Positions 1 through 64,000 of a stretch of DNA of 64,000 nucleotides are shown in pieces (position 1 is the first letter of the stretch; every line of letters begins with the position of its first letter). The stretch covers positions 1-64,000 of the forward strand of contig CALUVB010000023.1 of NCBI GenBank assembly GCA_944324115.1. Reading direction: 5' to 3'. Made by a program: the position numbers and the translations under genes. The stretch comes from an uncultured Elusimicrobiales bacterium (lineage in GTDB: Bacteria; Elusimicrobiota; Elusimicrobia; Elusimicrobiales; Elusimicrobiaceae). The notes under the pieces are model-generated. The model saw nothing but the letters and a program-made list of their open reading frames with translations. It made no database searches and was not told where the DNA came from.

Positions 1-576
1 AACGAATTTGTAGCCGATGATTTCGTTGTTTTTGTCCAAGCCGATTTCCAGCACATAGCCTTCGGCCATTTCCAAATAGCGGGGGCCTTTGGCTTCGGTG
101 CCGTACATCGTGCCGACTTGGCTGCGGTGGCCTTTGCCCAAGTCTTCCATACCGGCGCCGATGGGCAGCCCGTCATCGGAAAATGCGCTCTGCGTGCGGC
201 CATAAACAATTTGCAGAAACAGCTCGCGCATAGCGGTATTGATAGCGTCGCAGACCAAGTCGGAGTTTAAAGCTTCCAAAATGGTTTTGCCAGGCAGAAT
301 TTCCGCCGCCATAGCAGCAGAGTGAGTCATGCCGGAGCAGCCCAACGTCTCCACTAGGGCTTCTTTAATCACGCCGTTTTTGACGTTAAGCGTGAGTTTG
401 CAGGCGCCCTGTTGCGGGGCGCACCAACCCACACCGTGGGTCAAACCGCTGATATCGCCAATTTGTTTGGCTTTAACCCATTTTCCTTCTTCAGGAATCG
501 GGGCCGGATCATGCTTGGCGCCTTTGCAGACGCAGCACATTTCTTTGACTTCGGGGGTGCATTTTTCGCAGCTCAT
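1..576 (-). CDS. NifU-like iron-sulfur scaffold protein (3' end beyond window)
   Basis: The minus strand is open from an ATG at 576 through the left edge, giving about 192 residues. The N-terminus is Cys-rich (CEKC near residue 3, then CCVC near 14) and is followed by a NifU/IscU N-terminal-like core with GVGWCAPQQGACK and ETLGCSGMTHSA, where the cysteines would hold or pass on an Fe-S cluster. Known for the family: scaffold proteins of this kind occur in anaerobes. The start is fixed by AGGAGAC at 581-587, five bases ahead of the ATG. The C-terminus is cut off, so full length and partner genes are unknown. The call rests on recalled family similarity; the exact client of this scaffold is not deducible here. 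Confidence 0.72.
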   Translation of the reverse strand, partial: MSCEKCTPEVKEMCCVCKGAKHDPAPIPEEGKWVKAKQIGDISGLTHGVGWCAPQQGACKLTLNVKNGVIKEALVETLGCSGMTHSAAMAAEILPGKTILEALNSDLVCDAINTAMRELFLQIVYGRTQSAFSDDGLPIGAGMEDLGKGHRSQVGTMYGTEAKGPRYLEMAEGYVLEIGLDKNNEIIGYKFV

Positions 577-622
577 GAAAGTCTCCTAATGAAAATAATA
601 AATCTTACTTATATATTTTACA

Positions 623-648
623 AAAAATAAAGCGGGAAAAAGCCCCGC
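623..648 (-). terminator. Intrinsic terminator of pilin A
   Basis: On the minus strand a GCGGG / CCCGC stem with a T-containing loop is followed by TTTATTTTTT. It lies 30 bp after the stop of pilin A. Confidence 0.65.
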
Positions 649-677
649 CGGTAAAAACACAATTGAAATATCAACTA

Positions 678-1226
678 TCAAAAACGATAGCCTATAGCGG
701 TTGAAGAAGTAGCATTAGAGGAAGAGAGACCTGAAACGTTTTGGCAAATACTGTTGGCAAGAGCGTTATTGGAAGCAGCCCAGCAAATAAATGTTGATGA
801 AGCGAATTGTCTTTCCAAAGAAACATGGGATACTTTTTTACTGGAACAATATATAGATACGGCTCCATTGGCGTTGACAAATATATAACAAGAGAAATCT
901 GCATAACTTACAGTTTCTGTTCCTGCAGAAGACACCTTCAGTTCTCCCCCTGCCGGCATAGAAATATCCAGCTCACTAAAAGAAGAAGCATATTGACCAT
1001 TTGTCATATAAAATAATTTCTCCGCTTCTGCAACAGAACGCAGGAGCGGAAGCAATGTTTTAATCCGGGCTACCCCTACCGCTTTTGTATATTGCGGCAA
1101 AGCCACCGCCGCCAATATGCCAATTATCAAGACCACTACTAAAAGTTCAATCAGCGTAAAACCGCCCAATTGGCGTTTTGCGGGGATTTTCACATCGGAA
1201 ATATTTTTTTGATACATATTATCCAT
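678..1226 (-). CDS. Type IV pilin-like protein (pilin A)
   Basis: This is a 182-residue prepilin. A short basic leader ends in Gly-Gly before FTLIELLVV, the site cut by prepilin peptidase, and a long hydrophobic alpha-1 helix ends in ALPQY. The globular part has a Cys pair near the C-terminus (FICWA ... ICQN), the usual disulfide-bounded D-region. It would be exported, processed and built into a type IV pilus, competence pseudopilus or type II pseudopilus; which one cannot be told. The open frame could begin at an upstream TTG, but the ATG at 1226 sits exactly 6 nt after an extended -10, so I start there. There is no Shine-Dalgarno sequence. It is monocistronic with its own terminator. Its first ~60 codons are nearly identical in DNA to those of pilin B. 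Confidence 0.88.
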   Translation of the reverse strand: MDNMYQKNISDVKIPAKRQLGGFTLIELLVVVLIIGILAAVALPQYTKAVGVARIKTLLPLLRSVAEAEKLFYMTNGQYASSFSELDISMPAGGELKVSSAGTETVSYADFSCYIFVNANGAVSIYCSSKKVSHVSLERQFASSTFICWAASNNALANSICQNVSGLSSSNATSSTAIGYRF

Positions 1227-1256
1227 ATGCAAAATGTATCAAAAAAAACAATGCAA
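1227..1256 (-). promoter_or_regulatory. Poly-T pilin promoter, T8 version
   Basis: Read on the minus strand: TTGCAT (1256-1251), TG, eight T, then the extended -10 TGATACATT (1241-1233), 6 nt, and the ATG at 1226. The distance from TTGCAT to TACATT is 12 nt, shorter than the 16-18 usual for sigma-70. The predicted transcript would start at about the ATG, so it would be leaderless. Confidence 0.62.
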
Positions 1257-1312
1257 GCCCTTTACAAATTACACGTTTCCAACAAGAAACTTACCTATGC
1301 CCAAAACGGGGG

Positions 1313-1341
1313 TTGCTTTTTCTCCTCAACCTTTTTACAAT
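1313..1341 (+). promoter_or_regulatory. Promoter of serC operon
   Basis: TTGCTT (1313-1318) and TACAAT (1336-1341) are separated by 17 bp. They precede serC with a Shine-Dalgarno AAGGAG just before the ATG at 1371. Confidence 0.6.
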
Positions 1342-1370
1342 GGGGGTAGACGCAAAAAAAGGAGACTACC

Positions 1371-2546
1371 ATGACTGTGAAAATACCGACTGAACAACTA
1401 CCTACTTCAACCTTTACCTGCGGCCCCAGTCAAGGGCACCCCGTTGTGAGAGAGACCCCTCTTTATAAAACGCAATTTGAACGCAGCCACCGCGCCAAAG
1501 ATATTTCTACCGACGGCCTTTATAAAGAAGCCGCCAACAACTTGCGCCAACTTTTAGATTTGCCCGTTGATTATACAGTCATTTTCTTTATGGGCGGAGC
1601 TACCCCTGCATTAGATGCCGTGGCGTGGAGCTTAACAAAAAATTCTATTTCTGGATTAAGTTTTGGGGCGTTTTCTAAATTATGGTGTAAAAAAATTGCT
1701 TCCTGCTTAGAAGATACCGTGATTAAAGATTTTAAAGAACCCGCCGAAGGGGAATTTTTTCCCGCGGAAAAACCCGACTACAACGCCAGCTTGGTCGTGC
1801 TGACGCCTAACGAAACCTCCACCGGCACCCAAATACCCGACGAATATTTGGAAGAAGCGTGGAAAAACAAAGGACCAGACACGTTAATAGCGTGGGATTG
1901 CACCTCATGTGCCGGCGGGCGGAATTTACCGAAAAATAAATTTGACGTAATGGTATTCTCTATGCAAAAATGCTTTGGCGTGGGGGGCGGCAGCAGCGTG
2001 ATCATCTTGAGCCCCGCCGCAGTCAAACGCATAGAAGTAGCAAAAAAATACCGCCGTATTCCCTATTCCCTGGATTTAACGGAAGCCGTCAAAAAAGCCC
2101 AAGAAAAAGCCCAAACGGTCAATACCCCTTCCACTACCAATATCTGGATGTTCAATGAGGCCTGCAAGTGGATGAACGACAATGGCGGGCTCAAGGCCAT
2201 GGACATGCTGTGCCGCACCCATTACGACTACTTGATGAAATGGGTGGAAAGCACCGACTGGCTGGCCCCGCTGATTAAAAACCCGGCTAACCGCTCCTAT
2301 ACTACTTTGACGTTGGAAATTACGGACCCTAAAATTGACTGCGCCGAAATCAGCAAAGCGCTCAAAGCCACCGGCTTGCCTAATTTACAAGACGGCATAA
2401 AAAAATATTCTTCCGTCAAACAAAACTCCCTGCGTATTGCCTGTTTCCCGTTTGTGGATATACACGGCACGCAGCAATATGAAAAACTGACCAAAGCCGT
2501 TGACGCTATTGTGGCGGACTTGCGCGCCAACGCGGAGGACAAATGA
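1371..2546 (+). CDS. serC: Phosphoserine aminotransferase
   Basis: SerC converts 3-phosphohydroxypyruvate and glutamate to O-phosphoserine, the second step of serine synthesis, in the cytosol with PLP. The 391-residue protein has the fold-type I pattern: FMGGATPA near residue 73 for phosphate contact, AWDCTSCAGG near 174, and the PLP lysine K200 in FSMQKCFGVGGG. It resembles the archaeal/Methanosarcina-type SerC branch more than the E. coli type (recalled, not tested). A strong AAGGAG lies 8 nt before the ATG. The stop overlaps the serA start by 4 bp, so the pathway genes are translationally coupled. Confidence 0.9.
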   Translation: MTVKIPTEQLPTSTFTCGPSQGHPVVRETPLYKTQFERSHRAKDISTDGLYKEAANNLRQLLDLPVDYTVIFFMGGATPALDAVAWSLTKNSISGLSFGAFSKLWCKKIASCLEDTVIKDFKEPAEGEFFPAEKPDYNASLVVLTPNETSTGTQIPDEYLEEAWKNKGPDTLIAWDCTSCAGGRNLPKNKFDVMVFSMQKCFGVGGGSSVIILSPAAVKRIEVAKKYRRIPYSLDLTEAVKKAQEKAQTVNTPSTTNIWMFNEACKWMNDNGGLKAMDMLCRTHYDYLMKWVESTDWLAPLIKNPANRSYTTLTLEITDPKIDCAEISKALKATGLPNLQDGIKKYSSVKQNSLRIACFPFVDIHGTQQYEKLTKAVDAIVADLRANAEDK

Positions 2547-3496
2547 AAATACTGATTGCAGACAAATTCCCCGCCCACTGGGCCGAAGTACTGGCTAAGC
2601 AGGGGCATCAAATTACTTCCGACCCGTCTTTAGACGAAAACACGCTGGTCGGCGCCATAAAAGACAATGAAATTTTAATCGTGCGCAGCACCAAAGTGCC
2701 CGCCGCCGTCATAGACGCAGGTGCGGCATTAAAGCTTATTATCCGCGCCGGGGCCGGCACCAACACCATAGACGTCAAACACGCCGCCGAAAAGGGCGTG
2801 GCGGTGTGCAACTGCCCGGGCACCAATTCCATCGCCGTGGCGGAGCTGACGATGGGGCTGATATTGGCTTTAGACCGCCGCATTTACCACAACACCAAAG
2901 ACCTGCGAGAAGGTAAATGGAACAAAGGCGAATACGGCAAAGCCAAAGGGCTTTTTGGGCGTACGCTGGGTATTATCGGCCTGGGAGCGATTGGCAAAGA
3001 GGTAGCCAAACGCGCCGAAGCTTTCGGCATGAAAGTAGTGGCCTATGACCCCAACGATAAAGCTGAAGAATTTATTGCCATGGGCGTAACGCCGGAGCCG
3101 GACATTTACACGCTGGCCGGCATGTGCGACGCGGTGACCGTGCATGTACCTGAAACGCCGCAAACTAAAGGCTTATTTAACAAAAAATTCTTTGACGCCA
3201 TGAAGCCGGGCGCCATCTTTATCAACGCCGCGCGCGGCGGGCTGGTGGTGGCCAAAGACTTGGCAGAAGCCGTTAAAAACAAAGGGATTAAGGCCGGTTT
3301 AGACGTCTACGAAACCGAGCCCAAAGCCAATGATACGGCGTTTGATTATTCCCCCTACGAAGGGGCGGAAACTATCTACGGCACGCACCATATCGGCGCC
3401 AGCACGGATCAAGCACAAGACGCCGTGGCGGAGTGTACCGTCAAAATTATCAATGAATACGCCGCTACAGGCAAATTCTTGCACAAGGTGAACTAA
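2543..3496 (+). CDS. serA: D-3-phosphoglycerate dehydrogenase, short form
   Basis: SerA oxidises 3-phosphoglycerate to 3-phosphohydroxypyruvate with NAD+, committing carbon to serine. At 317 residues it is the short form: the two Rossmann-type domains are present but there is no C-terminal ACT serine-binding domain, so feedback inhibition through ACT is not expected. Seen are the NAD motif GIIGLGAIGKEV near residue 143, NAARGGLV near 229, and the catalytic His region THHIGAST near 282. It starts inside the last codons of serC (ATGA overlap) and its TAA stop shares a base with the next ATG. Confidence 0.92.
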   Translation: MKILIADKFPAHWAEVLAKQGHQITSDPSLDENTLVGAIKDNEILIVRSTKVPAAVIDAGAALKLIIRAGAGTNTIDVKHAAEKGVAVCNCPGTNSIAVAELTMGLILALDRRIYHNTKDLREGKWNKGEYGKAKGLFGRTLGIIGLGAIGKEVAKRAEAFGMKVVAYDPNDKAEEFIAMGVTPEPDIYTLAGMCDAVTVHVPETPQTKGLFNKKFFDAMKPGAIFINAARGGLVVAKDLAEAVKNKGIKAGLDVYETEPKANDTAFDYSPYEGAETIYGTHHIGASTDQAQDAVAECTVKIINEYAATGKFLHKVN

Positions 3497-4728
3497 TGGC
3501 TACTGTTAAACCTTTCCGGGGCTACCGCCCCGACGGTCACGCAGAGCAGATTGCGTGTCCGCCGTATGATGTAATCAACTCGCGTGAAGCGCGCGAAATG
3601 GCTAAAGGCAATCCCCTCTCTTTTCTGCACGTGGAAAAGCCGGAAATTGATTTGCCTGAAAATGTGGATTTATACGATGAGCAGGTATATGCAAAAGGGC
3701 GTGAAAATCTGGATAAATTCATTGCACGCGGCATCTTAAAACAAGACCGCAAACCTTGCTTTTATATTTATGCACAGACTATGAACGGGCGCACCCAGTA
3801 CGGCTTGGTGGCCGCGGTGAGTGCAGAAGAGTACGACAAAGGCATTATCCGCAAACACGAGCTGACGCGCAAAGACAAAGAAGAAGACCGCACCCGCCAT
3901 GTGGATACCTTGGGCGCCACCACGGGCCCGGTTTTCTTGACCTATCCGCAACAGCCGGAAATGAACGACTTAGTCCATGCACTGGTCCAAATCCCACCTC
4001 ACTACAAGTTTACTACACCCGATGGGATAGGACACACATTTTGGGTCATGCACGAAGACAAAGACATCAAGCGCGTAATTGAAATCTTTGACGCGCTGCC
4101 CATACTGTATATTGCCGACGGACACCACCGCTCCGCTTCCGCCGCCAATGTGGCGCGCAAGCGCAAAGCGGCAAACCCGCACCACACGGGGCAGGAAAGC
4201 TACAACTTCTTCCTGGCGGTCATTTTCCCGGCGCAACAGCTCTACGTCATGGACTACAACCGCCTGGTCAAAGATTTAAACGGATTGTCTAAAGAGACGT
4301 TTTTGGAGAAAATCCGCACTAAATTTGACGTGCATGCCACCGGACAAGATAAACCCCGCGCCCGCCACCACTTTGGCATGTATTTAGATGGACAATGGTA
4401 TACGCTTACCGCCAAAGACGACTCTTATGACGCACAGGACCCTGTAGCCGCTTTAGATGTAAGTATACTGCAGAATAATCTGCTGGCCCCGGTGCTGGGC
4501 ATTGGCGACCCGCGCACCGACAAACGCATTAACTTTGTCGGCGGCATACGGGGGCTGAAAGAACTGCAGAAACGCGTGGACAGCGGCGAATACAAAGTGG
4601 CGTTCTCCATGTATCCGACTTCTATGGAAGAGCTGATGAAGGTGGCCGACGCCAACTTAATTATGCCCCCCAAATCCACCTGGTTTGAGCCCAAGCTGCG
4701 CAGCGGACTGGTGACGTATAAATACTAA
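3496..4728 (+). CDS. DUF1015 family protein
   Basis: This 410-residue protein starts with FRGYRPDGHAEQIACPPYDV, typical of DUF1015, and carries the family's DGHHR motif near residue 209 (YIADGHHRSASA). The biochemical function is unproven. In many anaerobes and archaea this family lies beside serA/serC, and here it is the third gene of that operon, joined to serA by a TAATG overlap. That makes a role in or near serine/phosphoserine metabolism plausible, but that is inference from context only. A strong terminator follows 35 bp after the stop. Confidence 0.85.
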   Translation: MATVKPFRGYRPDGHAEQIACPPYDVINSREAREMAKGNPLSFLHVEKPEIDLPENVDLYDEQVYAKGRENLDKFIARGILKQDRKPCFYIYAQTMNGRTQYGLVAAVSAEEYDKGIIRKHELTRKDKEEDRTRHVDTLGATTGPVFLTYPQQPEMNDLVHALVQIPPHYKFTTPDGIGHTFWVMHEDKDIKRVIEIFDALPILYIADGHHRSASAANVARKRKAANPHHTGQESYNFFLAVIFPAQQLYVMDYNRLVKDLNGLSKETFLEKIRTKFDVHATGQDKPRARHHFGMYLDGQWYTLTAKDDSYDAQDPVAALDVSILQNNLLAPVLGIGDPRTDKRINFVGGIRGLKELQKRVDSGEYKVAFSMYPTSMEELMKVADANLIMPPKSTWFEPKLRSGLVTYKY

Positions 4729-4762
4729 AGTGCATTCAAAAGCTGTTTTAATCACCAAAAAC

Positions 4763-4790
4763 GCCCCCGGTTTGCGGGGGCATTTTTTTA
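4763..4790 (+). terminator. Terminator of serC-serA-DUF1015 operon
   Basis: GCCCCCG / CGGGGGC stem with a short loop, followed by a run of T. Confidence 0.88.
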
Positions 4791-4825
4791 AGAATAGTGT
4801 TTGAACGAACGAGTTTGGAATAAGC

Positions 4826-5335
4826 CTATCTCTTCCAGCAATGCGGCGTGTGACCGGTGAACATTTCTCCGCCCATAACAGATTTACATAACCAATCTGC
4901 GGCGTAATTATCTGTGGAATAAGCGCAGCACCAAGCAGAGCCTGAAGAATAAAAAATGGTATAAGTAAAAGCAATATTTCCGCCGCTACAGTCCAGCCGC
5001 TCCCCAACCAAATGGCAATGAATATTTTCCCAACGCACATAGGTGTCTGTAACAGACGTTCCCTGCATTTCTATGTCCAAATCAAAAAAAGAATCTGCAT
5101 AACTTCCATTGGCCATATAATAACGAATTTGCGCATCATAGATATTCTTGGCAGCGCTCACTATTTGCATAAACCGGGTTTTTTGCACGGCCCGTTCATA
5201 GTGGGGCAAAGCTATGGCGGCCAAAATGCCGATTATCAACACCACCACCAAAAGTTCAATCAACGTAAAACCGCCCAATTGGCGTTTTGCGGGGATTTTC
5301 ACATCGGAAATATTTTTTTGATACATGTTATCCAT
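4826..5335 (-). CDS. Type IV pilin-like protein (pilin B)
   Basis: This is a 169-residue prepilin. It has a basic leader ending in Gly-Gly, then FTLIELLVVVLIIGILAA and ALPHYERAVQKTR. The leader and alpha-1 segment are almost base-for-base the same as pilin A, while the globular part is unrelated in sequence. The globular part contains SYADSFFDLDI, several Cys (IHCHL, LDCSG, AWCCAYS, LCKSV) and a C-terminal Cys loop. The start is taken at the ATG at 5335, six bases after the extended -10. It lies convergent to the serine operon and has its own promoter. Likely role: pilus or pseudopilus subunit, possibly minor; the machinery is not in this window. Confidence 0.88.
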   Translation of the reverse strand: MDNMYQKNISDVKIPAKRQLGGFTLIELLVVVLIIGILAAIALPHYERAVQKTRFMQIVSAAKNIYDAQIRYYMANGSYADSFFDLDIEMQGTSVTDTYVRWENIHCHLVGERLDCSGGNIAFTYTIFYSSGSAWCCAYSTDNYAADWLCKSVMGGEMFTGHTPHCWKR

Positions 5336-5369
5336 ATGCAAAATGTATCAAAAAAAAAAAACAATGCAA
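5336..5369 (-). promoter_or_regulatory. Poly-T pilin promoter, T12 version
   Basis: TTGCAT (5369-5364), TG, twelve T, extended -10 TGATACATT (5350-5342), 6 nt, ATG. The spacer from TTGCAT to TACATT is 16 nt. Apart from T-tract length it is the same as the pilin A promoter. Confidence 0.65.
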
Positions 5370-5444
5370 GCCCTTTCACACGCTGAATGCTGCTTTTGCA
5401 AGCAAACTCTACCAATGGCCCCGGTCCAGCCTGGATTCTATATG

Positions 5445-5471
5445 CAAAAACCCCGCCTGTTTAGGCGGGGT
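5445..5471 (-). terminator. Terminator of ABC exporter gene
   Basis: On the minus strand CCCCGCC TAAACA GGCGGGG followed by TTTTT. Confidence 0.85.
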
Positions 5472-5493
5472 AAGAATCAAACAATCAAGACTC

Positions 5494-7278
5494 TCAGATG
5501 CGGTGTTTAAACTGCGCATTATACAGTGCCTTATAAGCCCCGTCTTCCAATTTCAAGAGTTCTTCGTGAGATCCTTCTTCCACAATCTCCCCGCCGTTAA
5601 GCACCACAATTTTATCTGCATTGACGACTGTGGACAGCCGATGGGCTATTACAAACACCGTGCGGTTTTTCATCAAATTATCTAGCGCTTTTTGCACTAT
5701 CGCCTCCGATTTATTATCCAACGCGCTGGTCGCTTCGTCTAACACCACAATAGGCGCATTGCGGATAAATGCACGCGCAATCGCCACACGCTGGCGCTGC
5801 CCGCCGGAAAGCGTCAAACCGCGTTCTCCCAGCTGCGTATCCAGCCCGTCTTTAAGCGTAGCGATGAATTCTTCCAAATGCGCATTTTTAACGGCTGCTT
5901 GCAAATCCGTTTCGGTGGCGTCTGTACGGCCTATCATAATATTATCCCGAATAGTCCCTGAAAACAAAAAGTTATCTTGGAATACCACTGCCAGTTGGTC
6001 ACGCAGGGAGGCAAGCGTAAACTCCCGTATATCGTGCCCGTCAAATGTAATACGCCCCTGTTGCACATCATAAAAACGAGGCAAAAGATTGACGCAGGTG
6101 CTTTTCCCCCCGCCGGAATTGCCTACTAAAGCCAAAGTGCTTCCCACCGGAACGGACAAATTTATATTTTTAAGCACCGGTACGCCTTCTTTATAAGAGA
6201 AAGTTACATTTTCAAATTTGATTTCTTTCTTAACCCCTTCCAGCTTTTTGGCGTCTTTGGCGTCTTTGATGGTTGGTTTTAAAGCAAATATTTCAAAAAT
6301 GCGGTCTATAGCCAACAACGCTTTTTTAATATCCACATAATCGTCTCCCACTGTTTTAAGCGGCGTATAAAGCAACAGAAGGGCCGCCACAAAAGAAGTA
6401 AAGTTACCGCTGGTAATTGTTCCTTTCACAATCAGAGAGCTGCTTTGCCATATGACAAAGGCCAGCCCTAATGAAATAATAAAGTGCATCACAGGGGAAA
6501 GCCAGCCCGTATGTTTCACTATGCCCATATTCAAACTGAAAATACGTTCCATCAAGGTGTTGAAGCCTTTTTGTTGGTCCTTTTGCAAATTATACGCGGC
6601 AATGGTGCGGTTGCCGCTGAAGGCCTCATTATATGCTTTCATAGCCACAGAACCAACCTGTATTGTATTGCGCACCAATTCCTCCATTTTGCGCCGCACG
6701 ATATAAATCGGCACAAAAGCCACCAATACGGCCCCCACCGCAATAATGGTCAGCTGCCATGAATTATAAAACAACACGCATACTAATGCCAAGGAAGAAA
6801 ACAATTTGGAAATAATCAAGCGAACATGGTTTATCAACCCATTGCAGGCAGTATCGGCATCATTGTTAAAACGCATCATCACGTGGCCGGAGTCATTCGT
6901 GTCAAAATAGGCGGTATTTAAGGAAAGAAGTTTGGCAAAGAGTTTTTTTCGCACGTCTAATGTAATCTTATTGCCCACCCATGTCGTCAAATATTTGACG
7001 CTGTAATTTAAAACGCTTTGTATGGAAACAAACCCAATAATAAGCAACGGAACAAACGCGGCAAAGGTAGCATTTTTGGCCACCAGCACATCATCAGTAT
7101 AAGGCTTTAAAAACAGCGCCACTACCGAATCCAGCGCGCCTACCGGAACCGCCAGCCCCACCCCCAATAAAGCCCGAAACCAATACGGCTTAATATAGGG
7201 CCACATACGTTTATAATTTACAACCAGCGAATTTTTGAAAATCAATTCATTTAATGGAGTTTTGAGTATATTCTTCAT
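5494..7278 (-). CDS. MsbA-like ABC exporter (membrane and ATPase fused)
   Basis: This half-transporter has 594 residues. An N-terminal six-helix membrane domain (roughly residues 40-310) is fused to a nucleotide-binding domain. Seen are Walker A GNSGGGKST, Q-loop VFQDNFLFSGTIRDN, signature LSGGQRQRVAIARA, Walker B PIVVLDEATSALD and the H-loop AHRLSTV. Such homodimeric exporters flip lipid A/LPS core or other lipids across the inner membrane; the substrate is not proven. The open frame extends to an ATG at 7347, but a perfect extended -10 (TGTTATAAT) lies inside that extension. I therefore start at the ATG at 7278 (MKNILKTPL), with GAGGGAG 13 nt upstream. Divergent from the DksA-like gene. Confidence 0.85.
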   Translation of the reverse strand: MKNILKTPLNELIFKNSLVVNYKRMWPYIKPYWFRALLGVGLAVPVGALDSVVALFLKPYTDDVLVAKNATFAAFVPLLIIGFVSIQSVLNYSVKYLTTWVGNKITLDVRKKLFAKLLSLNTAYFDTNDSGHVMMRFNNDADTACNGLINHVRLIISKLFSSLALVCVLFYNSWQLTIIAVGAVLVAFVPIYIVRRKMEELVRNTIQVGSVAMKAYNEAFSGNRTIAAYNLQKDQQKGFNTLMERIFSLNMGIVKHTGWLSPVMHFIISLGLAFVIWQSSSLIVKGTITSGNFTSFVAALLLLYTPLKTVGDDYVDIKKALLAIDRIFEIFALKPTIKDAKDAKKLEGVKKEIKFENVTFSYKEGVPVLKNINLSVPVGSTLALVGNSGGGKSTCVNLLPRFYDVQQGRITFDGHDIREFTLASLRDQLAVVFQDNFLFSGTIRDNIMIGRTDATETDLQAAVKNAHLEEFIATLKDGLDTQLGERGLTLSGGQRQRVAIARAFIRNAPIVVLDEATSALDNKSEAIVQKALDNLMKNRTVFVIAHRLSTVVNADKIVVLNGGEIVEEGSHEELLKLEDGAYKALYNAQFKHRI

Positions 7279-7318
7279 ATAAAAACAAGCTCCCTCTGCC
7301 AACGAATAAACACTGTTT

Positions 7319-7327
7319 ATTATAACA
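7319..7327 (-). promoter_or_regulatory. Extended -10 promoter of ABC exporter
   Basis: TGTTATAAT on the minus strand. Transcription would begin about 7 nt downstream, giving a leader of about 35 nt to the ATG at 7278. Confidence 0.6.
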
Positions 7328-7425
7328 ATTATCTCCCCCTCTTGCATTCATGTTCCTTATTTGCTACATTAGACAAACGGCCTACAGCGCCGCCAAACAA
7401 TTTGAATCATTCAAGGAGTAACCAA

Positions 7426-7803
7426 ATGGTAACCAAGAAAAACAGCAAAGACGCTTTAAGCGCCGCCGAAATTAAAGAGATCAAAAAACATTTGGAAGAA
7501 CTAAAAGCCGATGCAGAAAAACGCCTCAAAGACAAGAAAAATATGGATATGCCTGAGGCGGAAGTAGGGGACCCTATTGACGCCGCCAGCCAAAGCTTGG
7601 ACAAAGAAATTCTGTTTGAACTTTCCGGCAACTCCCACAATACCATTGGCCAGATTGAAGCCGCCCTGCGCAAGATTGAAAAGGGCATTTACGGCCGCTG
7701 CGAGCTCTGCCGCCAGCCCATTCCTAAAAAACGCATTAAAGCGCTTCCGTTTGCGCGCTATTGTATTAATTGCCAGCATTCTTCCGAAAGAAATAACGGC
7801 TAA
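7426..7803 (+). CDS. DksA/TraR-type zinc-finger protein
   Basis: This 125-residue protein has a Lys/Glu-rich helical N-terminus, a predicted coiled coil, and a C-terminal four-Cys zinc finger (CELC ... CINC, residues about 95-118). The layout is that of DksA/TraR proteins, which enter the RNA polymerase secondary channel and act with ppGpp, and of the related YteA/YbiI-type proteins. The acidic tip residues of true DksA are not clearly identifiable, so a classical DksA role is only likely. The start is set by AAGGAG 7 nt before the ATG at 7426; a longer upstream in-frame reading lacks a ribosome site. A strong terminator follows. Confidence 0.82.
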   Translation: MVTKKNSKDALSAAEIKEIKKHLEELKADAEKRLKDKKNMDMPEAEVGDPIDAASQSLDKEILFELSGNSHNTIGQIEAALRKIEKGIYGRCELCRQPIPKKRIKALPFARYCINCQHSSERNNG

Positions 7804-7824
7804 CACAATCCTTACTTCCTTTTA

Positions 7825-7848
7825 CCCCGGCTTCAGCCGGGGTTTTTA
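7825..7848 (+). terminator. Terminator of DksA-like gene
   Basis: CCCCGGC TTCA GCCGGGG followed by TTTTT. Confidence 0.9.
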
Positions 7849-8041
7849 TATGTTGGCGCTATAAAGAAACGCTTGGTATTTTTTTGCCATAAAAAAGCAA
7901 ATCCTATCTAGAACAGACGGAACGTTTCTATATACTTTATTTAGATGGCGCTATTGCCCGGTAGCGGCCCATACGGAAGAATTCATTTCCTTTATATGAA
8001 AATCCTTAGATGGCAAGCAGAGTTTACAAGAAAAACATTAA

Positions 8042-8068
8042 TAAAAAACCCCGGCATGTGCCGGGGTT
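8042..8068 (-). terminator. Terminator of secreted Cys-rich protein gene
   Basis: Minus-strand stem CCCCGGC / GCCGGGG with a four-base loop, then TTTTTT. Confidence 0.88.
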
Positions 8069-8087
8069 TGGCTAAAGACAACTTTAT

Positions 8088-9098
8088 TTATTCGCAGATT
8101 CCTTCCGTTGCGCCGCAGAATTGACTGGAAGGACATGTCCAGGTGTTGGTCTCCAGCTCGCAGGTCAATACGCCCGCAACACAACCTCCATAATATCCCG
8201 GCACAGCATAGACACAAACGATATCTTTCTCGTCACCATATTGATAAGATTGCTGTTCACAGGTCAAACTCGCCTCCTCGGCAGCAGTTCCTCTGTTCTT
8301 CCAATAACCATTGGAAATACATTCAAGAGGTGATACGCCCGCTGCAGAAGCTAAGACTTCCATATCGGGGCACTCCCCATCTAAAAACTCAAAATATCCT
8401 ACAAATCTACCACCATACCACCCATTATATTGTTCATCTTTAAAATGTGATTCTTTACACTGGCGAACACAGGAAGTTCCGTTCCAAAACACATTTTCTC
8501 CCGTACAACATTTTTCTTGATTGGGATCCTCTTCACATGTAGTCTCCCGCTCATGTCCGGTTCCACACACCAAAAATACGCCATAAGTACCGTCCATATT
8601 CAAACGCTGCCAAGAGATTTGATTGCTGCCCGTATCTGAGGTGCATTTGGGAAAAGCTTCTCCAAACAGATTTAATTTATCCAAATAAGCCCTATTTTGC
8701 GCTTCCATAAAGCCGGAAGTATTAGAAAATTTGCTTACTCTCAACTCATGTTCAAAATCCAACTCTCCAACCCCCACGCCCGTGCCTACTGTAAGCAAAG
8801 AATTAACAACCCGGGAATCGGATATAGAGGAATCCAAGTTTACTTTTCCTTGACGCAAAATCAAACTGCCTGTATTCAAATCCCCGCTGGCCGAAGTAGA
8901 AGGCGCCAAATACAATTTTTCTCCGGCGTCTAACTGGCAGTTCCCCAGCATACCCACATCACATGTACCCGTTACAGCCAAATCAGCATATGCGGCATAC
9001 GGAACAGGGAAGTAGGTCACCATTTTGATATTGTTGTCCGCCGCCAGAGCCGGCAAAGCCAACAAAACGCCCACGATTGTTAAAATATAATTTTTCAT
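8088..9098 (-). CDS. Secreted Cys-rich protein, unknown function
   Basis: This 336-residue protein has a Sec signal peptide (MKNYILTIVGVLLALPALAA, cut after about residue 20). The mature part begins with a Tyr/Pro-rich stretch (MVTYFPVPYAAYADL), then a Ser/Gly/Leu-rich beta-type region to about residue 130. The C-terminal half has many Cys in close pairs (CEEDPNQEKCC, CVRQCKE, CSS-like ends), so it is presumably disulfide-rich outside the cytoplasm. I do not recognise the family. It is not a pilin, yet its promoter is the same poly-T/extended -10 cassette as the pilin genes, suggesting co-regulation and perhaps a surface role. Unlike the pilins it has a leader and an AGGAG 9 nt before the ATG at 9098; a GTG six bases upstream is less likely. 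Confidence 0.75.
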   Translation of the reverse strand: MKNYILTIVGVLLALPALAADNNIKMVTYFPVPYAAYADLAVTGTCDVGMLGNCQLDAGEKLYLAPSTSASGDLNTGSLILRQGKVNLDSSISDSRVVNSLLTVGTGVGVGELDFEHELRVSKFSNTSGFMEAQNRAYLDKLNLFGEAFPKCTSDTGSNQISWQRLNMDGTYGVFLVCGTGHERETTCEEDPNQEKCCTGENVFWNGTSCVRQCKESHFKDEQYNGWYGGRFVGYFEFLDGECPDMEVLASAAGVSPLECISNGYWKNRGTAAEEASLTCEQQSYQYGDEKDIVCVYAVPGYYGGCVAGVLTCELETNTWTCPSSQFCGATEGICE

Positions 9099-9135
9099 TG
9101 GCACACTCTCCTAAAATACCTTTAATTCATCTCAA

Positions 9136-9165
9136 AATGTATCAAAAAGAAAAAAACAGAGTCAA
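9136..9165 (-). promoter_or_regulatory. Poly-T pilin-type promoter of secreted protein gene
   Basis: TTGACT (9165-9160), CTG, T7-C-T5, then TGATACATT (9144-9136). The spacer from TTGACT to TACATT is 18 nt. The C interrupting the T-tract should make it less prone to slippage than the pilin versions. Confidence 0.6.
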
Positions 9166-9254
9166 TACATTCTCTTTGGAAACCAACCAGTTCCTGCGAA
9201 GAGAAGGAGCTCTCTCTCGTCTTTTCCTTTCGCGCTCACGCCCAAGGACCCATA

Positions 9255-10094
9255 TTAGTCCTCATAAGAGACAAAAGTTTTATTTGCGTCTTTGGCCCGG
9301 GCACGAATCTTGAACCCTTGTTCATTAACGCCGATACGAAAGTCTTTATTATCCAACACGCGCTGCGTATCACGCTGAAACTGGACAGGATCCCCCGACA
9401 ACAACGACAAACGCAGCAAATCGTTGGTATAATAACCGAAATAAGCGCGGTGCAGCCGCTCCAAATAAGCTATATTCTCCAAATGTTCCTGGGCTTGTGT
9501 CACTAATTGTTTCTGTGCCAGAGACCCCCCGCTAAACAACTGAGAATAACTATAATAGGCAACCCCTAAAATCAACAAAATCCCCGTCACCGACAAGGCC
9601 ATTTTTTCACCCCAGCCTTTAGGACGGGCCTGCATAACTTCTGAACCTGCCAAATAATCATGCAGCGCTCTCTTGCGGTTATCTATCAGCGCCAACAAGA
9701 ACCCGCACATCAGCAAAAGCGCGCTAATATAATACCCCACCGCGCGCACAAACGCGCGCCACAAGGAAAGAGGCTGCCCTGTTTTGGCATTTTCCACCCG
9801 GATTCCCACCAATTTCTTCCCCAAGGTACTGCGGCCTCCACAGGAAAAAATGGTTTCATATATGATAAAGGGGATATTTACCCCCAGCAAAATCCCATAT
9901 ATTCCCTCCAAGCTGGGCAACGTTTTATTGATATACATAGCCGCCAACAGCTGATAAGGAATGGAAATAACGGCCCAGTCTATCAACAAAGCGATAAAAC
10001 GTTCCCCCACGCCTGCCGGCTCAGACTCAACATTTTCCGTATTTTGTTCTTGAGGTACGGCGTCTTCCATAATATTGATACGATTTTCTTCCAT
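9255..10094 (-). CDS. RDD-family membrane protein with extra C-terminal domain
   Basis: This 279-residue protein has an acidic ~28-residue N-terminus and an RDD domain (residues ~28-160) with GERFIALLIDW, RSTLGKKLVGIRV and the closing RALHDYLAGSEV. A further membrane helix (ALSVTGILLILGVAYY) follows, then an ~85-residue soluble tail (AYLERLHRAYFGYYTNDL ... FRIGVNEQGFKIRARA). The tail, a helix leaving the membrane followed by a small mixed domain, recalls pilin/pseudopilin topology but lacks Cys and has no prepilin cleavage site. RDD proteins have no single known role. A GGGAG precedes the ATG and an extended -10 lies 30 bp upstream. A related architecture is encoded at 41552-42385. Confidence 0.8.
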   Translation of the reverse strand: MEENRINIMEDAVPQEQNTENVESEPAGVGERFIALLIDWAVISIPYQLLAAMYINKTLPSLEGIYGILLGVNIPFIIYETIFSCGGRSTLGKKLVGIRVENAKTGQPLSLWRAFVRAVGYYISALLLMCGFLLALIDNRKRALHDYLAGSEVMQARPKGWGEKMALSVTGILLILGVAYYSYSQLFSGGSLAQKQLVTQAQEHLENIAYLERLHRAYFGYYTNDLLRLSLLSGDPVQFQRDTQRVLDNKDFRIGVNEQGFKIRARAKDANKTFVSYED

Positions 10095-10122
10095 AGCATT
10101 CTCCCACTATCTCTTACTTTGT

Positions 10123-10131
10123 ATTATAACA
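10123..10131 (-). promoter_or_regulatory. Extended -10 promoter of RDD gene
   Basis: TGTTATAAT on the minus strand, about 29 bp ahead of the ATG at 10094. Confidence 0.55.
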
Positions 10132-10245
10132 AGTTTTTTAGACGGGTCAATACCTTTTTTCTTCTTTTCTCTGCAGAATAAAAATATCCGCTAAAAAAAC
10201 TTTTTTCAACCCATATTTTCCGTTCCAGCAGGAGATTTTATATAT

Positions 10246-10272
10246 AAAAAAGCGCGCCCGGCAAGGCGCGCT
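10246..10272 (-). terminator. Terminator of SSS symporter gene
   Basis: Minus-strand AGCGCGCC / GGGCGCGCT stem with a T-run. Confidence 0.87.
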
Positions 10273-10291
10273 TTTTAACAATGTACTTCCA

Positions 10292-11920
10292 CTAGGCGGC
10301 TATACCAAACTTAGAGAAAATCACATACACGGCAAACACACACAGCACAATGGCAACACTCATCACAACGCCTCTGTTCCAAGGGGTCGTGTCCACAATA
10401 TGCAGGTCTTTTGTATCATCATATGCATTGGAAGCCGGGCGGAATTTGCCAGCCAAATACATAAAGGCGATGGCTATCACAAACAAGATGGCCATCACAT
10501 GCAAGAAATGTATGGATTTGAGCCAGCCCAATACCGGCACGGTCGAGGTCCACTGCATGGGAATTTGAGTCAACCCATAAACAACAATGAAAAACACCAA
10601 AGTAATCTTGGCTGACCAAGCCGGGGCCGTTTTGTTGAGCATACCAAAAATAATCAGCGTAAAAATAGGCACGTTGTAAAACCCGTTCACCATCTGCAAA
10701 TAGTTAAACAGGCCCGACGGCGCTTTGGCAATCAACGGGGCCACGCACATAGAGAATATAGCCAAAATCACCGCCACCACTTTGCCTGCGACGACCACCT
10801 GCCTGTCCGTAGCGTTTGGCTTAATATAAGGTTTATACACATTAAGCATAAACAAGGTGGAGGTGGAATTAAGCGCGGCATTAAAGGAACTTAAAATGGC
10901 TCCGAAAAGCACCGCGGCAAAAAAGCCCTTTAAATAAAACGGCAATACGGTATTCACTAACATCGGATAAGCCATATCGCCGATTTCCAACGGATTGTCC
11001 TGAAATATATGGAAGGCTATAATGCCCGGTATAATCAAATACAGAGGGCCAAACAGCTTAAATACGGCAGCCAGCAGCAAGCCTTTTTGGCCTTCTTTAA
11101 GATTTTTGGCGGCTAGAGCGCGCTGAATAATCGTTTGATTGCATCCCCAGTAAAAGAGGTTAACCAAAATCATACCGGTAAACATGGTAAAGAAAGGCAC
11201 AGGATCATTAGGTCCGCCTATGGCATTGAATTTTTCGGGGTGGGCCTCCACTATAGTTTTCAAACCGCCCAACATATCCCCATGCCCCACATAAAGCAAA
11301 GCAAACACGGGAATCATCAAGCCGCCGATAATCAGACCAATGCCGTTTAATGTATCCGCCACAGCCATAATACGCAGTCCGCCGGCCAAGCTGTAAATAA
11401 CGCCCAATATGCCTATAGCCACAACCACAATAATAATAGACGTCATATAATCAATATGGAACGTTTTGGTAATATCAAAAATACCGCCCATACCGATAGC
11501 ACCCGAATAAAGCACTGTAGGCAGCAAGATGAGCACATAGCCAGCCAAGAACAGAAAATTGACCATTTGCTTGGTAGCGCTGTCATAACGGTCCCCAATA
11601 AAATCAGGAATCGTAGCGTATCCTTTTTTCAAATAACGCGGCAAGAAGAAAAACGCCACCACAATCAATACTAAAGAGGCGCCCAATTCATATCCTATCC
11701 CCGACATATTAAACATATAGCCCTGCCCATTCAGGCCGACCATTTGTTCGGTAGACAAGTTCGTCAACAGCAACGAAGCCGCTATAATCCAGCCCGTTAG
11801 GCCACGCCCCGCCAAGAAGTATCCTTCTTGTGAGGAGGTATCATTTTTGCGGGTGAGGAAATAAGAAATTCCCAGCACCAGTCCTGTAAAAACAACAAAC
11901 GATATAATCGTCAGCAGCAT
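10292..11920 (-). CDS. Sodium:solute symporter (SSS family, SGLT-like)
   Basis: This inner-membrane symporter has 542 residues and about 14 hydrophobic segments. N-terminal features match SSS carriers: EGYFLAGRGLTGWIIAASLL and NLSTEQMVGLNGQGY, close to the sodium-galactose carrier vSGLT layout. IYSLAGGLRIMAVADTLN in the middle and AILSSFNAALNSTSTLFMLNVY near residue 350 supply the Na+-site region. It would drive uptake of a sugar or similar solute with the sodium gradient; the substrate cannot be read from sequence. GGAGG lies 4 nt before the ATG. It is monocistronic with its own terminator. Confidence 0.88.
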   Translation of the reverse strand: MLLTIISFVVFTGLVLGISYFLTRKNDTSSQEGYFLAGRGLTGWIIAASLLLTNLSTEQMVGLNGQGYMFNMSGIGYELGASLVLIVVAFFFLPRYLKKGYATIPDFIGDRYDSATKQMVNFLFLAGYVLILLPTVLYSGAIGMGGIFDITKTFHIDYMTSIIIVVVAIGILGVIYSLAGGLRIMAVADTLNGIGLIIGGLMIPVFALLYVGHGDMLGGLKTIVEAHPEKFNAIGGPNDPVPFFTMFTGMILVNLFYWGCNQTIIQRALAAKNLKEGQKGLLLAAVFKLFGPLYLIIPGIIAFHIFQDNPLEIGDMAYPMLVNTVLPFYLKGFFAAVLFGAILSSFNAALNSTSTLFMLNVYKPYIKPNATDRQVVVAGKVVAVILAIFSMCVAPLIAKAPSGLFNYLQMVNGFYNVPIFTLIIFGMLNKTAPAWSAKITLVFFIVVYGLTQIPMQWTSTVPVLGWLKSIHFLHVMAILFVIAIAFMYLAGKFRPASNAYDDTKDLHIVDTTPWNRGVVMSVAIVLCVFAVYVIFSKFGIAA

Positions 11921-12024
11921 CTATCCTCCGGTACAAGTAAGTTAAACGGCACTACAACGCGCATTCACCGCACGTCAATCCTACAAAAATCAGCGCCCCG
12001 CATGCTTTGGGCGGCAAAACAGAC

Positions 12025-12053
12025 TTGATAAAATAAAAATTAATGGCTATACT
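12025..12053 (+). promoter_or_regulatory. Sigma-70-type promoter of LemA-like gene
   Basis: TTGATA (12025-12030) and TATACT (12048-12053) separated by 17 bp, ahead of the gene at 12115. Confidence 0.68.
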
Positions 12054-12114
12054 GTCGGTATACTTCCATTGTAAAAATAAAACGACGTTGCGTCAATTTT
12101 TTTAGGAGGCGACT

Positions 12115-12654
12115 ATGTTGGTATGGTTCTTATTTGGGTTTATGTGCGCGGCTGTTGTAGTGCTGGCGGCGGCTTATTTTAAATTTATTTCACTACAGAA
12201 AGCTGTTTTCCGCACGCAGCACAGATTAATAATTTGCTTGCGAAACCGGCGAGAATTACTCCCCTCGCTGGCGTGGTCTTCTGCGGCAGTGCCGGAGCTG
12301 GAGAGAGAATTTTCTTACGCTTTAGGTAAAATGAAAGAAAAATGTGCCGAAGCGGACACCATGCAAAAACGCATTGACTGCGAAACGGAAGTAAGCCAAA
12401 ATCTCAAGAAATTATTTACCGGTCTGGCTTCCCATGAAGATTTAAAAAAAGATGAATATTTTCTAAAATTGCAGCGCAATGTATTGTCAGCTGAAAGCAA
12501 AATCCAACAATGCAAAAAACGCTACAACAGCGCAGTCCGCGATTTTAATACGCTAGTGGATGTTTTTCCTCTCAGTTTAGTGGCCCGCGCGCTGGATTTT
12601 GACAAATATGAATATTTTGACTTTGAGCCTAGTCTGGATAAAATCATACGCTAA
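12115..12654 (+). CDS. Divergent LemA-family protein
   Basis: This 179-residue protein has one N-terminal membrane helix (residues 3-22) and then a helical bundle. The order of features follows LemA: LRNRRELLPSLAW stands where canonical LemA has the RR.DLIPNLV motif, LKLQRNVLSAESKIQQCKKRYN stands at the second core helix, and the end is FPLSLVARALDFDKYEYFDFE. The classical motif is eroded, so it is a paralog of the LemA encoded at 13943-14509. It lies next to the lemA-htpX pair but points the other way, with its own promoter and terminator and an AGGAGG site. Function is unknown. Confidence 0.8.
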   Translation: MLVWFLFGFMCAAVVVLAAAYFKFISLQKAVFRTQHRLIICLRNRRELLPSLAWSSAAVPELEREFSYALGKMKEKCAEADTMQKRIDCETEVSQNLKKLFTGLASHEDLKKDEYFLKLQRNVLSAESKIQQCKKRYNSAVRDFNTLVDVFPLSLVARALDFDKYEYFDFEPSLDKIIR

Positions 12655-12674
12655 CTACTACACTTCATGCAAAA

Positions 12675-12701
12675 ACTCCCGTCTTCATGGCGGGAGTTTT
12701 T
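12675..12701 (+). terminator. Terminator of LemA-like gene
   Basis: CTCCCG / CGGGAG stem followed by TTTT. Confidence 0.8.
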
Positions 12702-12776
12702 ATATTTCTACTGGCAAGACGGGAAACGGATTTGCCGCCTGTAAGAATACATGTCATTAAAAGTGCAGAGACGGCT

Positions 12777-12800
12777 GCGGGGGAGACGAAACTCCCCCGC
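12777..12800. other. Perfect 9-bp hairpin without T-run
   Basis: GCGGGGGAG, a 6-nt loop, and CTCCCCCGC. It sits between two convergent genes (LemA-like and HtpX-type) and no T-tract follows on either strand. Confidence 0.55.
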
Positions 12801-12917
12801 CAAAACGGCACGTGTCCCCCTTCGCCAAGACGGAATTTGCCACTTCCGCAACAGATTGGGCGCGGCACAAAAAACAATATAAAGTTTACCAGCCCAAGCA
12901 TCTGCGGCGGCGTTTGG

Positions 12918-13934
12918 TTACTGGGCAGAATCCATACGGCGCAAGCATTCTATACGTTTTTCAATAGGCGGGTGGGTGGAAAAAACCCCGGAAATAGACG
13001 CAAAAAACGTTTTTTTAGACAGAGGATTTTCTATACACATCGCCGCCATGCTGGCATGTTTATCTAATACTTCCACTCTGGCATCTTGCGCTATTTTCTC
13101 CAAGGCGCGGGCCAAAGCCCCCGGATTACGAGTTATTAACGCGGCGGTAGCATCGGCCTGATATTCCCGCGTGCGGGAAAGAGCCAGCCGAATCAACGGC
13201 GCTATCACAAAGCCATATATGGCAAAAAATATACCCGCCGCCACCAAGAATAAAGTCACCCACCCGTCATTTTTTCCTCTTCGGTGCCGTGTAGTGGAGA
13301 AAGCCGCCCGGAAACATATTTCAGACAAAAACGTAAAAAAGGAAATACCAGCCACCGCAAGCAGCATTAAACGAATATCGCGGTTTTGGATATGGGCCAA
13401 TTCATGCGCCACCACTCCTTCCAGCTCTGCCCGCTCCAATTTTTTCACAATGCCTTTGGTCAGCGCCACAGAAGCATGTTGGGGGTCTCTGCCGGTGGCA
13501 AAAGCATTCAGCGATTCGTCGTTAATGATATATACGCGCGGCATCGGAAGCCCCTGGGATATACACAGGTTCTCCACCAAACGGTATATTTCCGGCTGGT
13601 CGTCGCGGTATATCTCTATGGCGCCGGCGCCTCTAAGCAGCAGGCGGTCTCCGGTGTAGTAGGCAATTACAATCCACAACACAGCCCCCAGCCACAGCCA
13701 AGGAAGCACCTGAAGGGCAATCTGGTTGGTGCTTTCTACAACGGCAAGAAGATGTGGGCTGACCATATTTATATTGCTGGCGCTCGTGGCATCATAACGA
13801 TAAGAAGACAAAGAAAAATATTGCACTCCCCACAAAAAAACATAGCCCAGCGCCACAAATGTCAACGGAAACAACAAAACAAGCAGCCAAGTGCGCCGCT
13901 TGTTTTGAGCAATAAAATCATAGGTGGTAGCCAC
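12918..13934 (-). CDS. HtpX-type M48 membrane metalloprotease
   Basis: This 338-residue inner-membrane protease has two N-terminal helices (about 17-40 and 78-93). The zinc site HELAH has H177, E178 and H181 in VVAHELAHIQNRD. Two more hydrophobic segments follow, and the third zinc ligand lies in REYQADATAA. PRVYIINDESLNAFATGRDP is a typical M48 segment. HtpX-like enzymes degrade damaged membrane proteins. It follows lemA with only 8 bp between them, the lemA-htpX arrangement common in bacteria. No terminator follows except the nearby hairpin. Confidence 0.88.
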   Translation of the reverse strand: MATTYDFIAQNKRRTWLLVLLFPLTFVALGYVFLWGVQYFSLSSYRYDATSASNINMVSPHLLAVVESTNQIALQVLPWLWLGAVLWIVIAYYTGDRLLLRGAGAIEIYRDDQPEIYRLVENLCISQGLPMPRVYIINDESLNAFATGRDPQHASVALTKGIVKKLERAELEGVVAHELAHIQNRDIRLMLLAVAGISFFTFLSEICFRAAFSTTRHRRGKNDGWVTLFLVAAGIFFAIYGFVIAPLIRLALSRTREYQADATAALITRNPGALARALEKIAQDARVEVLDKHASMAAMCIENPLSKKTFFASISGVFSTHPPIEKRIECLRRMDSAQ

Positions 13935-13942
13935 AACCGCCT

Positions 13943-14509
13943 CTAAAATTGGATTTTAACCGGCTGGCGGGCTTCTTTTGCTTCTGCCTCGTCTAATTCA
14001 AAGAAATCCGCTTTTTCAAATTTGAACAGGCTGGCTACGGCATTGCTGGGGAAAAGTTCCATTTTCGTATTCAACGCCAATACGTTTCCGTTGTAAAAAC
14101 GGCGTGCGGCCTGCAGCTTATCCTCCGTATCGCGCACTTCACGCTGCAATTCCAAAAAGTTTTGGTTCGCTTTCAAATCGGGGTAGCTTTCGCTTAAGGC
14201 AAATATACTTTTTAAAGCGCCGGTAAGCATATTCTCGGAGGCGGACACTTCTTTCATACTTTCATGCGGCGCCATGGCCATATTGCGCGCTTGGATTACT
14301 TTTTCCAAGGTAGAGCTTTCGTGTTTGACATACCCTTTGACCGTCTCTACCAAATTGGGGATTAAATCATAACGGCGTTTCATTTGCACTTCAATATCGC
14401 TCCACGCTTCTTTCACGCGGTTGCGCAGCGTCACAAACGCATTATAAGTCATCACAAAATAAATCCCCACCACTACCAAAAGAATCACAGCTAAGACTAT
14501 TCCGTTCAT
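13943..14509 (-). CDS. lemA: LemA family protein
   Basis: This 188-residue protein has an N-terminal membrane helix (VLAVILLVVVGIYFVMTY) followed by the LemA helical bundle. It contains the classical IEVQMKRRYDLIPNLVETVKGYVKHE (residues ~41-66, quoted in two overlapping parts: IEVQMKRRYDLIPNLV and VETVKGYVKHE), LQREVRDTEDKLQAARRFYN and FPSNAVASLFKF. LemA proteins often pair with HtpX or TPM proteins at the envelope, but a molecular function is not established. It starts with AGGAGA 5-6 nt before the ATG and is the first gene of the two-gene operon. Confidence 0.9.
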   Translation of the reverse strand: MNGIVLAVILLVVVGIYFVMTYNAFVTLRNRVKEAWSDIEVQMKRRYDLIPNLVETVKGYVKHESSTLEKVIQARNMAMAPHESMKEVSASENMLTGALKSIFALSESYPDLKANQNFLELQREVRDTEDKLQAARRFYNGNVLALNTKMELFPSNAVASLFKFEKADFFELDEAEAKEARQPVKIQF

Positions 14510-14629
14510 TATCTTCTCCTATTGTTTTATAGATTACTACTTATCCCGGCTACCCATACTTTTTACGATACAATCCTGCCCCTTCACAAATTTTACAGTT
14601 TCCGCCTCTCCTCTCGCCCAACGGTTTAT

Positions 14630-16651
14630 TTATTGATCGTTCTCGTTGGCCTTTTGGTTATGATACGATAAATATTTAGAAGTTTCAAATAATCCAAGCG
14701 TCATCTTCTTCATATGTTCATAGCGTTGCGGTTCTTCTTGGGCCAAATTGCGGTCAAAATCGCTTTCGGCATATTTATATAAGCCGTCTTGCCCATCTGT
14801 ACCCAAAATCGTGTAATAATATTCCCCCTGCACAAAGCCCATCGGGTGTGGATTCTGAGCCCAAGCATAGATAAAAGCTCCCGGCTCCCGCTGCGGATTG
14901 AGTGCGTCGCGCCCAATAGCCCGCGTGTAATAAGGCCGCCCCAGCAACCCCATAATAGTAGGCATAATATCCAATTGGCTGGCCGTTTCTTCTATCACTT
15001 GGGGTTTGTCAATAACCGGCCCGGCCAAAATAAGCGGCACTTGATGATTAATTAGGTTCAGCTCCACATAACCGCGCGGCATATTTTCCGACTCCGGAGC
15101 CGCAAGGCCATGATCGCCAAAAATAACAAAAAGCGTATTTTTATAATAATCCGATTTTTCCGCCATACGGAAAAATTCCGCCAAAAAGTGGTCCGAAAGC
15201 TTTAAGGAATTCAGCTCCGCCACACTGACAAAACTGCGCTTCTTGGCTTGGGCTTCCGTAGTGGTAGTGTCCGGCACAAAACCGGCATTATCGTCTGGAA
15301 TGGTATAGGGGCGGTGATAACCGGCCGTCTGAATAATGGCAAAAAACGGCTTGCCGGTTTTTTTCTGGTCCCGTTCCAAAATCAGATTAGCCTGGCGGAA
15401 CAAATCCAAGTCCGAAATACCCCACACGTCGTTGCGGCTTTCTTCGTCAAATTTGCCTTCTTCATACATATTCACGTCAGACAAGTTATGCTCAATAATA
15501 CCACGTATATTTCCCCAGCTGGAGCTGCCCCCGATGAAATAATATTTTTCGTAGTCCGTAAGCGCATTGGCCACCACATGCTGGTCTACAATCAGCGGAT
15601 TGCGGGAGCTGGTTTCTACTTCCGTCACATCAGGCAGCCCCGTCAGCGTGGCAAATACGGCACGCGCCGTAGCCGAAGTGGGAGTAAAGAAATTCGTAAA
15701 CAAAATGGATTTATCAGCCAGCTGTTTGATAAACGGCGTCGGATTTAAATCCGGATTGGTAAACGAAGTTTTGTTCCACGCCAACGACTCCATAAAAATA
15801 ACGACCACATTGTAATTTTTGGGGTTTTGGCTCTGGGCAAATGTCCGTGTAAAATCCAACGTTTCCGCATTGGGTGTATCCACTTGCAGGAATTTAGATA
15901 CTTCCGGATAATAGGCACGCACTTGTTCTTCATCATATTCTTTTGTGCGTGCAAAACGATAGGTGTCCAGAAGATTTAAAACGGGGTTTAACGTCAGATT
16001 GCAAATAAAATTATTGGTGGAATGGTAGGCATTGCTCCAACGCAGCGGATACTGGCTGATTTGCCCAAACATCAGCGCCCCCGTAATCAGCAAACCGGCA
16101 AAAAACCAGCCCAAATTGCCTTTCCAGCGGTATTTATCGTCACGCCCAAAGGCATAGTTCAGCAGTCTTTTGGTAAAGAAATACCCCACAGCCCCCCACA
16201 GCAACAGCCCCAATACAATCCAAATAATTGGATAAGTCTCCCAAAGCATTTGGGCCGAAATAAGCGCATTCTCCGCATAAGTGAACACGGAGGAATTGAT
16301 GCGCATGGAGATATACGCATAGTGTCCGAAATCGGCAAAATACACCAGCATGACTACCGCTTCCAACAAAGCGCACAGCCAACACATCATCTTTTTCATA
16401 CAGGAAGCTTTATGCCAAAATGCATACACCGTCAAATACAATCCCAATGGTATTGCTAATGCACCGGCCAAGCGGAAGTCAAATTTGGCCCCCACATAAA
16501 ACGTAGTCCACAGTTCATGATAATGCTGCGGCGTAAGTGCACCACGAAACACATATAAAAAAATCAAACGCAGCAACCCAAACACCAGCCAGTTGCCCAG
16601 CATAAACAAGAAATAAGATTGTATCCAACGGGGTACAACTATTTTTTTCAT
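14630..16651 (-). CDS. LtaS-like membrane sulfatase / phosphotransferase
   Basis: This 673-residue protein has five membrane helices (within ~1-200) followed by an extracytoplasmic alkaline-phosphatase-fold domain. Seen are VVVIFMESLAWNKTSF with the metal-binding Glu, TSATARAVFATLTG carrying the probable catalytic Thr, and the metal motif VIFGDHG near residue 540. LtaS/OpgB/EptA-type enzymes transfer phosphoglycerol or phosphoethanolamine, or act as sulfatases. With LPS-type envelope genes nearby, modification of an envelope glycan or lipid A is plausible but unproven. GGAGG lies 6 nt ahead of the ATG. No partner gene is linked. Confidence 0.82.
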   Translation of the reverse strand: MKKIVVPRWIQSYFLFMLGNWLVFGLLRLIFLYVFRGALTPQHYHELWTTFYVGAKFDFRLAGALAIPLGLYLTVYAFWHKASCMKKMMCWLCALLEAVVMLVYFADFGHYAYISMRINSSVFTYAENALISAQMLWETYPIIWIVLGLLLWGAVGYFFTKRLLNYAFGRDDKYRWKGNLGWFFAGLLITGALMFGQISQYPLRWSNAYHSTNNFICNLTLNPVLNLLDTYRFARTKEYDEEQVRAYYPEVSKFLQVDTPNAETLDFTRTFAQSQNPKNYNVVVIFMESLAWNKTSFTNPDLNPTPFIKQLADKSILFTNFFTPTSATARAVFATLTGLPDVTEVETSSRNPLIVDQHVVANALTDYEKYYFIGGSSSWGNIRGIIEHNLSDVNMYEEGKFDEESRNDVWGISDLDLFRQANLILERDQKKTGKPFFAIIQTAGYHRPYTIPDDNAGFVPDTTTTEAQAKKRSFVSVAELNSLKLSDHFLAEFFRMAEKSDYYKNTLFVIFGDHGLAAPESENMPRGYVELNLINHQVPLILAGPVIDKPQVIEETASQLDIMPTIMGLLGRPYYTRAIGRDALNPQREPGAFIYAWAQNPHPMGFVQGEYYYTILGTDGQDGLYKYAESDFDRNLAQEEPQRYEHMKKMTLGLFETSKYLSYHNQKANENDQ

Positions 16652-16923
16652 ACAGCCTCCAGGAAAAATACTTGTTTATATTTTATCAAAAACCCTTTCC
16701 GCCCGGCTACCGAATACTGCCCTGGTCTGGGTCATGGCAATGACAGGATTTGGATACTCCATATTAGAGAAATATGGCGCAGAAAAGGCATTTTGGCGTT
16801 TCTTTACAGACGTGTAATAAAAACCGGCGCCCTTGCCACTTTACATTGCTCTCCGCTTCAACCTTCCTTGTAAAATCCGCACCTACCCCGCATATCCCCG
16901 GCTTCAGTCTATGTTTCTATATA
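16652..16923. other. Intergenic region without evident gene
   Basis: Between the sulfatase start and the EtfA terminator (about 270 bp). It holds the sulfatase Shine-Dalgarno and an AT-rich probable promoter near 16680-16690. Otherwise I see no ORF with coding character and no clear RNA structure. Confidence 0.5.
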
Positions 16924-16958
16924 TAAAAACCCGCGTCTTGGCTAAACCAAAACGCGGG
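16924..16958 (-). terminator. Terminator of the SpoIID-GT-acd-etfBA operon
   Basis: Twelve-base stem with one mismatch (CCCGCGTyTTGG type), 5-nt loop, then TTTTT on the minus strand. Confidence 0.88.
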
Positions 16959-16977
16959 CATGATACAGCCGAGTATT

Positions 16978-17967
16978 TTATTTTTCCAAGGCTTCCAACA
17001 TGGCAGGCACCACTTCATACAGGTCGCCCTGTACGGCGTAATGCGCCAGCTTCATAATAGGCGCCTCCGGGTCTTTGTTAATAGCCACAAGGATATCCGC
17101 CCCGGAACAGCCCGCCATATGCTGAATTTGGCCCGAAATGCCGCATGCAATATAGAGCTTGGGCTTTACAGTACGGCCCGTTAAACCGATTTGGCGGCGG
17201 TATTCTATCCAGCCGCTGTCCACCGGAGCGCGCGACGCCGCCACCGCGCCGCCCAGCCGTTTGGCCAGTTTTTCCAGCAAGACAAATCCTTCCGCTTTGC
17301 CCAGCCCGCGCCCGCCAGCTACAATCACTTCTGCTTCCGACAAATCCAGCCCTTCGCCTTCACTTTTAATAAACTTCAAAAATTTAGCCAAAGACGTAAA
17401 ATTCCGCTCATCAAAAGCAAATTCCACCACTTCGCCGTTTCTTCCTGGCATATGCGGCGCTTTTGCATACGCCATCGGCCGCAGAGAGCACATCTCCGGG
17501 CGCGTATGAGCGCAGGTAATGGTAGCCATCAAGTTGCCCCCAAAAGTCGGGCGTGTGGCATGCAGCTGTCCGTCATCTTTATTAATAACTACTTCCGTAG
17601 CGTCTGCCGTCAAGCCAGTACCGGCAAAAACCGCCGTCTTGGCAGAAAGGGAGCGGCCCATATTGGTGGCGGGGAGCAAAAACTTGTTTGGCTTATACTG
17701 CTTAATCATGCCCGCCAAAGTTTTGGCATACACGTCATCTATATAATTTTCCAGTTGCGGTGCGTCGCACACATACACCACATCAGCTCCATGCTCAAAC
17801 ATATCCGATACAAACTTTTTAACGTCTTTGCCCAACAGCACCGCGCAAAGCTTTTCCCCCAGCGCGTCTGCCAAACTGCGCCCGGCGTTCAACAATTCAT
17901 AAGCCGTAGGGCTTAGCTTGCCCCGCGACACTTCTGCCAAAATCCATACGTTTTTCCAATCTTTCAT
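16978..17967 (-). CDS. etfA: Electron transfer flavoprotein, alpha subunit
   Basis: This is a 329-residue protein. The FAD domain in the C-terminal half shows VIVAGGRGLGKAEGF, AASRAPVDSGWI, QIGLTGRTVKPKLYIACGISG and QHMAGCSGADILVAINKDPEAPI. It forms a dimer with EtfB and carries electrons from or to an acyl-CoA dehydrogenase. Last gene of the operon, 49 bp after etfB, with an AGAGAG site, and followed by a strong terminator. Confidence 0.94.
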   Translation of the reverse strand: MKDWKNVWILAEVSRGKLSPTAYELLNAGRSLADALGEKLCAVLLGKDVKKFVSDMFEHGADVVYVCDAPQLENYIDDVYAKTLAGMIKQYKPNKFLLPATNMGRSLSAKTAVFAGTGLTADATEVVINKDDGQLHATRPTFGGNLMATITCAHTRPEMCSLRPMAYAKAPHMPGRNGEVVEFAFDERNFTSLAKFLKFIKSEGEGLDLSEAEVIVAGGRGLGKAEGFVLLEKLAKRLGGAVAASRAPVDSGWIEYRRQIGLTGRTVKPKLYIACGISGQIQHMAGCSGADILVAINKDPEAPIMKLAHYAVQGDLYEVVPAMLEALEK

Positions 17968-18016
17968 AAAATACTCTCTGTTTTAAAATCAACCGCCCGA
18001 CACGCGCCGCGCAAGG

Positions 18017-18814
18017 TTAAATATATTTGTTTTCCTTCAGCAATTCCACCAATTTGGCGGCTTTTTCTTTGCCGTTGGCCCCCTCTACCGCTACGGCGTT
18101 GGCGTCGCGCTTGGGAGCAAAAGATTTGACCACGCGGGTTGGGCAGTTTTTTACGCCCAGCTTGGTTTTATCGGCCGCGATATCGTCTGCAGTCCATTTA
18201 ACCACTTCGGCTCTTTTTGCCGCCATGCGGCCTTTGACGCTGCACACGCGGGGATTGCTGATTTCTTTGACCACACTGATAACGCACGGATAAGGCAACT
18301 CCAGCACCTCAGTGCCGTCTTCGGTCAGACGTTCCACCGTAATACTTTTCTCTCCCGCTTCTACCACACGGCGTACAAAAGCGGCATTGGGCAAGCCCAG
18401 CCAAGCGGAAATCTGCGGGCCGATGTGTCCGGTATCGCTGTCATTTGTTTGCTTGCCGCAAATAATTAAATCTATATTTTGAATGGAATTGATTTTCTCC
18501 ACCCCTTTAGACAAAGCATAACTGGTGGACCAAGTGTCCGATCCGGCAAAAGCCATATCGCCCAGCTGATAGACCTTGTCTGCCCCGCGGGCAATACTGT
18601 CGCGCAATACATTTTCCGCCGCCGGAGGCCCCATGGTAATAACAGACACTGTACCGCCCAGCTGCTCTTTTAGCGTGACGGCTTCTTCCAGAGCGTATTC
18701 GTCAAAGGGATTCATCGCGCTTTCAGCCCCGGAGCGGATTAAGCAGCCGGTAGCCGGGTCAATTTTCACATTGTCAGACTTGGGGGTTTGTTTGACGCAA
18801 GCTAAAATGTGCAT
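18017..18814 (-). CDS. etfB: Electron transfer flavoprotein, beta subunit
   Basis: This 265-residue protein begins MHILACVKQTP and shows the nucleotide-binding region MNPFDEYALEEA and ICGKQTNDSDTGHIGPQ near residue 120. The latter is closer to the DGDTAQVGP-type motif of anaerobic, often electron-bifurcating Etfs than to the mitochondrial type (recalled; bifurcation would need testing). It starts 2 bp after the acyl-CoA dehydrogenase stop, with GGAG inside that junction. Partner of EtfA just downstream. Confidence 0.94.
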   Translation of the reverse strand: MHILACVKQTPKSDNVKIDPATGCLIRSGAESAMNPFDEYALEEAVTLKEQLGGTVSVITMGPPAAENVLRDSIARGADKVYQLGDMAFAGSDTWSTSYALSKGVEKINSIQNIDLIICGKQTNDSDTGHIGPQISAWLGLPNAAFVRRVVEAGEKSITVERLTEDGTEVLELPYPCVISVVKEISNPRVCSVKGRMAAKRAEVVKWTADDIAADKTKLGVKNCPTRVVKSFAPKRDANAVAVEGANGKEKAAKLVELLKENKYI

Positions 18815-18816
18815 AC

Positions 18817-20046
18817 TTATTCTCCTTTGGCGGCATACTCTTTGATCAACGCCGCGATGATTTCATTTTTCTGAATATGAACGGTACCTTCGTAAATTTG
18901 AGTAATTTTTGCATCACGCATATATTTCTCCAGCGGAAAATCGCGCATATAGGCCACGCCGCCGCACAGGGTGACGCATTCGTCTGCCACTTCCATAGCG
19001 GTATTGGCGCAGAACAATTTAGCCATCGCACTGTATTTAGTCCAGCGGCCGCCTTTGATTTTTTTCAACTCATCATGCACGCTGGTACCATTTTCCAGCG
19101 CGGCTTGGACCGCGGGCAAAAATTCCGTATCCATGCGGTGCGTAATACTGTACACCAATGCGCGGCCCGCTTCCGTTTTGGCGGCCAATTCTGCCACCTT
19201 ATGCGCCAACGCCTGGAACGTAATAATGGGTTGTCCAAATTGTTTGCGCGTACGCAAATAAGGCACCGTTTCATCTAATGCGCCTTGGGCAATACCCACC
19301 GCCTGCGCCGCCACGCCCGGGCGGGAATAATCCAGCGTTTCCTGCACATACAACAGGCCGCGGCCTTCGCTGCCCAGCAGGTTTTCCTTCGGTACGCGGA
19401 CATTTTCAAAAATCAGCTCATAGGTCGGGTTGGTGCGGATACCCATTTTTTCTTCTTTCTTGCCAAAAGAAAAACCGGGCGTACCCTTTTCTATAACTAA
19501 CAGGGAAATGCCACGCGCGCCCCGTGAAGGATTGGTATTGACGGCGACGGTGTAAAAGTCAGCCTCTTTGCCGGTGGAAATAAAGTGTTTGGTGCCGTTG
19601 ACTATGTAATAGTCTCCGTCTTTTAAAGCAGTGGTCTTTAACGAGCTGGCGTCGGAGCCGGCTTCCGGCTCGGTCAAGGCAAAGGCCCATAATTTTTTAC
19701 CGCTGGCCAAATCGTAACACCAACGCTCGCGCTGTTCTGCGGTGGCGGCTAAAAACATCGGTATCGCCCCCAACGCAGACGTACCCGGCGTCAAGGCCAA
19801 CCCCGCGCATACACGGGAAAGCTCCTCAAAAGCCATCGCCAGGCAGGTAATCCCCCCGCCCAAGCCACCGTATTTTTCAGGCAGCCACAGGCCAAACATA
19901 CCGCTTTTGCGGAATTCTTCGTACATCTCTTTGGAAAATTGTTCCTTGGCGTCCATTTCCGCGCGCAGGGGTTTCAGCTTCTTTTGGGCCAGTTCGCGGG
20001 TGGCGTTTAAGGTTTCCTGCTCCATTTCATTAATCGCGTAATCCAT
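18817..20046 (-). CDS. Acyl-CoA dehydrogenase
   Basis: This 409-residue flavoprotein of the butyryl/short-chain class oxidises, or with bifurcating Etf reduces, an acyl-CoA. Seen are the FAD-binding WAFALTEPEAGSDAS near residue 117, TRKQFGQPI near 252, CVTLCGGVAYMRDFPLEKYMRD and ITQIYEGTVHIQ. The last places the catalytic Glu in the IYEG position used by butyryl-CoA dehydrogenases. The directly following etfB-etfA are its electron partners. Thiolase, hydroxyacyl-CoA dehydrogenase and crotonase are not nearby, so the pathway is open. It overlaps the glycosyltransferase stop by one base, an odd partner. Confidence 0.92.
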   Translation of the reverse strand: MDYAINEMEQETLNATRELAQKKLKPLRAEMDAKEQFSKEMYEEFRKSGMFGLWLPEKYGGLGGGITCLAMAFEELSRVCAGLALTPGTSALGAIPMFLAATAEQRERWCYDLASGKKLWAFALTEPEAGSDASSLKTTALKDGDYYIVNGTKHFISTGKEADFYTVAVNTNPSRGARGISLLVIEKGTPGFSFGKKEEKMGIRTNPTYELIFENVRVPKENLLGSEGRGLLYVQETLDYSRPGVAAQAVGIAQGALDETVPYLRTRKQFGQPIITFQALAHKVAELAAKTEAGRALVYSITHRMDTEFLPAVQAALENGTSVHDELKKIKGGRWTKYSAMAKLFCANTAMEVADECVTLCGGVAYMRDFPLEKYMRDAKITQIYEGTVHIQKNEIIAALIKEYAAKGE

Positions 20047-21287
20047 TATTTTTTCTCTCCCGTGGGATTAGTAAATTTGCGCCGGGCGCCATATTTGCGG
20101 CGGCGGAAAAAGGGTTTCTTCCCGCTGCGTTTGCGCGGACACAGGGAGCGGTAAAGCTGTTCCTGACGGCGTATCATCACCGGCACGGCAAACTCTCCAA
20201 AGTCACGCCGGGAAATATTATCTTTAAAACGCTCCCGCAAGCCGTTATTGCGCAGCAAAGCCTTGATTTTTTCGGCCAAGGCGGAAATATCGTTTACTTT
20301 GACCAAAAAGCCGGTGCGGTTATCGGACACTACTTCACTAATACCATCAACGTCATAACAGACCGCCGGCACCCGGTGGGCCTGTGCTTCCAAAACGGAC
20401 ATAGGCACCCCTTCTCGCAACGAGGTGCTGGCATATACGTCAGCTATAGCCAGCAGCTCATCTGTGTCCCCTCTCCAACCGGGGAAAAGAATATGCCGTT
20501 CAATACCCAAATGGGCCGCCAAACTGGTCGCCGCTTCTTTAAGCGGACCGTCACCCGTATAAATAAAGCAGACATTTTTCATCTGCCCCAGCACTTTATA
20601 AGCAGCCAGCACAAAATGAATAGGATTTTTAAGCGGTTTAAAATTGGCAATAGAAAGCACCACCCGTGCAGCGGGCGGAATTTTAAGAGAGGCTTTTTTT
20701 GAAGCCGGATTAAAATTGGGCGGCAGTTTGCGTTCAAAGTCTATGCCGGCGCGGATAATCTCACTGCGTACGCCTTTGCCAATGCCCAACTGGGCCGCTT
20801 CGGCGGCGTTTTTCTTAGACACAAACACCAATACATGGGTTAAAGAAGAACAGAACTTTTCTGTTTTGACAAAAAAGTCAAAATGTTTTTCTCCTTGTTC
20901 TTTGGCAAAACCAAGTCCGTGAAAGGTATGCACCACCTTCGCTTTGCGCCAGAAAATACGCGCCGCTATACGCCCCAGCACACCGGCTTTAGGAGAATTG
21001 GTATGGATAATATCGGGGCGGATTTTGCGCATCAAAAGCCCCATTTGCACCAACGCCACCGCATCATGCAGGCAATAGCGCGGGTGCACATCATGTTTTA
21101 AAGCCGGGATAAAAAACAAATTTTTTACTTCTCTTTTTGTTTTGCCGTCTAAACGACCGCCTTTCCCCGCCGCCAAATAAGGTTCAAATTCCCGTTTATC
21201 CAGCCGCTTCATCGTAGTCAGCACGCTGTTTTGCGCGCCGCCTTGGTCCAGGGCGGTAATAAAGTATAAAATCTTCGTCTTAGCCAT
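20046..21287 (-). CDS. GT4-family glycosyltransferase
   Basis: This 413-residue enzyme has two Rossmann-like domains. The N-terminal domain has ITALDQGGAQNSV for acceptor binding. The C-terminal domain has SIANFKPLKNP, IYTGDGPLKE, LFPGWRGDTDELLAIADVY and TSLREGVPMSVLEAQAHRVPAV, the EX7E-like donor motif of GT4 enzymes. It presumably adds a sugar to an envelope glycan or lipid at the inner face of the membrane; donor and acceptor are unknown. The last ~35 residues are very basic (RKRSGKKPFFRRRKYGARRK), which may bind acidic lipid. It is coupled to the upstream SpoIID gene by a TGATG overlap. Confidence 0.87.
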   Translation of the reverse strand: MAKTKILYFITALDQGGAQNSVLTTMKRLDKREFEPYLAAGKGGRLDGKTKREVKNLFFIPALKHDVHPRYCLHDAVALVQMGLLMRKIRPDIIHTNSPKAGVLGRIAARIFWRKAKVVHTFHGLGFAKEQGEKHFDFFVKTEKFCSSLTHVLVFVSKKNAAEAAQLGIGKGVRSEIIRAGIDFERKLPPNFNPASKKASLKIPPAARVVLSIANFKPLKNPIHFVLAAYKVLGQMKNVCFIYTGDGPLKEAATSLAAHLGIERHILFPGWRGDTDELLAIADVYASTSLREGVPMSVLEAQAHRVPAVCYDVDGISEVVSDNRTGFLVKVNDISALAEKIKALLRNNGLRERFKDNISRRDFGEFAVPVMIRRQEQLYRSLCPRKRSGKKPFFRRRKYGARRKFTNPTGEKK

Positions 21288-23563
21288 CAGTGTAATTCTC
21301 CGGTTTGTGTATCAAGAATACGGGCATTAGGGAAATAATATTTAATAATGCCCTGGTAATCGCTTCCGTCTCCAGCCAATCCTTCCGCTCCGGCTACGCA
21401 CAGCCCAACCCCTGTGCCGCTGTCATATCCCCGCACTAATACGCGTTGGATATTTTTACCTTTATACATGGGCACCATATCAAAAAAAGTGGAAGGCATT
21501 GTACCGGCACTGAGCAGATAAGCCACTTCTTGCGGAGTTTGGGCCAAATAGCTTCCTTTACTGCCTTCAAAACGCATAGACAGAACACGGCCTTGCGGTG
21601 AAAGCTTCTGCGGCACCAAGGCGCGCAAGCTGCCTATTTCCGCACGCGCATTAACCCGCGCCGCAATTTCGGCTCCGTCATAGAGGTACACCCATTTCAC
21701 GGCAGACCATTGGGTCGGATCCTGCGGAGTAGAATACAAATCCGCCGGAGGATTAGAAAGCATATATTTGGAAAGGTTGGCCGGGGAATATGTGTAATTG
21801 GGGCGGTTCTCCGTATTGCCGACATTGTCATAAGATACGGGACCGCACGAAGCATAATACCCCAGATTCGTATTGGAAAGCTCCAGCCCGCGGGAAGATT
21901 TAACCGCCTCCAACATGGGCTGTACGGTTAAATTAATGCCTTTAAATTTAAAATATACGTCGTTATCCGTAATATGATAAGGTTGATCTGCATTCTGCTG
22001 GGCCGCCTCTTGCAAAGCCGCGCGGAACACTACTGCCAAAGCTTGCAAGGCGGCGGGCTCTTTAATCTCTCGCGCCTGTGTAGCCAGCAAAGCCGGGATC
22101 AAATCTTCCGCCATCACCTCATTAACCAGCAGCATGCCTTCAGCCACCGGCAGCACCAACAAATCTCCTTTCAACTCCTTATCGCTAAAATCCGCCGCAA
22201 ACAAATCCGCCGCTGCTGCATCTTTTACAAGCAGGGTTTTTTCTTCTTTAACCGGGCGGATTACAAAAGGCCTCCGGGCAGAAAATTCCACATGGCCGCG
22301 GGCATCTTTAAAGTCAATTCCTTTGGTTTGCTCATTAAACTCCAGCACGCGTGTCACATAAGAAGGAGATTTTAACACTTCCCCCAACCGCTCGTCCCAT
22401 ACGCTCATTACGCCCGACGCCATCAGCGTAACACGTTTAAGCGCCACCGGCTGCTGCCAGCGGTCTGCATACAAAGCCATTTTAATTTTCTCAGAAGGAA
22501 CGGAAGCCAATTCCTGCACGATAGGCTGGTCTAAACGCAAATAAAACAGGTAAGCGGCCGGATCTGCCTGTAAATCTTCTGCATATTGAGCCACTTTCTT
22601 GCCGGCTTTTTCATTGGTGGGATCCAAACTGAAAAGAGTGGAATAATATTGAAAAGAAGCTGTTTTATTTTCTTTATCCTTTTCAGACAATTGCGCCAGA
22701 AGCTGCATAGCCGGATAATTATGTCCGTCGTGGCTCAAAGCCTGCTGCAAAAATACCGGAGCCAATTTGCGCGAATCTTTGCGCGAAGCGGCCACTTGGC
22801 CCATCATATAAGCCGCAAAAGAAATTAAATACGGATTAGACGTATAAATATATTGGAAATCAGAAGATGCTTGGGCTTTATCGCCTTCAAAATAATAAGC
22901 CAGCGCCGTACCTAATTTAGCCGACGAAGCATATTCAAAGTCAGCCGTCAGATACAGCATATCCGCAAATGATTTGCGCGCCTGTTTATACTTGCCGGCT
23001 GCAAACAGAGTCCAACCGCGCGTAAGTTCTATAAAGGGGTCTTCCGGAGCAAGCCGCGCTGCTTTATCAATATACGACAAGGCTTGCTTAACCAGCCCAC
23101 GCTGCAAAGAAAGCACAGAAAGCTCCAAATTGGCTTGTGCCGCTACGGCAGGATCTTCGGCATTTTCAAAGGCTTTATAGGAAAAATAACACTCGTCATT
23201 ATCCCCCTCTGCGCATTTTTCCGCTACCGCTTGCAAAGGCTGGGGCAAAGCATAATCCAACACTGTAGAGTGCAAAATAGTATCGTTTAATTGCAAATCC
23301 ACCCGCGCGACAAGCGCGCTTTTCTTCACCGCGCCAACTGTATGTTCCTCTCCCGGCTCAGGGGAAGACTGCTCTTCATAAGTCACTTCTCCCACTGCCG
23401 GAGCGGAAGCAGCAGGCGCAGCAGCCTCTGTCTGCGGCGCAGAAGCCAAGACGGCCGGTTCTGCCGCAGCATTTGTCTGCGGTGCAGCAGAAACGGCCGC
23501 CGCAGCCAAAGAAGGCATTACCAGCAACGCAAAAACAGCACACAGCGTGGTTTGTTTTCTCAT
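21287..23563 (-). CDS. Secreted TPR / SpoIID-domain protein, divergent
   Basis: This 758-residue exported protein has a signal peptide (MRKQTTLCAVFALLVMPSLA), an Ala/Pro-rich linker (residues ~25-90) and TPR-type helices (~130-360). The C-terminal SpoIID/LytB-type domain keeps VNEVMAEDLIPALL, AALQALAVVFRAAL and GVGLCVAGAEGLAGDGSDY..IIKYYFP, but the core GVV.EMP signature is much eroded. SpoIID enzymes cut glycan strands of peptidoglycan; catalytic competence here is uncertain. The open frame begins 36 codons earlier, but the ATG at 23563 fits both the signal peptide and the 6-nt leaderless promoter rule. First gene of the operon. A better-conserved homolog is encoded at 44050. Confidence 0.78.
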   Translation of the reverse strand: MRKQTTLCAVFALLVMPSLAAAAVSAAPQTNAAAEPAVLASAPQTEAAAPAASAPAVGEVTYEEQSSPEPGEEHTVGAVKKSALVARVDLQLNDTILHSTVLDYALPQPLQAVAEKCAEGDNDECYFSYKAFENAEDPAVAAQANLELSVLSLQRGLVKQALSYIDKAARLAPEDPFIELTRGWTLFAAGKYKQARKSFADMLYLTADFEYASSAKLGTALAYYFEGDKAQASSDFQYIYTSNPYLISFAAYMMGQVAASRKDSRKLAPVFLQQALSHDGHNYPAMQLLAQLSEKDKENKTASFQYYSTLFSLDPTNEKAGKKVAQYAEDLQADPAAYLFYLRLDQPIVQELASVPSEKIKMALYADRWQQPVALKRVTLMASGVMSVWDERLGEVLKSPSYVTRVLEFNEQTKGIDFKDARGHVEFSARRPFVIRPVKEEKTLLVKDAAAADLFAADFSDKELKGDLLVLPVAEGMLLVNEVMAEDLIPALLATQAREIKEPAALQALAVVFRAALQEAAQQNADQPYHITDNDVYFKFKGINLTVQPMLEAVKSSRGLELSNTNLGYYASCGPVSYDNVGNTENRPNYTYSPANLSKYMLSNPPADLYSTPQDPTQWSAVKWVYLYDGAEIAARVNARAEIGSLRALVPQKLSPQGRVLSMRFEGSKGSYLAQTPQEVAYLLSAGTMPSTFFDMVPMYKGKNIQRVLVRGYDSGTGVGLCVAGAEGLAGDGSDYQGIIKYYFPNARILDTQTGELH

Positions 23564-23578
23564 ATACAAATTATAACA
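23564..23578 (-). promoter_or_regulatory. Extended -10 with leaderless start (SpoIID operon)
   Basis: TGTTATAAT (23578-23570), then TTGTAT (6 nt), then ATG. No Shine-Dalgarno. The predicted +1 coincides with the start codon. Confidence 0.62.
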
Positions 23579-24019
23579 AATTGGGAACAGCGGGAAACGC
23601 CTATCACCGCGGCTGGATTGATTTTCCTCAATTACGGGAGTGGGATAATATTTATATATTTTTCTTAGCACACGGCTTTATACGTCCCTTGCCGCCGTTT
23701 CCCTACTCTCACCGTAAAAAAAGACCTATCCGCTGTTTCTGCGGCTTCCGTAACACTCCGCCGGCGCAACTGCTGCGCTATAGTGCCAAGACGCCCGGGC
23801 TCATGAGGCGGCAGGCTTGGCCCTGCACAAATGCTTGAACCGCCCGGACAAATTGCAAAAGAGCATATATTTTATAAGCCTCTTGAAAGAAAAAACAGTA
23901 TGTAGGAAAATCACCAACAGATAGAATCAAGAAAGAGCTGACACGCAACTCTTTACATCATGTGCAACAGCAATAAACCTCCCCGCCCCAGCCGGAGTGG
24001 TCCCTGGACAAAATAAATA
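23579..24019. other. Intergenic region without evident gene
   Basis: About 440 bp between the SpoIID-operon promoter and the terminators after lon. Some GC-rich stretches (23690-23830), but no ORF with coding character in either direction and no recognised RNA. Confidence 0.45.
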
Positions 24020-24085
24020 TCCCCCAGCCTAGCTGGGGGTTTTCACAACATACAAAAACCCGCTCCTCTACAGAGCGGGTTTTTC
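24020..24085 (-). terminator. Double terminator of lon
   Basis: First hairpin on the minus strand: AACCCGCTC / GAGCGGGTT class (24058-24081) followed by TTTTTG. Second hairpin: CCCCCAGC / GCTGGGGG (24021-24038). The link TGTTGTGAAA between them recurs at 29742-29760. Confidence 0.85.
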
Positions 24086-24133
24086 TTTTGCTTACAAAAT
24101 ACGCTTCAGCCACAGCTGAACACTTTACCCAGC

Positions 24134-26752
24134 TTATTTTTTACGGCGGCCGGCGGTGCGTGATTGAGCAGAGCGGGATTTCTGCTTTCTCATTCCGCTT
24201 CTATTGCCAACTGAACGCATATTGGAAACGTAACGCCGCGCATTCTTCCCTGCAGCAGCTCGTTTGACGGCGTTTTTGGCCGTTTTAGACGCCGCGGCAG
24301 CAGAAACGCCCTTTTTCCCGGCAGGCTTTTTGGAAGCGACAGCTGTGGAAGTCTTTTTGCTTTTTTTAGACGGCTTCTTGTCCCCATGGAAAGCTGAGAC
24401 GGAAGCGGATTTGGGCGCCTTATACCCTTCCAAAGCCAATGGGAGCACCTCGTCCATATGTTTGACTGGGATTAACGTCAGCTCTTTACGCACTTTTTCC
24501 GGCAGCTCCGACACATCTTTTTCATTCGTATGCGGGAACAGAATGGTCGTGACACCTTCCCGGTAAGCAGCTAAGAACTTTTCTTTTATTCCCCCTACCG
24601 GCAACACACGGCCCGTAATGGTGACTTCTCCGGTCATAGCCAGCTTTTTCTTAACCGGCAGCCCGGCCAACAAGCTGACCAGGGCAGTCGTAACCGTAAT
24701 ACCGGCAGACGGGCCGTCCTTGGGCACGGCGCCTTCGGGGAAGTGAATATGAAAGTCCGTATGGTCAAAGTTCACCCCTTTGCCAAAACCGCGGCTGCGC
24801 GCATAAGTCAGCGCCGCACGCACGGATTCTTTCATCACATTTCCCAACATGCCCGTCAAGATAAGTTGTCCTTTACCCGGCAGTTTGGTGGCTTCTATAG
24901 ACAAAGTTTCGCCCCCCACGCTGGTCCAAGCAAGTCCGGTGGCAATACCGATGCCATTTTCTTCGGTAGCGAAGTTGGAATACTTTGGAACACCCAAAAA
25001 CTCATGTACGTTCTGAGCGCTTACCTCAACCGTTTTGCCGCCGTTTTCCACATACATTTTGGCGGCTTTTCGACACAAACTGCCTATTTCCCGCTCCAAA
25101 TTACGCACGCCGGCCTCACGCACATATTCGCGCATAATTAAGGCGACGGCTTCTTTGGAGATGCTCAGAGCGCCTTCTTTCAGCCCGTGCATTTTCATTT
25201 GTTTGGGAATTAAATAATGATCGGCTATTTCGTGCTTTTCATAATCGGTATAGCCGGAAAAATCTATGATTTCCAACCGGTCACGCAATGTATTGGGAAT
25301 ACCGGAGAGGGTATTGGCTGTGGTGATAAACATCACTTTAGACACATCATAAGGAACATCTAAAAAGTGATCCACAAAGTCTTTATTCTGCTCCGGGTCC
25401 AACAGCTCCAACAGGGCGGCGGCCGGATCTCCGCGCCAGTCTGATCCCATTTTGTCTATTTCATCTAACAGAAAAACGGGGTTGGAGCTTTTGGCTTTGC
25501 TAATACCCTGTATAATACGCCCCGGCATAGAGCCAATATAAGTGCGGCGGTGGCCGCGGATTTCGCTTTCATCACGCACGCCGCCTAAAGACATACGCAC
25601 AAATTTGCGCCCGATGGCCCGCGCAATAGACTTGGCCAAAGAAGTCTTGCCCACTCCCGGAGGCCCCACAAAGCACAGCACCGGGCCGTGCAAGCTCTTG
25701 GTCAATTTGCTCACGGCTATATATTCCAAAATACGTTCTTTGGGTTTATCTAAGCCGAAATGATCCTCGTCAAGCACTTTTTTGGCTTCGGCAATATCCA
25801 AGACATCTTGCGTGGTAATGTTCCACGGCATATTAACCAGCCAGTCCAAATAGGTGCGCGATACCGTGGCTTCCGGTGAGAACGGCGCCATTTTTTGCAG
25901 CCGGTCCACTTCTTTTTCCGCCGCTTCTTTGGCAACGGCAGGCAGGGCGTTTTTCTTAATTTTGGCCCGAATAGCGTCTAATTCTTTTTGGAAATCGTCT
26001 TTTTGGCTAAGCTCCTTCTGAATAGCCTTCATCTGTTCATTGAGATAATATTCTTTTTGGTTTTTCTCAATTTGGGCACGCACTTTGGAGTGGATTTTTT
26101 CTTCCAATCCCAAAATCTCCACTTCGCTGGTAATGAGTTTTAAAATTTTCTCCAACCGCGTTTTAATATCCGCCGCTTCCAAAATTTCCTGGCGCTGCTC
26201 CGTTTTAACCACCATATTGGAGGCAATCGTATCAGCCAGTTTGGAGGGATCTTCTATCTGACGCAAGAAAGACACCCCTTCCACCGCAATACGGCGCGAC
26301 ACGCGGGCATAATGGTCAAACTCATCTAACACTTTACGCATCAAAGCCTGCACTACGGGGCTGTTATCTTCTTTTTCCTCCACATAACTTACTGTAGCAA
26401 ACCAAGCATTGGTCAGCGGGTTCAGCTCCAGCTTTTCCACTTTTGCACGCACCAAGCCTTGCAAAAACACTTTAATAGAGCCGTCGGGCATTTTTAAAGA
26501 TTGGGTGATTTCACTCAATACCCCAAAATGATAAATGTCACTTTCTTTTGGATCGTCTATCTCCGCTGCTTTTTGCGAAAGGGCCAAAACATATTTGCCC
26601 GGAGCTTCCAACGCCAAATCAATGGCTACTATGGACTTCTCTCTGTCTACTGACAGGGGAAGCGACATGCCGGGAAACATCACCACATCTCGTATGGCTA
26701 CTGCCGGCACCACGGTAGGCAGGGAAAGGGTTTTTTTCATCGTTTCTTCCAT
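24134..26752 (-). CDS. lon: Lon protease (LonA) with basic C-terminal tail
   Basis: This is an ATP-dependent serine protease of 872 residues. It has the N-terminal substrate domain, the AAA+ module (Walker [10 protein letters not shown] near 355, [10 protein letters not shown], sensor ITTANTL) and the Ser-Lys protease domain ([10 protein letters not shown] with the catalytic Ser, then [19 protein letters not shown] with the Lys). After the usual end there is an extra tail of about 94 residues (from [10 protein letters not shown]), with 29 Lys/Arg and one acidic residue, rich in Ala and Ser like histone H1 tails. The start chosen (MEETMKK) has GGAGAG 4 nt upstream; an in-frame ATG lies four codons earlier. 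Promoter and CIRCE-like element suggest heat-shock control by HrcA. Confidence 0.94.
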
Positions 26753-26824
26753 AATACTCTCCATTCAAAAATCCTAACTCTTTGTCCTAGTTGCATCAAC
26801 CCCGCTTTAGGACTAGTTTTAGAA

Positions 26825-26853
26825 AGTATAGCACATTATTTTAAAATTAGCAA
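26825..26853 (-). promoter_or_regulatory. Sigma-70 promoter of lon
   Basis: TTGCTA (26853-26848), 17 bp, TATACT (26830-26825) with an extended TGC, on the minus strand. The -35 lies inside the CIRCE-like repeat. Confidence 0.72.
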
Positions 26854-26873
26854 GTTATTTCTATGAGTGCTAA
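26847..26873. promoter_or_regulatory. CIRCE-like HrcA operator at lon
   Basis: TTAGCAAGT, 9 nt, GAGTGCTAA. The known CIRCE consensus is TTAGCACTC-N9-GAGTGCTAA; one half is perfect, the other matches at six of nine positions, and the spacing is exact. It overlaps the -35 of lon, so HrcA binding would repress. Confidence 0.72.
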
Positions 26874-26941
26874 CTTTGCTTATAAATCAAAGACCTTCTC
26901 CGTCTAAAATAAAGCCCAAATCTACCCCTGTCGGCATCGCC

Positions 26942-26999
26942 AAATAGGTCTTTGGGCCTAAATATAAAAAGGCCCAAATTTCATTTAAATTAGGTCCAA
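26942..26999. promoter_or_regulatory. TAGGTC boxes and 9-bp inverted repeat upstream of secreted protein
   Basis: AAATAGGTC at 26942-26950 and TTAGGTCC near 26990 flank a perfect inverted repeat (TTTGGGCCT, 10 nt, AGGCCCAAA; 26951-26978). It lies 70-120 bp ahead of the gene at 27066 in a divergent intergenic region, so it is not a terminator of lon. TAGGwC sites also lie upstream of 28869, 39289 and 40376. Confidence 0.4.
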
Positions 27000-27065
27000 G
27001 GGCCCTGTAAAGATAGTTTTTAAAGAGATACATTAAAGATATAAAAACTTCTTTAGGAGGAAATC

Positions 27066-27695
27066 ATGAAAATTTACCGTCTAGTTGTACCGTTGTTAGG
27101 ATTATTTGCTTTTTTGTTCGCTTCTGCACCCGTACAGGCTCAAAATACGCAGGCACCGCAGACAGAAGCCTGGGGACAGATGTATGATGAAGAAGTGGAA
27201 ACTATTCAAGCGGTATTATTTGAAGGCTACAGCAACTTCTTGGAACACAGAGAAAAGGGTTCCTTAAATTCCACAGAGCTCCAAATTCAGTCTTTATTAG
27301 ATGAAAAATTCCCCGCCTTGGAAACTAAGGTACAAAAACAAAATCAACTGATTGAGACGGAATATACCAGATTATTAGAACAAACTATCCAAAATGCAGG
27401 CCAATTCTCTATGGAAAAAATGCAGCAAGCCCAGCAGAAAGTATTGGAACAGCTGCAGACCAAATATTCCGCTTTGCAGGAGAAGAATATAAAAGAAATA
27501 GAAAATCTGCTGAAACAGCTGGTTTCCTCTTTAATTAACAACCAAAACACGCGGCCTGGCTTTACACCTAAAAATGAGGAAGCCGCCTTGTCAATAGCCG
27601 TAGTGGTTTACTACTCGTACACCTTGGAACAAATGAGTCCAGAAGATCAAGAAGCTTTCAAAAATGCGTTGCAGCAAATAGTAGGGGCTTTTTAA
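27066..27695 (+). CDS. Secreted coiled-coil protein, unknown function
   Basis: This 209-residue protein has a signal peptide ending APVQA-Q near residue 26. The rest is almost wholly helical and Gln/Glu/Lys-rich (KVQKQNQLIETEYTRLLEQ, MQQAQQKVLEQLQTKYSAL), predicting a periplasmic coiled coil of about 110 residues. There is no Cys or known domain. AGGAGG precedes the ATG. It is monocistronic with its own terminator and divergent from lon. It resembles the proteins at 28869 and 39289 in size class and export signal rather than in sequence. Confidence 0.78.
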   Translation: MKIYRLVVPLLGLFAFLFASAPVQAQNTQAPQTEAWGQMYDEEVETIQAVLFEGYSNFLEHREKGSLNSTELQIQSLLDEKFPALETKVQKQNQLIETEYTRLLEQTIQNAGQFSMEKMQQAQQKVLEQLQTKYSALQEKNIKEIENLLKQLVSSLINNQNTRPGFTPKNEEAALSIAVVVYYSYTLEQMSPEDQEAFKNALQQIVGAF

Positions 27696-27725
27696 GGGCG
27701 AATCTTCCTACTCGTTGGAATATCA

Positions 27726-27760
27726 AAGGCTCTGCTATTCGGCAGAGCCTTTTGCTTTTT
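27726..27760 (+). terminator. Terminator of secreted coiled-coil gene
   Basis: AAGGCTCTGC / GCAGAGCCTT stem with a T-rich tail. Confidence 0.85.
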
Positions 27761-27939
27761 TCTTGCTGGGCTTTTTCTCCCATTAAAATAAAAGGCAAAA
27801 GAAGGCGGCATTTTCGCGCCTGCAACGGCCCGCCAATCTTTACTGGCAAACCGCCCCGTTTGCAGGCGACATCTTCTTAACGATTGCCCGCCCATATTCC
27901 GCTCGCACGTTCTCTCTTACCTACTCTAAAATACGCCAC

Positions 27940-27985
27940 GACAAGCCCACATCACGGCGTTTAAATGCGTCAAGGTGGGCTTGTC
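27940..27985. other. 11-bp inverted repeat with 24-nt loop
   Basis: GACAAGCCCAC (27940-27950) and GTGGGCTTGTC (27975-27985) are perfect complements. No T-run follows, so it is not a typical terminator. It lies in the 330-bp gap between the secreted protein gene and clpP, which otherwise has no ORF. Confidence 0.55.
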
Positions 27986-28038
27986 TCCTTTTAAAAATAG
28001 GCCCCAAAACTAGTTTTCAGCCCAGCCGGAATTTCCCA

Positions 28039-28070
28039 TAAAAAAACACCCCATAAAAAGGGGTGTTTTT
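28039..28070. terminator. Bidirectional terminator after clpP
   Basis: AACACCCC / GGGGTGTT stem flanked by A-run and T-run; it works for clpP on the minus strand. Confidence 0.85.
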
Positions 28071-28088
28071 CAAAGATAATCAGAACTA

Positions 28089-28679
28089 TTATTTATCGCG
28101 CAGCTGCAGCACTTCATCAATAATACCGTATGCTTTGGCTTCTTCTGCAGACAGATAATAATTCCGTTCACTGTCCTGGCGGATTTTTTCTTTGGGCTGC
28201 CCTGTATGTTTAGCCAAAATATCCAGCAGGTGCTCCTTATTGTCTTTCAGTTCACGCGTTTCAATTTCAATATCGGTCACCTGACCGGAAATGCCCCCTC
28301 CCCAAATCAACGGCTGGTGAATCATAATGCGGGCATGCGGCAACGCATAACGACGGCCTTTAGAACCGGCTGCAAGCAATACTGCGCCGAAACTCATCGC
28401 CTGTCCCATACATATAGTGGTAATGGGGGCCTTAATGAACTGCATGGTATCATAAATGGCCAAGCCGGCCGTTACCATACCGCCGGGAGAATTAATATAC
28501 AGATTGATTTCCCGTTGGGAATCTTCCGCATCTAAGTACAACAGCTGCGCAATAATCATATTGGCGCTGGCGGTATCCACTTCCCCTTCCCTTCCACCTA
28601 CAAAGATAATACGGTCTTTGAGCAGACGGGAAAAGATATCATATCCAACATTCTTCTCTATAATAGTAGGTATAATCAT
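28089..28679 (-). CDS. clpP: ATP-dependent Clp protease proteolytic subunit
   Basis: This 196-residue protein has the catalytic Ser in [14 protein letters not shown] (near residue 98; the usual motif is GQAASMG), His in ARIMIHQP (~123) and Asp in [28 protein letters not shown] forms the oxyanion strand. ClpP forms the double-ring chamber fed by ClpX or ClpA; neither ATPase gene is linked here. GGAG lies 7 nt before the ATG. It has its own promoter and faces the secreted protein gene at 28869 across a shared 190-bp regulatory region. Confidence 0.94.
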
Positions 28680-28706
28680 AACTGACTCCGATGAACTTTT
28701 TTCTTA

Positions 28707-28735
28707 ATTATACGAAAAACCGCCTTCCCCCGCCA
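28707..28735 (-). promoter_or_regulatory. Promoter of clpP
   Basis: TTGGCG, 17 bp, TATAAT (28712-28707) on the minus strand. Confidence 0.6.
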
Positions 28736-28747
28736 AACACCCCGCAT

Positions 28748-28770
28748 GGACCTAGAAAAAAAATAGGTCC
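28748..28770. promoter_or_regulatory. Inverted repeat GGACCTA-N9-TAGGTCC
   Basis: A perfect 7-9-7 inverted repeat with an A-rich spacer, between the clpP promoter and the divergent gene at 28869. The architecture is that of a dimeric repressor site; the regulator is unknown. Confidence 0.55.
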
Positions 28771-28868
28771 AAAAATCACCTTGACATAGTACCAAATTTT
28801 CTTTTTTTCACTGGAGTTTTATTATAAAATATACGGGTACCCTAAAAAACCAACTAACCGGAGAACAA

Positions 28869-29411
28869 ATGAACGTAAGAAAAATGATGGTAGGGATTGC
28901 TTGCGTATTAGCCATACTGGTCGCCGCGCAGGCTGCCCAAGCCCAGTTCCTTTCTTTTGTGGAGCGGGCCGCCTTGAGGAAAAACTTCTCTACTTGGCAG
29001 AAAATGAAAGAGCAGGAGAAATCCCAAGAGCAGAAACCGGAGCTTGACAAGCAACAACAGCAAGCGCAGAAACAAAAGATAGAAAAACAAGAAAAGCTGA
29101 CGGAGCAGACAACGCCCGCAGAGCCCAAAGCCAAAAAGCAAACGACACATTGGACTTTATTCTTTATGACTGGCGGTCCGGAAATGAAAAAAGTTTGCAC
29201 GGCGGATTTGTTCCCTTCTTGCAGGGCCACATCGCCAAAAAGCAAGAAAAATACGCCTGCTGCAGACACGAATTTAGCACCGATTCCCAATCAGTTTGAA
29301 GAATACAATTCCAAAGAGCATGCATCCATTCGCCAGCAAGTAGATTCTCTTGCTAAAGCGATGGAACAAGCCAAACTGAGGGCAATGAAACGAAAATCAG
29401 CCAACAAATAA
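28869..29411 (+). CDS. Small secreted charged protein, unknown function
   Basis: This 180-residue protein has a signal peptide ending QAAQA-Q near residue 24. A highly charged Lys/Glu/Gln helix follows (about 40-95; EQEKSQEQKPELDKQQQQ), then a short central part with two Cys (KVCTADLFPSCRA) and a basic helical tail. I recognise no domain. CGGAG lies ahead of the ATG. It is monocistronic with a strong terminator and shares a regulatory region with clpP. Confidence 0.75.
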   Translation: MNVRKMMVGIACVLAILVAAQAAQAQFLSFVERAALRKNFSTWQKMKEQEKSQEQKPELDKQQQQAQKQKIEKQEKLTEQTTPAEPKAKKQTTHWTLFFMTGGPEMKKVCTADLFPSCRATSPKSKKNTPAADTNLAPIPNQFEEYNSKEHASIRQQVDSLAKAMEQAKLRAMKRKSANK

Positions 29412-29426
29412 ATCCTTTCTTTTCCA

Positions 29427-29451
29427 CCCCCGCAATAAGCGGGGGTTTTTT
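29427..29451 (+). terminator. Terminator of small secreted protein gene
   Basis: CCCCCGC AATAA GCGGGGG followed by TTTTTT. Confidence 0.9.
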
Positions 29452-29723
29452 ATGCCCGGCATTTATGCGCTATCACCCGCGGGAAACTTACTTTACTCTT
29501 GTATCCGCAAATGATAAACAACATTAGTTTAAATAACACATGTTTAAGAAAGCCGTTTCTATATTACATTTTTCCCACTCAACCGGTTAAAGCAGAACAT
29601 CATATTTTCTTTTTAAAGACTTAAAAATAATCAGCGCCAGCTCAAAATGTTGCCGCCTATACTAAGTTATTTCCCCCGCCCAGGGGGCCTGCAATCCTGC
29701 TCTAACGGCTTTCTGATATAAAG
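29452..29723. other. Intergenic region without evident gene
   Basis: About 270 bp of AT-rich then mixed sequence between convergent genes. No supported ORF or RNA. Confidence 0.45.
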
Positions 29724-29781
29724 ACCCCAGAGCAGTCGGGGTTTCACAACAAACAAAAACCTGCGTGTCGGCACGCAGGTT
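29724..29781 (-). terminator. Double terminator of the TPR operon
   Basis: On the minus strand ACCTGCGTG CCGA CACGCAGGT TTTTG, then TTTGTTGTGAAA, then a second stem of the ACCCC / GGGGT type. The same module follows lon. Confidence 0.82.
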
Positions 29782-29892
29782 CAAATAAGCACCCAAATGT
29801 TCCCATATCCTAATTTGGCTAATGGGCCACCTTCCAGCCAATCCTTCTGGCTCTCCAGGCAAACAGTCCCGGAAATACGGCGCCTAAAACCA

Positions 29893-30954
29893 TCAAGTAA
29901 AGCTCTCCAAATAGGTATGCAATCCTTCCGCCCGGGCTTGCTTGACCCCTTCTTCGTACAAGCTCTCCGCTTCCTCTACGCGGCCCAACGCATACAGCAC
30001 TTGGCCTAAAGAAAGCTTGGTCAAAATCTGCCCACGGATCTCATCAGAATGGTCAAACAATTCCCGCGCCGCCTCCAAATCCGCCAGCGCCTGCGGCAAC
30101 TTGTTGCGGCGTTTTAAAATATCGGCGCGCCCCCATTTGACAAAGCCCAAATCCACTTTGTCTCCAATGCCGCTGTAAAGAACATCAGCTTTATTATAAT
30201 GACGCAAAGCCTCGTCGTATTTCCCCTGCTGGCGCAGGCCGTTGGCCATGCCGCAATTGGTATAGGCCTTGCCGAACAAATCTTCTGTTTTATTAAAAAT
30301 TTTTTCAGCCAATTTATAATTTTTGACACAATCATCAATCTTGCCCGCGATGCGGCTGATACCCGCCAGACCGCAATACCCATAGGCCAAATTGATTTCA
30401 TCGCCGGCTTTTTTAGCATATTTAATAGCCAGATTAAACTGCGCAATTCCTTCCTCCAGCTGGCCTTGTAAACGGTAAATGCCTCCTTTGGCCCAGCAAA
30501 TAAAACTCATACCCGCCCAATCTTTTTGCTGTGTATAAGCCGCCAGTACGGCGTCTAACAAATCCAACGCTTCTTCCAGCCGCCCCCAAGCGCGCAAAGC
30601 CATGCCCATTTCCTGCATGGCGCGCACCACATACTCGTCATATTCCAGTTCGCGGGCCATTTTTAATGCGTCATCTGCCAGCTCATACGCTGCAGAAGAT
30701 ACGCCTAAAGTACGATAGCAAGCCGCCATAGCCAGCAGAATATCCATGCGTTCTTCGGCATTGAGGGTTACGTTGAGCGCTTTAGCATAGGTTTCTATAG
30801 CCGGCTGGAAAGAGCCCAGCAAGCGGTATGCTTCTCCCAATAAAAACAAGGCGGAAGCGTCTAAATTTTTTTTATTTTTCAAAGCGGACAGCACTTTAGA
30901 AGGTTTTTCATCTAGCCAGCACTGTAAGGTATCGAAATCTAATTTTTCTTTCAT
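29893..30954 (-). CDS. Cytoplasmic TPR-repeat protein
   Basis: This 353-residue protein is made almost entirely of tetratricopeptide repeats of ~40 residues. Examples are FLLGEAYRLLGSFQPAIETYAKAL, IYRLQGQLEEGIAQFNLAIKYA and YGYCGLAGISRIAGKIDDCVKNYKLAEKIF, each quoted only as repeat markers at about residues 32, 170 and 205. There is no signal peptide or catalytic domain. It is a likely protein-protein scaffold, similar in style to the TPR regulators of the Rap/MalT class. It is the last gene of the operon that runs from 34599; a restriction-modification pair sits directly before it. Its start lacks a close Shine-Dalgarno (GGAG is 14 nt away). Confidence 0.84.
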   Translation of the reverse strand: MKEKLDFDTLQCWLDEKPSKVLSALKNKKNLDASALFLLGEAYRLLGSFQPAIETYAKALNVTLNAEERMDILLAMAACYRTLGVSSAAYELADDALKMARELEYDEYVVRAMQEMGMALRAWGRLEEALDLLDAVLAAYTQQKDWAGMSFICWAKGGIYRLQGQLEEGIAQFNLAIKYAKKAGDEINLAYGYCGLAGISRIAGKIDDCVKNYKLAEKIFNKTEDLFGKAYTNCGMANGLRQQGKYDEALRHYNKADVLYSGIGDKVDLGFVKWGRADILKRRNKLPQALADLEAARELFDHSDEIRGQILTKLSLGQVLYALGRVEEAESLYEEGVKQARAEGLHTYLESFT

Positions 30955-30960
30955 AAGAAA

Positions 30961-31749
30961 CTATTTTCTCCAATGTCCAAAATGATTCCTAGCTTTTCCA
31001 TACACTAATACCGATGGATTAAAAATCTTATAATCCGATATTTTATCAAACAACAAAGCCATCGCTCTCTGCTTTAACATATTAAAGCGAATTTCTCTAT
31101 AATGAAGTTTACTATCATTACGCATTTCTAACTCAGCTAAATTTTTCCCTCGATATCTAAATAAGACTTTCTGGTCATCCATTTGTCCAGGCAAACGTGC
31201 TTTAGAGTTAATTATTTCTATAGCATCTGACATAACTTGAGAGACCTCTTCCCCCAAAAACACATAATATTTTTGCTTATCACAAATTGTTAAATAATTC
31301 ACCTCTCCTGCATTAAACATCGCTTTGCTTATAAAAGCTTTTAAACGCGTTTTATCTTTCAGTTTTTCAACCAAAATCCTCATGGGTATTTGTAGTTTCA
31401 TCTTGTATTTCTGTTTATCTTTAAGATAATCTTCATATTCTACAGGAAAAGATTCTATACAATCTTCCAAAAGTTTACCCATTCCGTTCATTACCCTAAA
31501 AAGTTCATCATGCTGAAATCTATTCAAACCATATAAAAAGATCTGCCATTTTTTATTCCCACTTTTCACAGAATGAGAATCTCCTGAAGGATCGATCACA
31601 TCCTTCTTAGCTTTAGGATCATTTCTATAATCATTATCTAAACCGATACATTTAGCAAAACGCAAAGCATCTTGATGTCCTGCTAGTCTATACATACGAG
31701 CAGCTTCGGAAGTAGAGGCCCTTGTTTTTTTTATCTTGGCATTTTCCAT
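30961..31749 (-). CDS. Putative type II restriction endonuclease
   Basis: This 262-residue protein is unrecognised at family level. It follows the adenine methyltransferase with a 19-bp overlap, the usual place for the cognate nuclease. Two short regions could supply a PD-(D/E)xK-like site: GDSHSVKSGNKKWQIF (~residue 55) and GKNLAELEMRNDSKLHYREI (~215). The base composition is clearly more AT-rich than the flanking genes. No other function suggests itself, but the nuclease call is from context, not from a proven motif. The recognition site is unknown. Confidence 0.6.
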   Translation of the reverse strand: MENAKIKKTRASTSEAARMYRLAGHQDALRFAKCIGLDNDYRNDPKAKKDVIDPSGDSHSVKSGNKKWQIFLYGLNRFQHDELFRVMNGMGKLLEDCIESFPVEYEDYLKDKQKYKMKLQIPMRILVEKLKDKTRLKAFISKAMFNAGEVNYLTICDKQKYYVFLGEEVSQVMSDAIEIINSKARLPGQMDDQKVLFRYRGKNLAELEMRNDSKLHYREIRFNMLKQRAMALLFDKISDYKIFNPSVLVYGKARNHFGHWRK

Positions 31750-32657
31750 ATAATCACCTCGTGAGATTCTTTGACATAAGAACTGTGATTAAGATGTTCA
31801 CGATTTGTTCCAATTCTTGTATCTCCCTGTCCAAAGGTATATTGCCAACTTGGAAAAATCATATCAAAGTCTTTGTAATATTCTCGTATATTAGAACAAT
31901 TATTATAAGACAAAATAAAACCGCCTTTGTGAGATTTTAGCAAGTCCCTTAGAAGCTCGTGTTTAAAACCTTTATGATGAATAGGAAAATTACGATGAGG
32001 ATACATTCCAACAAACATTTTACTATCTCCTCCCAAAAAATAAGGAGGGTCGCAATACAGAAAATCATTTGAGTGTTCTTGAATCACTTTAGCAAAATCT
32101 CCTTCCTCCACCTTGAGTTTAGGAACATTAAAATTAGCAACCTTATGTAAAATTGCAGCATAACGCTTAGGTTGCAAATATACACTAGAAGGAGAACCTA
32201 AAAAATGAGGACCATAAGACATATTATGATTGAAATAATAAACAGCAGCTAATTCTAACCCCTTTAGCTTTTTTCCCCCTTCCCAATGCGCTTTCATTAA
32301 TGATTTAACCCTTTTATACTCATCTTTAGTAGGAGAAAACTGGGATAAACGTTTAGCTAAAAGAGCAGGAGAATTTATTTGATACTTCCAATAATTTGTC
32401 AATATATCAAAAATATCAAAACCCAATACGGGAACTCCCAATTCTTTTGCAATCGCAATTTCTACAGCTCCACCACCGAAAAAAGGAGAAACAACCCTTT
32501 TTAAGTTATTAGGAAGCAAATTTATAATATATCCAACTGCAAGACTTTTTCCTCCGGCATAACGCAGAGGAGAACCCAAATACCTTTTATATCTAGAAGG
32601 ATTAGAAGGACTTTGGAGTCTATGTAAAAAGTTTTCTTTTTCTTTTGTTATATTCAT
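31731..32657 (-). CDS. D12-class N6-adenine DNA methyltransferase
   Basis: This 308-residue enzyme has the D12/Dam-type order of motifs. SPLRYAGGKS near residue 28 (motif X) is followed by VSPFFGGGAVEIAIAK near 56 (SAM-binding motif I) and FLYCDPPYFLGG near 198, where DPPY is the catalytic motif of N6-adenine methylation. It would protect host DNA against the nuclease encoded just downstream. AT-rich composition and position inside an operon of normal composition point to horizontal gain. There is no clear Shine-Dalgarno before the ATG. Confidence 0.88.
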   Translation of the reverse strand: MNITKEKENFLHRLQSPSNPSRYKRYLGSPLRYAGGKSLAVGYIINLLPNNLKRVVSPFFGGGAVEIAIAKELGVPVLGFDIFDILTNYWKYQINSPALLAKRLSQFSPTKDEYKRVKSLMKAHWEGGKKLKGLELAAVYYFNHNMSYGPHFLGSPSSVYLQPKRYAAILHKVANFNVPKLKVEEGDFAKVIQEHSNDFLYCDPPYFLGGDSKMFVGMYPHRNFPIHHKGFKHELLRDLLKSHKGGFILSYNNCSNIREYYKDFDMIFPSWQYTFGQGDTRIGTNREHLNHSSYVKESHEVIIWKMPR

Positions 32658-32673
32658 AGAAGAAACACCTAGG

Positions 32674-33039
32674 CTAAATTTTTAAATATTTTTTAATTTC
32701 CTCCAATGTAGCAGCCAAATCATACGGTTTGTCAATAAAATAATCCGCCCCCGCCTCTTGGGCGCGGGTTTTACTTTCGCGGTCGGTCAGCGTAGACATA
32801 ATTACCACGGGGATACGCCAGGTAGTTTCTCCGGTTTTGAGCATTTTGCACACGTCAAACCCGCTCAGTTTGGGCAGCATTAAATCCAGCAGCACCAAAT
32901 CCGGCTTCTCCCGCCGCACGCAGGCCACTCCCTGCACGCCGTCTGCCGCCCAAACGGTTTGCACGCCTTCCAGCTCCAGCGCTCCTTTCAAAGCGCCGGC
33001 CAATGTTTTGGAATCTTCTATTAAAACCACTTTTTTCAT
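32674..33039 (-). CDS. Single-domain response regulator (CheY-like receiver)
   Basis: This 121-residue receiver domain is complete and has no output domain. Seen are the acidic pocket IEDSKT at the N-terminus, the phosphoacceptor Asp52 in LVLLDLMLPKLSG, the conserved Ser/Thr in VVIMSTLTD and Lys104 in YFIDKPYD. It would pass phosphate-dependent signals by protein contact. It overlaps the upstream carbonic-anhydrase-like gene by 4 bp. No histidine kinase is linked. The next downstream original gene was perhaps the TPR protein, a possible partner, before the restriction-modification pair inserted. Confidence 0.9.
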   Translation of the reverse strand: MKKVVLIEDSKTLAGALKGALELEGVQTVWAADGVQGVACVRREKPDLVLLDLMLPKLSGFDVCKMLKTGETTWRIPVVIMSTLTDRESKTRAQEAGADYFIDKPYDLAATLEEIKKYLKI

Positions 33040-33554
33040 GATAACTCTTCTGCCGCGTCTTTAAATTTTTTAGCCAGGAGTACATATGCGCGGGCATTCT
33101 GCAAGATACCATTCATTTCGTCTTCCGTCAATTCCCGCACCACTTTGGCAGGCACCCCCATCACCAAAGACCCCGCCGGAATATTTTTCCCCGCGGTTAC
33201 CACCGCCCCGGCGCCGATTAAACAGTTGGGGCCTATTTCGCTCTCCAGCACCACGGCATTCATGCCAATCAAACAATTATCGCCTATTTTGCTGCCATGG
33301 ACTATTGCTCCGTGCCCTACACTGACGCCCTTGCCAATTACAGCCGGACAATCATAATTTACATGTACGCAGGCATTGTCCTGTATATTGCTGTTTTCTC
33401 CAATTTGAATTTCCGCTATATCCCCCCGAAGCACGGCTCCCGGCCATACGGACACATCTTCTCCCAGCGTCACCGCGCCGCATACTACTGCAGTTTTATG
33501 GATAAAAACGCTCGGAGCCGTTTTGGGCACCAGTTCATCAATTCTTTCCTTCAT
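33036..33554 (-). CDS. Gamma-carbonic-anhydrase-like hexapeptide protein
   Basis: This 172-residue protein is a left-handed beta-helix with repeated hexapeptides (VSVWPGAVLRGD, IGENSNIQDNACVH, IGDNCLIGMNAV). Zinc ligand positions appear kept: His in ACVHVNYD and the two His of VSVGHGAIVHG. Homologs (YrdA/PaaY/CaiE type) may be carbonic anhydrases or thioesterase-like enzymes, so the activity is unsettled. It overlaps both neighbours (17 bp with the YbhN-like gene, 4 bp with the receiver gene). Confidence 0.87.
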   Translation of the reverse strand: MKERIDELVPKTAPSVFIHKTAVVCGAVTLGEDVSVWPGAVLRGDIAEIQIGENSNIQDNACVHVNYDCPAVIGKGVSVGHGAIVHGSKIGDNCLIGMNAVVLESEIGPNCLIGAGAVVTAGKNIPAGSLVMGVPAKVVRELTEDEMNGILQNARAYVLLAKKFKDAAEELS

Positions 33555-34599
33555 AAAAGGGCACCTCTTTTAATTTTTTGGATTGGCGCGGCGTCTCAGA
33601 AAGCTGCAGCCCCCAATAAATAAAAATACTCACTATCCCGGGCAAAACATAATACACCACCCGGTAAATCAACGTCGCCATCAGAGCGGAATCCCAATCT
33701 ATCCCCATTTGCGCAAAAACCGCCGTCATAGCCAGTTCCATGGCGCCTAAACCGCCCGGAAGCACAGGAATCAACGTAGTTACCATACCTACGGCAAACC
33801 CCGCCACCAAACTGCCCGCCGAAATATGCACGCCTACTGCGCGGAACGCAAAATACAACACTAAAATCGTAAACAACCAGTCCTCACAGACATACACAAT
33901 GGTGCGGGTTAGCTTGTTTTTTTTCTTATGGATTAACTCTATCCCTTCATCTAACTGATCTACAAAATTATCATAGCGCCCCTTCGGAATAAGCGCCCGG
34001 AATACATGAAACAGAAATTTATTAAGCCAGCGGAATATTTTGCGCACCCAGCGGGAACGCCATTCATTATTGAACAAAAAAGCCGTAATACACACACACA
34101 CCGCGCACATAATAATAATGAGAAAGAAATTCTTTAAGATTTGCATGGTGGTGGCGGAGGAATTGAACAGCATCAACACCGAACCTTGCAAAATAATCAT
34201 AGCCAACACAAAATACAAAAGCACGCTGATGACGATACTGGCCGTAACGCACATGCCAAAAGGTACTCGCCGGCGGTTAAGCAAATGGGCCCGCAGTGCA
34301 AAACCGCTCACCCCCAAAGAAGAAACCACATAGTTCACTGTCGTAGACACCAAGGCGATACCAATAGCCGCCCCTTTATTAATGCGCCGGCCCATAATGC
34401 GCAGCACTTCATAAAGGCTTAACCCCATTGCCACATAAATCAACACAGCAGAAGCTAAAGAAAGAAAGAGATATTTTATTTGCACTTCCTGCCAAATCTT
34501 AACGATGCTGTCTTTGGCTTGATAGACCAGCAGGGCAATAATCCCCACAGAGAGCAATATCCCTAGAAAATAAACTAAAAATTTGACGCTTTTTTTCAT
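33538..34599 (-). CDS. YbhN/UPF0104-type membrane protein (LPG-synthase-like)
   Basis: This 353-residue protein has about eight hydrophobic helices. It shows signatures of the lysylphosphatidylglycerol synthase membrane domain family: GLSLYEVLRIMG near 60, SSLGVSGFALRAHLLNRR near 92 and PVLPGGLGAMELAMTAVF near 285. Related proteins flip or modify lipids, but those without the C-terminal aminoacyltransferase domain, as here, have unproven roles. First gene of the operon ending at 29893. There is no clear Shine-Dalgarno. Confidence 0.82.
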   Translation of the reverse strand: MKKSVKFLVYFLGILLSVGIIALLVYQAKDSIVKIWQEVQIKYLFLSLASAVLIYVAMGLSLYEVLRIMGRRINKGAAIGIALVSTTVNYVVSSLGVSGFALRAHLLNRRRVPFGMCVTASIVISVLLYFVLAMIILQGSVLMLFNSSATTMQILKNFFLIIIMCAVCVCITAFLFNNEWRSRWVRKIFRWLNKFLFHVFRALIPKGRYDNFVDQLDEGIELIHKKKNKLTRTIVYVCEDWLFTILVLYFAFRAVGVHISAGSLVAGFAVGMVTTLIPVLPGGLGAMELAMTAVFAQMGIDWDSALMATLIYRVVYYVLPGIVSIFIYWGLQLSETPRQSKKLKEVPFYEGKN

Positions 34600-34885
34600 A
34601 TAATTTCAGCTTCGCTTGCAGCGAACCGCTTGGCCTTTGCCGGACGGGCGCGGGCTTATTTTACTCCGGTTGCTGCAGTACGGCCCTATCTCTGGGCGGT
34701 TTTTCTTCCCACCCAGCAACCCATAAACCGATAGCAACTTCTTTGTCCGGCAGCCAATCCGCAAGATACACCCTTGGGCGTTTATAGAGCGGGATATTAA
34801 TCCAAACAGCCATACCAAAAATCAGCCGGAGCAGTTTTATAAATTATATAATTTATATAAATATTTTACACCAAAAACCGGCCCT
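34600..34885. other. Divergent promoter region before uvrA
   Basis: About 285 bp. The last 40 bp before uvrA (34840-34875) are very AT-rich with overlapping TATAAT-like hexamers. I see no supported ORF or RNA. Confidence 0.4.
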
Positions 34886-34918
34886 TTGCGCGCCGGAGAA
34901 AGTAAGGATTTAGATTAT

Positions 34919-37846
34919 ATGAAAAGCATTAAGGTCATCGGAGCCAAAGGGCACAATTTAAAAAACATTACCGTAGAACTGCCCAAAGACAAAATGGTGG
35001 TGGTAACGGGCCTTTCCGGCAGCGGCAAAAGCTCGCTGGCGTTTGACACTATTTACGCCGAGGGACAACGCCGTTATGTGGAAAGCATGTCTGCTTATGC
35101 GCGGCAGTTTTTGGAGCTGATGGAAAAACCAGATGTGGAACATATTTCCGGGCTTTCCCCCGCCATTTCCATTGAGCAGAGAAACCCCTCCAAAAACCCC
35201 CGCTCCACGGTAGCCACCGTGACGGAAATTTACGACTATTTGCGTCTGCTCTTTGCCCGCGTGGGCAAACGCCACTGCCCGCAGTGCGGGCGGCCGGTGG
35301 AAAGCTGGTCCGTGCAGGGCATTACCGCCGATATTTTAAAGAAATTTTCCGACAAAAACGTCTACATTTTCTCCCCCGTCGTGCGCGGACGGGCCGGCAC
35401 CTATGAAGAACTGTTTGCCAAGCTCAAAAAAGAAGGCTTCGTCAAGGTGCGGGTAGACGGCACGCTGTGCGCGCTGGATACGCCGCCGGTGCTGGAACGC
35501 TACAAAAAACACACCATTGAATTGATGGCAGATGAAATTTATGTAGACGAATTTGAGCGCGAACGCATTGTAGAGTCTTTGGAGCTGGCGCTTAAATATT
35601 CCAAAGGATTAGTTACCGTACAGGAAACCGAAGGAGACAAACCGCAGGAATTTACCTACAGCGAAAGCAACGCCTGCGCACACTGCGGCATTGGATTTTC
35701 GGAGTTGGAGCCGCGCCTGTTCTCTTTCAACTCTCCCTATGGGGCCTGCCCGGAATGCAACGGACTGGGCATTAAAATACAAATTGCCGAAGATTTGGTA
35801 GTGCCGGACCCCACGCTCTCCATCAATGAAGGAGCCATTGCCGCATGGGATAACCCGGTTACCACCCGCACCCACCGCTGGAAAACCTCTTGGAGCGGGT
35901 ATTATTACGACATATTAAAACAAGTTTGCCGCCGCGCCAAAATTAATATGAACACCCCATGGAATAAGCTGTCCAAAGCGCAGCGGGATTTATTGCTTTA
36001 CGGCTCGGGCGATGCGCATTATACGTCGGTCATTTCCGGTACAGACCAGCATTTTGAGGGCGTAATTACCAATTTAAAACGCCGCCACGACGAAAGCGAA
36101 AGCGAATTTGTCAAAGAAGAAGTCTACAACCGTTTTATGCGGGAAATTACTTGCCCCGTCTGCCAGGGCAAACGCTTAAAACCAGAAGCGCTGGCGGTAT
36201 ATGTGGGCGGGAAAAATATTGCGCAAATTGGCGCGATGCAAGTATCGGCGGCAAAGGATTTTTTCAATCAGTTGGAATTAGACGACAAAGAACAAATCAT
36301 CGCCAAAGACGTGCTAAAAGAAATCAAAGCGCGGCTGGAATTTTTAAACAGCGTGGGTCTTTCTTACCTGACGCTGGAGCGGAAGAGCCAGACATTATCG
36401 GGCGGGGAGTCGCAGCGCATTCACCTGGCCACGCAAATCGGCTCCGGTTTAACGGGCGTACTGTATGTACTTGACGAGCCGACCATCGGTCTGCACTCGC
36501 GCGACAACGACCGCCTGATAGCCACCCTCAAGGAATTGCGCGACTTGGACAATACATTGATCATTGTAGAGCACGACAAAGACACCATTTTGGCTTCCGA
36601 CTGGGTAATAGAGCTCGGGCCGGCCGCCGGGGAACACGGCGGACAGGTGGTGGCGCAAGGGCCGACGGCGGAATTTTTAAAAGACCCCAACTCACTCACC
36701 GCCTCTTATTTAAATGGGCGGCGCTGCATTTTGCCGCAGGAAAAACTGCGCAAAGGCAACGGAAAATATATTGAAATTTTGGGCGCGAAACAATTCAACC
36801 TCAAAAATATTGACGTCAAAATTCCGTTGGGCAAAATGGTATGCGTCACCGGCGTATCCGGCAGCGGAAAGAGTACGCTGGTACACCAAATTTTATACAA
36901 GGCGCTAGCGCAAAAATTCTACCGCGCCAAAGAAGTGCCCGGCGAGCATAAGGCCGTCAAGGGATTGGAAAATATAGACAAAGTCATTATCGTAGACCAA
37001 GCCCCCATCGGCAAAACGCCGCGCTCCAATCCGGCCACCTATATCGGGCTGTTTACGCAGATAAGAGAGCTTTTTGCCCAAATGCCGGAGGCCAAACGCC
37101 GCGGCTACAAGGCGGGGCGTTTTTCGTTTAACGTCAAAGGCGGCCGCTGCGAAAAATGCCAGGGCGACGGAATTTTAAAAATACAAATGCAGTTCCTGCC
37201 CGACATTTATGTACGTTGCGAAGAATGCAACGGTAAACGCTTCAACGAGGACACGCTGCAAGTGACGTTTAAAGGCAAGAACATTGCCGACGTGCTGGAT
37301 ATGAGCGTATCGCAAGCCTTGGAGTTTTTTGACGCTATCCCCAAAATCAAACGCTACCTGCAAACGCTCAACGACGTAGGTCTGGGCTATATCAAACTGG
37401 GGCAGGCTGCCACTACACTTTCCGGCGGGGAAGCGCAGCGCGTCAAACTGGCAGACGAACTCTCCCGCAAAGGTACCGGCAAAACACTCTATATTTTAGA
37501 CGAGCCCACCACCGGGCTGCATTTTGCCGATATTGACAAACTGTTGCATGTGCTGCATGGCTTGGCCGACCGCGGCAATACAGTGCTGATTATTGAGCAT
37601 AATTTAGACGTTATCAAAACGGCGGACTGGATTATAGATTTAGGGCCAGAAGGGGGCGACAAGGGCGGGCAAATCGTCTGTGCGGGCACTCCGCGCGAAG
37701 TGGCGGCATGCGCGGCCTCTTATACCGGAAAATATTTAAAACCGGAATTGGAACAAGCCGACGCATTCCGTAAAGCTCATGGCATATTGAAAGCGACATC
37801 ACAAACCGCGACGCCTAAAACAAACCCCAAAACCCTAAAAAAATAA
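34919..37846 (+). CDS. uvrA: Excinuclease ABC subunit A
   Basis: UvrA is the damage-recognition ATPase of nucleotide excision repair. The 975-residue protein has the family's two ABC modules: Walker A TGLSGSGKSSLAFDT (~31) and TGVSGSGKSTL (~644), and signatures LSGGESQRIHLATQIGS and LSGGEAQRVKLADELS. The zinc modules are present, including CPQCGRPV (~119), CAHCGIGF (~258) and CEKCQGDG..CEECNG (~750). Length is normal. The frame allows a start 11 codons earlier, but the ATG at 34919 (MKSIKVIGAKGHNL) matches homologs and has AAGGA upstream. The last ~25 residues are a variable Thr/Lys tail. Confidence 0.95.
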   Translation: MKSIKVIGAKGHNLKNITVELPKDKMVVVTGLSGSGKSSLAFDTIYAEGQRRYVESMSAYARQFLELMEKPDVEHISGLSPAISIEQRNPSKNPRSTVATVTEIYDYLRLLFARVGKRHCPQCGRPVESWSVQGITADILKKFSDKNVYIFSPVVRGRAGTYEELFAKLKKEGFVKVRVDGTLCALDTPPVLERYKKHTIELMADEIYVDEFERERIVESLELALKYSKGLVTVQETEGDKPQEFTYSESNACAHCGIGFSELEPRLFSFNSPYGACPECNGLGIKIQIAEDLVVPDPTLSINEGAIAAWDNPVTTRTHRWKTSWSGYYYDILKQVCRRAKINMNTPWNKLSKAQRDLLLYGSGDAHYTSVISGTDQHFEGVITNLKRRHDESESEFVKEEVYNRFMREITCPVCQGKRLKPEALAVYVGGKNIAQIGAMQVSAAKDFFNQLELDDKEQIIAKDVLKEIKARLEFLNSVGLSYLTLERKSQTLSGGESQRIHLATQIGSGLTGVLYVLDEPTIGLHSRDNDRLIATLKELRDLDNTLIIVEHDKDTILASDWVIELGPAAGEHGGQVVAQGPTAEFLKDPNSLTASYLNGRRCILPQEKLRKGNGKYIEILGAKQFNLKNIDVKIPLGKMVCVTGVSGSGKSTLVHQILYKALAQKFYRAKEVPGEHKAVKGLENIDKVIIVDQAPIGKTPRSNPATYIGLFTQIRELFAQMPEAKRRGYKAGRFSFNVKGGRCEKCQGDGILKIQMQFLPDIYVRCEECNGKRFNEDTLQVTFKGKNIADVLDMSVSQALEFFDAIPKIKRYLQTLNDVGLGYIKLGQAATTLSGGEAQRVKLADELSRKGTGKTLYILDEPTTGLHFADIDKLLHVLHGLADRGNTVLIIEHNLDVIKTADWIIDLGPEGGDKGGQIVCAGTPREVAACAASYTGKYLKPELEQADAFRKAHGILKATSQTATPKTNPKTLKK

Positions 37847-37986
37847 CCCGCTAAATAATTGCCGAACAGACATTGGGGTTTCTTGCAAAGGAATATCAAA
37901 AGCCATGGCTTTCCCCCCACAACCAATGCCATGAGACATCATGTTCCAACACTTCAAGATTTAAGCAGAAACAAATTTCCCCAAGC

Positions 37987-38021
37987 AAAAAAATCCCCCA
38001 GGCCACTGCCTAGGGGATTAT
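37987..38021 (-). terminator. Terminator of pilin C
   Basis: Minus-strand AATCCCC...GGGGATT stem with an inner AGGC/GCCT stem, then a run of T. Confidence 0.82.
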
Positions 38022-38038
38022 CTCTAATAACTAAAAAA

Positions 38039-38602
38039 TTAAGGCTGCACATAGCCCCCATCTGCTTCTTGGGTAAAACCAATCACCTTACACCAGTTTT
38101 TAGAGTCGTCTAAATTCCAACAGACAATTTGATTATAACTGAGATCTTCTTTATCAATGGCCGTTGTCTCAAAACGATATTTCTGGTCATAAGGGCGCCT
38201 CTCTGCAAAAACAGAATAGCCATCTATACTGTAAGAAAAATATTTTGTGGAGGGCCCACACACATTGTCCGCACATTCAGGATCAGGAGCCCCCTCAGGC
38301 AAAGAAACCGATCCTATAGTGAACAAATTATTTCCATCAACTCCACCCCAACAAGTTTGTTCATCTGTACCATGTTCCAGCACACACAAGGCCTGCTGGT
38401 CTCTCAAGGTTTTTAATAACATCAGTGCTTCCGCGGCGCGGCTCTTCTCCACCGCGTTCTCATATTTAGGCAGCGCAATAGCCGCCAAAATGCCTATTAT
38501 CAGCACCACCACTAAAAGTTCTATCAGCGTAAAACCGCCTATTTTGCAGCTTACGCGGGTTTTTCCTTTCAAACTCACATTTTTAACGTATTTTATCTGC
38601 AT
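38039..38602 (-). CDS. Type IV pilin-like protein (pilin C)
   Basis: This is a 187-residue prepilin. The leader contains KTRVSCKIGG and is followed by FTLIELLVVVLIIGILAA and ALPKYENAVEKSRAAEA. The globular part has Cys pairs (ALCVLEHGTDEQTCW, ECADNVC) and the sheet segment KYFSYSIDGYSV. It ends with a Cys loop (QIVCWNLDDSKNWCKVIG). The leader differs from pilins A and B, so this is an older branch. Start at the ATG at 38602, exactly 6 nt after the extended -10; a TTG two codons upstream is an artefact of an open frame. Monocistronic, own terminator. Confidence 0.88.
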   Translation of the reverse strand: MQIKYVKNVSLKGKTRVSCKIGGFTLIELLVVVLIIGILAAIALPKYENAVEKSRAAEALMLLKTLRDQQALCVLEHGTDEQTCWGGVDGNNLFTIGSVSLPEGAPDPECADNVCGPSTKYFSYSIDGYSVFAERRPYDQKYRFETTAIDKEDLSYNQIVCWNLDDSKNWCKVIGFTQEADGGYVQP

Positions 38603-38638
38603 ACGCAAAATTTATCAAAAAAAAAAAAAATGAGTCAA
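38603..38638 (-). promoter_or_regulatory. Poly-T pilin promoter, T14 version
   Basis: TTGACT (38638-38633), CA, fourteen T, TGATAAATT (38617-38609), 6 nt, ATG. The spacer is 18 nt. This is the longest T-tract of the set. Confidence 0.65.
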
Positions 38639-38664
38639 GCCCTTAAAATCCCGTCTAAAAATCT

Positions 38665-38676
38665 TATAATTTACTT
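38665..38676 (+). promoter_or_regulatory. -10 with leaderless start (ybaK-like)
   Basis: TATAAT (38665-38670), then TTACTT (6 nt), then ATG at 38677. No Shine-Dalgarno. Confidence 0.58.
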
Positions 38677-39177
38677 ATGAAGGACAAAATACACAAAACA
38701 AATGCCGCCCGCCACTTAGACGAGCTTCATATACCTTATGAATTGATAGCATATGAGGTAGATGAAACGGATCTCTCCGCTATACATGTGGCGGACTGCC
38801 TCGGAGAAAATATAGACCAAGTCTACAAAACCTTAGTACTACAAGGAGACAGGACTGGTTTTTTCGTCTGTGTAATCCCCGGAGCGGCCGAATTAGATTT
38901 AAAAGCGGCCGCACGCGCCAGCGGCAACAAAAGTTGTACCATGTTGCACGTCAAAGACCTGCTCCCGGTCACCGGTTATATGCGCGGAGGTTGCAGTCCA
39001 TTAGGTATGAGAAAAAAATTTCCCACTTACATTCATGAAGATTGCTTATTGTGGGATTTTGTTTACATTAGTGCAGGCAAACGCGGGTTGCAAATTAAAA
39101 TCAGCCCGTCGGATTTATTGCGCGCTGTCCCTGCTAAAAGCGCAAGAATTATCCTTTTACCTCATAAAGACCTATAA
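38677..39177 (+). CDS. YbaK/EbsC-type aminoacyl-tRNA deacylase
   Basis: This 166-residue protein of the YbaK/ProX superfamily hydrolyses mischarged tRNA, typically Cys-tRNA(Pro). Seen are the N-terminal NAARHLDELHIPYEL, VYKTLVLQGDRTGFFVCVIPG with the active-site Lys of the family, and KDLLPVTGYMRGGCSPLGMRKK near residue 90, the conserved GGxSPLG-like loop. Length matches YbaK. It starts leaderless and is followed by a hairpin terminator. Confidence 0.88.
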   Translation: MKDKIHKTNAARHLDELHIPYELIAYEVDETDLSAIHVADCLGENIDQVYKTLVLQGDRTGFFVCVIPGAAELDLKAAARASGNKSCTMLHVKDLLPVTGYMRGGCSPLGMRKKFPTYIHEDCLLWDFVYISAGKRGLQIKISPSDLLRAVPAKSARIILLPHKDL

Positions 39178-39183
39178 AAAGAT

Positions 39184-39225
39184 AGGACCTTTCCGTATCT
39201 CTTTATAGAGCAAAAGGCCCTTTTC
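39184..39225 (+). terminator. Hairpin terminator after ybaK-like gene
   Basis: AGGACCTTT (39184-39192) pairs with AAAGGCCCT (39213-39221) with one mismatch, then TTTTC. It also contains an ATAGGAC box resembling the sites ahead of 27066 and 40376, so a second role for the next gene is possible. Confidence 0.55.
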
Positions 39226-39288
39226 TAAAAAGTCATTTTTTTGAATTATATTACTAAGGAAAGAGATCTTAAAACAAAGGAGAAGGCC

Positions 39289-40197
39289 ATGAACATGCTA
39301 AAATGCATTTCCAGCGCACTTATTGCTACATTTGTAGCGACGCCTGTTTTGGCACACACTATTGGGGAGCAAGAAAAACAAGTTGCTAAAATTGTTCAAG
39401 AGCAAACAGAAGATGCAACCCGAAAAGACATGCTGAATTCTTGGAAGCAAAAAGAAACAATGCTGGCCAACTTCCAGCGCAGCAATTTTTATACAAAAGA
39501 AGAAATGGAAATATTAGAAAATCTGTTGAAAAACGGATATACAGATTGGACCACAGGCATACACCTTATCAAAATCCAAAATATGATTTCCCAACGAAAT
39601 AAGACATTGGAAGGACAAATGGACTCTTATTGGGAAACATATGACCGCTTCTCCATGCAAGAAGTGGATTTGATTGAAAATTTGAATAAAAGCGATTATA
39701 AATATATGGTGAAGGGAATAAAACTTTCTGAAGTTTTACTGCCCCAAAATTTATCTTCTCATAGAGATTGGAGCCCCTTACAGAACAGCCGAATTAAACC
39801 AATATTCCAGAATAACCATCTGTATTCTGAAGAAGAATTAAATATTATGCGCGACATGCTCCAACAGGGGCATTTGAATTGGATAATCTGCATACATATC
39901 ACAAAAATCCACGATATAATTTCTAAAAAGTACCAGCAAACAGAGAACTCCTTGATTTCCAGCTGGGTTAAAGATGACCAACGCACAGCACAGAAAATCT
40001 CTATAATAGAAAATTTGGCAAAAAAAGGATATGATGATATGGTACAAGGGATTATCTTGGCTGAAATGTTATTCTCTAAAAATTTATCTCCCGCCGGAGT
40101 TAAAGCTTTAGGGCCTTCTGCAAATGCCGCGAGAGACAAAGACTTACAGTCGAAGCTGGAAGCAAGCAGATATCCTGCCGCTCAGCCATTTAAATAA
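39289..40197 (+). CDS. Secreted helical repeat protein, unknown function
   Basis: This 302-residue protein has a signal peptide ending TPVLA-H (near residue 23). The mature part is an internal duplication of about 90 residues. FYTKEEMEILENLLKNGY..(~65) aligns with LYSEEELNIMRDMLQQGH..(~183), and within each half a second related helix pair appears (SMQEVDLIENL.., AQKISIIENL..; both end LLPQNLS / LFSKNLS). So it is about four helix-hairpin units. No Cys-rich or catalytic motif and no known family. AAAGGAG precedes the ATG at 39289; an earlier TTG frame has no site. AT-richer than its neighbours. Confidence 0.75.
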   Translation: MNMLKCISSALIATFVATPVLAHTIGEQEKQVAKIVQEQTEDATRKDMLNSWKQKETMLANFQRSNFYTKEEMEILENLLKNGYTDWTTGIHLIKIQNMISQRNKTLEGQMDSYWETYDRFSMQEVDLIENLNKSDYKYMVKGIKLSEVLLPQNLSSHRDWSPLQNSRIKPIFQNNHLYSEEELNIMRDMLQQGHLNWIICIHITKIHDIISKKYQQTENSLISSWVKDDQRTAQKISIIENLAKKGYDDMVQGIILAEMLFSKNLSPAGVKALGPSANAARDKDLQSKLEASRYPAAQPFK

Positions 40198-40254
40198 GCG
40201 TTCTTACAAATAAAATGCTTTCAGCGGAAACAGCTTTTTATGATACCCAAAGTG

Positions 40255-40286
40255 AAATAGGTCTTTTTTCCCCTGAGAAATAGGAC
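40255..40286 (+). promoter_or_regulatory. Direct repeat of AAATAGGwC
   Basis: AAATAGGTC (40255-40263) and AAATAGGAC (40278-40286) are spaced 23 bp apart, about 90 bp ahead of the gene at 40376. Two helical turns separate them, as for cooperative regulator sites. The regulator is unknown. Confidence 0.4.
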
Positions 40287-40375
40287 TAAAGGCTCTGTTC
40301 TTTGAAATAAAAAATTTCTAGATTAATATTAGAAGGGAAGAATTTGAAAGGATCTCAATATTAAAGAGAGGTAAT

Positions 40376-41242
40376 ATGAAAAGAATGAAATGGATGTTAG
40401 TGGTTTTTCTCGCCGTTTGTGTTACGGCCCCTGCATTTGCCCAATCTAACGAAAGACTCAACAAGTTAGACACGAAAACGTTAGATTCCATTAGAGCCGA
40501 CTGGAGAACAACTAGAAAGATAAAAAACAGCAAGATCATGAATGAACAGATGACGTCGAATGCATTCGCGGCACCAGTAAAGGCGCTGCAAAAAGAACTG
40601 GAAAAAGCATCTTTGAACTATAAGAAAGCCCAACTTGACAAAGCTTCTTCCGAATCAATCCGGCACAACTGCGAACGGATTCTTAAAAGTATTGAACAAA
40701 GCGGCAAATTCGACGCCCAAATGATTAAAGATTTGAAAACTTTGGCAGAAAACGAACAGGACCCGGAGAAAACACAGAGAGTGTTGTTAATGCTGGTTGC
40801 CCGATACAATATTGAATTGAATATTGAACCGGAAACAGAAGTGGTGTCCTGCGTCTCCTGCGGCAAAAAAATTACGGAAGAAGGCCAGCATTGCGCCGCC
40901 ACCGGTTATAACACCCTTTGCAGCAAGTCTGAAAAAGCAGATGAAGCATATTGCATTTATTGCGGCAAAAAAATCACGGAAGAAGGCCAGCATTGCGCCG
41001 CCACCGATTACAACACCCTTTGCAGCAAGTCTGAAAAAGCAGATGAAGCATATTGCATTTATTGCGGCAAAAAAATCACGGAAGAAGGCCAGCATTGCGC
41101 CGCCCAAGACTATAATGTCGCTTGCACAACGCATTGCCCAGACTGCGGACAAGATTTGCGCAACCCCGCAAATGTAGGCAACGACGGCAAACACCACTGC
41201 AAATTTAAACAGGTTATTAAACCGGCCGACATACAGAAATAA
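40376..41242 (+). CDS. Secreted protein with tandem Cys zinc-ribbon-like repeats
   Basis: This 288-residue protein has a signal peptide (MKRMKWMLVVFLAVCVTAP-AFA). A helical Lys/Glu-rich region (25-155) is followed by three tandem 34-residue repeats, each carrying CxxCGKKITEEGQHC and a further Cys (YNTLCSKSEKADEAYC). It closes with CPDCGQDLRNP ... HHCKF, which looks like a true zinc-ribbon knuckle. Such CxxCG pairs normally bind zinc in cytosolic proteins, so an exported version could bind metal or form disulfides. Function is unknown. GAGAGG lies 4 nt before the ATG. Confidence 0.78.
   Translation: MKRMKWMLVVFLAVCVTAPAFAQSNERLNKLDTKTLDSIRADWRTTRKIKNSKIMNEQMTSNAFAAPVKALQKELEKASLNYKKAQLDKASSESIRHNCERILKSIEQSGKFDAQMIKDLKTLAENEQDPEKTQRVLLMLVARYNIELNIEPETEVVSCVSCGKKITEEGQHCAATGYNTLCSKSEKADEAYCIYCGKKITEEGQHCAATDYNTLCSKSEKADEAYCIYCGKKITEEGQHCAAQDYNVACTTHCPDCGQDLRNPANVGNDGKHHCKFKQVIKPADIQK
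40859..41124 (+). repeat. 102-bp in-frame tandem repeat
   Basis: Copies start at 40859, 40961 and 41063. The first two are about 97% identical (3 differences in 102 bp by eye). The third matches for about 44 bp and then diverges. The period is a multiple of three, so copy number can change without frameshift. Confidence 0.9.
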
Positions 41243-41259
41243 GACAATCCTTTTTGAAA

Positions 41260-41287
41260 GCCTCCGCCGCAAGCGGAGGCTTTTTTG
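41260..41287 (+). terminator. Terminator of repeat-protein gene
   Basis: GCCTCCGC CGCAA GCGGAGGC followed by TTTTTT. Confidence 0.9.
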
Positions 41288-41513
41288 TTTCTAGTTTCGA
41301 GCTGCTGCTCATCTTTCCAAACACATCATAACCGCCGTGTTTTTCATTTTACGGCAAGCGCTAAACCGCGGAATTGCCTGCGCATCAGCCAATACGAATG
41401 CCGGCGGCGCGGGCTCCGGTTCAAGAGGGTCTGTTCTTTTGCCACAGGCCACAGCGTGCTCGGGCTGCACCGCCTGCTTTGGGATATTTATTTTTCCAAA
41501 ATTCTCTCTCGTG

Positions 41514-41522
41514 TGCTATACT
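41514..41522 (+). promoter_or_regulatory. Extended -10 promoter of RDD-pilin gene
   Basis: TGCTATACT, 30 bp ahead of the ATG at 41552, with GGGAGGG between. Confidence 0.58.
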
Positions 41523-41551
41523 GTATATATACTAGTAGGGAGGGTTTTGTT

Positions 41552-42385
41552 ATGTATGTAAGCATATGGAAGCGTTTTTGGGCTTTTATTATAGACGCAG
41601 CATTTTTTCTTTTATTATTTTGGATTTTAGCGCAAATCTTAGATAATTTCACCATTTCCATTGTATTGCTGGTAATTATTTGGCTCTATTATGCCCTGCT
41701 AGAAAGTTCCCCCTGGCAAGCCAGTTTAGGCAAACGAATTATGGGACTTAAAGTAGTGGATAAGCGGGGCCGCAGGCTGAGCTTTGGAAAAGCCACCAAA
41801 CGCTTGCTTTCCCGTGTGGTAACTAATCTGACTTTCTACTTCGGTTTTTTTACTGCCGCTTTTGATGAACATAAGGAGACTTTACACGATAAAATGAGCA
41901 AAAGCGTAGTCATTAATAAAAACGCCGAATTTAACCCTGACGATTACCAAGAGCCCGCCCACCATGATTTAACATTGATTACCATCATTTCACTCATTTT
42001 GGCTGCCGTGTTTGTAGCGGGATTATTATGGTGGGTTGTTCTTCCCCAATACCAAAAAATTGGAGACCGCTTAAATGCCGCCACCATCATAGATAATTTA
42101 AACTTAGCAGTCCAAAACCGCCCCGCCCGCTTACAGGCCGCCCAAGGCGGCCAGGAAATATGGCTCAAAAGCTACAGCGGCTGTGTCAATGACCCGCAGG
42201 ACCCGCTTACGCTTCAATGCCATGGCTACCGCATGACCCTGCAGCCGGAAGGGATTTTGGCAGTCAGCCGCCTTTCCGACTGGCATGAATACTCTCTGTT
42301 TAAATCGTATAAAAACGGCAAAATTACATGCGCAGCACAAACAAAATCTGCCATCAAATTTTGCCGCAGCCTGGATTTGCCTTAA
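41552..42385 (+). CDS. RDD membrane protein fused to pilin-like domain
   Basis: This 277-residue protein has an RDD domain in residues ~1-130 (YVSIWKRFWAFIIDAAFF, WQASLGKRIMGLKVVD, KETLHDKMSKSVV). A further membrane helix near 150-170 ends WVVLPQYQKIGDRLNAATI. That end is like the alpha-1 helix of the pilins encoded here (IALPQYQVAVAKSR). The ~100-residue C-terminus has two Cys pairs and finishes TCAAQTKSAIKFCRSL, close to the pilin D-region ends (such as YCYATSTNKVTNQVCSS). There is no prepilin cleavage site, so it would stay anchored by the RDD helices. Start set by GGGAGGG 8 nt before the ATG; the frame is open further upstream. Confidence 0.78.
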   Translation: MYVSIWKRFWAFIIDAAFFLLLFWILAQILDNFTISIVLLVIIWLYYALLESSPWQASLGKRIMGLKVVDKRGRRLSFGKATKRLLSRVVTNLTFYFGFFTAAFDEHKETLHDKMSKSVVINKNAEFNPDDYQEPAHHDLTLITIISLILAAVFVAGLLWWVVLPQYQKIGDRLNAATIIDNLNLAVQNRPARLQAAQGGQEIWLKSYSGCVNDPQDPLTLQCHGYRMTLQPEGILAVSRLSDWHEYSLFKSYKNGKITCAAQTKSAIKFCRSLDLP

Positions 42386-42413
42386 GTTCTTCCAGTGGGT
42401 TTCGTCTCCGCAC

Positions 42414-42437
42414 AAAGCTCCGCCTCAACGGAGCTTT
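42414..42437 (+). terminator. Hairpin after RDD-pilin gene
   Basis: AAAGCTCCG / CGGAGCTTT stem with few T after it; a weak terminator. Confidence 0.5.
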
Positions 42438-42474
42438 GCCCCTATGTCATTCAGCTTGGGAATTTTATTGTATA

Positions 42475-42507
42475 GAAAAAGCCCGGCTTGCCTTTCTAAG
42501 CCGGGCT
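42475..42507 (-). terminator. Terminator of lipoprotein gene
   Basis: Minus-strand AGCCCGGCTT / AAGCCGGGCT stem and TTTTTC. Confidence 0.86.
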
Positions 42508-42529
42508 GTCTGTGTGATAGAGAGGTGTG

Positions 42530-42964
42530 TTATTGCAATACGCTGGGAGGCGGCAAAGAACCGTCTGCCGGCAAATATTCTTCCGATTCTTGCACCGCAG
42601 GCTGATCGTCTGCTGCAGAAACAGGGCGCTGAGAGGCTTCTTCCAATACAGCTGTTTGCTCAGCTGCAGCGGGGGCGGCTTCTTCTGGCGCTACGGCAGA
42701 CACTTCCACCGTTTGGGCAAAAGGAGACAAATCCAATTCTTCATACGACTCCATAGCCGGCTCTATCGTCTGTTCTATGGGATAAGGCTCCTCTTCTTCC
42801 GCTGTTACAGCCGCCGGCAGAGAAGTAGCAACGGAAGCAGTCTGCTGCGGGTGGTCCGGTCTTTCAGCTCCATAAGAGCCGGAAGGATTCCACCAAGCAG
42901 GCGGCGTGCCCGCGCAGGCGCTAAGGAAGCATGAAAAGAAAAGGAAAAAAAACTTTTTCATCAT
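42530..42964 (-). CDS. Acidic lipoprotein, unknown function
   Basis: This 144-residue protein has a lipoprotein signal (MMKKFFFLFFSCFLSAC, lipobox LSAC with Cys17). The mature part is low-complexity, Pro/Glu/Ala-rich and strongly acidic, probably disordered and exposed. No domain is recognised. Its TATAAT overlaps the last codons of lipA and lies exactly 6 nt before the ATG, so the mRNA should be leaderless and separate from lipA. A terminator follows. Confidence 0.75.
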   Translation of the reverse strand: MMKKFFFLFFSCFLSACAGTPPAWWNPSGSYGAERPDHPQQTASVATSLPAAVTAEEEEPYPIEQTIEPAMESYEELDLSPFAQTVEVSAVAPEEAAPAAAEQTAVLEEASQRPVSAADDQPAVQESEEYLPADGSLPPPSVLQ

Positions 42965-42976
42965 ATAATCATTATA
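42965..42976 (-). promoter_or_regulatory. -10 with leaderless start (lipoprotein)
   Basis: TATAAT (42976-42971), GATTAT, ATG at 42964. The box overlaps the lipA stop codon. Confidence 0.58.
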
Positions 42977-43889
42977 CCTGTTTTGGCATAGAGGAAATAT
43001 TTATTTTCGCCCCCAGCACCGCTTGGCGGTACAAAGCCCCCGCCCGATAACTGCTGCGCACCAACGGACCGCACGCCGCCCCCAAAAAACCTATTTCCAA
43101 GGCATATTGCTGCCACATATCGTATTCTTCCGGCTCCGGATAACGCAGCACGGGGTGATGTTGTTTAGACGGAGCCAAATACTGCCCAATAGTCAATAAA
43201 TCCACGCCTGCCGTACGCAGGTCTTTAAGCGTTTGCTGCACCTGCGCACGCGTCTCCCCCAACCCCAGCATAATGCCAGACTTAGTCAAAATATCCGGAG
43301 CTATTTTTTTGGAATATGCTAACAAATCCAAAGACCGGCGGTAATCCGCCCCCACCCGCACCCCGGCATACAGCTGCGGTACGGTTTCTATATTATGGGC
43401 CAATACAGCAGGCCGGGCGGACAACACCGTTTGCAAATCCGCTTTCCTTCCGCAAAAATCCGGCACCAGCGGCTCTGTTTGTACGTCAGGATTCAACTGG
43501 GTTATAGCCTGCATAACACGGGCAAAATGGCTTGCTCCTCCGTCTGGCAAATCATCGCGTGTAGGCGATGTCAGCACCGCATAGCGTATATGCCACTCTT
43601 TCACGGTGCGGGCTATTTTTTCCGCCTCGTTCTGATCAGGAGGAAGCGGCTTTTGCTTGGTAACGGCGCAAAACTTACATCCGCGCGTACAAATACCGCC
43701 CAAAATCATAAAAGTAGCATCGCCGCAGTTAAGACATTCCCCCCGGTTCGGACATTTCGCCTCCACACATACCGTATGTAAAGCGGAGCGGTTCAGCCCC
43801 TGCTGGGCAGAAACTGCCGTCTGCGTACGCAGGGCCGCTTTGTTGCGGCCAACCATTTCTTTAAGCCAAGTAGGCATTTGCGTCGTCAT
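42972..43889 (-). CDS. lipA: Lipoyl synthase
   Basis: LipA inserts two sulfurs into the octanoyl group on lipoyl carrier proteins. The 305-residue protein has both Fe-S clusters: the auxiliary cluster CVEAKCPNRGEC (~40) and the radical-SAM CTRGCKFC (~67). It also has LTSPTRDDLPDGGASHFA and MLGLGETRAQV. Its substrate proteins and LipB/LplA are not in the window, but it implies lipoate-dependent enzymes such as pyruvate dehydrogenase or glycine cleavage. A TATAAT lies 9 nt before the ATG, giving almost no leader. Confidence 0.94.
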   Translation of the reverse strand: MTTQMPTWLKEMVGRNKAALRTQTAVSAQQGLNRSALHTVCVEAKCPNRGECLNCGDATFMILGGICTRGCKFCAVTKQKPLPPDQNEAEKIARTVKEWHIRYAVLTSPTRDDLPDGGASHFARVMQAITQLNPDVQTEPLVPDFCGRKADLQTVLSARPAVLAHNIETVPQLYAGVRVGADYRRSLDLLAYSKKIAPDILTKSGIMLGLGETRAQVQQTLKDLRTAGVDLLTIGQYLAPSKQHHPVLRYPEPEEYDMWQQYALEIGFLGAACGPLVRSSYRAGALYRQAVLGAKINISSMPKQV

Positions 43890-43898
43890 ATAGATATC

Positions 43899-43904
43899 AT
43901 TATA
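43899..43904 (-). promoter_or_regulatory. -10 box of lipA
   Basis: TATAAT, 9 nt before the start codon, predicting a leader of only 2-3 nt. Confidence 0.5.
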
Positions 43905-44033
43905 ACTTATTGTGTTTTTCTTTTCCGGTTAAACGACTAAAACAAACTGCTCCATGTCAAAACACAAACAGAAACGGGCGGCGCGTTCTCCTTTACGGAT
44001 AAAGTTTTGTTCCTTGCTTCCCTGCAAGATTTA

Positions 44034-44039
44034 TATAAT
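44034..44039 (+). promoter_or_regulatory. -10 box of SpoIID/TPR gene
   Basis: TATAAT ending 10 nt before the ATG at 44050. No Shine-Dalgarno. Confidence 0.5.
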
Positions 44040-44049
44040 ATCTTCAAAT

Positions 44050-46140
44050 ATGAAACTATTTCTCTATCCGCTTCTGTTTTTTTTGCTTTGGGGTGTGCCG
44101 CTGTGGGCGCAGGACTCGGCCTCTGATACGCCACTATCCCCCGCAGCCATACGTCTGCAAGAGGCGGCGGATATTTACTTTGACGGAAACCCAGAAGATG
44201 CCTTAGAAAAATATATTGAAATTTCCAAAGACACCCAATCCCGCGAAGCATTTTTAAATGCGGCCTTCATCGCGTTGGAGCAAGGCTCTGCCAAGCAGGC
44301 GGTGGATATCATGACGTCTGCTTATCTATTTTATCCGCAAGATGAAGATGTGTTGGAGTTTGTGGCTGAAGCGTATTTGGCTGACGGGCAATATGAAAAC
44401 GCTGAAAAATTTTTCTCTCTGCTGCCCGGAGGAGGCGAACGTTCTGAATTTATTTTAATCCAATTAGCCCGCGCCCAAGCCGGCATGGGTGAAACCAAAT
44501 TGGCAAAACGCAATTTGCAACGGGCCGCCAAAGGAACCAATCATACCTCTCTGTCCAATTATTTGCTGGGGCAAATTTATGAAGAAGAACGAGACTGGAA
44601 AAAAGCGGCGGAAGCCTTCGGCGCAGCCGTTGCATATGACCATCAATTTACCGAAGCCCGCCGCCACTATGCCAACGCGTTGGAACAAAATAAGAAATAT
44701 GACGATTCTTACCGCCAATACCGCATACTCCGTTCCGCCAGTCCCGGCGATGCCCAGGCTAATGCCGCTTTAAAACGGCTCCGCCTCAAACTGACAAAAA
44801 CGGAAAAAGAACTTACCCCGCGCAAAGAACGCACCACGCATACCATTGTAAAACCGGTTGTGTCTTTGGAAGGGAAATTAAAAGAGTTACGCGTCGCCCT
44901 AGGCACCACAGCCGGGGGACGGCCGTCTCATAGAGAAAGTGTTATTTTCACGCCGTCGCACCCCTTTCGTATCACAGACAAAGCCACCGGAAAAACATTG
45001 GCATTAGGACAGGCCAAAGAAACATGGCGCGCAGAACTTAAAAAGGGCCAAGCCGCCCTGGTATCTCCAAACGCAAAACGCTATGTATTTTCCGGGGCCG
45101 TCGTCATCACTCCCAAATCCGCCTCGTCCCAAGAAGGAGCCACCATTTTAATAGAAAAAGTTATGAGCGGTGCCGGTATGACGTGGGCCAGCATAGACGA
45201 TAAGGAGTACCGCGGACAGCTGGAAATCATACATGACAAAAAAAGGAACACATTACTGCCTGTCAACGTGGTCAACATAGAAGAATATCTGATGGGCGTA
45301 ATGTCTTCGGAAATGCCGTCTGCTTTCCCCATGAACGCGCTGCGTGCGCAGGCCGTACTGGCGCGCACATATGCACTTAAACATTTAGGCAAGCACAAAG
45401 CCTACGGTTATGATTTGTGCGATACACAAAATTGCCAAGTATACGGCGGCGTAAATGCCGAAAGCGAACCCGGAAACGCCGCCGTAGAGTCCACCATGGG
45501 ACAAGTATTGCTGTATAAAGGAAAACCGGTGGAAGGCGTATTTTCCGCCAATGCGGGCGGCTTTACACAAAGTGCCAAAAGCGCCGGCTGGTACCAAACA
45601 CCCTATTTAGTTCCTACCAGCGACTATAAAGATTTTGACCCAGACACCCTGCAGCCATATCAGTTTAAGACCTTGCTTCAACATCCGCAGGAAGCTTACA
45701 GCCGCTACGACAAACATGTCAGCCGGGCCGCTTACCGTTGGGCCCGCGTGGTGGAAGAAGAAAATTTGCGCCAAATTATAAAACGCCAGAAAAAAGATAT
45801 TGGTTCTATTGTTGCTATTATTCCCCAAAAACGCGGTCGTTCCGGCTATGTCAGCCGCGTGTTGGTCAAAGGTACAAAAGGCAGCGTGGTACTAAGCAAA
45901 GAAAATGTCATACGCAATAATTTGGCTCCTGGCATGCTGCGCAGCAGCTATTTCATTGTGGTGCCAAATTACGAAGACAGAAAAGTGAAAAATTTTGTAT
46001 TTTACGGCGGAGGCTGGGGCCATGGCGTAGGCTTTTGTCAGACGGGTTCTGCCGGACGGGCGGAAGCCGGACAAGAGTATCCGGAAATTCTGATGCATTA
46101 TTTTCCTGGTACGGAATTAAAGGATACGCGTGAAAAATAA
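44050..46140 (+). CDS. Secreted TPR / SpoIID-domain protein
   Basis: This 696-residue exported protein has a signal peptide (MKLFLYPLLFFLLWGVPLWA-Q), TPR repeats (residues ~30-240) and then a full SpoIID/LytB domain (~380-690). The domain has EEYLMGVMSSEMPSAFPMNA, LRAQAVLARTYALKH, SANAGGFTQSA and GGWGHGVGFCQTGSAGRAEAG..YPEILMHYFPGTEL. SpoIID enzymes are lytic transglycosylases acting on stem-less peptidoglycan; outside endospore formers they likely act in wall remodelling. It is a paralog of the gene at 21287-23563 with better-kept motifs. I start at 44050, since the longer frame has no signal. Divergent from lipA. Confidence 0.88.
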   Translation: MKLFLYPLLFFLLWGVPLWAQDSASDTPLSPAAIRLQEAADIYFDGNPEDALEKYIEISKDTQSREAFLNAAFIALEQGSAKQAVDIMTSAYLFYPQDEDVLEFVAEAYLADGQYENAEKFFSLLPGGGERSEFILIQLARAQAGMGETKLAKRNLQRAAKGTNHTSLSNYLLGQIYEEERDWKKAAEAFGAAVAYDHQFTEARRHYANALEQNKKYDDSYRQYRILRSASPGDAQANAALKRLRLKLTKTEKELTPRKERTTHTIVKPVVSLEGKLKELRVALGTTAGGRPSHRESVIFTPSHPFRITDKATGKTLALGQAKETWRAELKKGQAALVSPNAKRYVFSGAVVITPKSASSQEGATILIEKVMSGAGMTWASIDDKEYRGQLEIIHDKKRNTLLPVNVVNIEEYLMGVMSSEMPSAFPMNALRAQAVLARTYALKHLGKHKAYGYDLCDTQNCQVYGGVNAESEPGNAAVESTMGQVLLYKGKPVEGVFSANAGGFTQSAKSAGWYQTPYLVPTSDYKDFDPDTLQPYQFKTLLQHPQEAYSRYDKHVSRAAYRWARVVEEENLRQIIKRQKKDIGSIVAIIPQKRGRSGYVSRVLVKGTKGSVVLSKENVIRNNLAPGMLRSSYFIVVPNYEDRKVKNFVFYGGGWGHGVGFCQTGSAGRAEAGQEYPEILMHYFPGTELKDTREK

Positions 46141-46342
46141 AATCTTCTTTCTGCCCCAATATGACACCCCCTCGCCATTTTGCTTCCCGCAAACTCATTA
46201 AAAACAAGCCATACTTTCCCTCTCCTGCTTTCTTCTCTTTGGGGATTTGACAGAGAGAAGCTTCTCTCTTTCTCTTGCCCGCCTTGGCAGAAACTCCCTC
46301 ACGCAATCCATATTTTCTGTTCAGCGGGCAGAGAGGATTCTA

Positions 46343-46371
46343 TAAAAAACCTCCGCTGTATAAGGCGGAGG
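46343..46371 (-). terminator. Terminator of coiled-coil gene pair
   Basis: Minus-strand CCTCCGC / GCGGAGG stem followed by TTTTTT. Confidence 0.87.
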
Positions 46372-46391
46372 CGGCATGAAAAAGAATTTAT

Positions 46392-48257
46392 TTATTGCGC
46401 AGGCGTATTAGGCACCGATATTTGCACGTTTTGCAACTCCTTCATTTCCTGTTCATCAAGCTGTTTCATGGCTTTTTCATATTCTTCCAGTTTATTGTGC
46501 AGGGAATTTAACTGTATTCTCTGCTTATTGTATTTTTCCATAATTGGGCGGGCTTTTTGAGCCCATTGTTCTTTAAGATCTTCGCCCAAAGGAATTTTTT
46601 GCTTCATTTCTTGAAGTCTTTGGTCATTTTGTTGATTCAAAAAGTCTTCCCCTGCGCGGGTTTGGATATCTTGCAGTTTTTCTTGAATTTGCTTTGTTTT
46701 CTTCATATCATCTTGCAGCATAAGATAGCTGTCTGTCCCATTTTCCAGCGCCGCATCACGGATTTGATTGCGATAAGCAGCCAATTCCTTAAATAAACTT
46801 TCCGCTTCCGCCGCATATTGCGGAGCAATCTGTCTAATGGCTTCCACCTGGCTCTTGGCTTCCGCAGCCCACTCCTCTTGATAAGGTTTTCGGTCTTCTG
46901 GGCCTTCGCGGTAAGGGCGGGCTTCCCGTTTGCCGTCTAATAATTCTTGCACTTTGTTATTGATATCGTTTTCAGTCAACTCGTTTTGTATCCCGACTAT
47001 TTTACCCGCCGCGCCGGAAGCCGCGCCCTCTTTCAGATTGGCGCGGATAATTTCTTCTATGTCTTTCTTCTTTTTTTCTTCTAAATCCAAAAGCTGGCGG
47101 GTGGCATCTTCTGCTGACTGCGGCGTAGAATATACAGCCATTCTTTGGGCCAAATTTTCTTCCAGCTTGCCGCGGGCGGCCGCAGAAACCGTATCCCCAT
47201 ACGCTTGGGAAAGTTTCTGCAGGTATTCTTCATTCTCCGCGCGCAGCTGTGTTTCCATTTTTTTCAGGGACTCGTCTTGATTGAGTTGGTGCAATTTTTG
47301 GTTATACTTATTATTGACTGCTTGGGCGCGGATTTGTTTTTCCTGCGGGTCTGCGGGAGAATTCATTACTTCTTCCATTTCTTTCTGGAAATCATTCATC
47401 ACGCTTTGCGCTTTAGAAGCGGCCGCTTCACCATAACTGGAACGCACATCGTTGACAATGCCCTTAGCCTGCTTGGCAATTTGCTGCAATACTTGCTGTT
47501 CCGGGCTTTCCAACTGTCCGGATTTGGCCCCGTACACCTCATTATCCATAACGGCTTTTTCCCCTCGGGCACGGGCTAAATATTTTTCAATATTACGCTC
47601 CCGTTTGCTCTTAGGGAGAAAAGCACGGGCCACGGCTTCTTCCAAAGCAGATGAAAAATTCTGCAAACGTCGGTCCAATTCTTTTTGTTCTTTACGGGTC
47701 TGTTGGGGGAAAAAAGAAGATAACACATCTTCGCCGGCTCCATCATCTGCCTGCCAACCGGCAGCACCTGCTCCCCCGTCTCTCTGCCCTGCAGAAAACG
47801 CAGGCGCCGCCATGCGGACAGAAGGTTTATAGCCCGTAGCGCTACGACGCACCTCACGGCGGGCAGCCCCCGCAGAAGCTTCTGTTCTGGGGGCGGGGAA
47901 CACTGTCTTGGGCTGAGAAGGAGCAGCAGCGTCTGGACCGCTCAATGGAACAATAAATCTGCCGGCAGAACGGGGCAAAACCGCTGCGGGAGCCTCCGTC
48001 TGCGAAGATAATGCCGCACTCAGTGGAGCCGGGCGTTGCAAGATATCCCGCGCGGAGGGTACATTATGAGATGGATAATCCAGCATCACCGTAAAATCTT
48101 TGGTAGGAGAAGCCGGCGCGGCAGCCGAAGCCGATGGAAAAAGAGCGTCGGCTTTTGTTTGCGCGGCAGACGTCGGGCGCAGGACATAGACTGTTCCCGC
48201 CGCCAACAAAAAAAGAAGAAAAAGCAAAAAATAAAACAAACGACGATTTATATTCAT
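46392..48257 (-). CDS. Envelope-anchored coiled-coil protein, unknown family
   Basis: This 621-residue protein has an N-terminal membrane helix (FYFLLFLLFLLAAGTVYVL) without a clear cleavage site. An Ala/Pro/Ser-rich linker runs to about residue 180. The remaining ~400 residues are almost all charged helix (QDESLKKMETQLRAENEEY, EEKKKKDIEEIIRANLKEG), predicting long coiled coils on the outer side. NIEKYLARARG near 225 matches NIEKYLQKARE in the next upstream gene, so the two are paralogs in part. It may be a spacer or tether between inner membrane and wall. Leaderless start from TGCTAAAAT. Confidence 0.75.
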   Translation of the reverse strand: MNINRRLFYFLLFLLFLLAAGTVYVLRPTSAAQTKADALFPSASAAAPASPTKDFTVMLDYPSHNVPSARDILQRPAPLSAALSSQTEAPAAVLPRSAGRFIVPLSGPDAAAPSQPKTVFPAPRTEASAGAARREVRRSATGYKPSVRMAAPAFSAGQRDGGAGAAGWQADDGAGEDVLSSFFPQQTRKEQKELDRRLQNFSSALEEAVARAFLPKSKRERNIEKYLARARGEKAVMDNEVYGAKSGQLESPEQQVLQQIAKQAKGIVNDVRSSYGEAAASKAQSVMNDFQKEMEEVMNSPADPQEKQIRAQAVNNKYNQKLHQLNQDESLKKMETQLRAENEEYLQKLSQAYGDTVSAAARGKLEENLAQRMAVYSTPQSAEDATRQLLDLEEKKKKDIEEIIRANLKEGAASGAAGKIVGIQNELTENDINNKVQELLDGKREARPYREGPEDRKPYQEEWAAEAKSQVEAIRQIAPQYAAEAESLFKELAAYRNQIRDAALENGTDSYLMLQDDMKKTKQIQEKLQDIQTRAGEDFLNQQNDQRLQEMKQKIPLGEDLKEQWAQKARPIMEKYNKQRIQLNSLHNKLEEYEKAMKQLDEQEMKELQNVQISVPNTPAQ

Positions 48258-48272
48258 AATTATATTTTAGCA
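48258..48272 (-). promoter_or_regulatory. Extended -10 with leaderless start (coiled-coil gene)
   Basis: TGCTAAAAT (48272-48264), ATAATT, ATG at 48257. Confidence 0.55.
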
Positions 48273-48296
48273 AAACCAGTCTCCGCCCCCAACTTA

Positions 48297-49346
48297 TTAA
48301 CGGGCTGAAAGCAAATACGCCGAAGGGCGAAATTGCTGATGTTTTAACTCTTCATTCCACTGTTTTTGTAAAACCAACAAAGACTGTTTGTAATGCTCAT
48401 TTAAATGAGCCAAAATGCGTTTTTTCTGGCTTAAACGGGCATTTTCTTTAAGGACACGGTCTGCTTCTTCAAAACACTGATTAAAGACTTCCCGTGCCTG
48501 TAATACGGCGTCTTTGCCATAGAGGGTTTCTATTTGTTTTTCCACCCCCCGGTGGGCGGCTATCATATCACTGCGCAAAGACGCCCGCACTTCCGGCGGC
48601 GTAACACCCAGCGGATCAGCCGCTTGGGAAGTAATTTGTTTCATTTGAGCCAAAGTTTGTTTTTGTATCTGCGCCAAAGAGGTATCCAACGCGGCATTAT
48701 CCTGCGCAGTCAACAGTGCCGCGGTATAATCCTGCAATGCTTTATCCAGCACCGGCCGGCATTGGGAGGCGGAATCCGCCCCATAATAGAAAGCTATCTG
48801 ATCCAAAAATTCATTACAGCGGCGGGAGAGACGTTGGTGCACTTCTTCTAACAGTTTGGGATCAGGCTGGATACGCATTCTGCCTTGTTGTGCTGCAATA
48901 AATTGTTCCCAATGGCTGTTTTGTTCTTGGCGCAAGGCGCGCAAGGCGCGGGCTAAATCATCGGGAGATGAAGCATTCGGAAGCAGAGCCAATGTTTCCT
49001 GGCGCTGTTTCCGCAACAACGCCTCCAGCTGGCTGGCGGTTTGGCGGTTATATGTTTCCAAAAGACGCTTTTCCAAAATGGAGCGGTTGCGGACAAATAA
49101 ACGTTCCAAAAAAGAAGTATCCGTTTCCTGCACTTTATTGGTCAAACGGGAAATATCCGCCGGAGCCGAAACAGAAAGCGGTTTTCCACGTTCTTGGACC
49201 AAACGGTTGGCCTCACGGGCTTTTTGTAAATATTTTTCAATATTAGCCTGCCGCTGGAATTTAGAAGGTGTATTATCAGGCGGTTGGCCGCACGCCGCAT
49301 ACAAAAAAGAACTACAACAAAGGACCAGCATGATGCGTTTATTCAT
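48297..49346 (-). CDS. Coiled-coil lipoprotein, paralog of downstream gene
   Basis: This 349-residue protein has a lipoprotein signal (MNKRIMLVLCCSSFLYAAC, lipobox YAAC at Cys19). The mature part is helical and rich in Gln/Arg/Glu (RQTASQLEALLRKQRQETL, FYYGADSASQCRPVLDKAL). It shares the NIEKYL motif and helical pattern with the protein encoded at 46392-48257, and the gene lies 39 bp upstream of that gene on the same strand. As lipoprotein and membrane-anchored paralog they could bridge the two membranes; this is inference. GGGAG lies 7 nt ahead of the ATG. Confidence 0.76.
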   Translation of the reverse strand: MNKRIMLVLCCSSFLYAACGQPPDNTPSKFQRQANIEKYLQKAREANRLVQERGKPLSVSAPADISRLTNKVQETDTSFLERLFVRNRSILEKRLLETYNRQTASQLEALLRKQRQETLALLPNASSPDDLARALRALRQEQNSHWEQFIAAQQGRMRIQPDPKLLEEVHQRLSRRCNEFLDQIAFYYGADSASQCRPVLDKALQDYTAALLTAQDNAALDTSLAQIQKQTLAQMKQITSQAADPLGVTPPEVRASLRSDMIAAHRGVEKQIETLYGKDAVLQAREVFNQCFEEADRVLKENARLSQKKRILAHLNEHYKQSLLVLQKQWNEELKHQQFRPSAYLLSAR

Positions 49347-49614
49347 CTAGGTTCTCCCGACTTTCCCCAGGCTGGGCATATCTTGCCGCAGCCAAAGCCC
49401 CCTTTTTTAATATTATGAATAAAACCCCTGTATGCCGCAAGGGTTTTTGGACCTCTTATGAGCGGCAAAAAGGGCCCAGAAAATTCTGGGCCCCGCAAAG
49501 CAAGACAAGAGGCAAATAACCTGCCTACAAAATCAGACACGTCATATCCCCGGCATATGTTTGGGTTGTATTAGGAAAGGGATAATAGCCCCGGCCCCGC
49601 CGGCAGCTATACAC
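49347..49614. other. Intergenic region with hairpins, no gene seen
   Basis: It contains an AAAACCC...GGGTTTTT hairpin (49423-49447) and a near-perfect palindrome GGGCCCAGA-N4-TCTGGGCCC (49472-49493). No coding ORF and no recognised RNA. Confidence 0.5.
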
Positions 49615-49642
49615 AAAAACGCCCCTGCTTTCGGCAGGGGCG
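49615..49642 (-). terminator. Terminator of hisS-aspS operon
   Basis: Minus-strand CGCCCCTGC CGAAA GCAGGGGCG then TTTTTG. Confidence 0.9.
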
Positions 49643-49649
49643 GGAAAAA

Positions 49650-51398
49650 TTATTCCTTGCTTACCTCTATACCCAAGTCTTTGAGCTGCTGAGGATCCAC
49701 CACGTTGGGAGAATCAGTCAGCGGGCAAACGGCCTGCGTGGTCTTGGGGAAAGCAATGACTTCGCGTATGGAATCTTCCCCGCACAGAAGCGCGGTTACG
49801 CGGTCTAACCCAATTCCAATACCCCCGTGCGGAGGCGCGCCGTATTGCAGGGCGTTAAGCAGCATGCCAAAGCGCAAAGCCGCTTGCTCTTTGCTGTGCT
49901 TCATCAAGGCCAAAATGCGTTCCTGCACATCGCGGCGGCAGTTGCGCACGGAGCCGGAAGCCAGCTCATTGCCGTTAAGCACCAGGTCAAACTGGTAAGA
50001 GCGCACGGAGCCGGGATCGGTTTCCAGTTTGTCCAAATCATCTTCATGCGGGGCCGTAAACGGGTTGTGCGCCGCGTCCCAGCGGTCCTCTTCCGGGATA
50101 TATTCCAAAAGCGGGAAATCGGTAATCCACGCGAAGGCCCATTCGCATTTGGGGGGCAGATTTTTAACCAACTCTTTGCGCAGCGCCCCCATAAAGCTTT
50201 GGCAGGTGTGCACATTTACATCGCTGCCCACCAAAATAATATCCCCCTCCTGCGCCTCTACGGCGGCCCGCAGGGAATTCATTTCTTCTTCAGAGAAAAA
50301 CTTGGCGGTCGGGCTTTCCAGCTTGCCGTTTTTGACTTTCAGCCACACTAGGCCTTTTGCGCCGTTTTTCTTGGCCAAATCGGTTAATTTGTCAATCTGC
50401 CCGCGCGAAAGCGCCGCACCCTTCTCGCCGCGTACGGCGTAAATGGCGCCTTTGGCGGCCAGCACATCGGCAAATACTTTAAAGCCGGTGTTGGCAAAAA
50501 GGCCGCTTACGTTTTTGATTTGCAAATCATAGCGCAAGTCCGGCTTGTCGGAGCCGTAGCGGTCCATAGCGTCGTTGTAGGGCAGTTTCGGGAACGGCGT
50601 TTGCAGTTCTTTGCCGGCAGTCTTGAAAATTTCTTTCATCAGCCCTTCCACCACTTCATGAATGTCTTCAATGGTCACAAAAGACATTTCCATATCAATT
50701 TGGGTGTGTTCGGGCTGGCGGTCGGCGCGCAGGTCTTCGTCTCGGAAGCAGCGGGCCAACTGGAAATAGCGGTCAATGCCGCTGGCCATGAGCGTTTGTT
50801 TAAACATCTGCGGGCTTTGCGGCAAAGCGTAAAATTGGCCGTGATGCACGCGCGAAGGCACCAAATAATCACGCGCGCCTTCCGGCGTAGAACGCGTAAG
50901 CACCGGGGTTTCTACTTCTAAGAATCCTTGTCCGTCTAAGTAACGGCGCGCGGCCTGCGCAATTTGGTGGCGCATGGTCAGATTGCGCACCATGACCGGG
51001 TTGCGCAAATCCAAATAGCGGTATTTCATGCGCGTCTCTTCAGAGGCTTCACGGGATTTTTCCACATCAAACGGAAGCGGAACAGAGGTATTTAAAAGTT
51101 TTAAATTTTCTACAGAGACTTCTATTTCGCCCGTCGGAATATTTTTATTTACTGCTCCTTCTATGCGGTGTTTTACCTCGCCGCTCACTTCTACCACATA
51201 TTCATTTCTTAAAGAAGAGGCTAACTCAAAAAACGGGCTTTCCGGCCCTACTACAATTTGCACCAAGCCGCTGCGGTCACGCAAGTCTATAAACAATACG
51301 CCTCCGTGATTGCGGTAGCTGTTGACCCAGCCGCAAAGGGTTTGTTTGGTACCAATGTGCGAAGCGTTGAGCGCACCGCAATAATTCGTTCTTTTCAT
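49650..51398 (-). CDS. aspS: Aspartyl-tRNA synthetase, apparently non-discriminating type
   Basis: AspS charges tRNA-Asp. The 582-residue bacterial-type enzyme has an N-terminal OB fold, class II motifs (FLEVETPVLTRSTPEGARDYLVP, FRDEDLRADRQPEHTQID, motif 3 GIGLDRVTALL) and the inserted GAD domain. The specificity loop reads YRNHGGV with His31, and RIEGAVN follows near residue 81. By recalled comparison, this His/Gly pair is the mark of non-discriminating enzymes that also charge tRNA-Asn (Pseudomonas/Neisseria type), while discriminating enzymes have Leu. Yet asnS is encoded at 53656. It overlaps hisS by 4 bp. Confidence 0.94.
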   Translation of the reverse strand: MKRTNYCGALNASHIGTKQTLCGWVNSYRNHGGVLFIDLRDRSGLVQIVVGPESPFFELASSLRNEYVVEVSGEVKHRIEGAVNKNIPTGEIEVSVENLKLLNTSVPLPFDVEKSREASEETRMKYRYLDLRNPVMVRNLTMRHQIAQAARRYLDGQGFLEVETPVLTRSTPEGARDYLVPSRVHHGQFYALPQSPQMFKQTLMASGIDRYFQLARCFRDEDLRADRQPEHTQIDMEMSFVTIEDIHEVVEGLMKEIFKTAGKELQTPFPKLPYNDAMDRYGSDKPDLRYDLQIKNVSGLFANTGFKVFADVLAAKGAIYAVRGEKGAALSRGQIDKLTDLAKKNGAKGLVWLKVKNGKLESPTAKFFSEEEMNSLRAAVEAQEGDIILVGSDVNVHTCQSFMGALRKELVKNLPPKCEWAFAWITDFPLLEYIPEEDRWDAAHNPFTAPHEDDLDKLETDPGSVRSYQFDLVLNGNELASGSVRNCRRDVQERILALMKHSKEQAALRFGMLLNALQYGAPPHGGIGIGLDRVTALLCGEDSIREVIAFPKTTQAVCPLTDSPNVVDPQQLKDLGIEVSKE

Positions 51399-52624
51399 AC
51401 GAGTTTTTTAACCTCTTGGACAATGCTTGCAAGCGGAATTTGTTTTTGTTCGCCGCTTGTTAAATCTTTCAGCGTAATTTCATTTTTAGTCAATTCATCT
51501 TCACCTAAAATCAGCGCATAAGCTGCGCCGCAGCGGTTAGCCTGCTTCATTTGGCCTTTGGCGTTCTTGTCAAAAAGCCCTCCTTCCGTACGCACGCCGG
51601 CCTGACGCAAATCTTGCATCAAGTTAAAGGCCGTTTCATTGCAGCTGGGACCTAAAGAAGCCACAAAAACGCTTTTTTGCGCGGCGACAGGAGTCTCCCC
51701 CCGCGAAGCTATCACGCGCTCCACCCCCATCGCCCAGCCCACAGCCGGGGTGGCCGGGCCGCCCATGCTTTTAATCAGCCCGTCATAGCGGCCGCCGGCG
51801 GCAATAGCATTTTGGGAAGTATCCCCCGCTTGAAACTCAAATACGGTGCGGCTGTAATAATCCAGCCCGCGCACCAGCATGGGGTCTACGATAAAATCTA
51901 TTTTCCCTTTGAGCAGACGTTGCACCTCATCAAAGTGGGCTTGGCATTCGGGACAGAGCGTCATGGTCGGCACGCGCCCGGCAAAGCGGGGGCCGTCTAT
52001 TTTGCAGTCCAGCACGCGCAAAGGATTTTTTTCCAAGCGGGTTTGGCAGTTTTGGCACAGGGTGTCTTTTTCTTTAGACAGGAAATCTATCAGCGCCTGG
52101 CGGTAGAGCGGGCGGCACTTGTCGCAGCCCAGGCTGTTAATTTTGACGCTGTAATTTTTGGCGCCGAAAGCGGACACAATATCTTTAAGCATCAAAATCA
52201 TTTCCGCGTCGGCCGCCGGAGCAGAATTGCCGATAGACTCGGCCCCGATTTGCTCAAACTCGCGGTAGCGGCCCGCCTGCGGTCGTTCGGCGCGGAACAT
52301 ATTGCCTATATAATAAAATTTTTGCACCGGAGCAGCCTGCGTAAAATTATTCTCTAAATAAGCGCGCACCACGCCCGGGGTGCCCTCGGGGCGGATAGCC
52401 AGTTGGCGGTGGCCTGCATCTTCAAAAGAGTACATTTCTTTTTGCACGATATCAGTCGTCTCGCCGGTGGATTTCACAAACAGTTCTTTTTGCTCCACCG
52501 TCGGCAAACGCAACTCACCAAACCCGTAGCGGCGCAGCACGCCGCGGGCGCAGTTTTCCAGCTCGGTAAATAAATTGGATTGGGGCTCAAAAATGTCCCG
52601 AAAGCCTCTGACTAGTTTACTCAT
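51395..52624 (-). CDS. hisS: Histidyl-tRNA synthetase
   Basis: HisRS of class IIa, 409 residues. It has RGFRDIFEPQSNLF at the N-terminus, motif 2 in FRAERPQAGRYREFEQIGAE (~110), the histidine motifs LVRGLDYYSRTVFEF and AAGGRYDGLI, and the C-terminal anticodon domain. Two CxxC pairs (CDKC ~172, CQNC ~193, CPEC ~230) suggest an extra metal site. First gene of the hisS-aspS operon. An extended -10 (TGCTAAAAT) ends 8 nt before the ATG, so its leader is nearly absent and there is no Shine-Dalgarno. Confidence 0.94.
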   Translation of the reverse strand: MSKLVRGFRDIFEPQSNLFTELENCARGVLRRYGFGELRLPTVEQKELFVKSTGETTDIVQKEMYSFEDAGHRQLAIRPEGTPGVVRAYLENNFTQAAPVQKFYYIGNMFRAERPQAGRYREFEQIGAESIGNSAPAADAEMILMLKDIVSAFGAKNYSVKINSLGCDKCRPLYRQALIDFLSKEKDTLCQNCQTRLEKNPLRVLDCKIDGPRFAGRVPTMTLCPECQAHFDEVQRLLKGKIDFIVDPMLVRGLDYYSRTVFEFQAGDTSQNAIAAGGRYDGLIKSMGGPATPAVGWAMGVERVIASRGETPVAAQKSVFVASLGPSCNETAFNLMQDLRQAGVRTEGGLFDKNAKGQMKQANRCGAAYALILGEDELTKNEITLKDLTSGEQKQIPLASIVQEVKKLV

Positions 52625-52641
52625 ATAGGATTATTTTAGCA
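52625..52641 (-). promoter_or_regulatory. Extended -10 of hisS-aspS, near-leaderless
   Basis: TGCTAAAAT (52641-52633) followed by 8 nt and the ATG. Confidence 0.52.
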
Positions 52642-52771
52642 TTTTAGAAGAAGGATAAATAGACAAAAAGCATGAGGAAAGCTGATTGTGTGCTTTTCCC
52701 GGGCAAAAAAGAAGAATTGCTTATCCGCCGCCCTTTCGGCGCCCTCGGAGCGGAACGCGCCTCGCTTCAAA

Positions 52772-52796
52772 CAAAAACCACGCCCAAGCGTGGTTT
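52772..52796 (-). terminator. Terminator of tRNA-Ala
   Basis: AACCACGC TTGG GCGTGGTT then TTTG on the minus strand. Confidence 0.82.
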
Positions 52797-52801
52797 CTAA
52801 A

Positions 52802-52878
52802 TGGTGGACGTGATCGGGATCGAACCGACGACCTCCTCGTTGCGAACGAGGCGCTCTCCCAAACTGAGCTACACGCCC
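52802..52878 (-). tRNA. tRNA-Ala (anticodon CGC)
   Basis: A full cloverleaf of 77 nt including an encoded CCA. Acceptor GGGCGTG pairs with CACGTCC and contains the G3-U70 wobble that marks tRNA-Ala. The anticodon stem CCTCG/CGAGG encloses TTCGCAA, giving anticodon CGC for GCG codons. The T arm is GTCGG-TTCGATC-CCGAT. An extended -10 lies at 52911-52919 and a terminator follows. Confidence 0.96.
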
Positions 52879-52910
52879 AAAAGCGGTTTCTCATTTCTTA
52901 CGACTTATTT

Positions 52911-52919
52911 ATTATAGCA
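52911..52919 (-). promoter_or_regulatory. Extended -10 promoter of tRNA-Ala
   Basis: TGCTATAAT on the minus strand, about 32 bp before the 5' end of the tRNA. Confidence 0.65.
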
Positions 52920-52972
52920 TATACGGAAACAAAAAGGAAAATGTTTCCCCTTATTTTCAGAAGACAAACAGA

Positions 52973-53527
52973 CTATGGCAAGAGATATGTTTTAAGTCCG
53001 TTAACCTCGCTTTGATACACTCCCCCCATACTTGAACAAACTTGATTGGTCACTTTATTGGTGCTTGTAGCATAACAATAGCGATTGTCCGATGTATAAC
53101 GTAAGGAATAATATATATCGTCTCCTTGACAATAAGCCAGCGGTTTTAAACTGCCATCAGCATTTTGGGTACCATCATTCAAATAACAGGTGGCCACCCT
53201 CTTTCCATTACGACGAATTGAACAAAATTTGCCATTTTCCGAAATTTGACACTCCGATACATGAAAATCTAAATCTTTCATATCCAAAGCATACGTTCCG
53301 TTTGACATATAATATAACTGATTGGCTTTTTTAATAGCATCTGCAATAACAATTAATTGCATATAACGACTTTTTGCTACAGCGACCTGATATTGCGGCA
53401 GAGCAATGGCAGCCAAAATGCCGATGATCAGCACTACTACCAAAAGTTCTATCAGCGTAAAACCGCCAAATCTGCGTTTTACGGGTTTTTTATCAGACAG
53501 AATCTTATTTTGATACATTGTGTTCAT
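52973..53527 (-). CDS. Type IV pilin-like protein (pilin D)
   Basis: This is a 184-residue prepilin. The leader MNTMYQNKILSDKKPVKRRFGG is close to those of A and B (quoted here as a marker: NTMYQNK). FTLIELLVVVLIIGILAA and ALPQYQVAVAKSRYMQL follow. The globular part has four Cys near ECQISENGKFCSIRR and VATCYLND, and ends RYCYATSTNKVTNQVCSSMGG. The ATG at 53527 lies 6 nt after the extended -10. It lies between tRNA-Ala and asnS in opposite orientation to asnS. Likely a minor pilin or pseudopilin. Confidence 0.88.
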   Translation of the reverse strand: MNTMYQNKILSDKKPVKRRFGGFTLIELLVVVLIIGILAAIALPQYQVAVAKSRYMQLIVIADAIKKANQLYYMSNGTYALDMKDLDFHVSECQISENGKFCSIRRNGKRVATCYLNDGTQNADGSLKPLAYCQGDDIYYSLRYTSDNRYCYATSTNKVTNQVCSSMGGVYQSEVNGLKTYLLP

Positions 53528-53561
53528 AGGCCCAATGTATCAAAAAAAAAAAACAATGCAA
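53528..53561 (-). promoter_or_regulatory. Poly-T pilin promoter, T12 version
   Basis: TTGCAT (53561-53556), TG, twelve T, TGATACATT (53542-53534), 6 nt, ATG. The spacer is 16 nt. Confidence 0.65.
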
Positions 53562-53655
53562 GACCTTATGGGATATCCGCCTCAATAAGATTGAAGCAAA
53601 TCGGCGGAAAAGCTACAATATATGTATCATTACTTTTTCTAACAGAGGAACCAAT

Positions 53656-54954
53656 ATGCCTAGCAAAATCAGAGTCAGCGATGTGGGCCAATACGTCGGC
53701 AAAGAAATTACATTAAAAGGTTGGCTCTATAATAAACGCTCCAGCGGCAAGCTGCATTTTCTGCAGCTGCGTGACGGAAGCGGCATTATTCAATGCGTAA
53801 TGTTTAAAGGAGAAGTGTCGCCGGAGCTCTTTGAACTGGGCGACAAACTTACACAAGAATCTTCCATCATCGTCACGGGCACTGTACGCGAGGACAAACG
53901 TTCCCCGTTAGGCTTTGAAATGGGCGTAAAAGATTTGCAAGTAGTGCAAATGGCCAAAGATTATCCCATTTCCCCCAAAGAACACGGGCCCGATTTTTTA
54001 ATGCATAACCGCCATTTATGGCTGCGGTCAGCCAAACAAAATGCCATTTTAAAAATCCGAGACGAAATTATTTTTGCAATTCGGGAATATTTTCACAACA
54101 ACGGATTTATTCTCTCGGATTCGCCCATCTTGACTCCCGCCGCCTGCGAAGGCACCAGCACTTTGTTTGAAACCGATTACTTTGGGGAAAAAGCGTTCTT
54201 GACTCAAAGCGGTCAGCTCTATGGGGAAGCCTCCGCCATGGCACTGGGCAGAACCTACTGCTTTGGCCCTACCTTCCGCGCCGAAAAGAGCAAAACCCGC
54301 CGCCACTTGACCGAATTTTGGATGGTGGAGCCGGAAGTGGCTTACAATGACTTAGACGACAATATGGACTTGGCGGAAGATTTTATCAAGTACATCGTAT
54401 CTAAAGTGCTCAAAAACCGCGCCGCAGAATTAAAAGTGTTGGAGCGGGACACCACCAAACTGCAAGCCACCGTGGAAAAGAAATTCCCGCGCATTGCTTA
54501 TACAGACGCCATTGAAATTTTGCACAAAAAAGGCAACAATACACCCTGGGGCGGCGATATCGGCGGTGATGAAGAAACCTTATTGGGTGAAGATTACGAT
54601 ACGCCTATCATGATTCACCGCTATCCTACTGCGATTAAAGCATTTTATATGAAACAAGACCCCCAAAACCCAGACGTGGTGCTGGCGGTAGACGTAATCG
54701 GTCCGGAAGGCGCAGGCGAAATTATCGGTGGCAGCCAAAGAGAAGACGACTACGACACCTTGGTGCGCCGTATGAAAGAAAACGGATTAGATCCCGCCGG
54801 ATACGACTGGTATTTGGACTTGCGCAAATACGGCAGTGTGCCGCATTCCGGTTTCGGTATGGGCATTGAACGCATGGTACGCTGGATATGCGGATTGCAG
54901 CATGTAAGAGAAACCATTCCGTTCCCGCGCATGATGGATAAAATCAGACCGTAA
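53656..54954 (+). CDS. asnS: Asparaginyl-tRNA synthetase
   Basis: This class IIb synthetase has 432 residues. It has an N-terminal OB fold ([23 protein letters not shown]), motif 2 in [25 protein letters not shown] and motif 3 in [30 protein letters not shown] is the AsnRS version of the active-site loop, separating it from AspRS. It gives direct Asn-tRNA-Asn formation. GAGGAACC lies before the ATG. A strong terminator follows. Confidence 0.94.
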
Positions 54955-54998
54955 AGGCAACTCGGTCCGCACAAATGCGGGCGCTGTTCTATAGAGTT

Positions 54999-55022
54999 AC
55001 CCCGCCAAACGGCGGGGTTTTT
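54999..55022 (+). terminator. Terminator of asnS
   Basis: ACCCCGCC AAAC GGCGGGGT followed by TTTT. Confidence 0.9.
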
Positions 55023-55065
55023 CTTTCCGCCGCAAAAGAGCATTCCCGCTGGCTCTCTCTAAAAG

Positions 55066-55080
55066 TGCTATGATATATTT
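55066..55080 (+). promoter_or_regulatory. Extended -10 with leaderless start (hydG)
   Basis: TGCTATGAT (55066-55074), ATATTT, ATG at 55081. No Shine-Dalgarno. Confidence 0.58.
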
Positions 55081-56463
55081 ATGATTATTGATGACGAAAA
55101 ACTGCAACGAACTTTGGAAAAAGCCAAGTCCCATACGGACTCCGAAGTGACGGATATTCTAACTAAAGCCAAACAATTAAAAGGCATCTCGCTGCAAGAA
55201 GCAGCCGTTTTGTTAAACATTACCGACGAGAAATTACTGCAACAGCTTTTTGATGCAGCCAAATACGTCAAGGAAGCTATTTACGGCAACCGCATTGTTC
55301 TGTTCGCTCCTTTATATATTTCCAACATTTGCACCAACGAATGCGTTTATTGCGCTTTCCGCAAAAGCAATACCGCACTTAAACGCCATGCCAGTACGCG
55401 TGAAGAAATACACCAAGAAGTAACCGCCCTTTTGCAGCAAGGACACAAACGGATTTTAATGGTGGCCGGAGAGGCATACCCCGGCGGAGGATTGCAATAT
55501 GTATATGACAGCATAAAAGCCATTTACGAAACACGCTGGAACGGACAAAATATCCGCCGCGTTAATGTAAACATTGCTCCGCTGATAAAAGAAGAATTTG
55601 AAGAACTCAAAAAATGCGGCATCGGCACTTATCAGCTCTTCCAGGAAACCTACCATAAAGAAACCTATGAAAAACTGCATTTAGCCGGAGCAAAAAAAGA
55701 TTATCAGTTCCGTCTAGATGCCATGGACCGGGCTTTGCAGGCCGGAATTAATGACGTAGGCATTGGGCCGTTGCTTGGCTTGTATGATTACAAATATGAG
55801 GTACTGGCTACGCTGGAACATTCCGCCTATCTGGATAAGACATACGGCGTGGGCCCGCACACCATTTCCATTCCGCGCATAGAGCCGGCGGAAGGGTCCG
55901 ATTTTAGTTTGCACCCGCCCCATCAGCTGACTGATACAGATTTTAAAAAAGTAGTGGCGGTTATCCGCCTGGCAGTGCCGTATACGGGCATTATTTTAAG
56001 CACCCGCGAAGCGCCCGCCATGCGCAACGCCTGCCTGGAGCTGGGTGTATCGCAGATTTCCGCCGCGTCGCGCGTCAACCCGGGCGGTTATTCTTACGAC
56101 AAACAAAACGGCAGCCAATTCACACTGACTGACGAGCGTACCCTGGCCGAAGTGATAGACGCCGTGGTAGAAGCCAAGCATATGCCTTCTTTCTGCACCG
56201 GCTGCTACCGCTTGGGCCGCGTGGGCAAAGATTTTATGGACATGGCTAAACCGGGACTAATTAAAAAACATTGTCTGCCCAATGCCATGTTTACCTTTGC
56301 CGAATATCTGGAAGATTTCGCCCCGACCCCGCTTAAGGCCAAAGGGTACGCCTTAATTGAAAGCACCACCAAAGAAAACTTCCAAGAAGGCACGCCGATA
56401 CGCAAAATGATTGATGAGAATCTCTCTAAAATCAAAAGCGGAAAGCGGGATTTGTATTTCTAG
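55081..56463 (+). CDS. hydG: [FeFe]-hydrogenase maturase HydG
   Basis: HydG is a radical-SAM tyrosine lyase that makes the CO and CN- ligands of the H-cluster. The 460-residue protein has the N-terminal cluster CTNECVYCAFRKSN (CX3CX2C, ~residue 82) and the TIM-barrel segments VAGEAYPGGGLQYVYDSI and RVNVNIAPL. The C-terminal auxiliary cluster CTGC-(22 residues)-C spans SFCTGCYRLGRVGK to KKHCLPNAM, which distinguishes HydG from ThiH. It implies an [FeFe]-hydrogenase and HydE/HydF elsewhere in the genome. Monocistronic, leaderless start, own terminator. Confidence 0.94.
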   Translation: MIIDDEKLQRTLEKAKSHTDSEVTDILTKAKQLKGISLQEAAVLLNITDEKLLQQLFDAAKYVKEAIYGNRIVLFAPLYISNICTNECVYCAFRKSNTALKRHASTREEIHQEVTALLQQGHKRILMVAGEAYPGGGLQYVYDSIKAIYETRWNGQNIRRVNVNIAPLIKEEFEELKKCGIGTYQLFQETYHKETYEKLHLAGAKKDYQFRLDAMDRALQAGINDVGIGPLLGLYDYKYEVLATLEHSAYLDKTYGVGPHTISIPRIEPAEGSDFSLHPPHQLTDTDFKKVVAVIRLAVPYTGIILSTREAPAMRNACLELGVSQISAASRVNPGGYSYDKQNGSQFTLTDERTLAEVIDAVVEAKHMPSFCTGCYRLGRVGKDFMDMAKPGLIKKHCLPNAMFTFAEYLEDFAPTPLKAKGYALIESTTKENFQEGTPIRKMIDENLSKIKSGKRDLYF

Positions 56464-56473
56464 TGCCTGTCAA

Positions 56474-56502
56474 AACGCCCCGGCCCAACCGGGGCGTTTT
56501 TA
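56474..56502 (+). terminator. Terminator of hydG
   Basis: AACGCCCCGG CCCAA CCGGGGCGTT followed by TTT. Confidence 0.9.
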
Positions 56503-56616
56503 TGCCAAACCAAGTCCACCAATTATCTTTCCAAGCAAGCCATTTACAGGAAAAACAGCCCCCTTTCCGGCCTCAGTGGAATGGAAAGAAGCAAACGCCG
56601 CACAAAAACCGCACTT

Positions 56617-56644
56617 TATAAAACCCCCACTTTACAGCGGGGGT
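56617..56644 (-). terminator. Remaining terminator of pilin pseudogene
   Basis: Minus-strand ACCCCC / GGGGGT stem then TTTTAT. Confidence 0.6.
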
Positions 56645-56701
56645 TTATATGGCTCAATCAATTTAACAGATAATGCCCGCTGTCAAAAGGCTCTTTGTTG
56701 G

Positions 56702-57188
56702 TCAGGAGGCGCATACTCGCTGTGCTTTTGTTATTAGAACTGCTGACCCAACAATAGGGTTACCCGTACTGCGAAAAATACGATATCCAATACTGCCACC
56801 TTCTGGGAAATAATACCTGCAAATAGCAGAAGGACCGGAGCCGTTTTCTTTCGCAGTTCCAATATACTCACGCTGATATTTCCCCATTACTACCGTCTGC
56901 CCGTTTTCTATAAATTCCCCTTGAAACAAAATATCCAACTCCCGATATCGTTGGCATATATTCCGTTGGCCATAAAATAGCGGTTACCGGCGTGTTCTAA
57001 GGTTCTGGTCAGTAACGGCAATTGTGCAAAGCGGGCCTTTAGCACGGCTTTTTCATACTGGGGCACGGCAATCGCCCATGATGCCGATAATAAGCACCAC
57101 CACCAACAGCTCTATCAGCGCAACACCGCCTAAAAAGCGTACAGAGACATTTTATGTTGAAATGGAATTTTTAGAGTACTTTCATCAT
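56702..57188 (-). pseudogene. Decayed type IV pilin gene
   Basis: A pilin gene can be followed on the minus strand but is broken. The start codon (57188) is in the correct place 6 nt after an extended -10. A stop comes after five codons, in the leader. The alpha-1 coding sequence is still clear (GGVALIELLVVVLIIGI, with the F of the cleavage site changed). A frameshift follows directly after it where ALPQY should begin, and another lies near the YANDI segment. The rest reads as a pilin globular part with the end VLITKAQRVCAS. At least three independent lesions rule out a single sequencing error. Confidence 0.82.
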
Positions 57189-57215
57189 AAACAAAATGTA
57201 ACAAAAAAAAAAAAA
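57189..57215 (-). promoter_or_regulatory. Poly-T pilin promoter of pseudogene, T13
   Basis: Thirteen T, then TGTTACATT (57203-57195), 6 nt and ATG. The distal box is less clear than in the intact genes. Confidence 0.55.
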
Positions 57216-57309
57216 CGTCTACATTTGACAGCCCCAAAAATAACACTCGTTTCAAAATTTAGATAAATAAACTCCCCGCAGCACGCGTATTTTGGTAAAA
57301 TATATAAGC

Positions 57310-57449
57310 AGGACAGATTTTTATTTTTGTACTTGTCGGCCTTGGCCGACCCTACAGGGCCCTATGGTATCCGCTGTGCGGAAAGCCGGGTGGTACAGAG
57401 GTAAAAAGCTGTCTTTTATTTTTGTTATGAGAGGTTATTCAAAAAGCAA
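57310..57449 (+). other. Structured leader candidate before yfcC-like gene
   Basis: A TAAAAT box near 57295 precedes about 140 nt of leader with strong local hairpins (GTCGGCC TT GGCCGAC; CAGGGCCCTA; TCCGC TGT GCGGA). It then has GGGTGGTAC and a mini-ORF at 57427-57453 (8 codons) whose stop overlaps the yfcC start (ATGA). It could be a riboswitch, attenuator or coupled leader peptide. No known RNA class fits. Confidence 0.4.
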
Positions 57450-58916
57450 ATGAAGCTGAAGTGGAAGCTGCCCCAGCTTAATACATTCGCCATTATTTTG
57501 GCAATCATCGTTTTGGTCACCGTGCTGACATGGATTGTTCCCAGCGGCGCGTATGATCGGGTAGAAATAGATGGCCGCATGGCTGTACTTCCCGGCACAT
57601 ATCACGCGGTGCCGGCCAACCCGCAAGGCATTTTTGATGTCTTAATGGCCCCGATTCAAGGATTTGAAAATACAGCCCTGGTCGTGGTGTTCCTGCTGAT
57701 TATCGGCGGGGTGCTTTCCGTAGTGGAAAAAACGGGCGCCATTACCGCGGGCATTAAAGAGGCCAGCTTATTCTTTGGCAAACACCCGCGTTTTAAATTT
57801 TTGTTTATCCCGCTGGGAATCACGCTGTTTTCTTTATGCGGGGCCACATTCGGCATGTGTGAAGAAGCGCTAATCTTTATTCCCATTCTTATTCCGCTTT
57901 CCCTCTCGTTGGGATATGATTCGGCCTTGGGAACGGCCATTCCCTTCGTTGGGGCAGGCGTAGGTTTCGCCGCGGCGTTTACCAACCCTTTTACCGTAGG
58001 TATCGCCCAGGGAATTGCGCAAGTGCCGCTTTATTCCGGCTTAGGCTACCGCCTGCTGATTTGGGTGGTCTGCACCGCAGTAGTTATTGCGTTTATGATG
58101 CTCTATGCGCGCAAAATCCGCAAAGATCCCACCAAAAGCTTAACCTATCAGTATGATTTGGAAAAACGCAAAGAATTAGGCATGGACCAAAAAGTGGAAA
58201 AAATCACCCTGCGCCAAAAATTGGTCCTGCTGGTATTTGCGCTGGGCATGGTAGGACTGGTGGCCGGCGTACTCAAACCGCAGCTGTGCGATTTTATCAA
58301 AGGCTTTACAGGCTTGGATTTAATGCAGCTTTTAAACCTGGAAGCCACCGGCTGGTACATCAGCGAAATTGCGGCCTTGTTCTTGGGGGTAGGATTTCTC
58401 AGCGCAATTGTGGGCGGTCTGTCCATGAATGAATTTAACGACAGCTTCTTTGACGGCGTGCGCGGCATGGCGGCTATTGCTATGCTGCTGTGCTTTGCCC
58501 AAGCTATTGTACTGATTGCCCAGCAAGGACAAATTTTGGATAGCATGCTCAATTTTATGTCCAAGGGGATTTCCAAACTGCACCCGATTGTAGCTTCCTG
58601 GGCGGCTATGATGCTGCAAACCGTCATTGATTTTTTTATTCCTTCCGGATCCAGCAAAGCCGTACTGACTATGCCCATTTTGGCCCCGCTGGCGGACTTG
58701 ATTGGCATTACGCGCCAGACAATGGTGCTCTCTTTTCAATTAGGCGGCAGCTGGCTGAATATGATTTTCCCCACCGACCCGGTCACTATCGCCGCCATTG
58801 GTTTTGCGCATATTGCCTACAGTAAGTGGCTAAAGTGGCTCTTGCCGCTGCTGGTTGTGATGTATCTGCTGTCTTTTGCCGCGCTGGTGCCGCCTTATTT
58901 CATGCACTGGCAGTAA
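57450..58916 (+). CDS. YfcC-family carboxylate/amino-acid carrier (first copy)
   Basis: This 488-residue inner-membrane carrier has about 12 hydrophobic segments. It shows YfcC/C4-dicarboxylate anaerobic carrier signatures: LTWIVPSGAYDRVEIDGR near residue 27, LCGATFGMCEEALIFIPI near 130 and DFFIPSGSSKAVLTMPI near 395. The substrate is unknown; relatives move C4-dicarboxylates, arginine/ornithine or short-chain acids. GAGAGG is 15 nt away from the ATG, so translation may depend on the upstream mini-ORF. It is followed by a terminator and then a second copy. Confidence 0.87.
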   Translation: MKLKWKLPQLNTFAIILAIIVLVTVLTWIVPSGAYDRVEIDGRMAVLPGTYHAVPANPQGIFDVLMAPIQGFENTALVVVFLLIIGGVLSVVEKTGAITAGIKEASLFFGKHPRFKFLFIPLGITLFSLCGATFGMCEEALIFIPILIPLSLSLGYDSALGTAIPFVGAGVGFAAAFTNPFTVGIAQGIAQVPLYSGLGYRLLIWVVCTAVVIAFMMLYARKIRKDPTKSLTYQYDLEKRKELGMDQKVEKITLRQKLVLLVFALGMVGLVAGVLKPQLCDFIKGFTGLDLMQLLNLEATGWYISEIAALFLGVGFLSAIVGGLSMNEFNDSFFDGVRGMAAIAMLLCFAQAIVLIAQQGQILDSMLNFMSKGISKLHPIVASWAAMMLQTVIDFFIPSGSSKAVLTMPILAPLADLIGITRQTMVLSFQLGGSWLNMIFPTDPVTIAAIGFAHIAYSKWLKWLLPLLVVMYLLSFAALVPPYFMHWQ

Positions 58917-58926
58917 AGGTATTTTG

Positions 58927-58970
58927 CCTCCCGCCGCATTTTATTTTGTTTGAGCCGGCGGGAGGTTTTT
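58927..58970 (+). terminator. Terminator between the two yfcC-like genes
   Basis: CCTCCCGCCG and CGGCGGGAGG (10 bp perfect) with a 19-nt loop, then TTTTT. Confidence 0.87.
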
Positions 58971-59013
58971 ATATAAAAAGCGTTTCAAAAACGCACCCAG
59001 AGGAAAACAAAAC

Positions 59014-60417
59014 ATGAAAAACTTCTTCGCCAAATTCTGTAATACTTACTTCCTTATCTTTGTCATTATGCTGGGCGTAGCCGCACTGACCTGGTGCGTA
59101 CCCGCCGGAGAATATGAACGCATAGAACAAGACGGCCGCACCTATACCGTGGCTGGCAGTTATCATGCCGTAGCGCAAGACCCGCAAGGCTTGGGAGCGG
59201 CTTTGCAGGCGCCGATACAGGGCTTTGCCCAATGTGCGAAAATTATTGCTTTTATCTTAGTGGTAGGCGCTTTGTTTACCGTCATAGAACGCACGGGGGC
59301 CGTGAATACATTAATCAAAAAGGTAAGTTTCTTTTTTGCGCAACACCCTCGTTACCGCATCTTTTTTATTCCGGTGTGTATGTTTTTGTTTTCTTTATGC
59401 GGAGCCTTGTTTGGCATGGAAGAGGAAACGCTAATTTTTATTCCCATTTTTATCCCGCTGGCGCTTTCTTTGGGCTATGACACGGTAGTGGGCATGTCCA
59501 TTCCGTTTATTGGGGCGTTTACCGGGTTTTCATCGGCGTTTGTCAATCCGTTTACGGTGGGTATCGCACAAACTATTGCCCAGCTGCCGATGTATTCAGG
59601 CTGGCAATACCGCTTGCTGGTCTGGTTTATTTTTACTTCAGTCGTAGCCGCCTTTTTCACCTGGTACGGCGAACGGGTGCGCAAACACCCCAGCAAAAGC
59701 ATGACCGCAAAAATGGACATCGTACGCCGGGCGGAACTCAATATTGTCAATGACGTGGTGGTGGACCACACTTTTCGCCTTACGCGGGCGCACAAATTGG
59801 TATTTCTTTCTTTTGCGGCAGGCATGGGCACGCTGTTTTTCGGTATTATCAAATATCAGTGGTATATGACGGAAATAGCCGCCGTATTTTTAGGCGTGAC
59901 GATTGCGGCGGCGTACTTCGGCAAACTCAAGCTGAATGAAACCACTGACGCTATCTTAGCCGGTGCACAAAGCATGATAGGGGTATGCATCTTGATGGCG
60001 TTGGCGCGCTCTATTGTCATTGTTGCTTCCCAAGGACACATTTTAGATACGGCGCTGCACGCCATGACACAGGGGTTAAACGGATTGCACCCCATTTTGG
60101 CTTCACAAGCCATGTTTGGCATACAAACGCTGTTAAACTTTTTCATAGCGTCAGGCTCCGGCCAAGCCGTACTGACTATGCCTATTATGATACCTTTGGG
60201 AGATTTGGTGGAAGTATCCCGCCAAACAGTCATTTTAGCCTATCAGTTTGGAGAAGGCTGGGGAAACCCCATTATTCCCACCGCCCCCGTTACGATGGGA
60301 GCCTTGGCCTTGGCGGGCATTACCTATACGGCATGGGTGAAATGGTTTATGAAATTGGAAGTCATTTTAATTATTCTTTCCATGCTGCTTTTAATACCGG
60401 CGTATTATATTTGGTAG
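59014..60417 (+). CDS. YfcC-family carrier (second copy)
   Basis: This 467-residue paralog of the preceding gene has the same order of motifs: LTWCVPAGEYERIEQDGR, LCGALFGMEEETLIFIPI and NFFIASGSGQAVLTMPI. Differences fall in the binding-site segments (GMCEE to GMEEE; IPSGSS to IASGSG), so the two may carry different substrates. AGAGG lies 9-10 nt before the ATG. The upstream terminator suggests at least partly separate control from the first copy. Confidence 0.87.
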   Translation: MKNFFAKFCNTYFLIFVIMLGVAALTWCVPAGEYERIEQDGRTYTVAGSYHAVAQDPQGLGAALQAPIQGFAQCAKIIAFILVVGALFTVIERTGAVNTLIKKVSFFFAQHPRYRIFFIPVCMFLFSLCGALFGMEEETLIFIPIFIPLALSLGYDTVVGMSIPFIGAFTGFSSAFVNPFTVGIAQTIAQLPMYSGWQYRLLVWFIFTSVVAAFFTWYGERVRKHPSKSMTAKMDIVRRAELNIVNDVVVDHTFRLTRAHKLVFLSFAAGMGTLFFGIIKYQWYMTEIAAVFLGVTIAAAYFGKLKLNETTDAILAGAQSMIGVCILMALARSIVIVASQGHILDTALHAMTQGLNGLHPILASQAMFGIQTLLNFFIASGSGQAVLTMPIMIPLGDLVEVSRQTVILAYQFGEGWGNPIIPTAPVTMGALALAGITYTAWVKWFMKLEVILIILSMLLLIPAYYIW

Positions 60418-60473
60418 AAAGGCAAATTTTGTAGAATAAGAAAGTCATACGATGAAGTTTTTTAAAAGAAAAT

Positions 60474-61889
60474 ATGCTGCCCAAATTAAAAATTATTTCT
60501 TATCTTTCCACAGCGGATTGGTGGGTGTTTGGCTTGGTGTTGGCGCTCACGTTGGCCGCCGCCGCTTACGGGCATTATCGTAAGAAACGCCCTCAGAACA
60601 AGGTGTTAGACTATCTGCTAATGGGGAGACAGCTGACGCTGCCGCTGTTTGTAGCCACATTGGTAGCCACCTGGTACGGAGGCATTTTTGGCGTTAATGA
60701 AATCACCTTTAATTATGGCATTTATAATTTTGTAACCCAAGGCCTGTTTTGGTATGCAGCGTATATTATTTTTGCCTTTTTTATTGCCGAAAAAGTAGCC
60801 AAATACCGCTCTATTACTTTACCCGACTTAGCCGGCAATATGTTTGGCCCCAAAGCAGCCAAAGTGGCGGCTGTGTTTACTTTTTTCTACATTACCCCGG
60901 TGGCCTATGTGCTGAGCTTGGGGTTATTTTTAAATATGGCCTTCGGCATCAGCGTACTGCAAGGCATGATTTTCGGTACGCTGTTTGTGTGTTTGTATAC
61001 GGCGTGGGGCGGATTTAAGTCTGTAGTATTTTCTGATTTAGTACAGTTTGTGGTGATGTGTTCTTCCGTGTTGATTGTGGTGTTGTATTCAATACATGAC
61101 TTTGGCGGACTTTCTTTCTTAAAAGCAAATTTGCCCGCTTCCCACTTCACCCTGACCGGGGGCAACAGCGTGCTGAATACCTTGATTTGGGGATTTATCG
61201 CGCTGGCCACGCTCATTGACCCCAGCTTCTACCAACGCTGCTTTGCCGCCAAAAGCCCCAAAGTAGTTAAAAAGGGCGTGCTGATTTCCACGCTGGTATG
61301 GGTTTGTTTTGACATTTGTACAACGGTGGGCTCTTTATACGCCCGCGCCCTTTTGCCGCAGGCTGAACCGGCGGAAGCCTACTTTTTCTATGCGGTGCAG
61401 CTGCTGCCGCCGGGCCTGAAAGGATTTTTCATAGCAGGGATATTGGCCATTATCCTTTCTACGCTTAACTCTTTTCTGTTTATTGCGGCGAACACGCTCA
61501 GCTTTGACTTATTGCGCAACCGCTTTAAAAATGTTGTCCTAAGCAACCGGGTTGCCTTGTTTGTAGTAGGTGCACTGGCAATAGCAATGTCCTATATGCT
61601 GCACGGCAGTTTTAAAGAGATTTGGCTGACGTTGGGCTCGTATTTTTCGGCGTGTCTGCTGATGCCCATTTTGTTAGGCTATATTTATCCGCACCGCATC
61701 AGCGATAATTTATTTGTAGTTAGTGTTTTATCCAGTGCGGCCATGATGACTCTGTGGAAAATATGCGCTCTGCCGCCTTTCTGGAAACAGCTGGATTCTT
61801 TTTATATCGGTGTATTAACCGGATGTGTGATTCTAATTTTAAACTTACGCCAAAATCAAAGTTATGTCAAAGGCTCTACTGATTTGTAA
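60474..61889 (+). CDS. SSS-family symporter, possibly thiamine-linked
   Basis: This 471-residue sodium:solute symporter has about 12-13 helices. It shows VLDYLLMGRQLTLPLFVATLVATWYGG near residues 43-69 (markers DYLLMGR and ATLVATWYGG), YTAWGGFKSVVFSDLVQ near 180 and GILAIILSTLNSFLFIAANTLS near 320, the family's Na+-site helix. It overlaps the thiamine diphosphokinase gene by 26 bp, so uptake of thiamine or a precursor is a reasonable inference. There is no TPP-riboswitch sequence upstream. TAGAAT about 35 bp ahead of the ATG is a possible -10, and there is no good Shine-Dalgarno. Confidence 0.84.
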   Translation: MLPKLKIISYLSTADWWVFGLVLALTLAAAAYGHYRKKRPQNKVLDYLLMGRQLTLPLFVATLVATWYGGIFGVNEITFNYGIYNFVTQGLFWYAAYIIFAFFIAEKVAKYRSITLPDLAGNMFGPKAAKVAAVFTFFYITPVAYVLSLGLFLNMAFGISVLQGMIFGTLFVCLYTAWGGFKSVVFSDLVQFVVMCSSVLIVVLYSIHDFGGLSFLKANLPASHFTLTGGNSVLNTLIWGFIALATLIDPSFYQRCFAAKSPKVVKKGVLISTLVWVCFDICTTVGSLYARALLPQAEPAEAYFFYAVQLLPPGLKGFFIAGILAIILSTLNSFLFIAANTLSFDLLRNRFKNVVLSNRVALFVVGALAIAMSYMLHGSFKEIWLTLGSYFSACLLMPILLGYIYPHRISDNLFVVSVLSSAAMMTLWKICALPPFWKQLDSFYIGVLTGCVILILNLRQNQSYVKGSTDL

Positions 61890-62481
61890 TGGGGAAAACA
61901 GCCCCGCACTTTTAAAACGCTTGGCTGCAGAAGCGGCTTTTATTTTAGCCGCAGACGGCGGGGCCGACGCCGCTTTAAAAGCCGGTGTACGCCCGCACGC
62001 CGTCATTGGGGATTTGGATTCGGTTTCCCCCCGTGTCCGCCGCCAGCTTAAAAATACGCCTTTTATACACATAGCCCGGCAGGATAATACGGATTTTGCC
62101 AAAGCCCTCTCCTGGCTGTGCCGCCGCGGATTTACTGTCTGCGACATAGCAGGCTCCAGCGGCAAACGCATGGATTTTACCGTAGGCAACCTGCTGGCGG
62201 CCTTTGCATACGCAAAAAAAATGGATATCACTTTTAAAGCAGAAGGTTGGAGCATCTATCCGCTCGTCAAAAGCAAACGCTTTTCGGCGCGCAGAGGAAC
62301 GCGGGCCAGCCTAATCCCACTATCCGCCTGCCGCGGCGTAACCTTAAAAGGCTTTCAGTATCCGCTTCAAAACGCCCGCTTAAGAGCAGGCGACACAATG
62401 ACTACCTCTAATGTAGTGCAAGCTCATCGTTGCGAAGTGTCTTTTACCGGTGGAAAACTGCTGTTGTATGTGGAAGATTAG
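61864..62481 (+). CDS. thiN: Thiamine diphosphokinase
   Basis: This enzyme transfers pyrophosphate from ATP to thiamine, giving the cofactor TPP. The 205-residue protein has ILAADGGADAALKAGVRPHAVIGDLDSV (~residues 27-54; markers ADGGAD and GDLDSV), RQDNTDFAKAL near 73 and GSSGKRMDFTVGNLLA near 95, the DxxD and GxRxDH-type active-site segments. The C-terminal beta domain (NARLRAGDTMTTSNV) binds thiamine. It starts inside the end of the symporter gene, so the two are translationally linked: salvage uptake followed by activation. Confidence 0.9.
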   Translation: MSKALLICNGENSPALLKRLAAEAAFILAADGGADAALKAGVRPHAVIGDLDSVSPRVRRQLKNTPFIHIARQDNTDFAKALSWLCRRGFTVCDIAGSSGKRMDFTVGNLLAAFAYAKKMDITFKAEGWSIYPLVKSKRFSARRGTRASLIPLSACRGVTLKGFQYPLQNARLRAGDTMTTSNVVQAHRCEVSFTGGKLLLYVED

Positions 62482-62490
62482 CAGGGTGTG

Positions 62491-63039
62491 TTACCATAAT
62501 TTATAGACATTTGCGTCATTTGTTCTATTGCTGGGTTCAGTTAACCCGCTTAAATTCTTGCATATTCGGTTGGCAATTTCTTCTTTTTCACCATCAAAGG
62601 CGTAACAAGCGGCATAAGCGGGCCTATCAGAAAAATAAAAATACAAAAGCCCCACCTCTGAAATGCGAGTATCCCGCCCCAAAACATATTTACCTTCACC
62701 TAAAGTGACTCTGACTAAACCTTTTATATCCAAATAGCACCAATTTTGATTAGTGCCGCCGTAAGTGATACAGCCAATATCTAAATCATGAATATTACTG
62801 GCAAATTCCCCATTTGCCATATAATATCTTTCCTGCGCCTGCTGTATGCTGCGCAAAACCGGCATTAACGCACTGACCCGCGCTTTGGCTACTGCCAAAT
62901 TGTACTGCGGCAATGCCACCGCCGCTAATATGCCAATAACCAGTACCACGACCAACAGTTCAATGAGCGTAAAGCCAGCTAAACGGATTTTAGTGATGTT
63001 TTTACGACTCAGAAGTGATTTTTGATAAATTTTGTTCAT
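62491..63039 (-). CDS. Type IV pilin-like protein (pilin E)
   Basis: This is a 182-residue prepilin. The leader MNKIYQKSLLSRKNITK ends AG before FTLIELLVVVLVIGILAA, so the cleavage-site residue is Gly after Ala. ALPQYNLAVAKARVSALMPVLRS follows. The globular part has FASNIHDLDIGC and WCYLDIKG and ends YAACYAFDGEKEEIANRICKNLSG. The ATG at 63039 is 6 nt after the extended -10; the frame is open two codons further to a TTG. Its stop lies 10 bp from the convergent thiamine diphosphokinase gene. Confidence 0.88.
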   Translation of the reverse strand: MNKIYQKSLLSRKNITKIRLAGFTLIELLVVVLVIGILAAVALPQYNLAVAKARVSALMPVLRSIQQAQERYYMANGEFASNIHDLDIGCITYGGTNQNWCYLDIKGLVRVTLGEGKYVLGRDTRISEVGLLYFYFSDRPAYAACYAFDGEKEEIANRICKNLSGLTEPSNRTNDANVYKLW

Positions 63040-63067
63040 AGACAAAATCTATCAAAAAACAAGTCAA
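63040..63067 (-). promoter_or_regulatory. Poly-T pilin promoter, T6 version
   Basis: TTGACT (63067-63062), TG, six T, TGATAGATT (63054-63046), 6 nt, ATG. The spacer is only 10 nt, the shortest of the set. Confidence 0.6.
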
Positions 63068-63082
63068 GCCTCATAAGAGCAC

Positions 63083-63118
63083 AAAAAAAATCCACACTAA
63101 AATATAGTGCGGATTTAA
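63083..63118 (-). terminator. Terminator of pilin F
   Basis: Minus-strand AATCCGCACTA / TAGTGTGGATT stem (one G-U) and a run of eight T. Confidence 0.85.
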
Positions 63119-63139
63119 AAACACTAAAAACAAAACGTC

Positions 63140-63613
63140 TTAATAGGGAGTCTGTGTCGTTTGAATCCCCATAGATTTACAAATATTTTGCGCCCGTTCA
63201 TTATCTCCCTTACACGCCAACGTACGTTTACCGCCCACCGTACTGTACGGATTCCAAATGCGGTACACGTCACCACTCAGGCGCTCCGCTACCACGCCGC
63301 CGCAGCTGGTGCCAGGAATGGGAGCATTAACCGCGGCATTGAGTTTATAGCTAAAATATTTACCTTGCACTTGGGTGTCGGAAATTTTGGTACCGGGCAC
63401 TTCCACTAATACTTTAGAAAACGACGGAGGACAGGCGCTTCGTTCGGCGGCATATGCATAGACGCCGTCATTTAACGCTTTTACCATATTCATTGCTTCG
63501 GTAGCGCGGGATTTTTCCACACTGCGCGTATAATTGGGAATAGCCACAGAAGCCAATATCCCAATAATTAGCACAACCACCAACATTTCCACCAATGTGA
63601 AACCTTTTTTCAT
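63140..63613 (-). CDS. Type IV pilin-like protein (pilin F, conventional)
   Basis: This 157-residue prepilin has a minimal leader MKKG then FTLVEMLVVVLIIGILASVAI and PNYTRSVEKSRATEA. The globular part contains YAYAAERSACPP, GTSCGGV and the end TLACKGDNERAQNICKSMG. Unlike the other pilins, it has a normal AAAAGGAG site before the ATG, no poly-T promoter, and it follows dapL with only 12 bp between, so it is probably co-transcribed. It looks like a conventional, constitutive pilin or pseudopilin. Confidence 0.88.
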   Translation of the reverse strand: MKKGFTLVEMLVVVLIIGILASVAIPNYTRSVEKSRATEAMNMVKALNDGVYAYAAERSACPPSFSKVLVEVPGTKISDTQVQGKYFSYKLNAAVNAPIPGTSCGGVVAERLSGDVYRIWNPYSTVGGKRTLACKGDNERAQNICKSMGIQTTQTPY

Positions 63614-63625
63614 AATTTTCTCCTT

Positions 63626-64000
63626 TTAAAAAGTAAACGCGGCAATACGCTGCGCGGCCTGCTGCGTCAGCTGAGGCGTATTAAACGCCGTCAAGCGGAA
63701 ATATCCTTCTCCGGCACGGCCGAAACCGCTGCCCGGCGTACCTACAATCTGCAATTTTTCTAACATCAAATCAAAAAATTCCCACGAATTTATCCCTTGA
63801 GGAGTCTTAAGCCACACATAAGGGGCATTCTTCCCGCCATAAGCCGCGAAACCGGCTTTGTGCAAAGCCTCCAAAATCACACGCGCATTATCCAAATATC
63901 CGTCTATAATTTGGCGCGTTTGTTCCAAGCCCTGGGGGGTAAATACGGCTTCCGCTCCGCGCTGTACAATATAAGACACACCATTGAATTTAGTGCTTTG
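63626..64000 (-). CDS. dapL: LL-diaminopimelate aminotransferase, C-terminal part
   Basis: The reading frame enters at the right edge and covers about 124 C-terminal residues. [19 protein letters not shown] and [14 protein letters not shown] followed by [20 protein letters not shown] are typical of Dap[11 protein letters not shown] supplies the arginine that binds the substrate carboxylate. DapL makes LL-diaminopimelate directly from tetrahydrodipicolinate and glutamate, for lysine and peptidoglycan. The PLP lysine lies beyond the window. The pilin F gene follows 12 bp later. Confidence 0.9.

What the first reader, a model, noticed from the sequence alone, without database searches (positions are those of the whole stretch)
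30961..32657. AT-rich restriction-modification pair inserted in an operon
A D12 adenine methyltransferase and an overlapping unknown nuclease gene lie between a CheY-like gene and a TPR gene that are otherwise in one run of overlapping genes. They differ in base composition, and the nuclease has no recognised family, so it may be a new PD-(D/E)xK variant. The insertion may also separate a receiver from its TPR partner.
Basis: partly seen in the sequence, partly recalled or inferred. Interest (0 to 1): 0.5.

Follow-up and report, generated by a model that had tools for sequence, protein, structure and literature searches.

The report
Newly acquired type II restriction-modification pair
A little-studied bacterium has picked up a two-gene system that marks its own DNA and probably cuts foreign DNA, and the cutting half belongs to an unnamed enzyme family predicted to resemble the laboratory enzymes HinP1I and MspI.

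Summary
The finding holds. M (31731-32657, 308 aa, D12 adenine methyltransferase) and R (30961-31749, 262 aa) overlap by 19 bp, have 33% G+C in a 47% window, and sit between a receiver gene and a TPR gene that are direct neighbours (gap 2-105 bp) in 57 of 57 same-genus genomes with a readable junction. R has no significant match in Pfam, NCBIfam, PADLOC, PHROGs or PDB sequences, but 74 relatives were found across bacteria and archaea; 70 of 74 lie beside a relative of this M, the other four (one clade) beside a cytosine-5 methyltransferase. AlphaFold models of R and of a distant homologue (pLDDT 91.6, 92.6; overlapping alignments) both have HinP1I (Z 12.3, 13.4) and MspI (8.7, 8.4) as best solved matches. 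R is most likely the nuclease of a type II R-M system with a HinP1I/MspI-like PD-(D/E)XK fold and perhaps a non-canonical D...SxK centre. In the tree it groups with copies from candidate phyla, not with other Elusimicrobiota copies: lateral transfer. The recognition site could not be inferred; cleavage and methylation are untested.

The parts
31731..32657 (-). M gene: D12-class N6-adenine DNA methyltransferase, 308 aa; 16 bp downstream of the receiver stop codon
32040..32051 (-). M motif IV DPPY (residues 203-206), invariant in the 6 aligned sequences
30961..31749 (-). R gene: putative restriction endonuclease, 262 aa, HinP1I/MspI-like PD-(D/E)XK fold (predicted)
31543..31608 (-). R residues 48-69, candidate catalytic block with K48, D50, D53, S60, K62, G64, Q69, each invariant in 60 of 60 aligned sequences
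31731..31749 (-). 19-bp overlap of M end and R start (translational coupling, inferred); the same 19-bp overlap in 9 of 45 measured relatives, any overlap in 32 of 45
32658..32673 (-). left junction: 16 bp between receiver stop and M start; the hairpin of the closest relatives is missing here
30955..30960 (-). right junction: 6 bp between R stop and TPR start
32674..33039 (-). flank: receiver-domain (CheY-like) gene, 95% identical in the nearest relatives
29893..30954 (-). flank: TPR protein gene, 94% identical in the nearest relatives

Best explanation
A two-gene type II restriction-modification system acquired by lateral transfer. M methylates adenine in a short site on the host chromosome; R, a HinP1I/MspI-like nuclease, cuts the same site when it is unmethylated, so unmodified phage or plasmid DNA is destroyed. 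M is translated first and R by coupling through the overlap, so protection precedes cutting. The pair entered the spacer after the receiver gene, where it probably uses that operon's transcript. Shown: the pair, its conservation as a unit, the insertion, foreign composition and tree placement. Predicted: R's fold. Inferred: cleavage, methylation, shared site, expression route.
For: M is a D12 MTase matching a type II cluster. R relatives: 74 loci in genome contigs; 70 of 74 have an M relative (40-68% identity per piece, three cut by contig ends) next to R, 68 of them upstream on the same strand. M and R distances co-vary over 47 pairs (Mantel r 0.80; 0 of 2000 permutations as high), so they travel as a unit. 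In the four remaining loci (one clade, 100/100) R lies convergent with a C5-cytosine MTase (4 of 4 by reading; two of them confirmed in libraries): the nuclease stays, the protecting enzyme changes chemistry, as expected of an R gene. Fold: HinP1I Z 12.3 (4.0 A, 197 aligned), MspI 8.7, HhaI 7.8, next row 4.5; model of an m5C-partnered homologue: HinP1I 13.4 (3.3 A, 192), MspI 8.4, next NhoI 6.0, HhaI not among the rows shown. Insertion and transfer. In 54 of 58 loci the R stretch with the 930 bp before it is more AT-rich than the flanks.
Against: No sequence-level link of R to any known nuclease; plain Foldseek against PDB gave no hit at E <= 0.001 for either model, so the fold assignment rests on the re-alignment, and the two models share much of their alignments. 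The catalytic residues are not settled: no acidic residue stands at the expected (D/E)xK place if S60-x-K62 is that motif. No strong site avoidance specific to carriers was found, which is neutral for a recent arrival but gives no support. Expression and methylation are unseen.
Confidence: 0.87

Rival explanations
1. M is the only working part: R is inactive or decaying here and the locus is effectively a solitary adenine methylase kept for gene regulation or as protection against a similar incoming system.
For: In the same phylum five of nine credible carrier genomes, all of one family, have a broken R reading frame (assembly errors not excluded), and in two of them (G302, G278) M is still intact.
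Against: R in the window is a full 262 aa frame holding every residue that is invariant in 60 sequences, overlapping M by 19 bp.
Confidence: 0.07
2. R is not the cutting enzyme of an R-M system but an accessory DNA-binding or repair protein tied to the methylase, or a base-excising restriction enzyme of the PabI kind.
For: No sequence relation to any nuclease. Base-excising restriction enzymes exist (abstract of PMC10273834); that they pair with adenine methylases is recalled.
Against: Both models find HinP1I and MspI well ahead of the other rows; a partner swap from adenine to cytosine methylase fits a site-specific cutter.
Confidence: 0.05
3. Assembly artefact: a foreign piece mis-joined into the operon.
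For: Draft genome of 25 contigs; strong composition break.
Against: Both flanks are genus-typical (receiver 95%, TPR 94% identical to relatives) and the joints fall between reading frames, 16 and 6 bp from the neighbours.
Confidence: 0.03

Closest known systems
HinP1I (and MspI, HhaI) type IIP restriction endonucleases
   Same: Predicted fold of R: HinP1I Z 12.3/13.4, MspI 8.7/8.4 for two homologues, HhaI 7.8 for one; size 262 aa against 241-262 for the solved chains
   Different: No detectable sequence similarity. Partner is a D12 adenine methylase in 70 of 74 loci, where HinP1I, MspI and HhaI go with cytosine-5 methylases (recalled). Putative centre D...SxK against D...QxK (HinP1I) and D...NxK (MspI), both recalled; the passage seen in PMC4081073 instead lists MspI as having N in place of the lysine.
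PADLOC cluster PDLC03281 (type II methyltransferase)
   Same: M matches over nearly its full length, E 3.2e-105
   Different: The named enzyme and site behind the cluster are not given; no PADLOC nuclease model matches R
D12 MTases 7m6b and DpnM (2dpm)
   Same: Same class; best solved sequence relatives of M (3.3e-15 and 1.1e-11)
   Different: Distant; specificity cannot be carried over
Cyanophage methylases annotated Dam or DNA methyltransferase (S-PM2, S-P4, Sf-CH11, S-SCSM2R)
   Same: 42-47% identical to M
   Different: In the three regions with visible, annotated upstream genes M overlaps an unrelated 176-188 aa gene annotated endonuclease or GIY-YIG, not R

Membership tests
Type II restriction-modification system | Separate, adjacent M and R genes inherited together | tested here: met
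   70 of 74 loci paired with an M relative; Mantel r 0.80 over 47 pairs
Type II restriction-modification system | M is a DNA methyltransferase by family | tested here: met
   PF02086 E 4.8e-33, above cutoff; PDLC03281 E 3.2e-105; DPPY present
Type II restriction-modification system | R cuts, and M protects, the same site | not testable with these tools
   needs enzyme assays; site-avoidance counts gave no answer
PD-(D/E)XK restriction endonuclease, HinP1I/MspI group | Shared fold over most of the chain | tested here: met
   Predicted models only: HinP1I Z 12.3 (197 aligned, target 247) and 13.4 (192); next unrelated group 4.5 and 6.0; plain Foldseek not significant
PD-(D/E)XK restriction endonuclease, HinP1I/MspI group | Canonical D...(D/E)xK motif | tested here: inconclusive
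   Invariant D50, D53, S60, K62, Q69 in 60 of 60; no acidic residue at position 60; residue-level superposition not available
PD-(D/E)XK restriction endonuclease, HinP1I/MspI group | Metal-dependent site-specific cleavage | not testable with these tools
   biochemistry needed
D12 N6-adenine methyltransferase | PF02086 domain with motif IV DPPY | tested here: met
PabI-type base-excision restriction enzyme | HALFPIPE fold | tested here: inconclusive
   re-align only Foldseek's best 1000 chains; HinP1I/MspI fit well

The most novel reading that the evidence does not exclude
R founds a new, widespread family of HinP1I/MspI-fold restriction enzymes (26 phylum-level labels among the tree rows) with a non-acidic SxK active site, normally guarded by an adenine methylase but guarded in a mainly marine clade by an unrelated cytosine methylase while keeping its target, so that one nuclease family is blocked by either of two methyl marks.
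Probability: 0.4. Interest if true: 0.52.

Novelty: new variant of a known kind. Interest (0 to 1): 0.4.

Why it matters
It gives a likely function and fold to an unnamed protein family present in many uncultivated lineages, adds a candidate family of type II enzymes (new specificities are of practical use), and offers a natural case in which one nuclease lineage goes with protecting methylases of two different chemistries, a direct test of how R and M specificities co-evolve. For the host it is an ordinary two-gene defence system, found in one genome of its genus.

Tried and rejected
Recognition site by avoidance: 4-base palindromes and XYNYX sites were counted in 333 kb of the host and 380 kb of a relative without the pair, in 63 of the 74 carrier loci (479 kb), and in stretches of four carrier genomes of the phylum (G112, G150, G298, and G302 whose R is broken) against unmatched genomes with neighbouring handles, whose family I did not check. 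TCGA, GATC and CTAG are rare in host and relative alike. Pooled GATC is lowest (0.49), but G112 and G150, with intact pairs, do not avoid it (0.84, 1.07; control 0.72). TGNCA is somewhat low in G112 and G150 (0.61, 0.53; control 0.69) but not in the pool (0.94). Site left open.

Target duplication: GTTTCTT occurs at both junctions, but 1031 of 5000 shuffles share as long a word; rejected.

Vehicles: R relatives in plasmid and phage records: none at E <= 0.01 with the window protein or the marine homologue; IMG/VR none with the window protein, 2 loci with the family alignment, both beside M relatives. I did not look for integrases or transposases.

Weak family matches of R relatives treated as chance: Tower (3 of 7, best E 0.085), PycC Pycsar cyclase (1 of 7, E 0.0033), others. 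One weak phylum hit (G257, E 6.9e-4) lies inside a 522-aa frame beside a receiver-like gene, with no M; treated as chance.

PabI-type enzyme considered and set aside on fold. Papers: the listings (72, 88 and 89 empty) showed no description of this R family; that is the limit of the statement. PMC10273834: outline and abstract. PMC7337904, PMC4081073, PMC11257099: passages. HinP1I and MspI motifs and MTase partners are recalled. Zheng et al. 2016 is known only from a reference list.

Dropped rows: alignment A3 holds 55 R frames from the 74-locus set plus the window and four phylum rows; broken or short frames, a frame with unread bases, and loci doubling the G-handle ones (L069, L080, L102, L109) were left out. 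L070 and L072 (one genome, near-identical) both count among the 74. One search used 47 pairs. One search used 58 loci, including loci without an adjacent upstream M (L120 and the marine clade) and loci doubling G-handle ones. One genus genome with the receiver gene (G067, at a contig edge) was not fetched. Foldseek and VIA lists show 50 rows at most.

Full report
Observation. On the - strand the window reads: LPG-synthase-like membrane protein (33538-34599), hexapeptide protein (33036-33554), receiver (32674-33039), M (31731-32657), R (30961-31749), TPR protein (29893-30954). M and R overlap by 19 bp, 16 bp lie between the receiver stop and M, and 6 bp between R and TPR. M is a D12 adenine methyltransferase. 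R has no significant match in Pfam, NCBIfam, PADLOC, PHROGs or PDB sequences. The pair has 33.2% G+C in a 47.0% window and GC3 of 0.22-0.27 against 0.48-0.57 in six nearby genes.

Insertion. Of 66 genomes of the genus, 60 hold the receiver gene at E <= 1e-25. Besides the window I examined 58 of these loci; in 57 the receiver and TPR genes lie on one contig, 2-105 bp apart, without any M or R match; the 58th stops at a contig end. The phylum search found R in 10 of 340 genomes, in this genus only in the window's own (genomes without a match are mostly not listed row by row). So the pair is an insertion into a conserved neighbourhood, specific to this genome among those held. Fourteen of 57 spacers hold a terminator-like hairpin, among them the two closest relatives (95% identical receiver). 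Folding beats the shuffles for L028 (0 of 200 as good) and L031 (2 of 200), not for L030 (39 of 200) nor for the window's left junction (184 of 200). Hence M-R can ride on the receiver transcript (inference), and receiver and TPR were not necessarily co-transcribed before.

Family. In 70 of 74 a relative of this M is next to R: 68 upstream on the same strand, one convergent (L120), one rearranged and broken (L124). M and R overlap in 32 of 45 measured pairs. Distances of M and R correlate (Mantel r 0.80, highest of 2000 permutations 0.26). In 54 of 58 loci R with the 930 bp before it is more AT-rich than the flanks (mean -6.8 points), so the composition break is a trait of the family. The R tree scatters phyla: Chloroflexota need 6 changes, Bacteroidota 5, Pseudomonadota 5 (the tool warns that this alone is no proof of transfer). 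The window's R groups with a Taylorbacteria and a Parcubacteria copy (99/87), not with the other Elusimicrobiota copies.

Partner exchange. The four loci without M (L125-L128: three Pelagibacterales, one Verrucomicrobia) form one clade (100/100) at 34-37% identity to the window protein. In all four a C5-cytosine DNA methyltransferase lies convergent, 4-131 bp after R; two of the four were confirmed in family libraries, the other two read by eye. Conversely, cyanophage relatives of M (42-47%) overlap an unrelated small upstream gene annotated endonuclease or GIY-YIG in three of three regions where annotated upstream genes are visible, of five fetched; a profile of R does not match those genes. 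Both halves are thus modular. If specificity was kept through the exchange, the site contains both A and C (inference).

Fold and mechanism of R. AlphaFold2 with 60 sequences gave mean pLDDT 91.6, pTM 0.88. Foldseek on PDB gave nothing at E <= 0.001, but re-alignment of its best chains put HinP1I first (Z 12.3, rmsd 4.0 A, 197 aligned), then MspI (8.7) and HhaI (7.8), then a drop to 4.5. A second model, of a homologue that goes with the cytosine methylase (pLDDT 92.6, 44 sequences, largely the same family members), repeated it: HinP1I 13.4 (3.3 A, 192 aligned), MspI 8.4, then NhoI and Eco15I near 6; HhaI was not among the rows shown. The best viral structural match is an uncharacterized protein of Synechococcus phage S-CAM22 (E 2.4e-6). 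Twenty-one residues are invariant in 60 sequences, among them K48, D50, D53, S60, K62, G64, Q69, E149, E206, E208, R210. The most likely centre is D50 or D53 with S60-x-K62, a PD-(D/E)XK variant without the second acidic residue; D50-x18-Q69 would match the HinP1I spacing as I recall it but lacks the lysine. This is open. [quoted passage not shown] R may do likewise (inference).

Decay. Nine carriers are credible in the phylum (ten hits less G257). R is broken in five, all of one family: G267, G278, G249, G288 and G302; in G278 and G302 M is intact. Assembly errors cannot be excluded. One carrier (G150) has M followed by two different intact R genes in tandem. Loss of R before M is what one expects when the nuclease is costly (inference).

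Site. Not determined. Words rare in the host (TCGA 0.18, GATC 0.42, CTAG 0.44) are rare in a relative without the pair too (0.11, 0.32, 0.46), and no word is strongly avoided in carriers only.

Verdict. A recently acquired type II R-M system with an unnamed but widespread nuclease of predicted HinP1I/MspI fold. The kind is known; the nuclease family, its possible active-site variant and the partner exchange are the new parts.

Noticed in passing
L120:1955-6119 (Candidatus Portnoybacteria): The M relative carries an N-terminal LexA-type S24 peptidase domain fused to the D12 methylase, and the next gene fuses a LexA DNA-binding domain, an S24 peptidase and an N6 methylase: possibly modification genes under direct SOS control.
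   Followed up: partly
L160-L198 (stretches of host G000 and relative G054): TCGA is strongly under-represented in both (observed/expected 0.18 and 0.11), CATG only in G054 (0.12 against 0.96 in the host), pointing to other past or present restriction systems in the genus.
   Followed up: partly
L221-L223 (G298, 18 kb): AGCT, GGCC and GTAC are absent and GATC (2) and TCGA (1) nearly absent in 18 kb of this genome, suggesting several restriction systems at once.
   Followed up: no
L018:1172-3660 (G150): M followed by two different intact R genes in tandem, each about 55% identical to the window R.
   Followed up: partly
L245:3001-5468 (IMG/VR contig): R, an M relative and a second, distant D12 methylase in a row on a contig held in the viral collection.
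   Followed up: no
L200-L202 (cyanophages): Methylases related to M overlap a small upstream gene annotated as GIY-YIG or endonuclease: a possible phage-borne cutting and marking unit.
   Followed up: partly

Follow-up and report, generated by a model that had tools for sequence, protein, structure and literature searches.

The window, by which we mean the whole 64-kb stretch of DNA analysed, comes from a 1.53-Mb genome (G000); among named taxa, its closest relatives are Candidatus Avelusimicrobium and further Elusimicrobiaceae (gut Elusimicrobiota). At 41552–42385 on the forward strand it carries a gene for an RDD membrane domain followed by a pilin-like domain, with the open reading frame, strand and coordinates as a first-pass annotation had given them. 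The ATG at 41552 is conserved among orthologs, and a good ribosome site (AGGGAGGG) lies 5' of it. The features of the gene are as follows.

41537–41544, forward strand: Shine-Dalgarno-like sequence AGGGAGGG
41552–42385, forward strand: RDD–pilin fusion gene, 277 aa, with start and stop conserved in orthologs
41552–41917, forward strand: RDD domain, residues 1–122 (PF06271, E = 2.6e-25; model pLDDT 91)
Within 41552–41917, forward strand: TM1 (residues 5–29), TM2 (32–52) and a strand (66–70) of the RDD domain
Within 41552–41917, forward strand: broken helices (78–93/98–104), LHD motif (111–113) and a strand (118–122) of the RDD domain
41918–41962, forward strand: acidic linker, residues 123–137, probably cytoplasmic
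41963–42115, forward strand: pilin-type alpha-1 helix, residues 138–188, hydrophobic in its N-terminal half
42044–42382, forward strand: pilin head, residues 165–277 (hhalign with controls; PDB pilins), of which an antiparallel sheet (211–262) and a C-terminal Cys pair are parts
42182–42220, forward strand: first conserved Cys pair, C211 (29/29 aligned fusions) and C223 (26/29)
42329–42364, forward strand: second conserved Cys pair, C260 and C271 (both 29/29), resembling the pilin D-region loop

Residues 2–116 of the fusion protein matched PF06271 at 89.7 bits against a cut-off of 24.1 (E = 2.6e-25), and the RDD signature residues R8, D15 and D113 were invariant or almost so across 68 sequences. 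This core, with R8, D15 and the LHD Asp113, is shared with Bacillus SppI/YteJ and the Halobacillus antiporter. The function of the RDD family is unsettled, and the roles reported differ between members: a Halobacillus RDD protein is a cation/proton antiporter (PMC5996927), Bacillus SppI inhibits SppA via its regulatory C-terminal domain (PMC7568657), and a third paper (PMC12419801) gives a predicted cytoplasm-facing intramembrane site. Neither SppI nor the Halobacillus antiporter has been described with a pilin head. In the predicted model, RDD residues 1–127 resembled chain B of the membrane domain of the Pex2/10/12 peroxisomal retro-translocon (7t92; VIA Z 10.5, 126 residues, 3.1 Å), and Foldseek matched the RDD part to chains A and C (probability 0.93 and 0.77). 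Sequence comparison gave this likeness no support, and we treat it as a lead only, since such a Z can be reached by chance for helical bundles; the 2022 Pex2/10/12 paper superimposes 4/5 TM segments among the three Pex proteins.

Pfam and NCBIfam scans of the fusion protein alone returned no pilin family, and its last 160 residues matched no family. Used as a lone query against 90 genomes of the family, the C-terminal half recovered its orthologs first and then many pilin-sized frames (E ~1e-5 to 1e-3), several of which were true pilins on reading. Profile–profile comparison of 26 orthologs with 33 true pilins of the clade scored 69.6 with the helix included; the head stripped of its membrane helix scored 40.6, compared with a mean of 11.3 and a maximum of 17.3 for 100 column-permuted profiles. 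Other proteins of the family carry overt pilin sequence after the RDD domain, such as GGILAAIALPQYARALEQARA (L046) and GILAAIALPQYFKAVEKGRLTEAL (L103). The window family matched 15 overt RDD–pilin or Zn-ribbon–pilin fusions (E = 4e-20), these matched true pilins (E = 2.7e-29), and the overt-fusion profile picked solved pilins (E = 5e-7), with the alignment running from mature residue 6. Both features that had first drawn attention to the protein, the WVVLPQYQK end of the helix and the terminal Cys pair, are present; LPQYQ falls at the pilin Pro22 position. All fusions keep Pro22 and nearly all keep LPQY, and invariant positions among the aligned fusions include a Trp and cysteines of the head. 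Judged from these comparisons of sequence, the C-terminal half of the 41552–42385 protein is homologous to type IV pilins.

Two AlphaFold models were built, from 29 and then 68 alignment rows. The 29-row model had a pLDDT of ~90 in the head and ~50–75 in the RDD domain, and the 68-row model a mean of 91. The best Foldseek match of the 29-row model was full-length PAK pilin (probability 0.93, E = 0.03), and after VIA re-alignment the best 16 matches were all pilins or pilus subunits. Model residues 143–277 superimposed on residues 1–142 of pilin 1oqw (Z 8.1, 116 residues, 3.7–4.0 Å), and the fusion helix lined up in register with alpha-1 of the pilin. The 68-row model matched 5v23 (Z 8.3), 1oqw (8.1) and 8tum (7.9); overall, the models aligned with solved pilins at Z ≤ 8.3 over 90–118 residues at ~3–4 Å and shared both alpha-1 and the antiparallel sheet with them. 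The Foldseek E values are modest (0.03–0.09) and Z-scores alone are no proof of kinship, but the Foldseek and VIA likeness and the sequence evidence together argue for kinship of the head with pilins, and the C-terminal half is predicted to adopt a true type IV pilin fold. The first-pass annotation had proposed an RDD–pilin fusion and named fold comparison and a profile–profile search as ways to check it. Each bears the proposal out, alongside the PF06271 match: pilins were the best C-terminal structural matches, an unrelated fold was not seen, and the head-only score lay well above its permuted maximum.

All 29 aligned fusions lack the prepilin cleavage motif (G|F-T-L-x-E). Glu5 is also absent from the aligned fusions, mostly replaced by hydrophobic residues, and the RDD domain precedes the pilin helix. 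With neither a prepilin site nor Glu5, the protein should escape cleavage and polymerization and stay in the membrane rather than become a pilus subunit, in agreement with the membrane-fixed pilin first suggested. Within its RDD part, the model has main strands (66–70 and 118–122) that are presumably paired, helices (78–93 and 98–104) that are short and weakly hydrophobic, and a strongly basic loop after TM2. Strand pairing would put the LHD motif on the side of the basic loop and hence make the linker cytoplasmic and the head external; the four conserved head cysteines are consistent with a periplasmic head. We infer from the model that the N-terminus, LHD motif and linker lie on the cytoplasmic side, and that the pilin helix would be an outward-running TM segment leading to a periplasmic head with two disulfides.

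The pattern recurs in orthologs, as expected of a real fusion. Of the 66 genomes examined from the genus Candidatus Avelusimicrobium, 28 have full-length orthologs; a different RDD–pilin fusion with overt pilin sequence was found in at least 10 further genomes, and whole-length profile matches in 2 more; two sister genera also have fusions (L099, L103). Among the matches listed from 341 genomes of the phylum, whole-length matches were confined to Elusimicrobiaceae, and in a domain-wide sample (290 genomes, 259 genera) RDD matches stopped near the RDD boundary, with one longer protein, both searches being thresholded and limited to one genome per species, so that rare fusions elsewhere are possible. 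The longer protein, from another phylum (G394, L150:1066–2196), has a Zn-ribbon–RDD–TM arrangement and a tail of >100 aa that looks pseudopilin-like by eye; it did not score as a pilin. The plasmids searched gave RDD matches and no RDD–pilin fusion. Because relatives keep the fusion, we regard the arrangement as real, and it is a new domain architecture made from two known families.

The locus is syntenic, lying downstream of uvrA and usually also of a YbaK-like gene; these and a secreted Zn-ribbon gene are its neighbours, and pilus genes are unlinked. Among the neighbours listed, no SppA was noticed. At 40376–41242 (forward strand) the window encodes a protein that looks secreted and whose Zn-ribbon-like repeats are almost identical (CIYCGKKITEEGQHCAATDYNTLC); in many orthologs it precedes the fusion on the upstream side. 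Head-less orthologs form one clade within the family, at the same locus and with RDD kept, in genomes that still hold many pilin-like genes. WVVLPQYQ still follows the helix in these truncated orthologs, which points to secondary loss of the head in that clade. Median dN/dS in two ortholog groups was ~0.065 for RDD and ~0.13–0.18 for the head, both below 0.2 and rough because dS is near saturation; the head is under purifying selection.

RDD–pilin proteins fall in at least two places in the RDD tree, with RDDs bearing short Cys-rich tails between them, so that either at least two fusions, or one fusion plus decay, gave rise to them. The C-terminal part swaps on RDD cores among a pilin, a short Cys-rich tail, ankyrin-like repeats and none; RDD proteins with ankyrin-like repeats in place of the pilin head were seen at L111:150–1697 and L184:419–1231. 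A second RDD protein in the window (9258–10094, reverse strand), present in 62 of the 66 genus genomes, has a weakly pilin-like C-terminal half (hhalign 23 versus a permuted maximum of 15.7).

The host has a very large stock of pilins. Across the whole 1.53-Mb genome the prepilin N-terminal motif gave 95 matches, of which 92 pass the curated cut-off, and six pilin genes lie inside the window. Such matches sit at the start or end of several contigs (for example, C3, C4, C5, C6, C16, C19, C20 and C24), which suggests that near-identical pilin starts break assemblies. An ordinary PilB–PilC pair followed by a minor-pilin cluster forms the type IV pilus (T4P) core cluster; this one small genome also holds a Tad-like set beside the PilB–PilC–minor-pilin cluster (C3:40954–44580 and C3:193000–198500). 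The first-pass annotation had suggested a platform or initiator role in pilus assembly. This part is not supported: a normal PilB–PilC pair and minor-pilin cluster exist, the fusion gene is unlinked to them, and one sub-clade dropped the head yet holds many pilin-like genes. A platform role in particular is not favoured, as PilC is already present and the fusion protein has no T2SSF domain (PF00482) in the Pfam scan; a separate T2SSF protein is encoded elsewhere in the genome.

The exchangeable C-terminal part, the missing linkage to pilus genes and the normal PilB and PilC together make a periplasmic module carried by an RDD core the preferred reading, to which we give about an even chance. 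An RDD-family inner-membrane protein would have acquired a type IV pilin domain, drawn from the large local stock, as its periplasmic ectodomain. Uncleaved and without Glu5, the product would remain membrane-bound and outside the pilus, and its head may serve as an exchangeable module for interaction or sensing, adjusting how active the RDD core is or which partners it has, by analogy with the way the C-terminal domain of SppI controls its partner. Counting against this reading, neither a partner nor a ligand turned up, nor did a conserved functional operon, the orientation derives from a predicted model and inference, and the retention of Pro22 in all fusions and LPQY in nearly all makes continued packing against pilins conceivable.

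That same Pro22, the register of the helix with pilin alpha-1, and the ~92–95 pilin genes present in the lineage beside a T4P core cluster would also suit a pilin mimic fixed in the membrane and docking on the T4P machinery, contacting pilins, PilC or the minor-pilin complex to prime, cap or inhibit assembly. We think this unlikely, because Glu5 is missing, pilus genes are unlinked, an ordinary PilC exists and the head is gone in a clade that retains many pilin-like genes. Slightly more doubtful still is the broader proposal that uncleavable RDD-anchored pilins, repeatedly fused, are a class of T4P regulators or docking factors in pilin-rich gut Elusimicrobiota. If the head did dock on the pilus machine, it would represent a new control route for pilus assembly.

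It is less probable again that the fusion is an incidental by-product of spreading pilin genes joining neighbouring membrane genes, with the head a passive folded tail in slow decay. The extreme pilin gene number, the contig ends in pilin starts, the shortened and decayed heads of several lineages and the like fusions on Zn-ribbon and TM2 proteins speak for such an origin, whereas the low head dN/dS in two ortholog groups, the invariant Trp and cysteines, and the full length kept in many genomes speak against it. That the C-terminal half combines a generic TM helix with a beta domain and resembles pilins by chance, as the missing Pfam/NCBIfam match and modest Foldseek E values would allow, is highly improbable given the profile chain through other fusions to true pilins, the head-only permutation test and the dominance of solved pilins among its structural matches.

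The periplasmic-module reading can be set beside known multidomain proteins. RDD is likewise a membrane module in VanZ–RDD and other RDD fusions, whose partners, in the passages on RDD of PMC12419801, are VanZ and kinases and not pilins. With type IV and minor pilins (PAK 1oqw, PilV 5v23, FimA 3sok) the fusion shares a long alpha-1, LPxY, an antiparallel sheet and a C-terminal Cys pair; unlike them, it has no prepilin leader, no Glu5 and an RDD membrane domain in front. Caulobacter CpaL (PMC12607857) also joins a pilin module to a second domain (vWA), but a prepilin site is predicted in CpaL and a place within the pilus has been proposed for it, whereas the fusion has an N-terminal membrane partner domain and no prepilin site. 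In line with the first-pass annotation, our search of open-access papers found no published RDD–pilin fusion, the one genome paper that turned up naming the RDD family and pilin a single time each, and a literature search returned no papers on pilin–Zn-ribbon fusions or uncleavable pilins. The fusion shows a polymer-forming pilin domain put to new use as the fixed ectodomain of an unrelated membrane scaffold; it recurs in many genomes, and its head is under selection. Since no function is agreed for RDD proteins, a periplasmic head whose fold is known offers a starting point in the search for partners.

Fusions of the same kind occur on other scaffolds: a Zn-ribbon–TM–pilin (L065:905–1441) and a Zn-ribbon–TM2–pilin (L061:1112–1942), both without a prepilin site. 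Elsewhere, pilin-type heads run into long Cys-rich repeat tails with GGICSG-like repeats (L049:234–1187, L050:1–1179 and L055:1951–3117), the last of these without a prepilin site.
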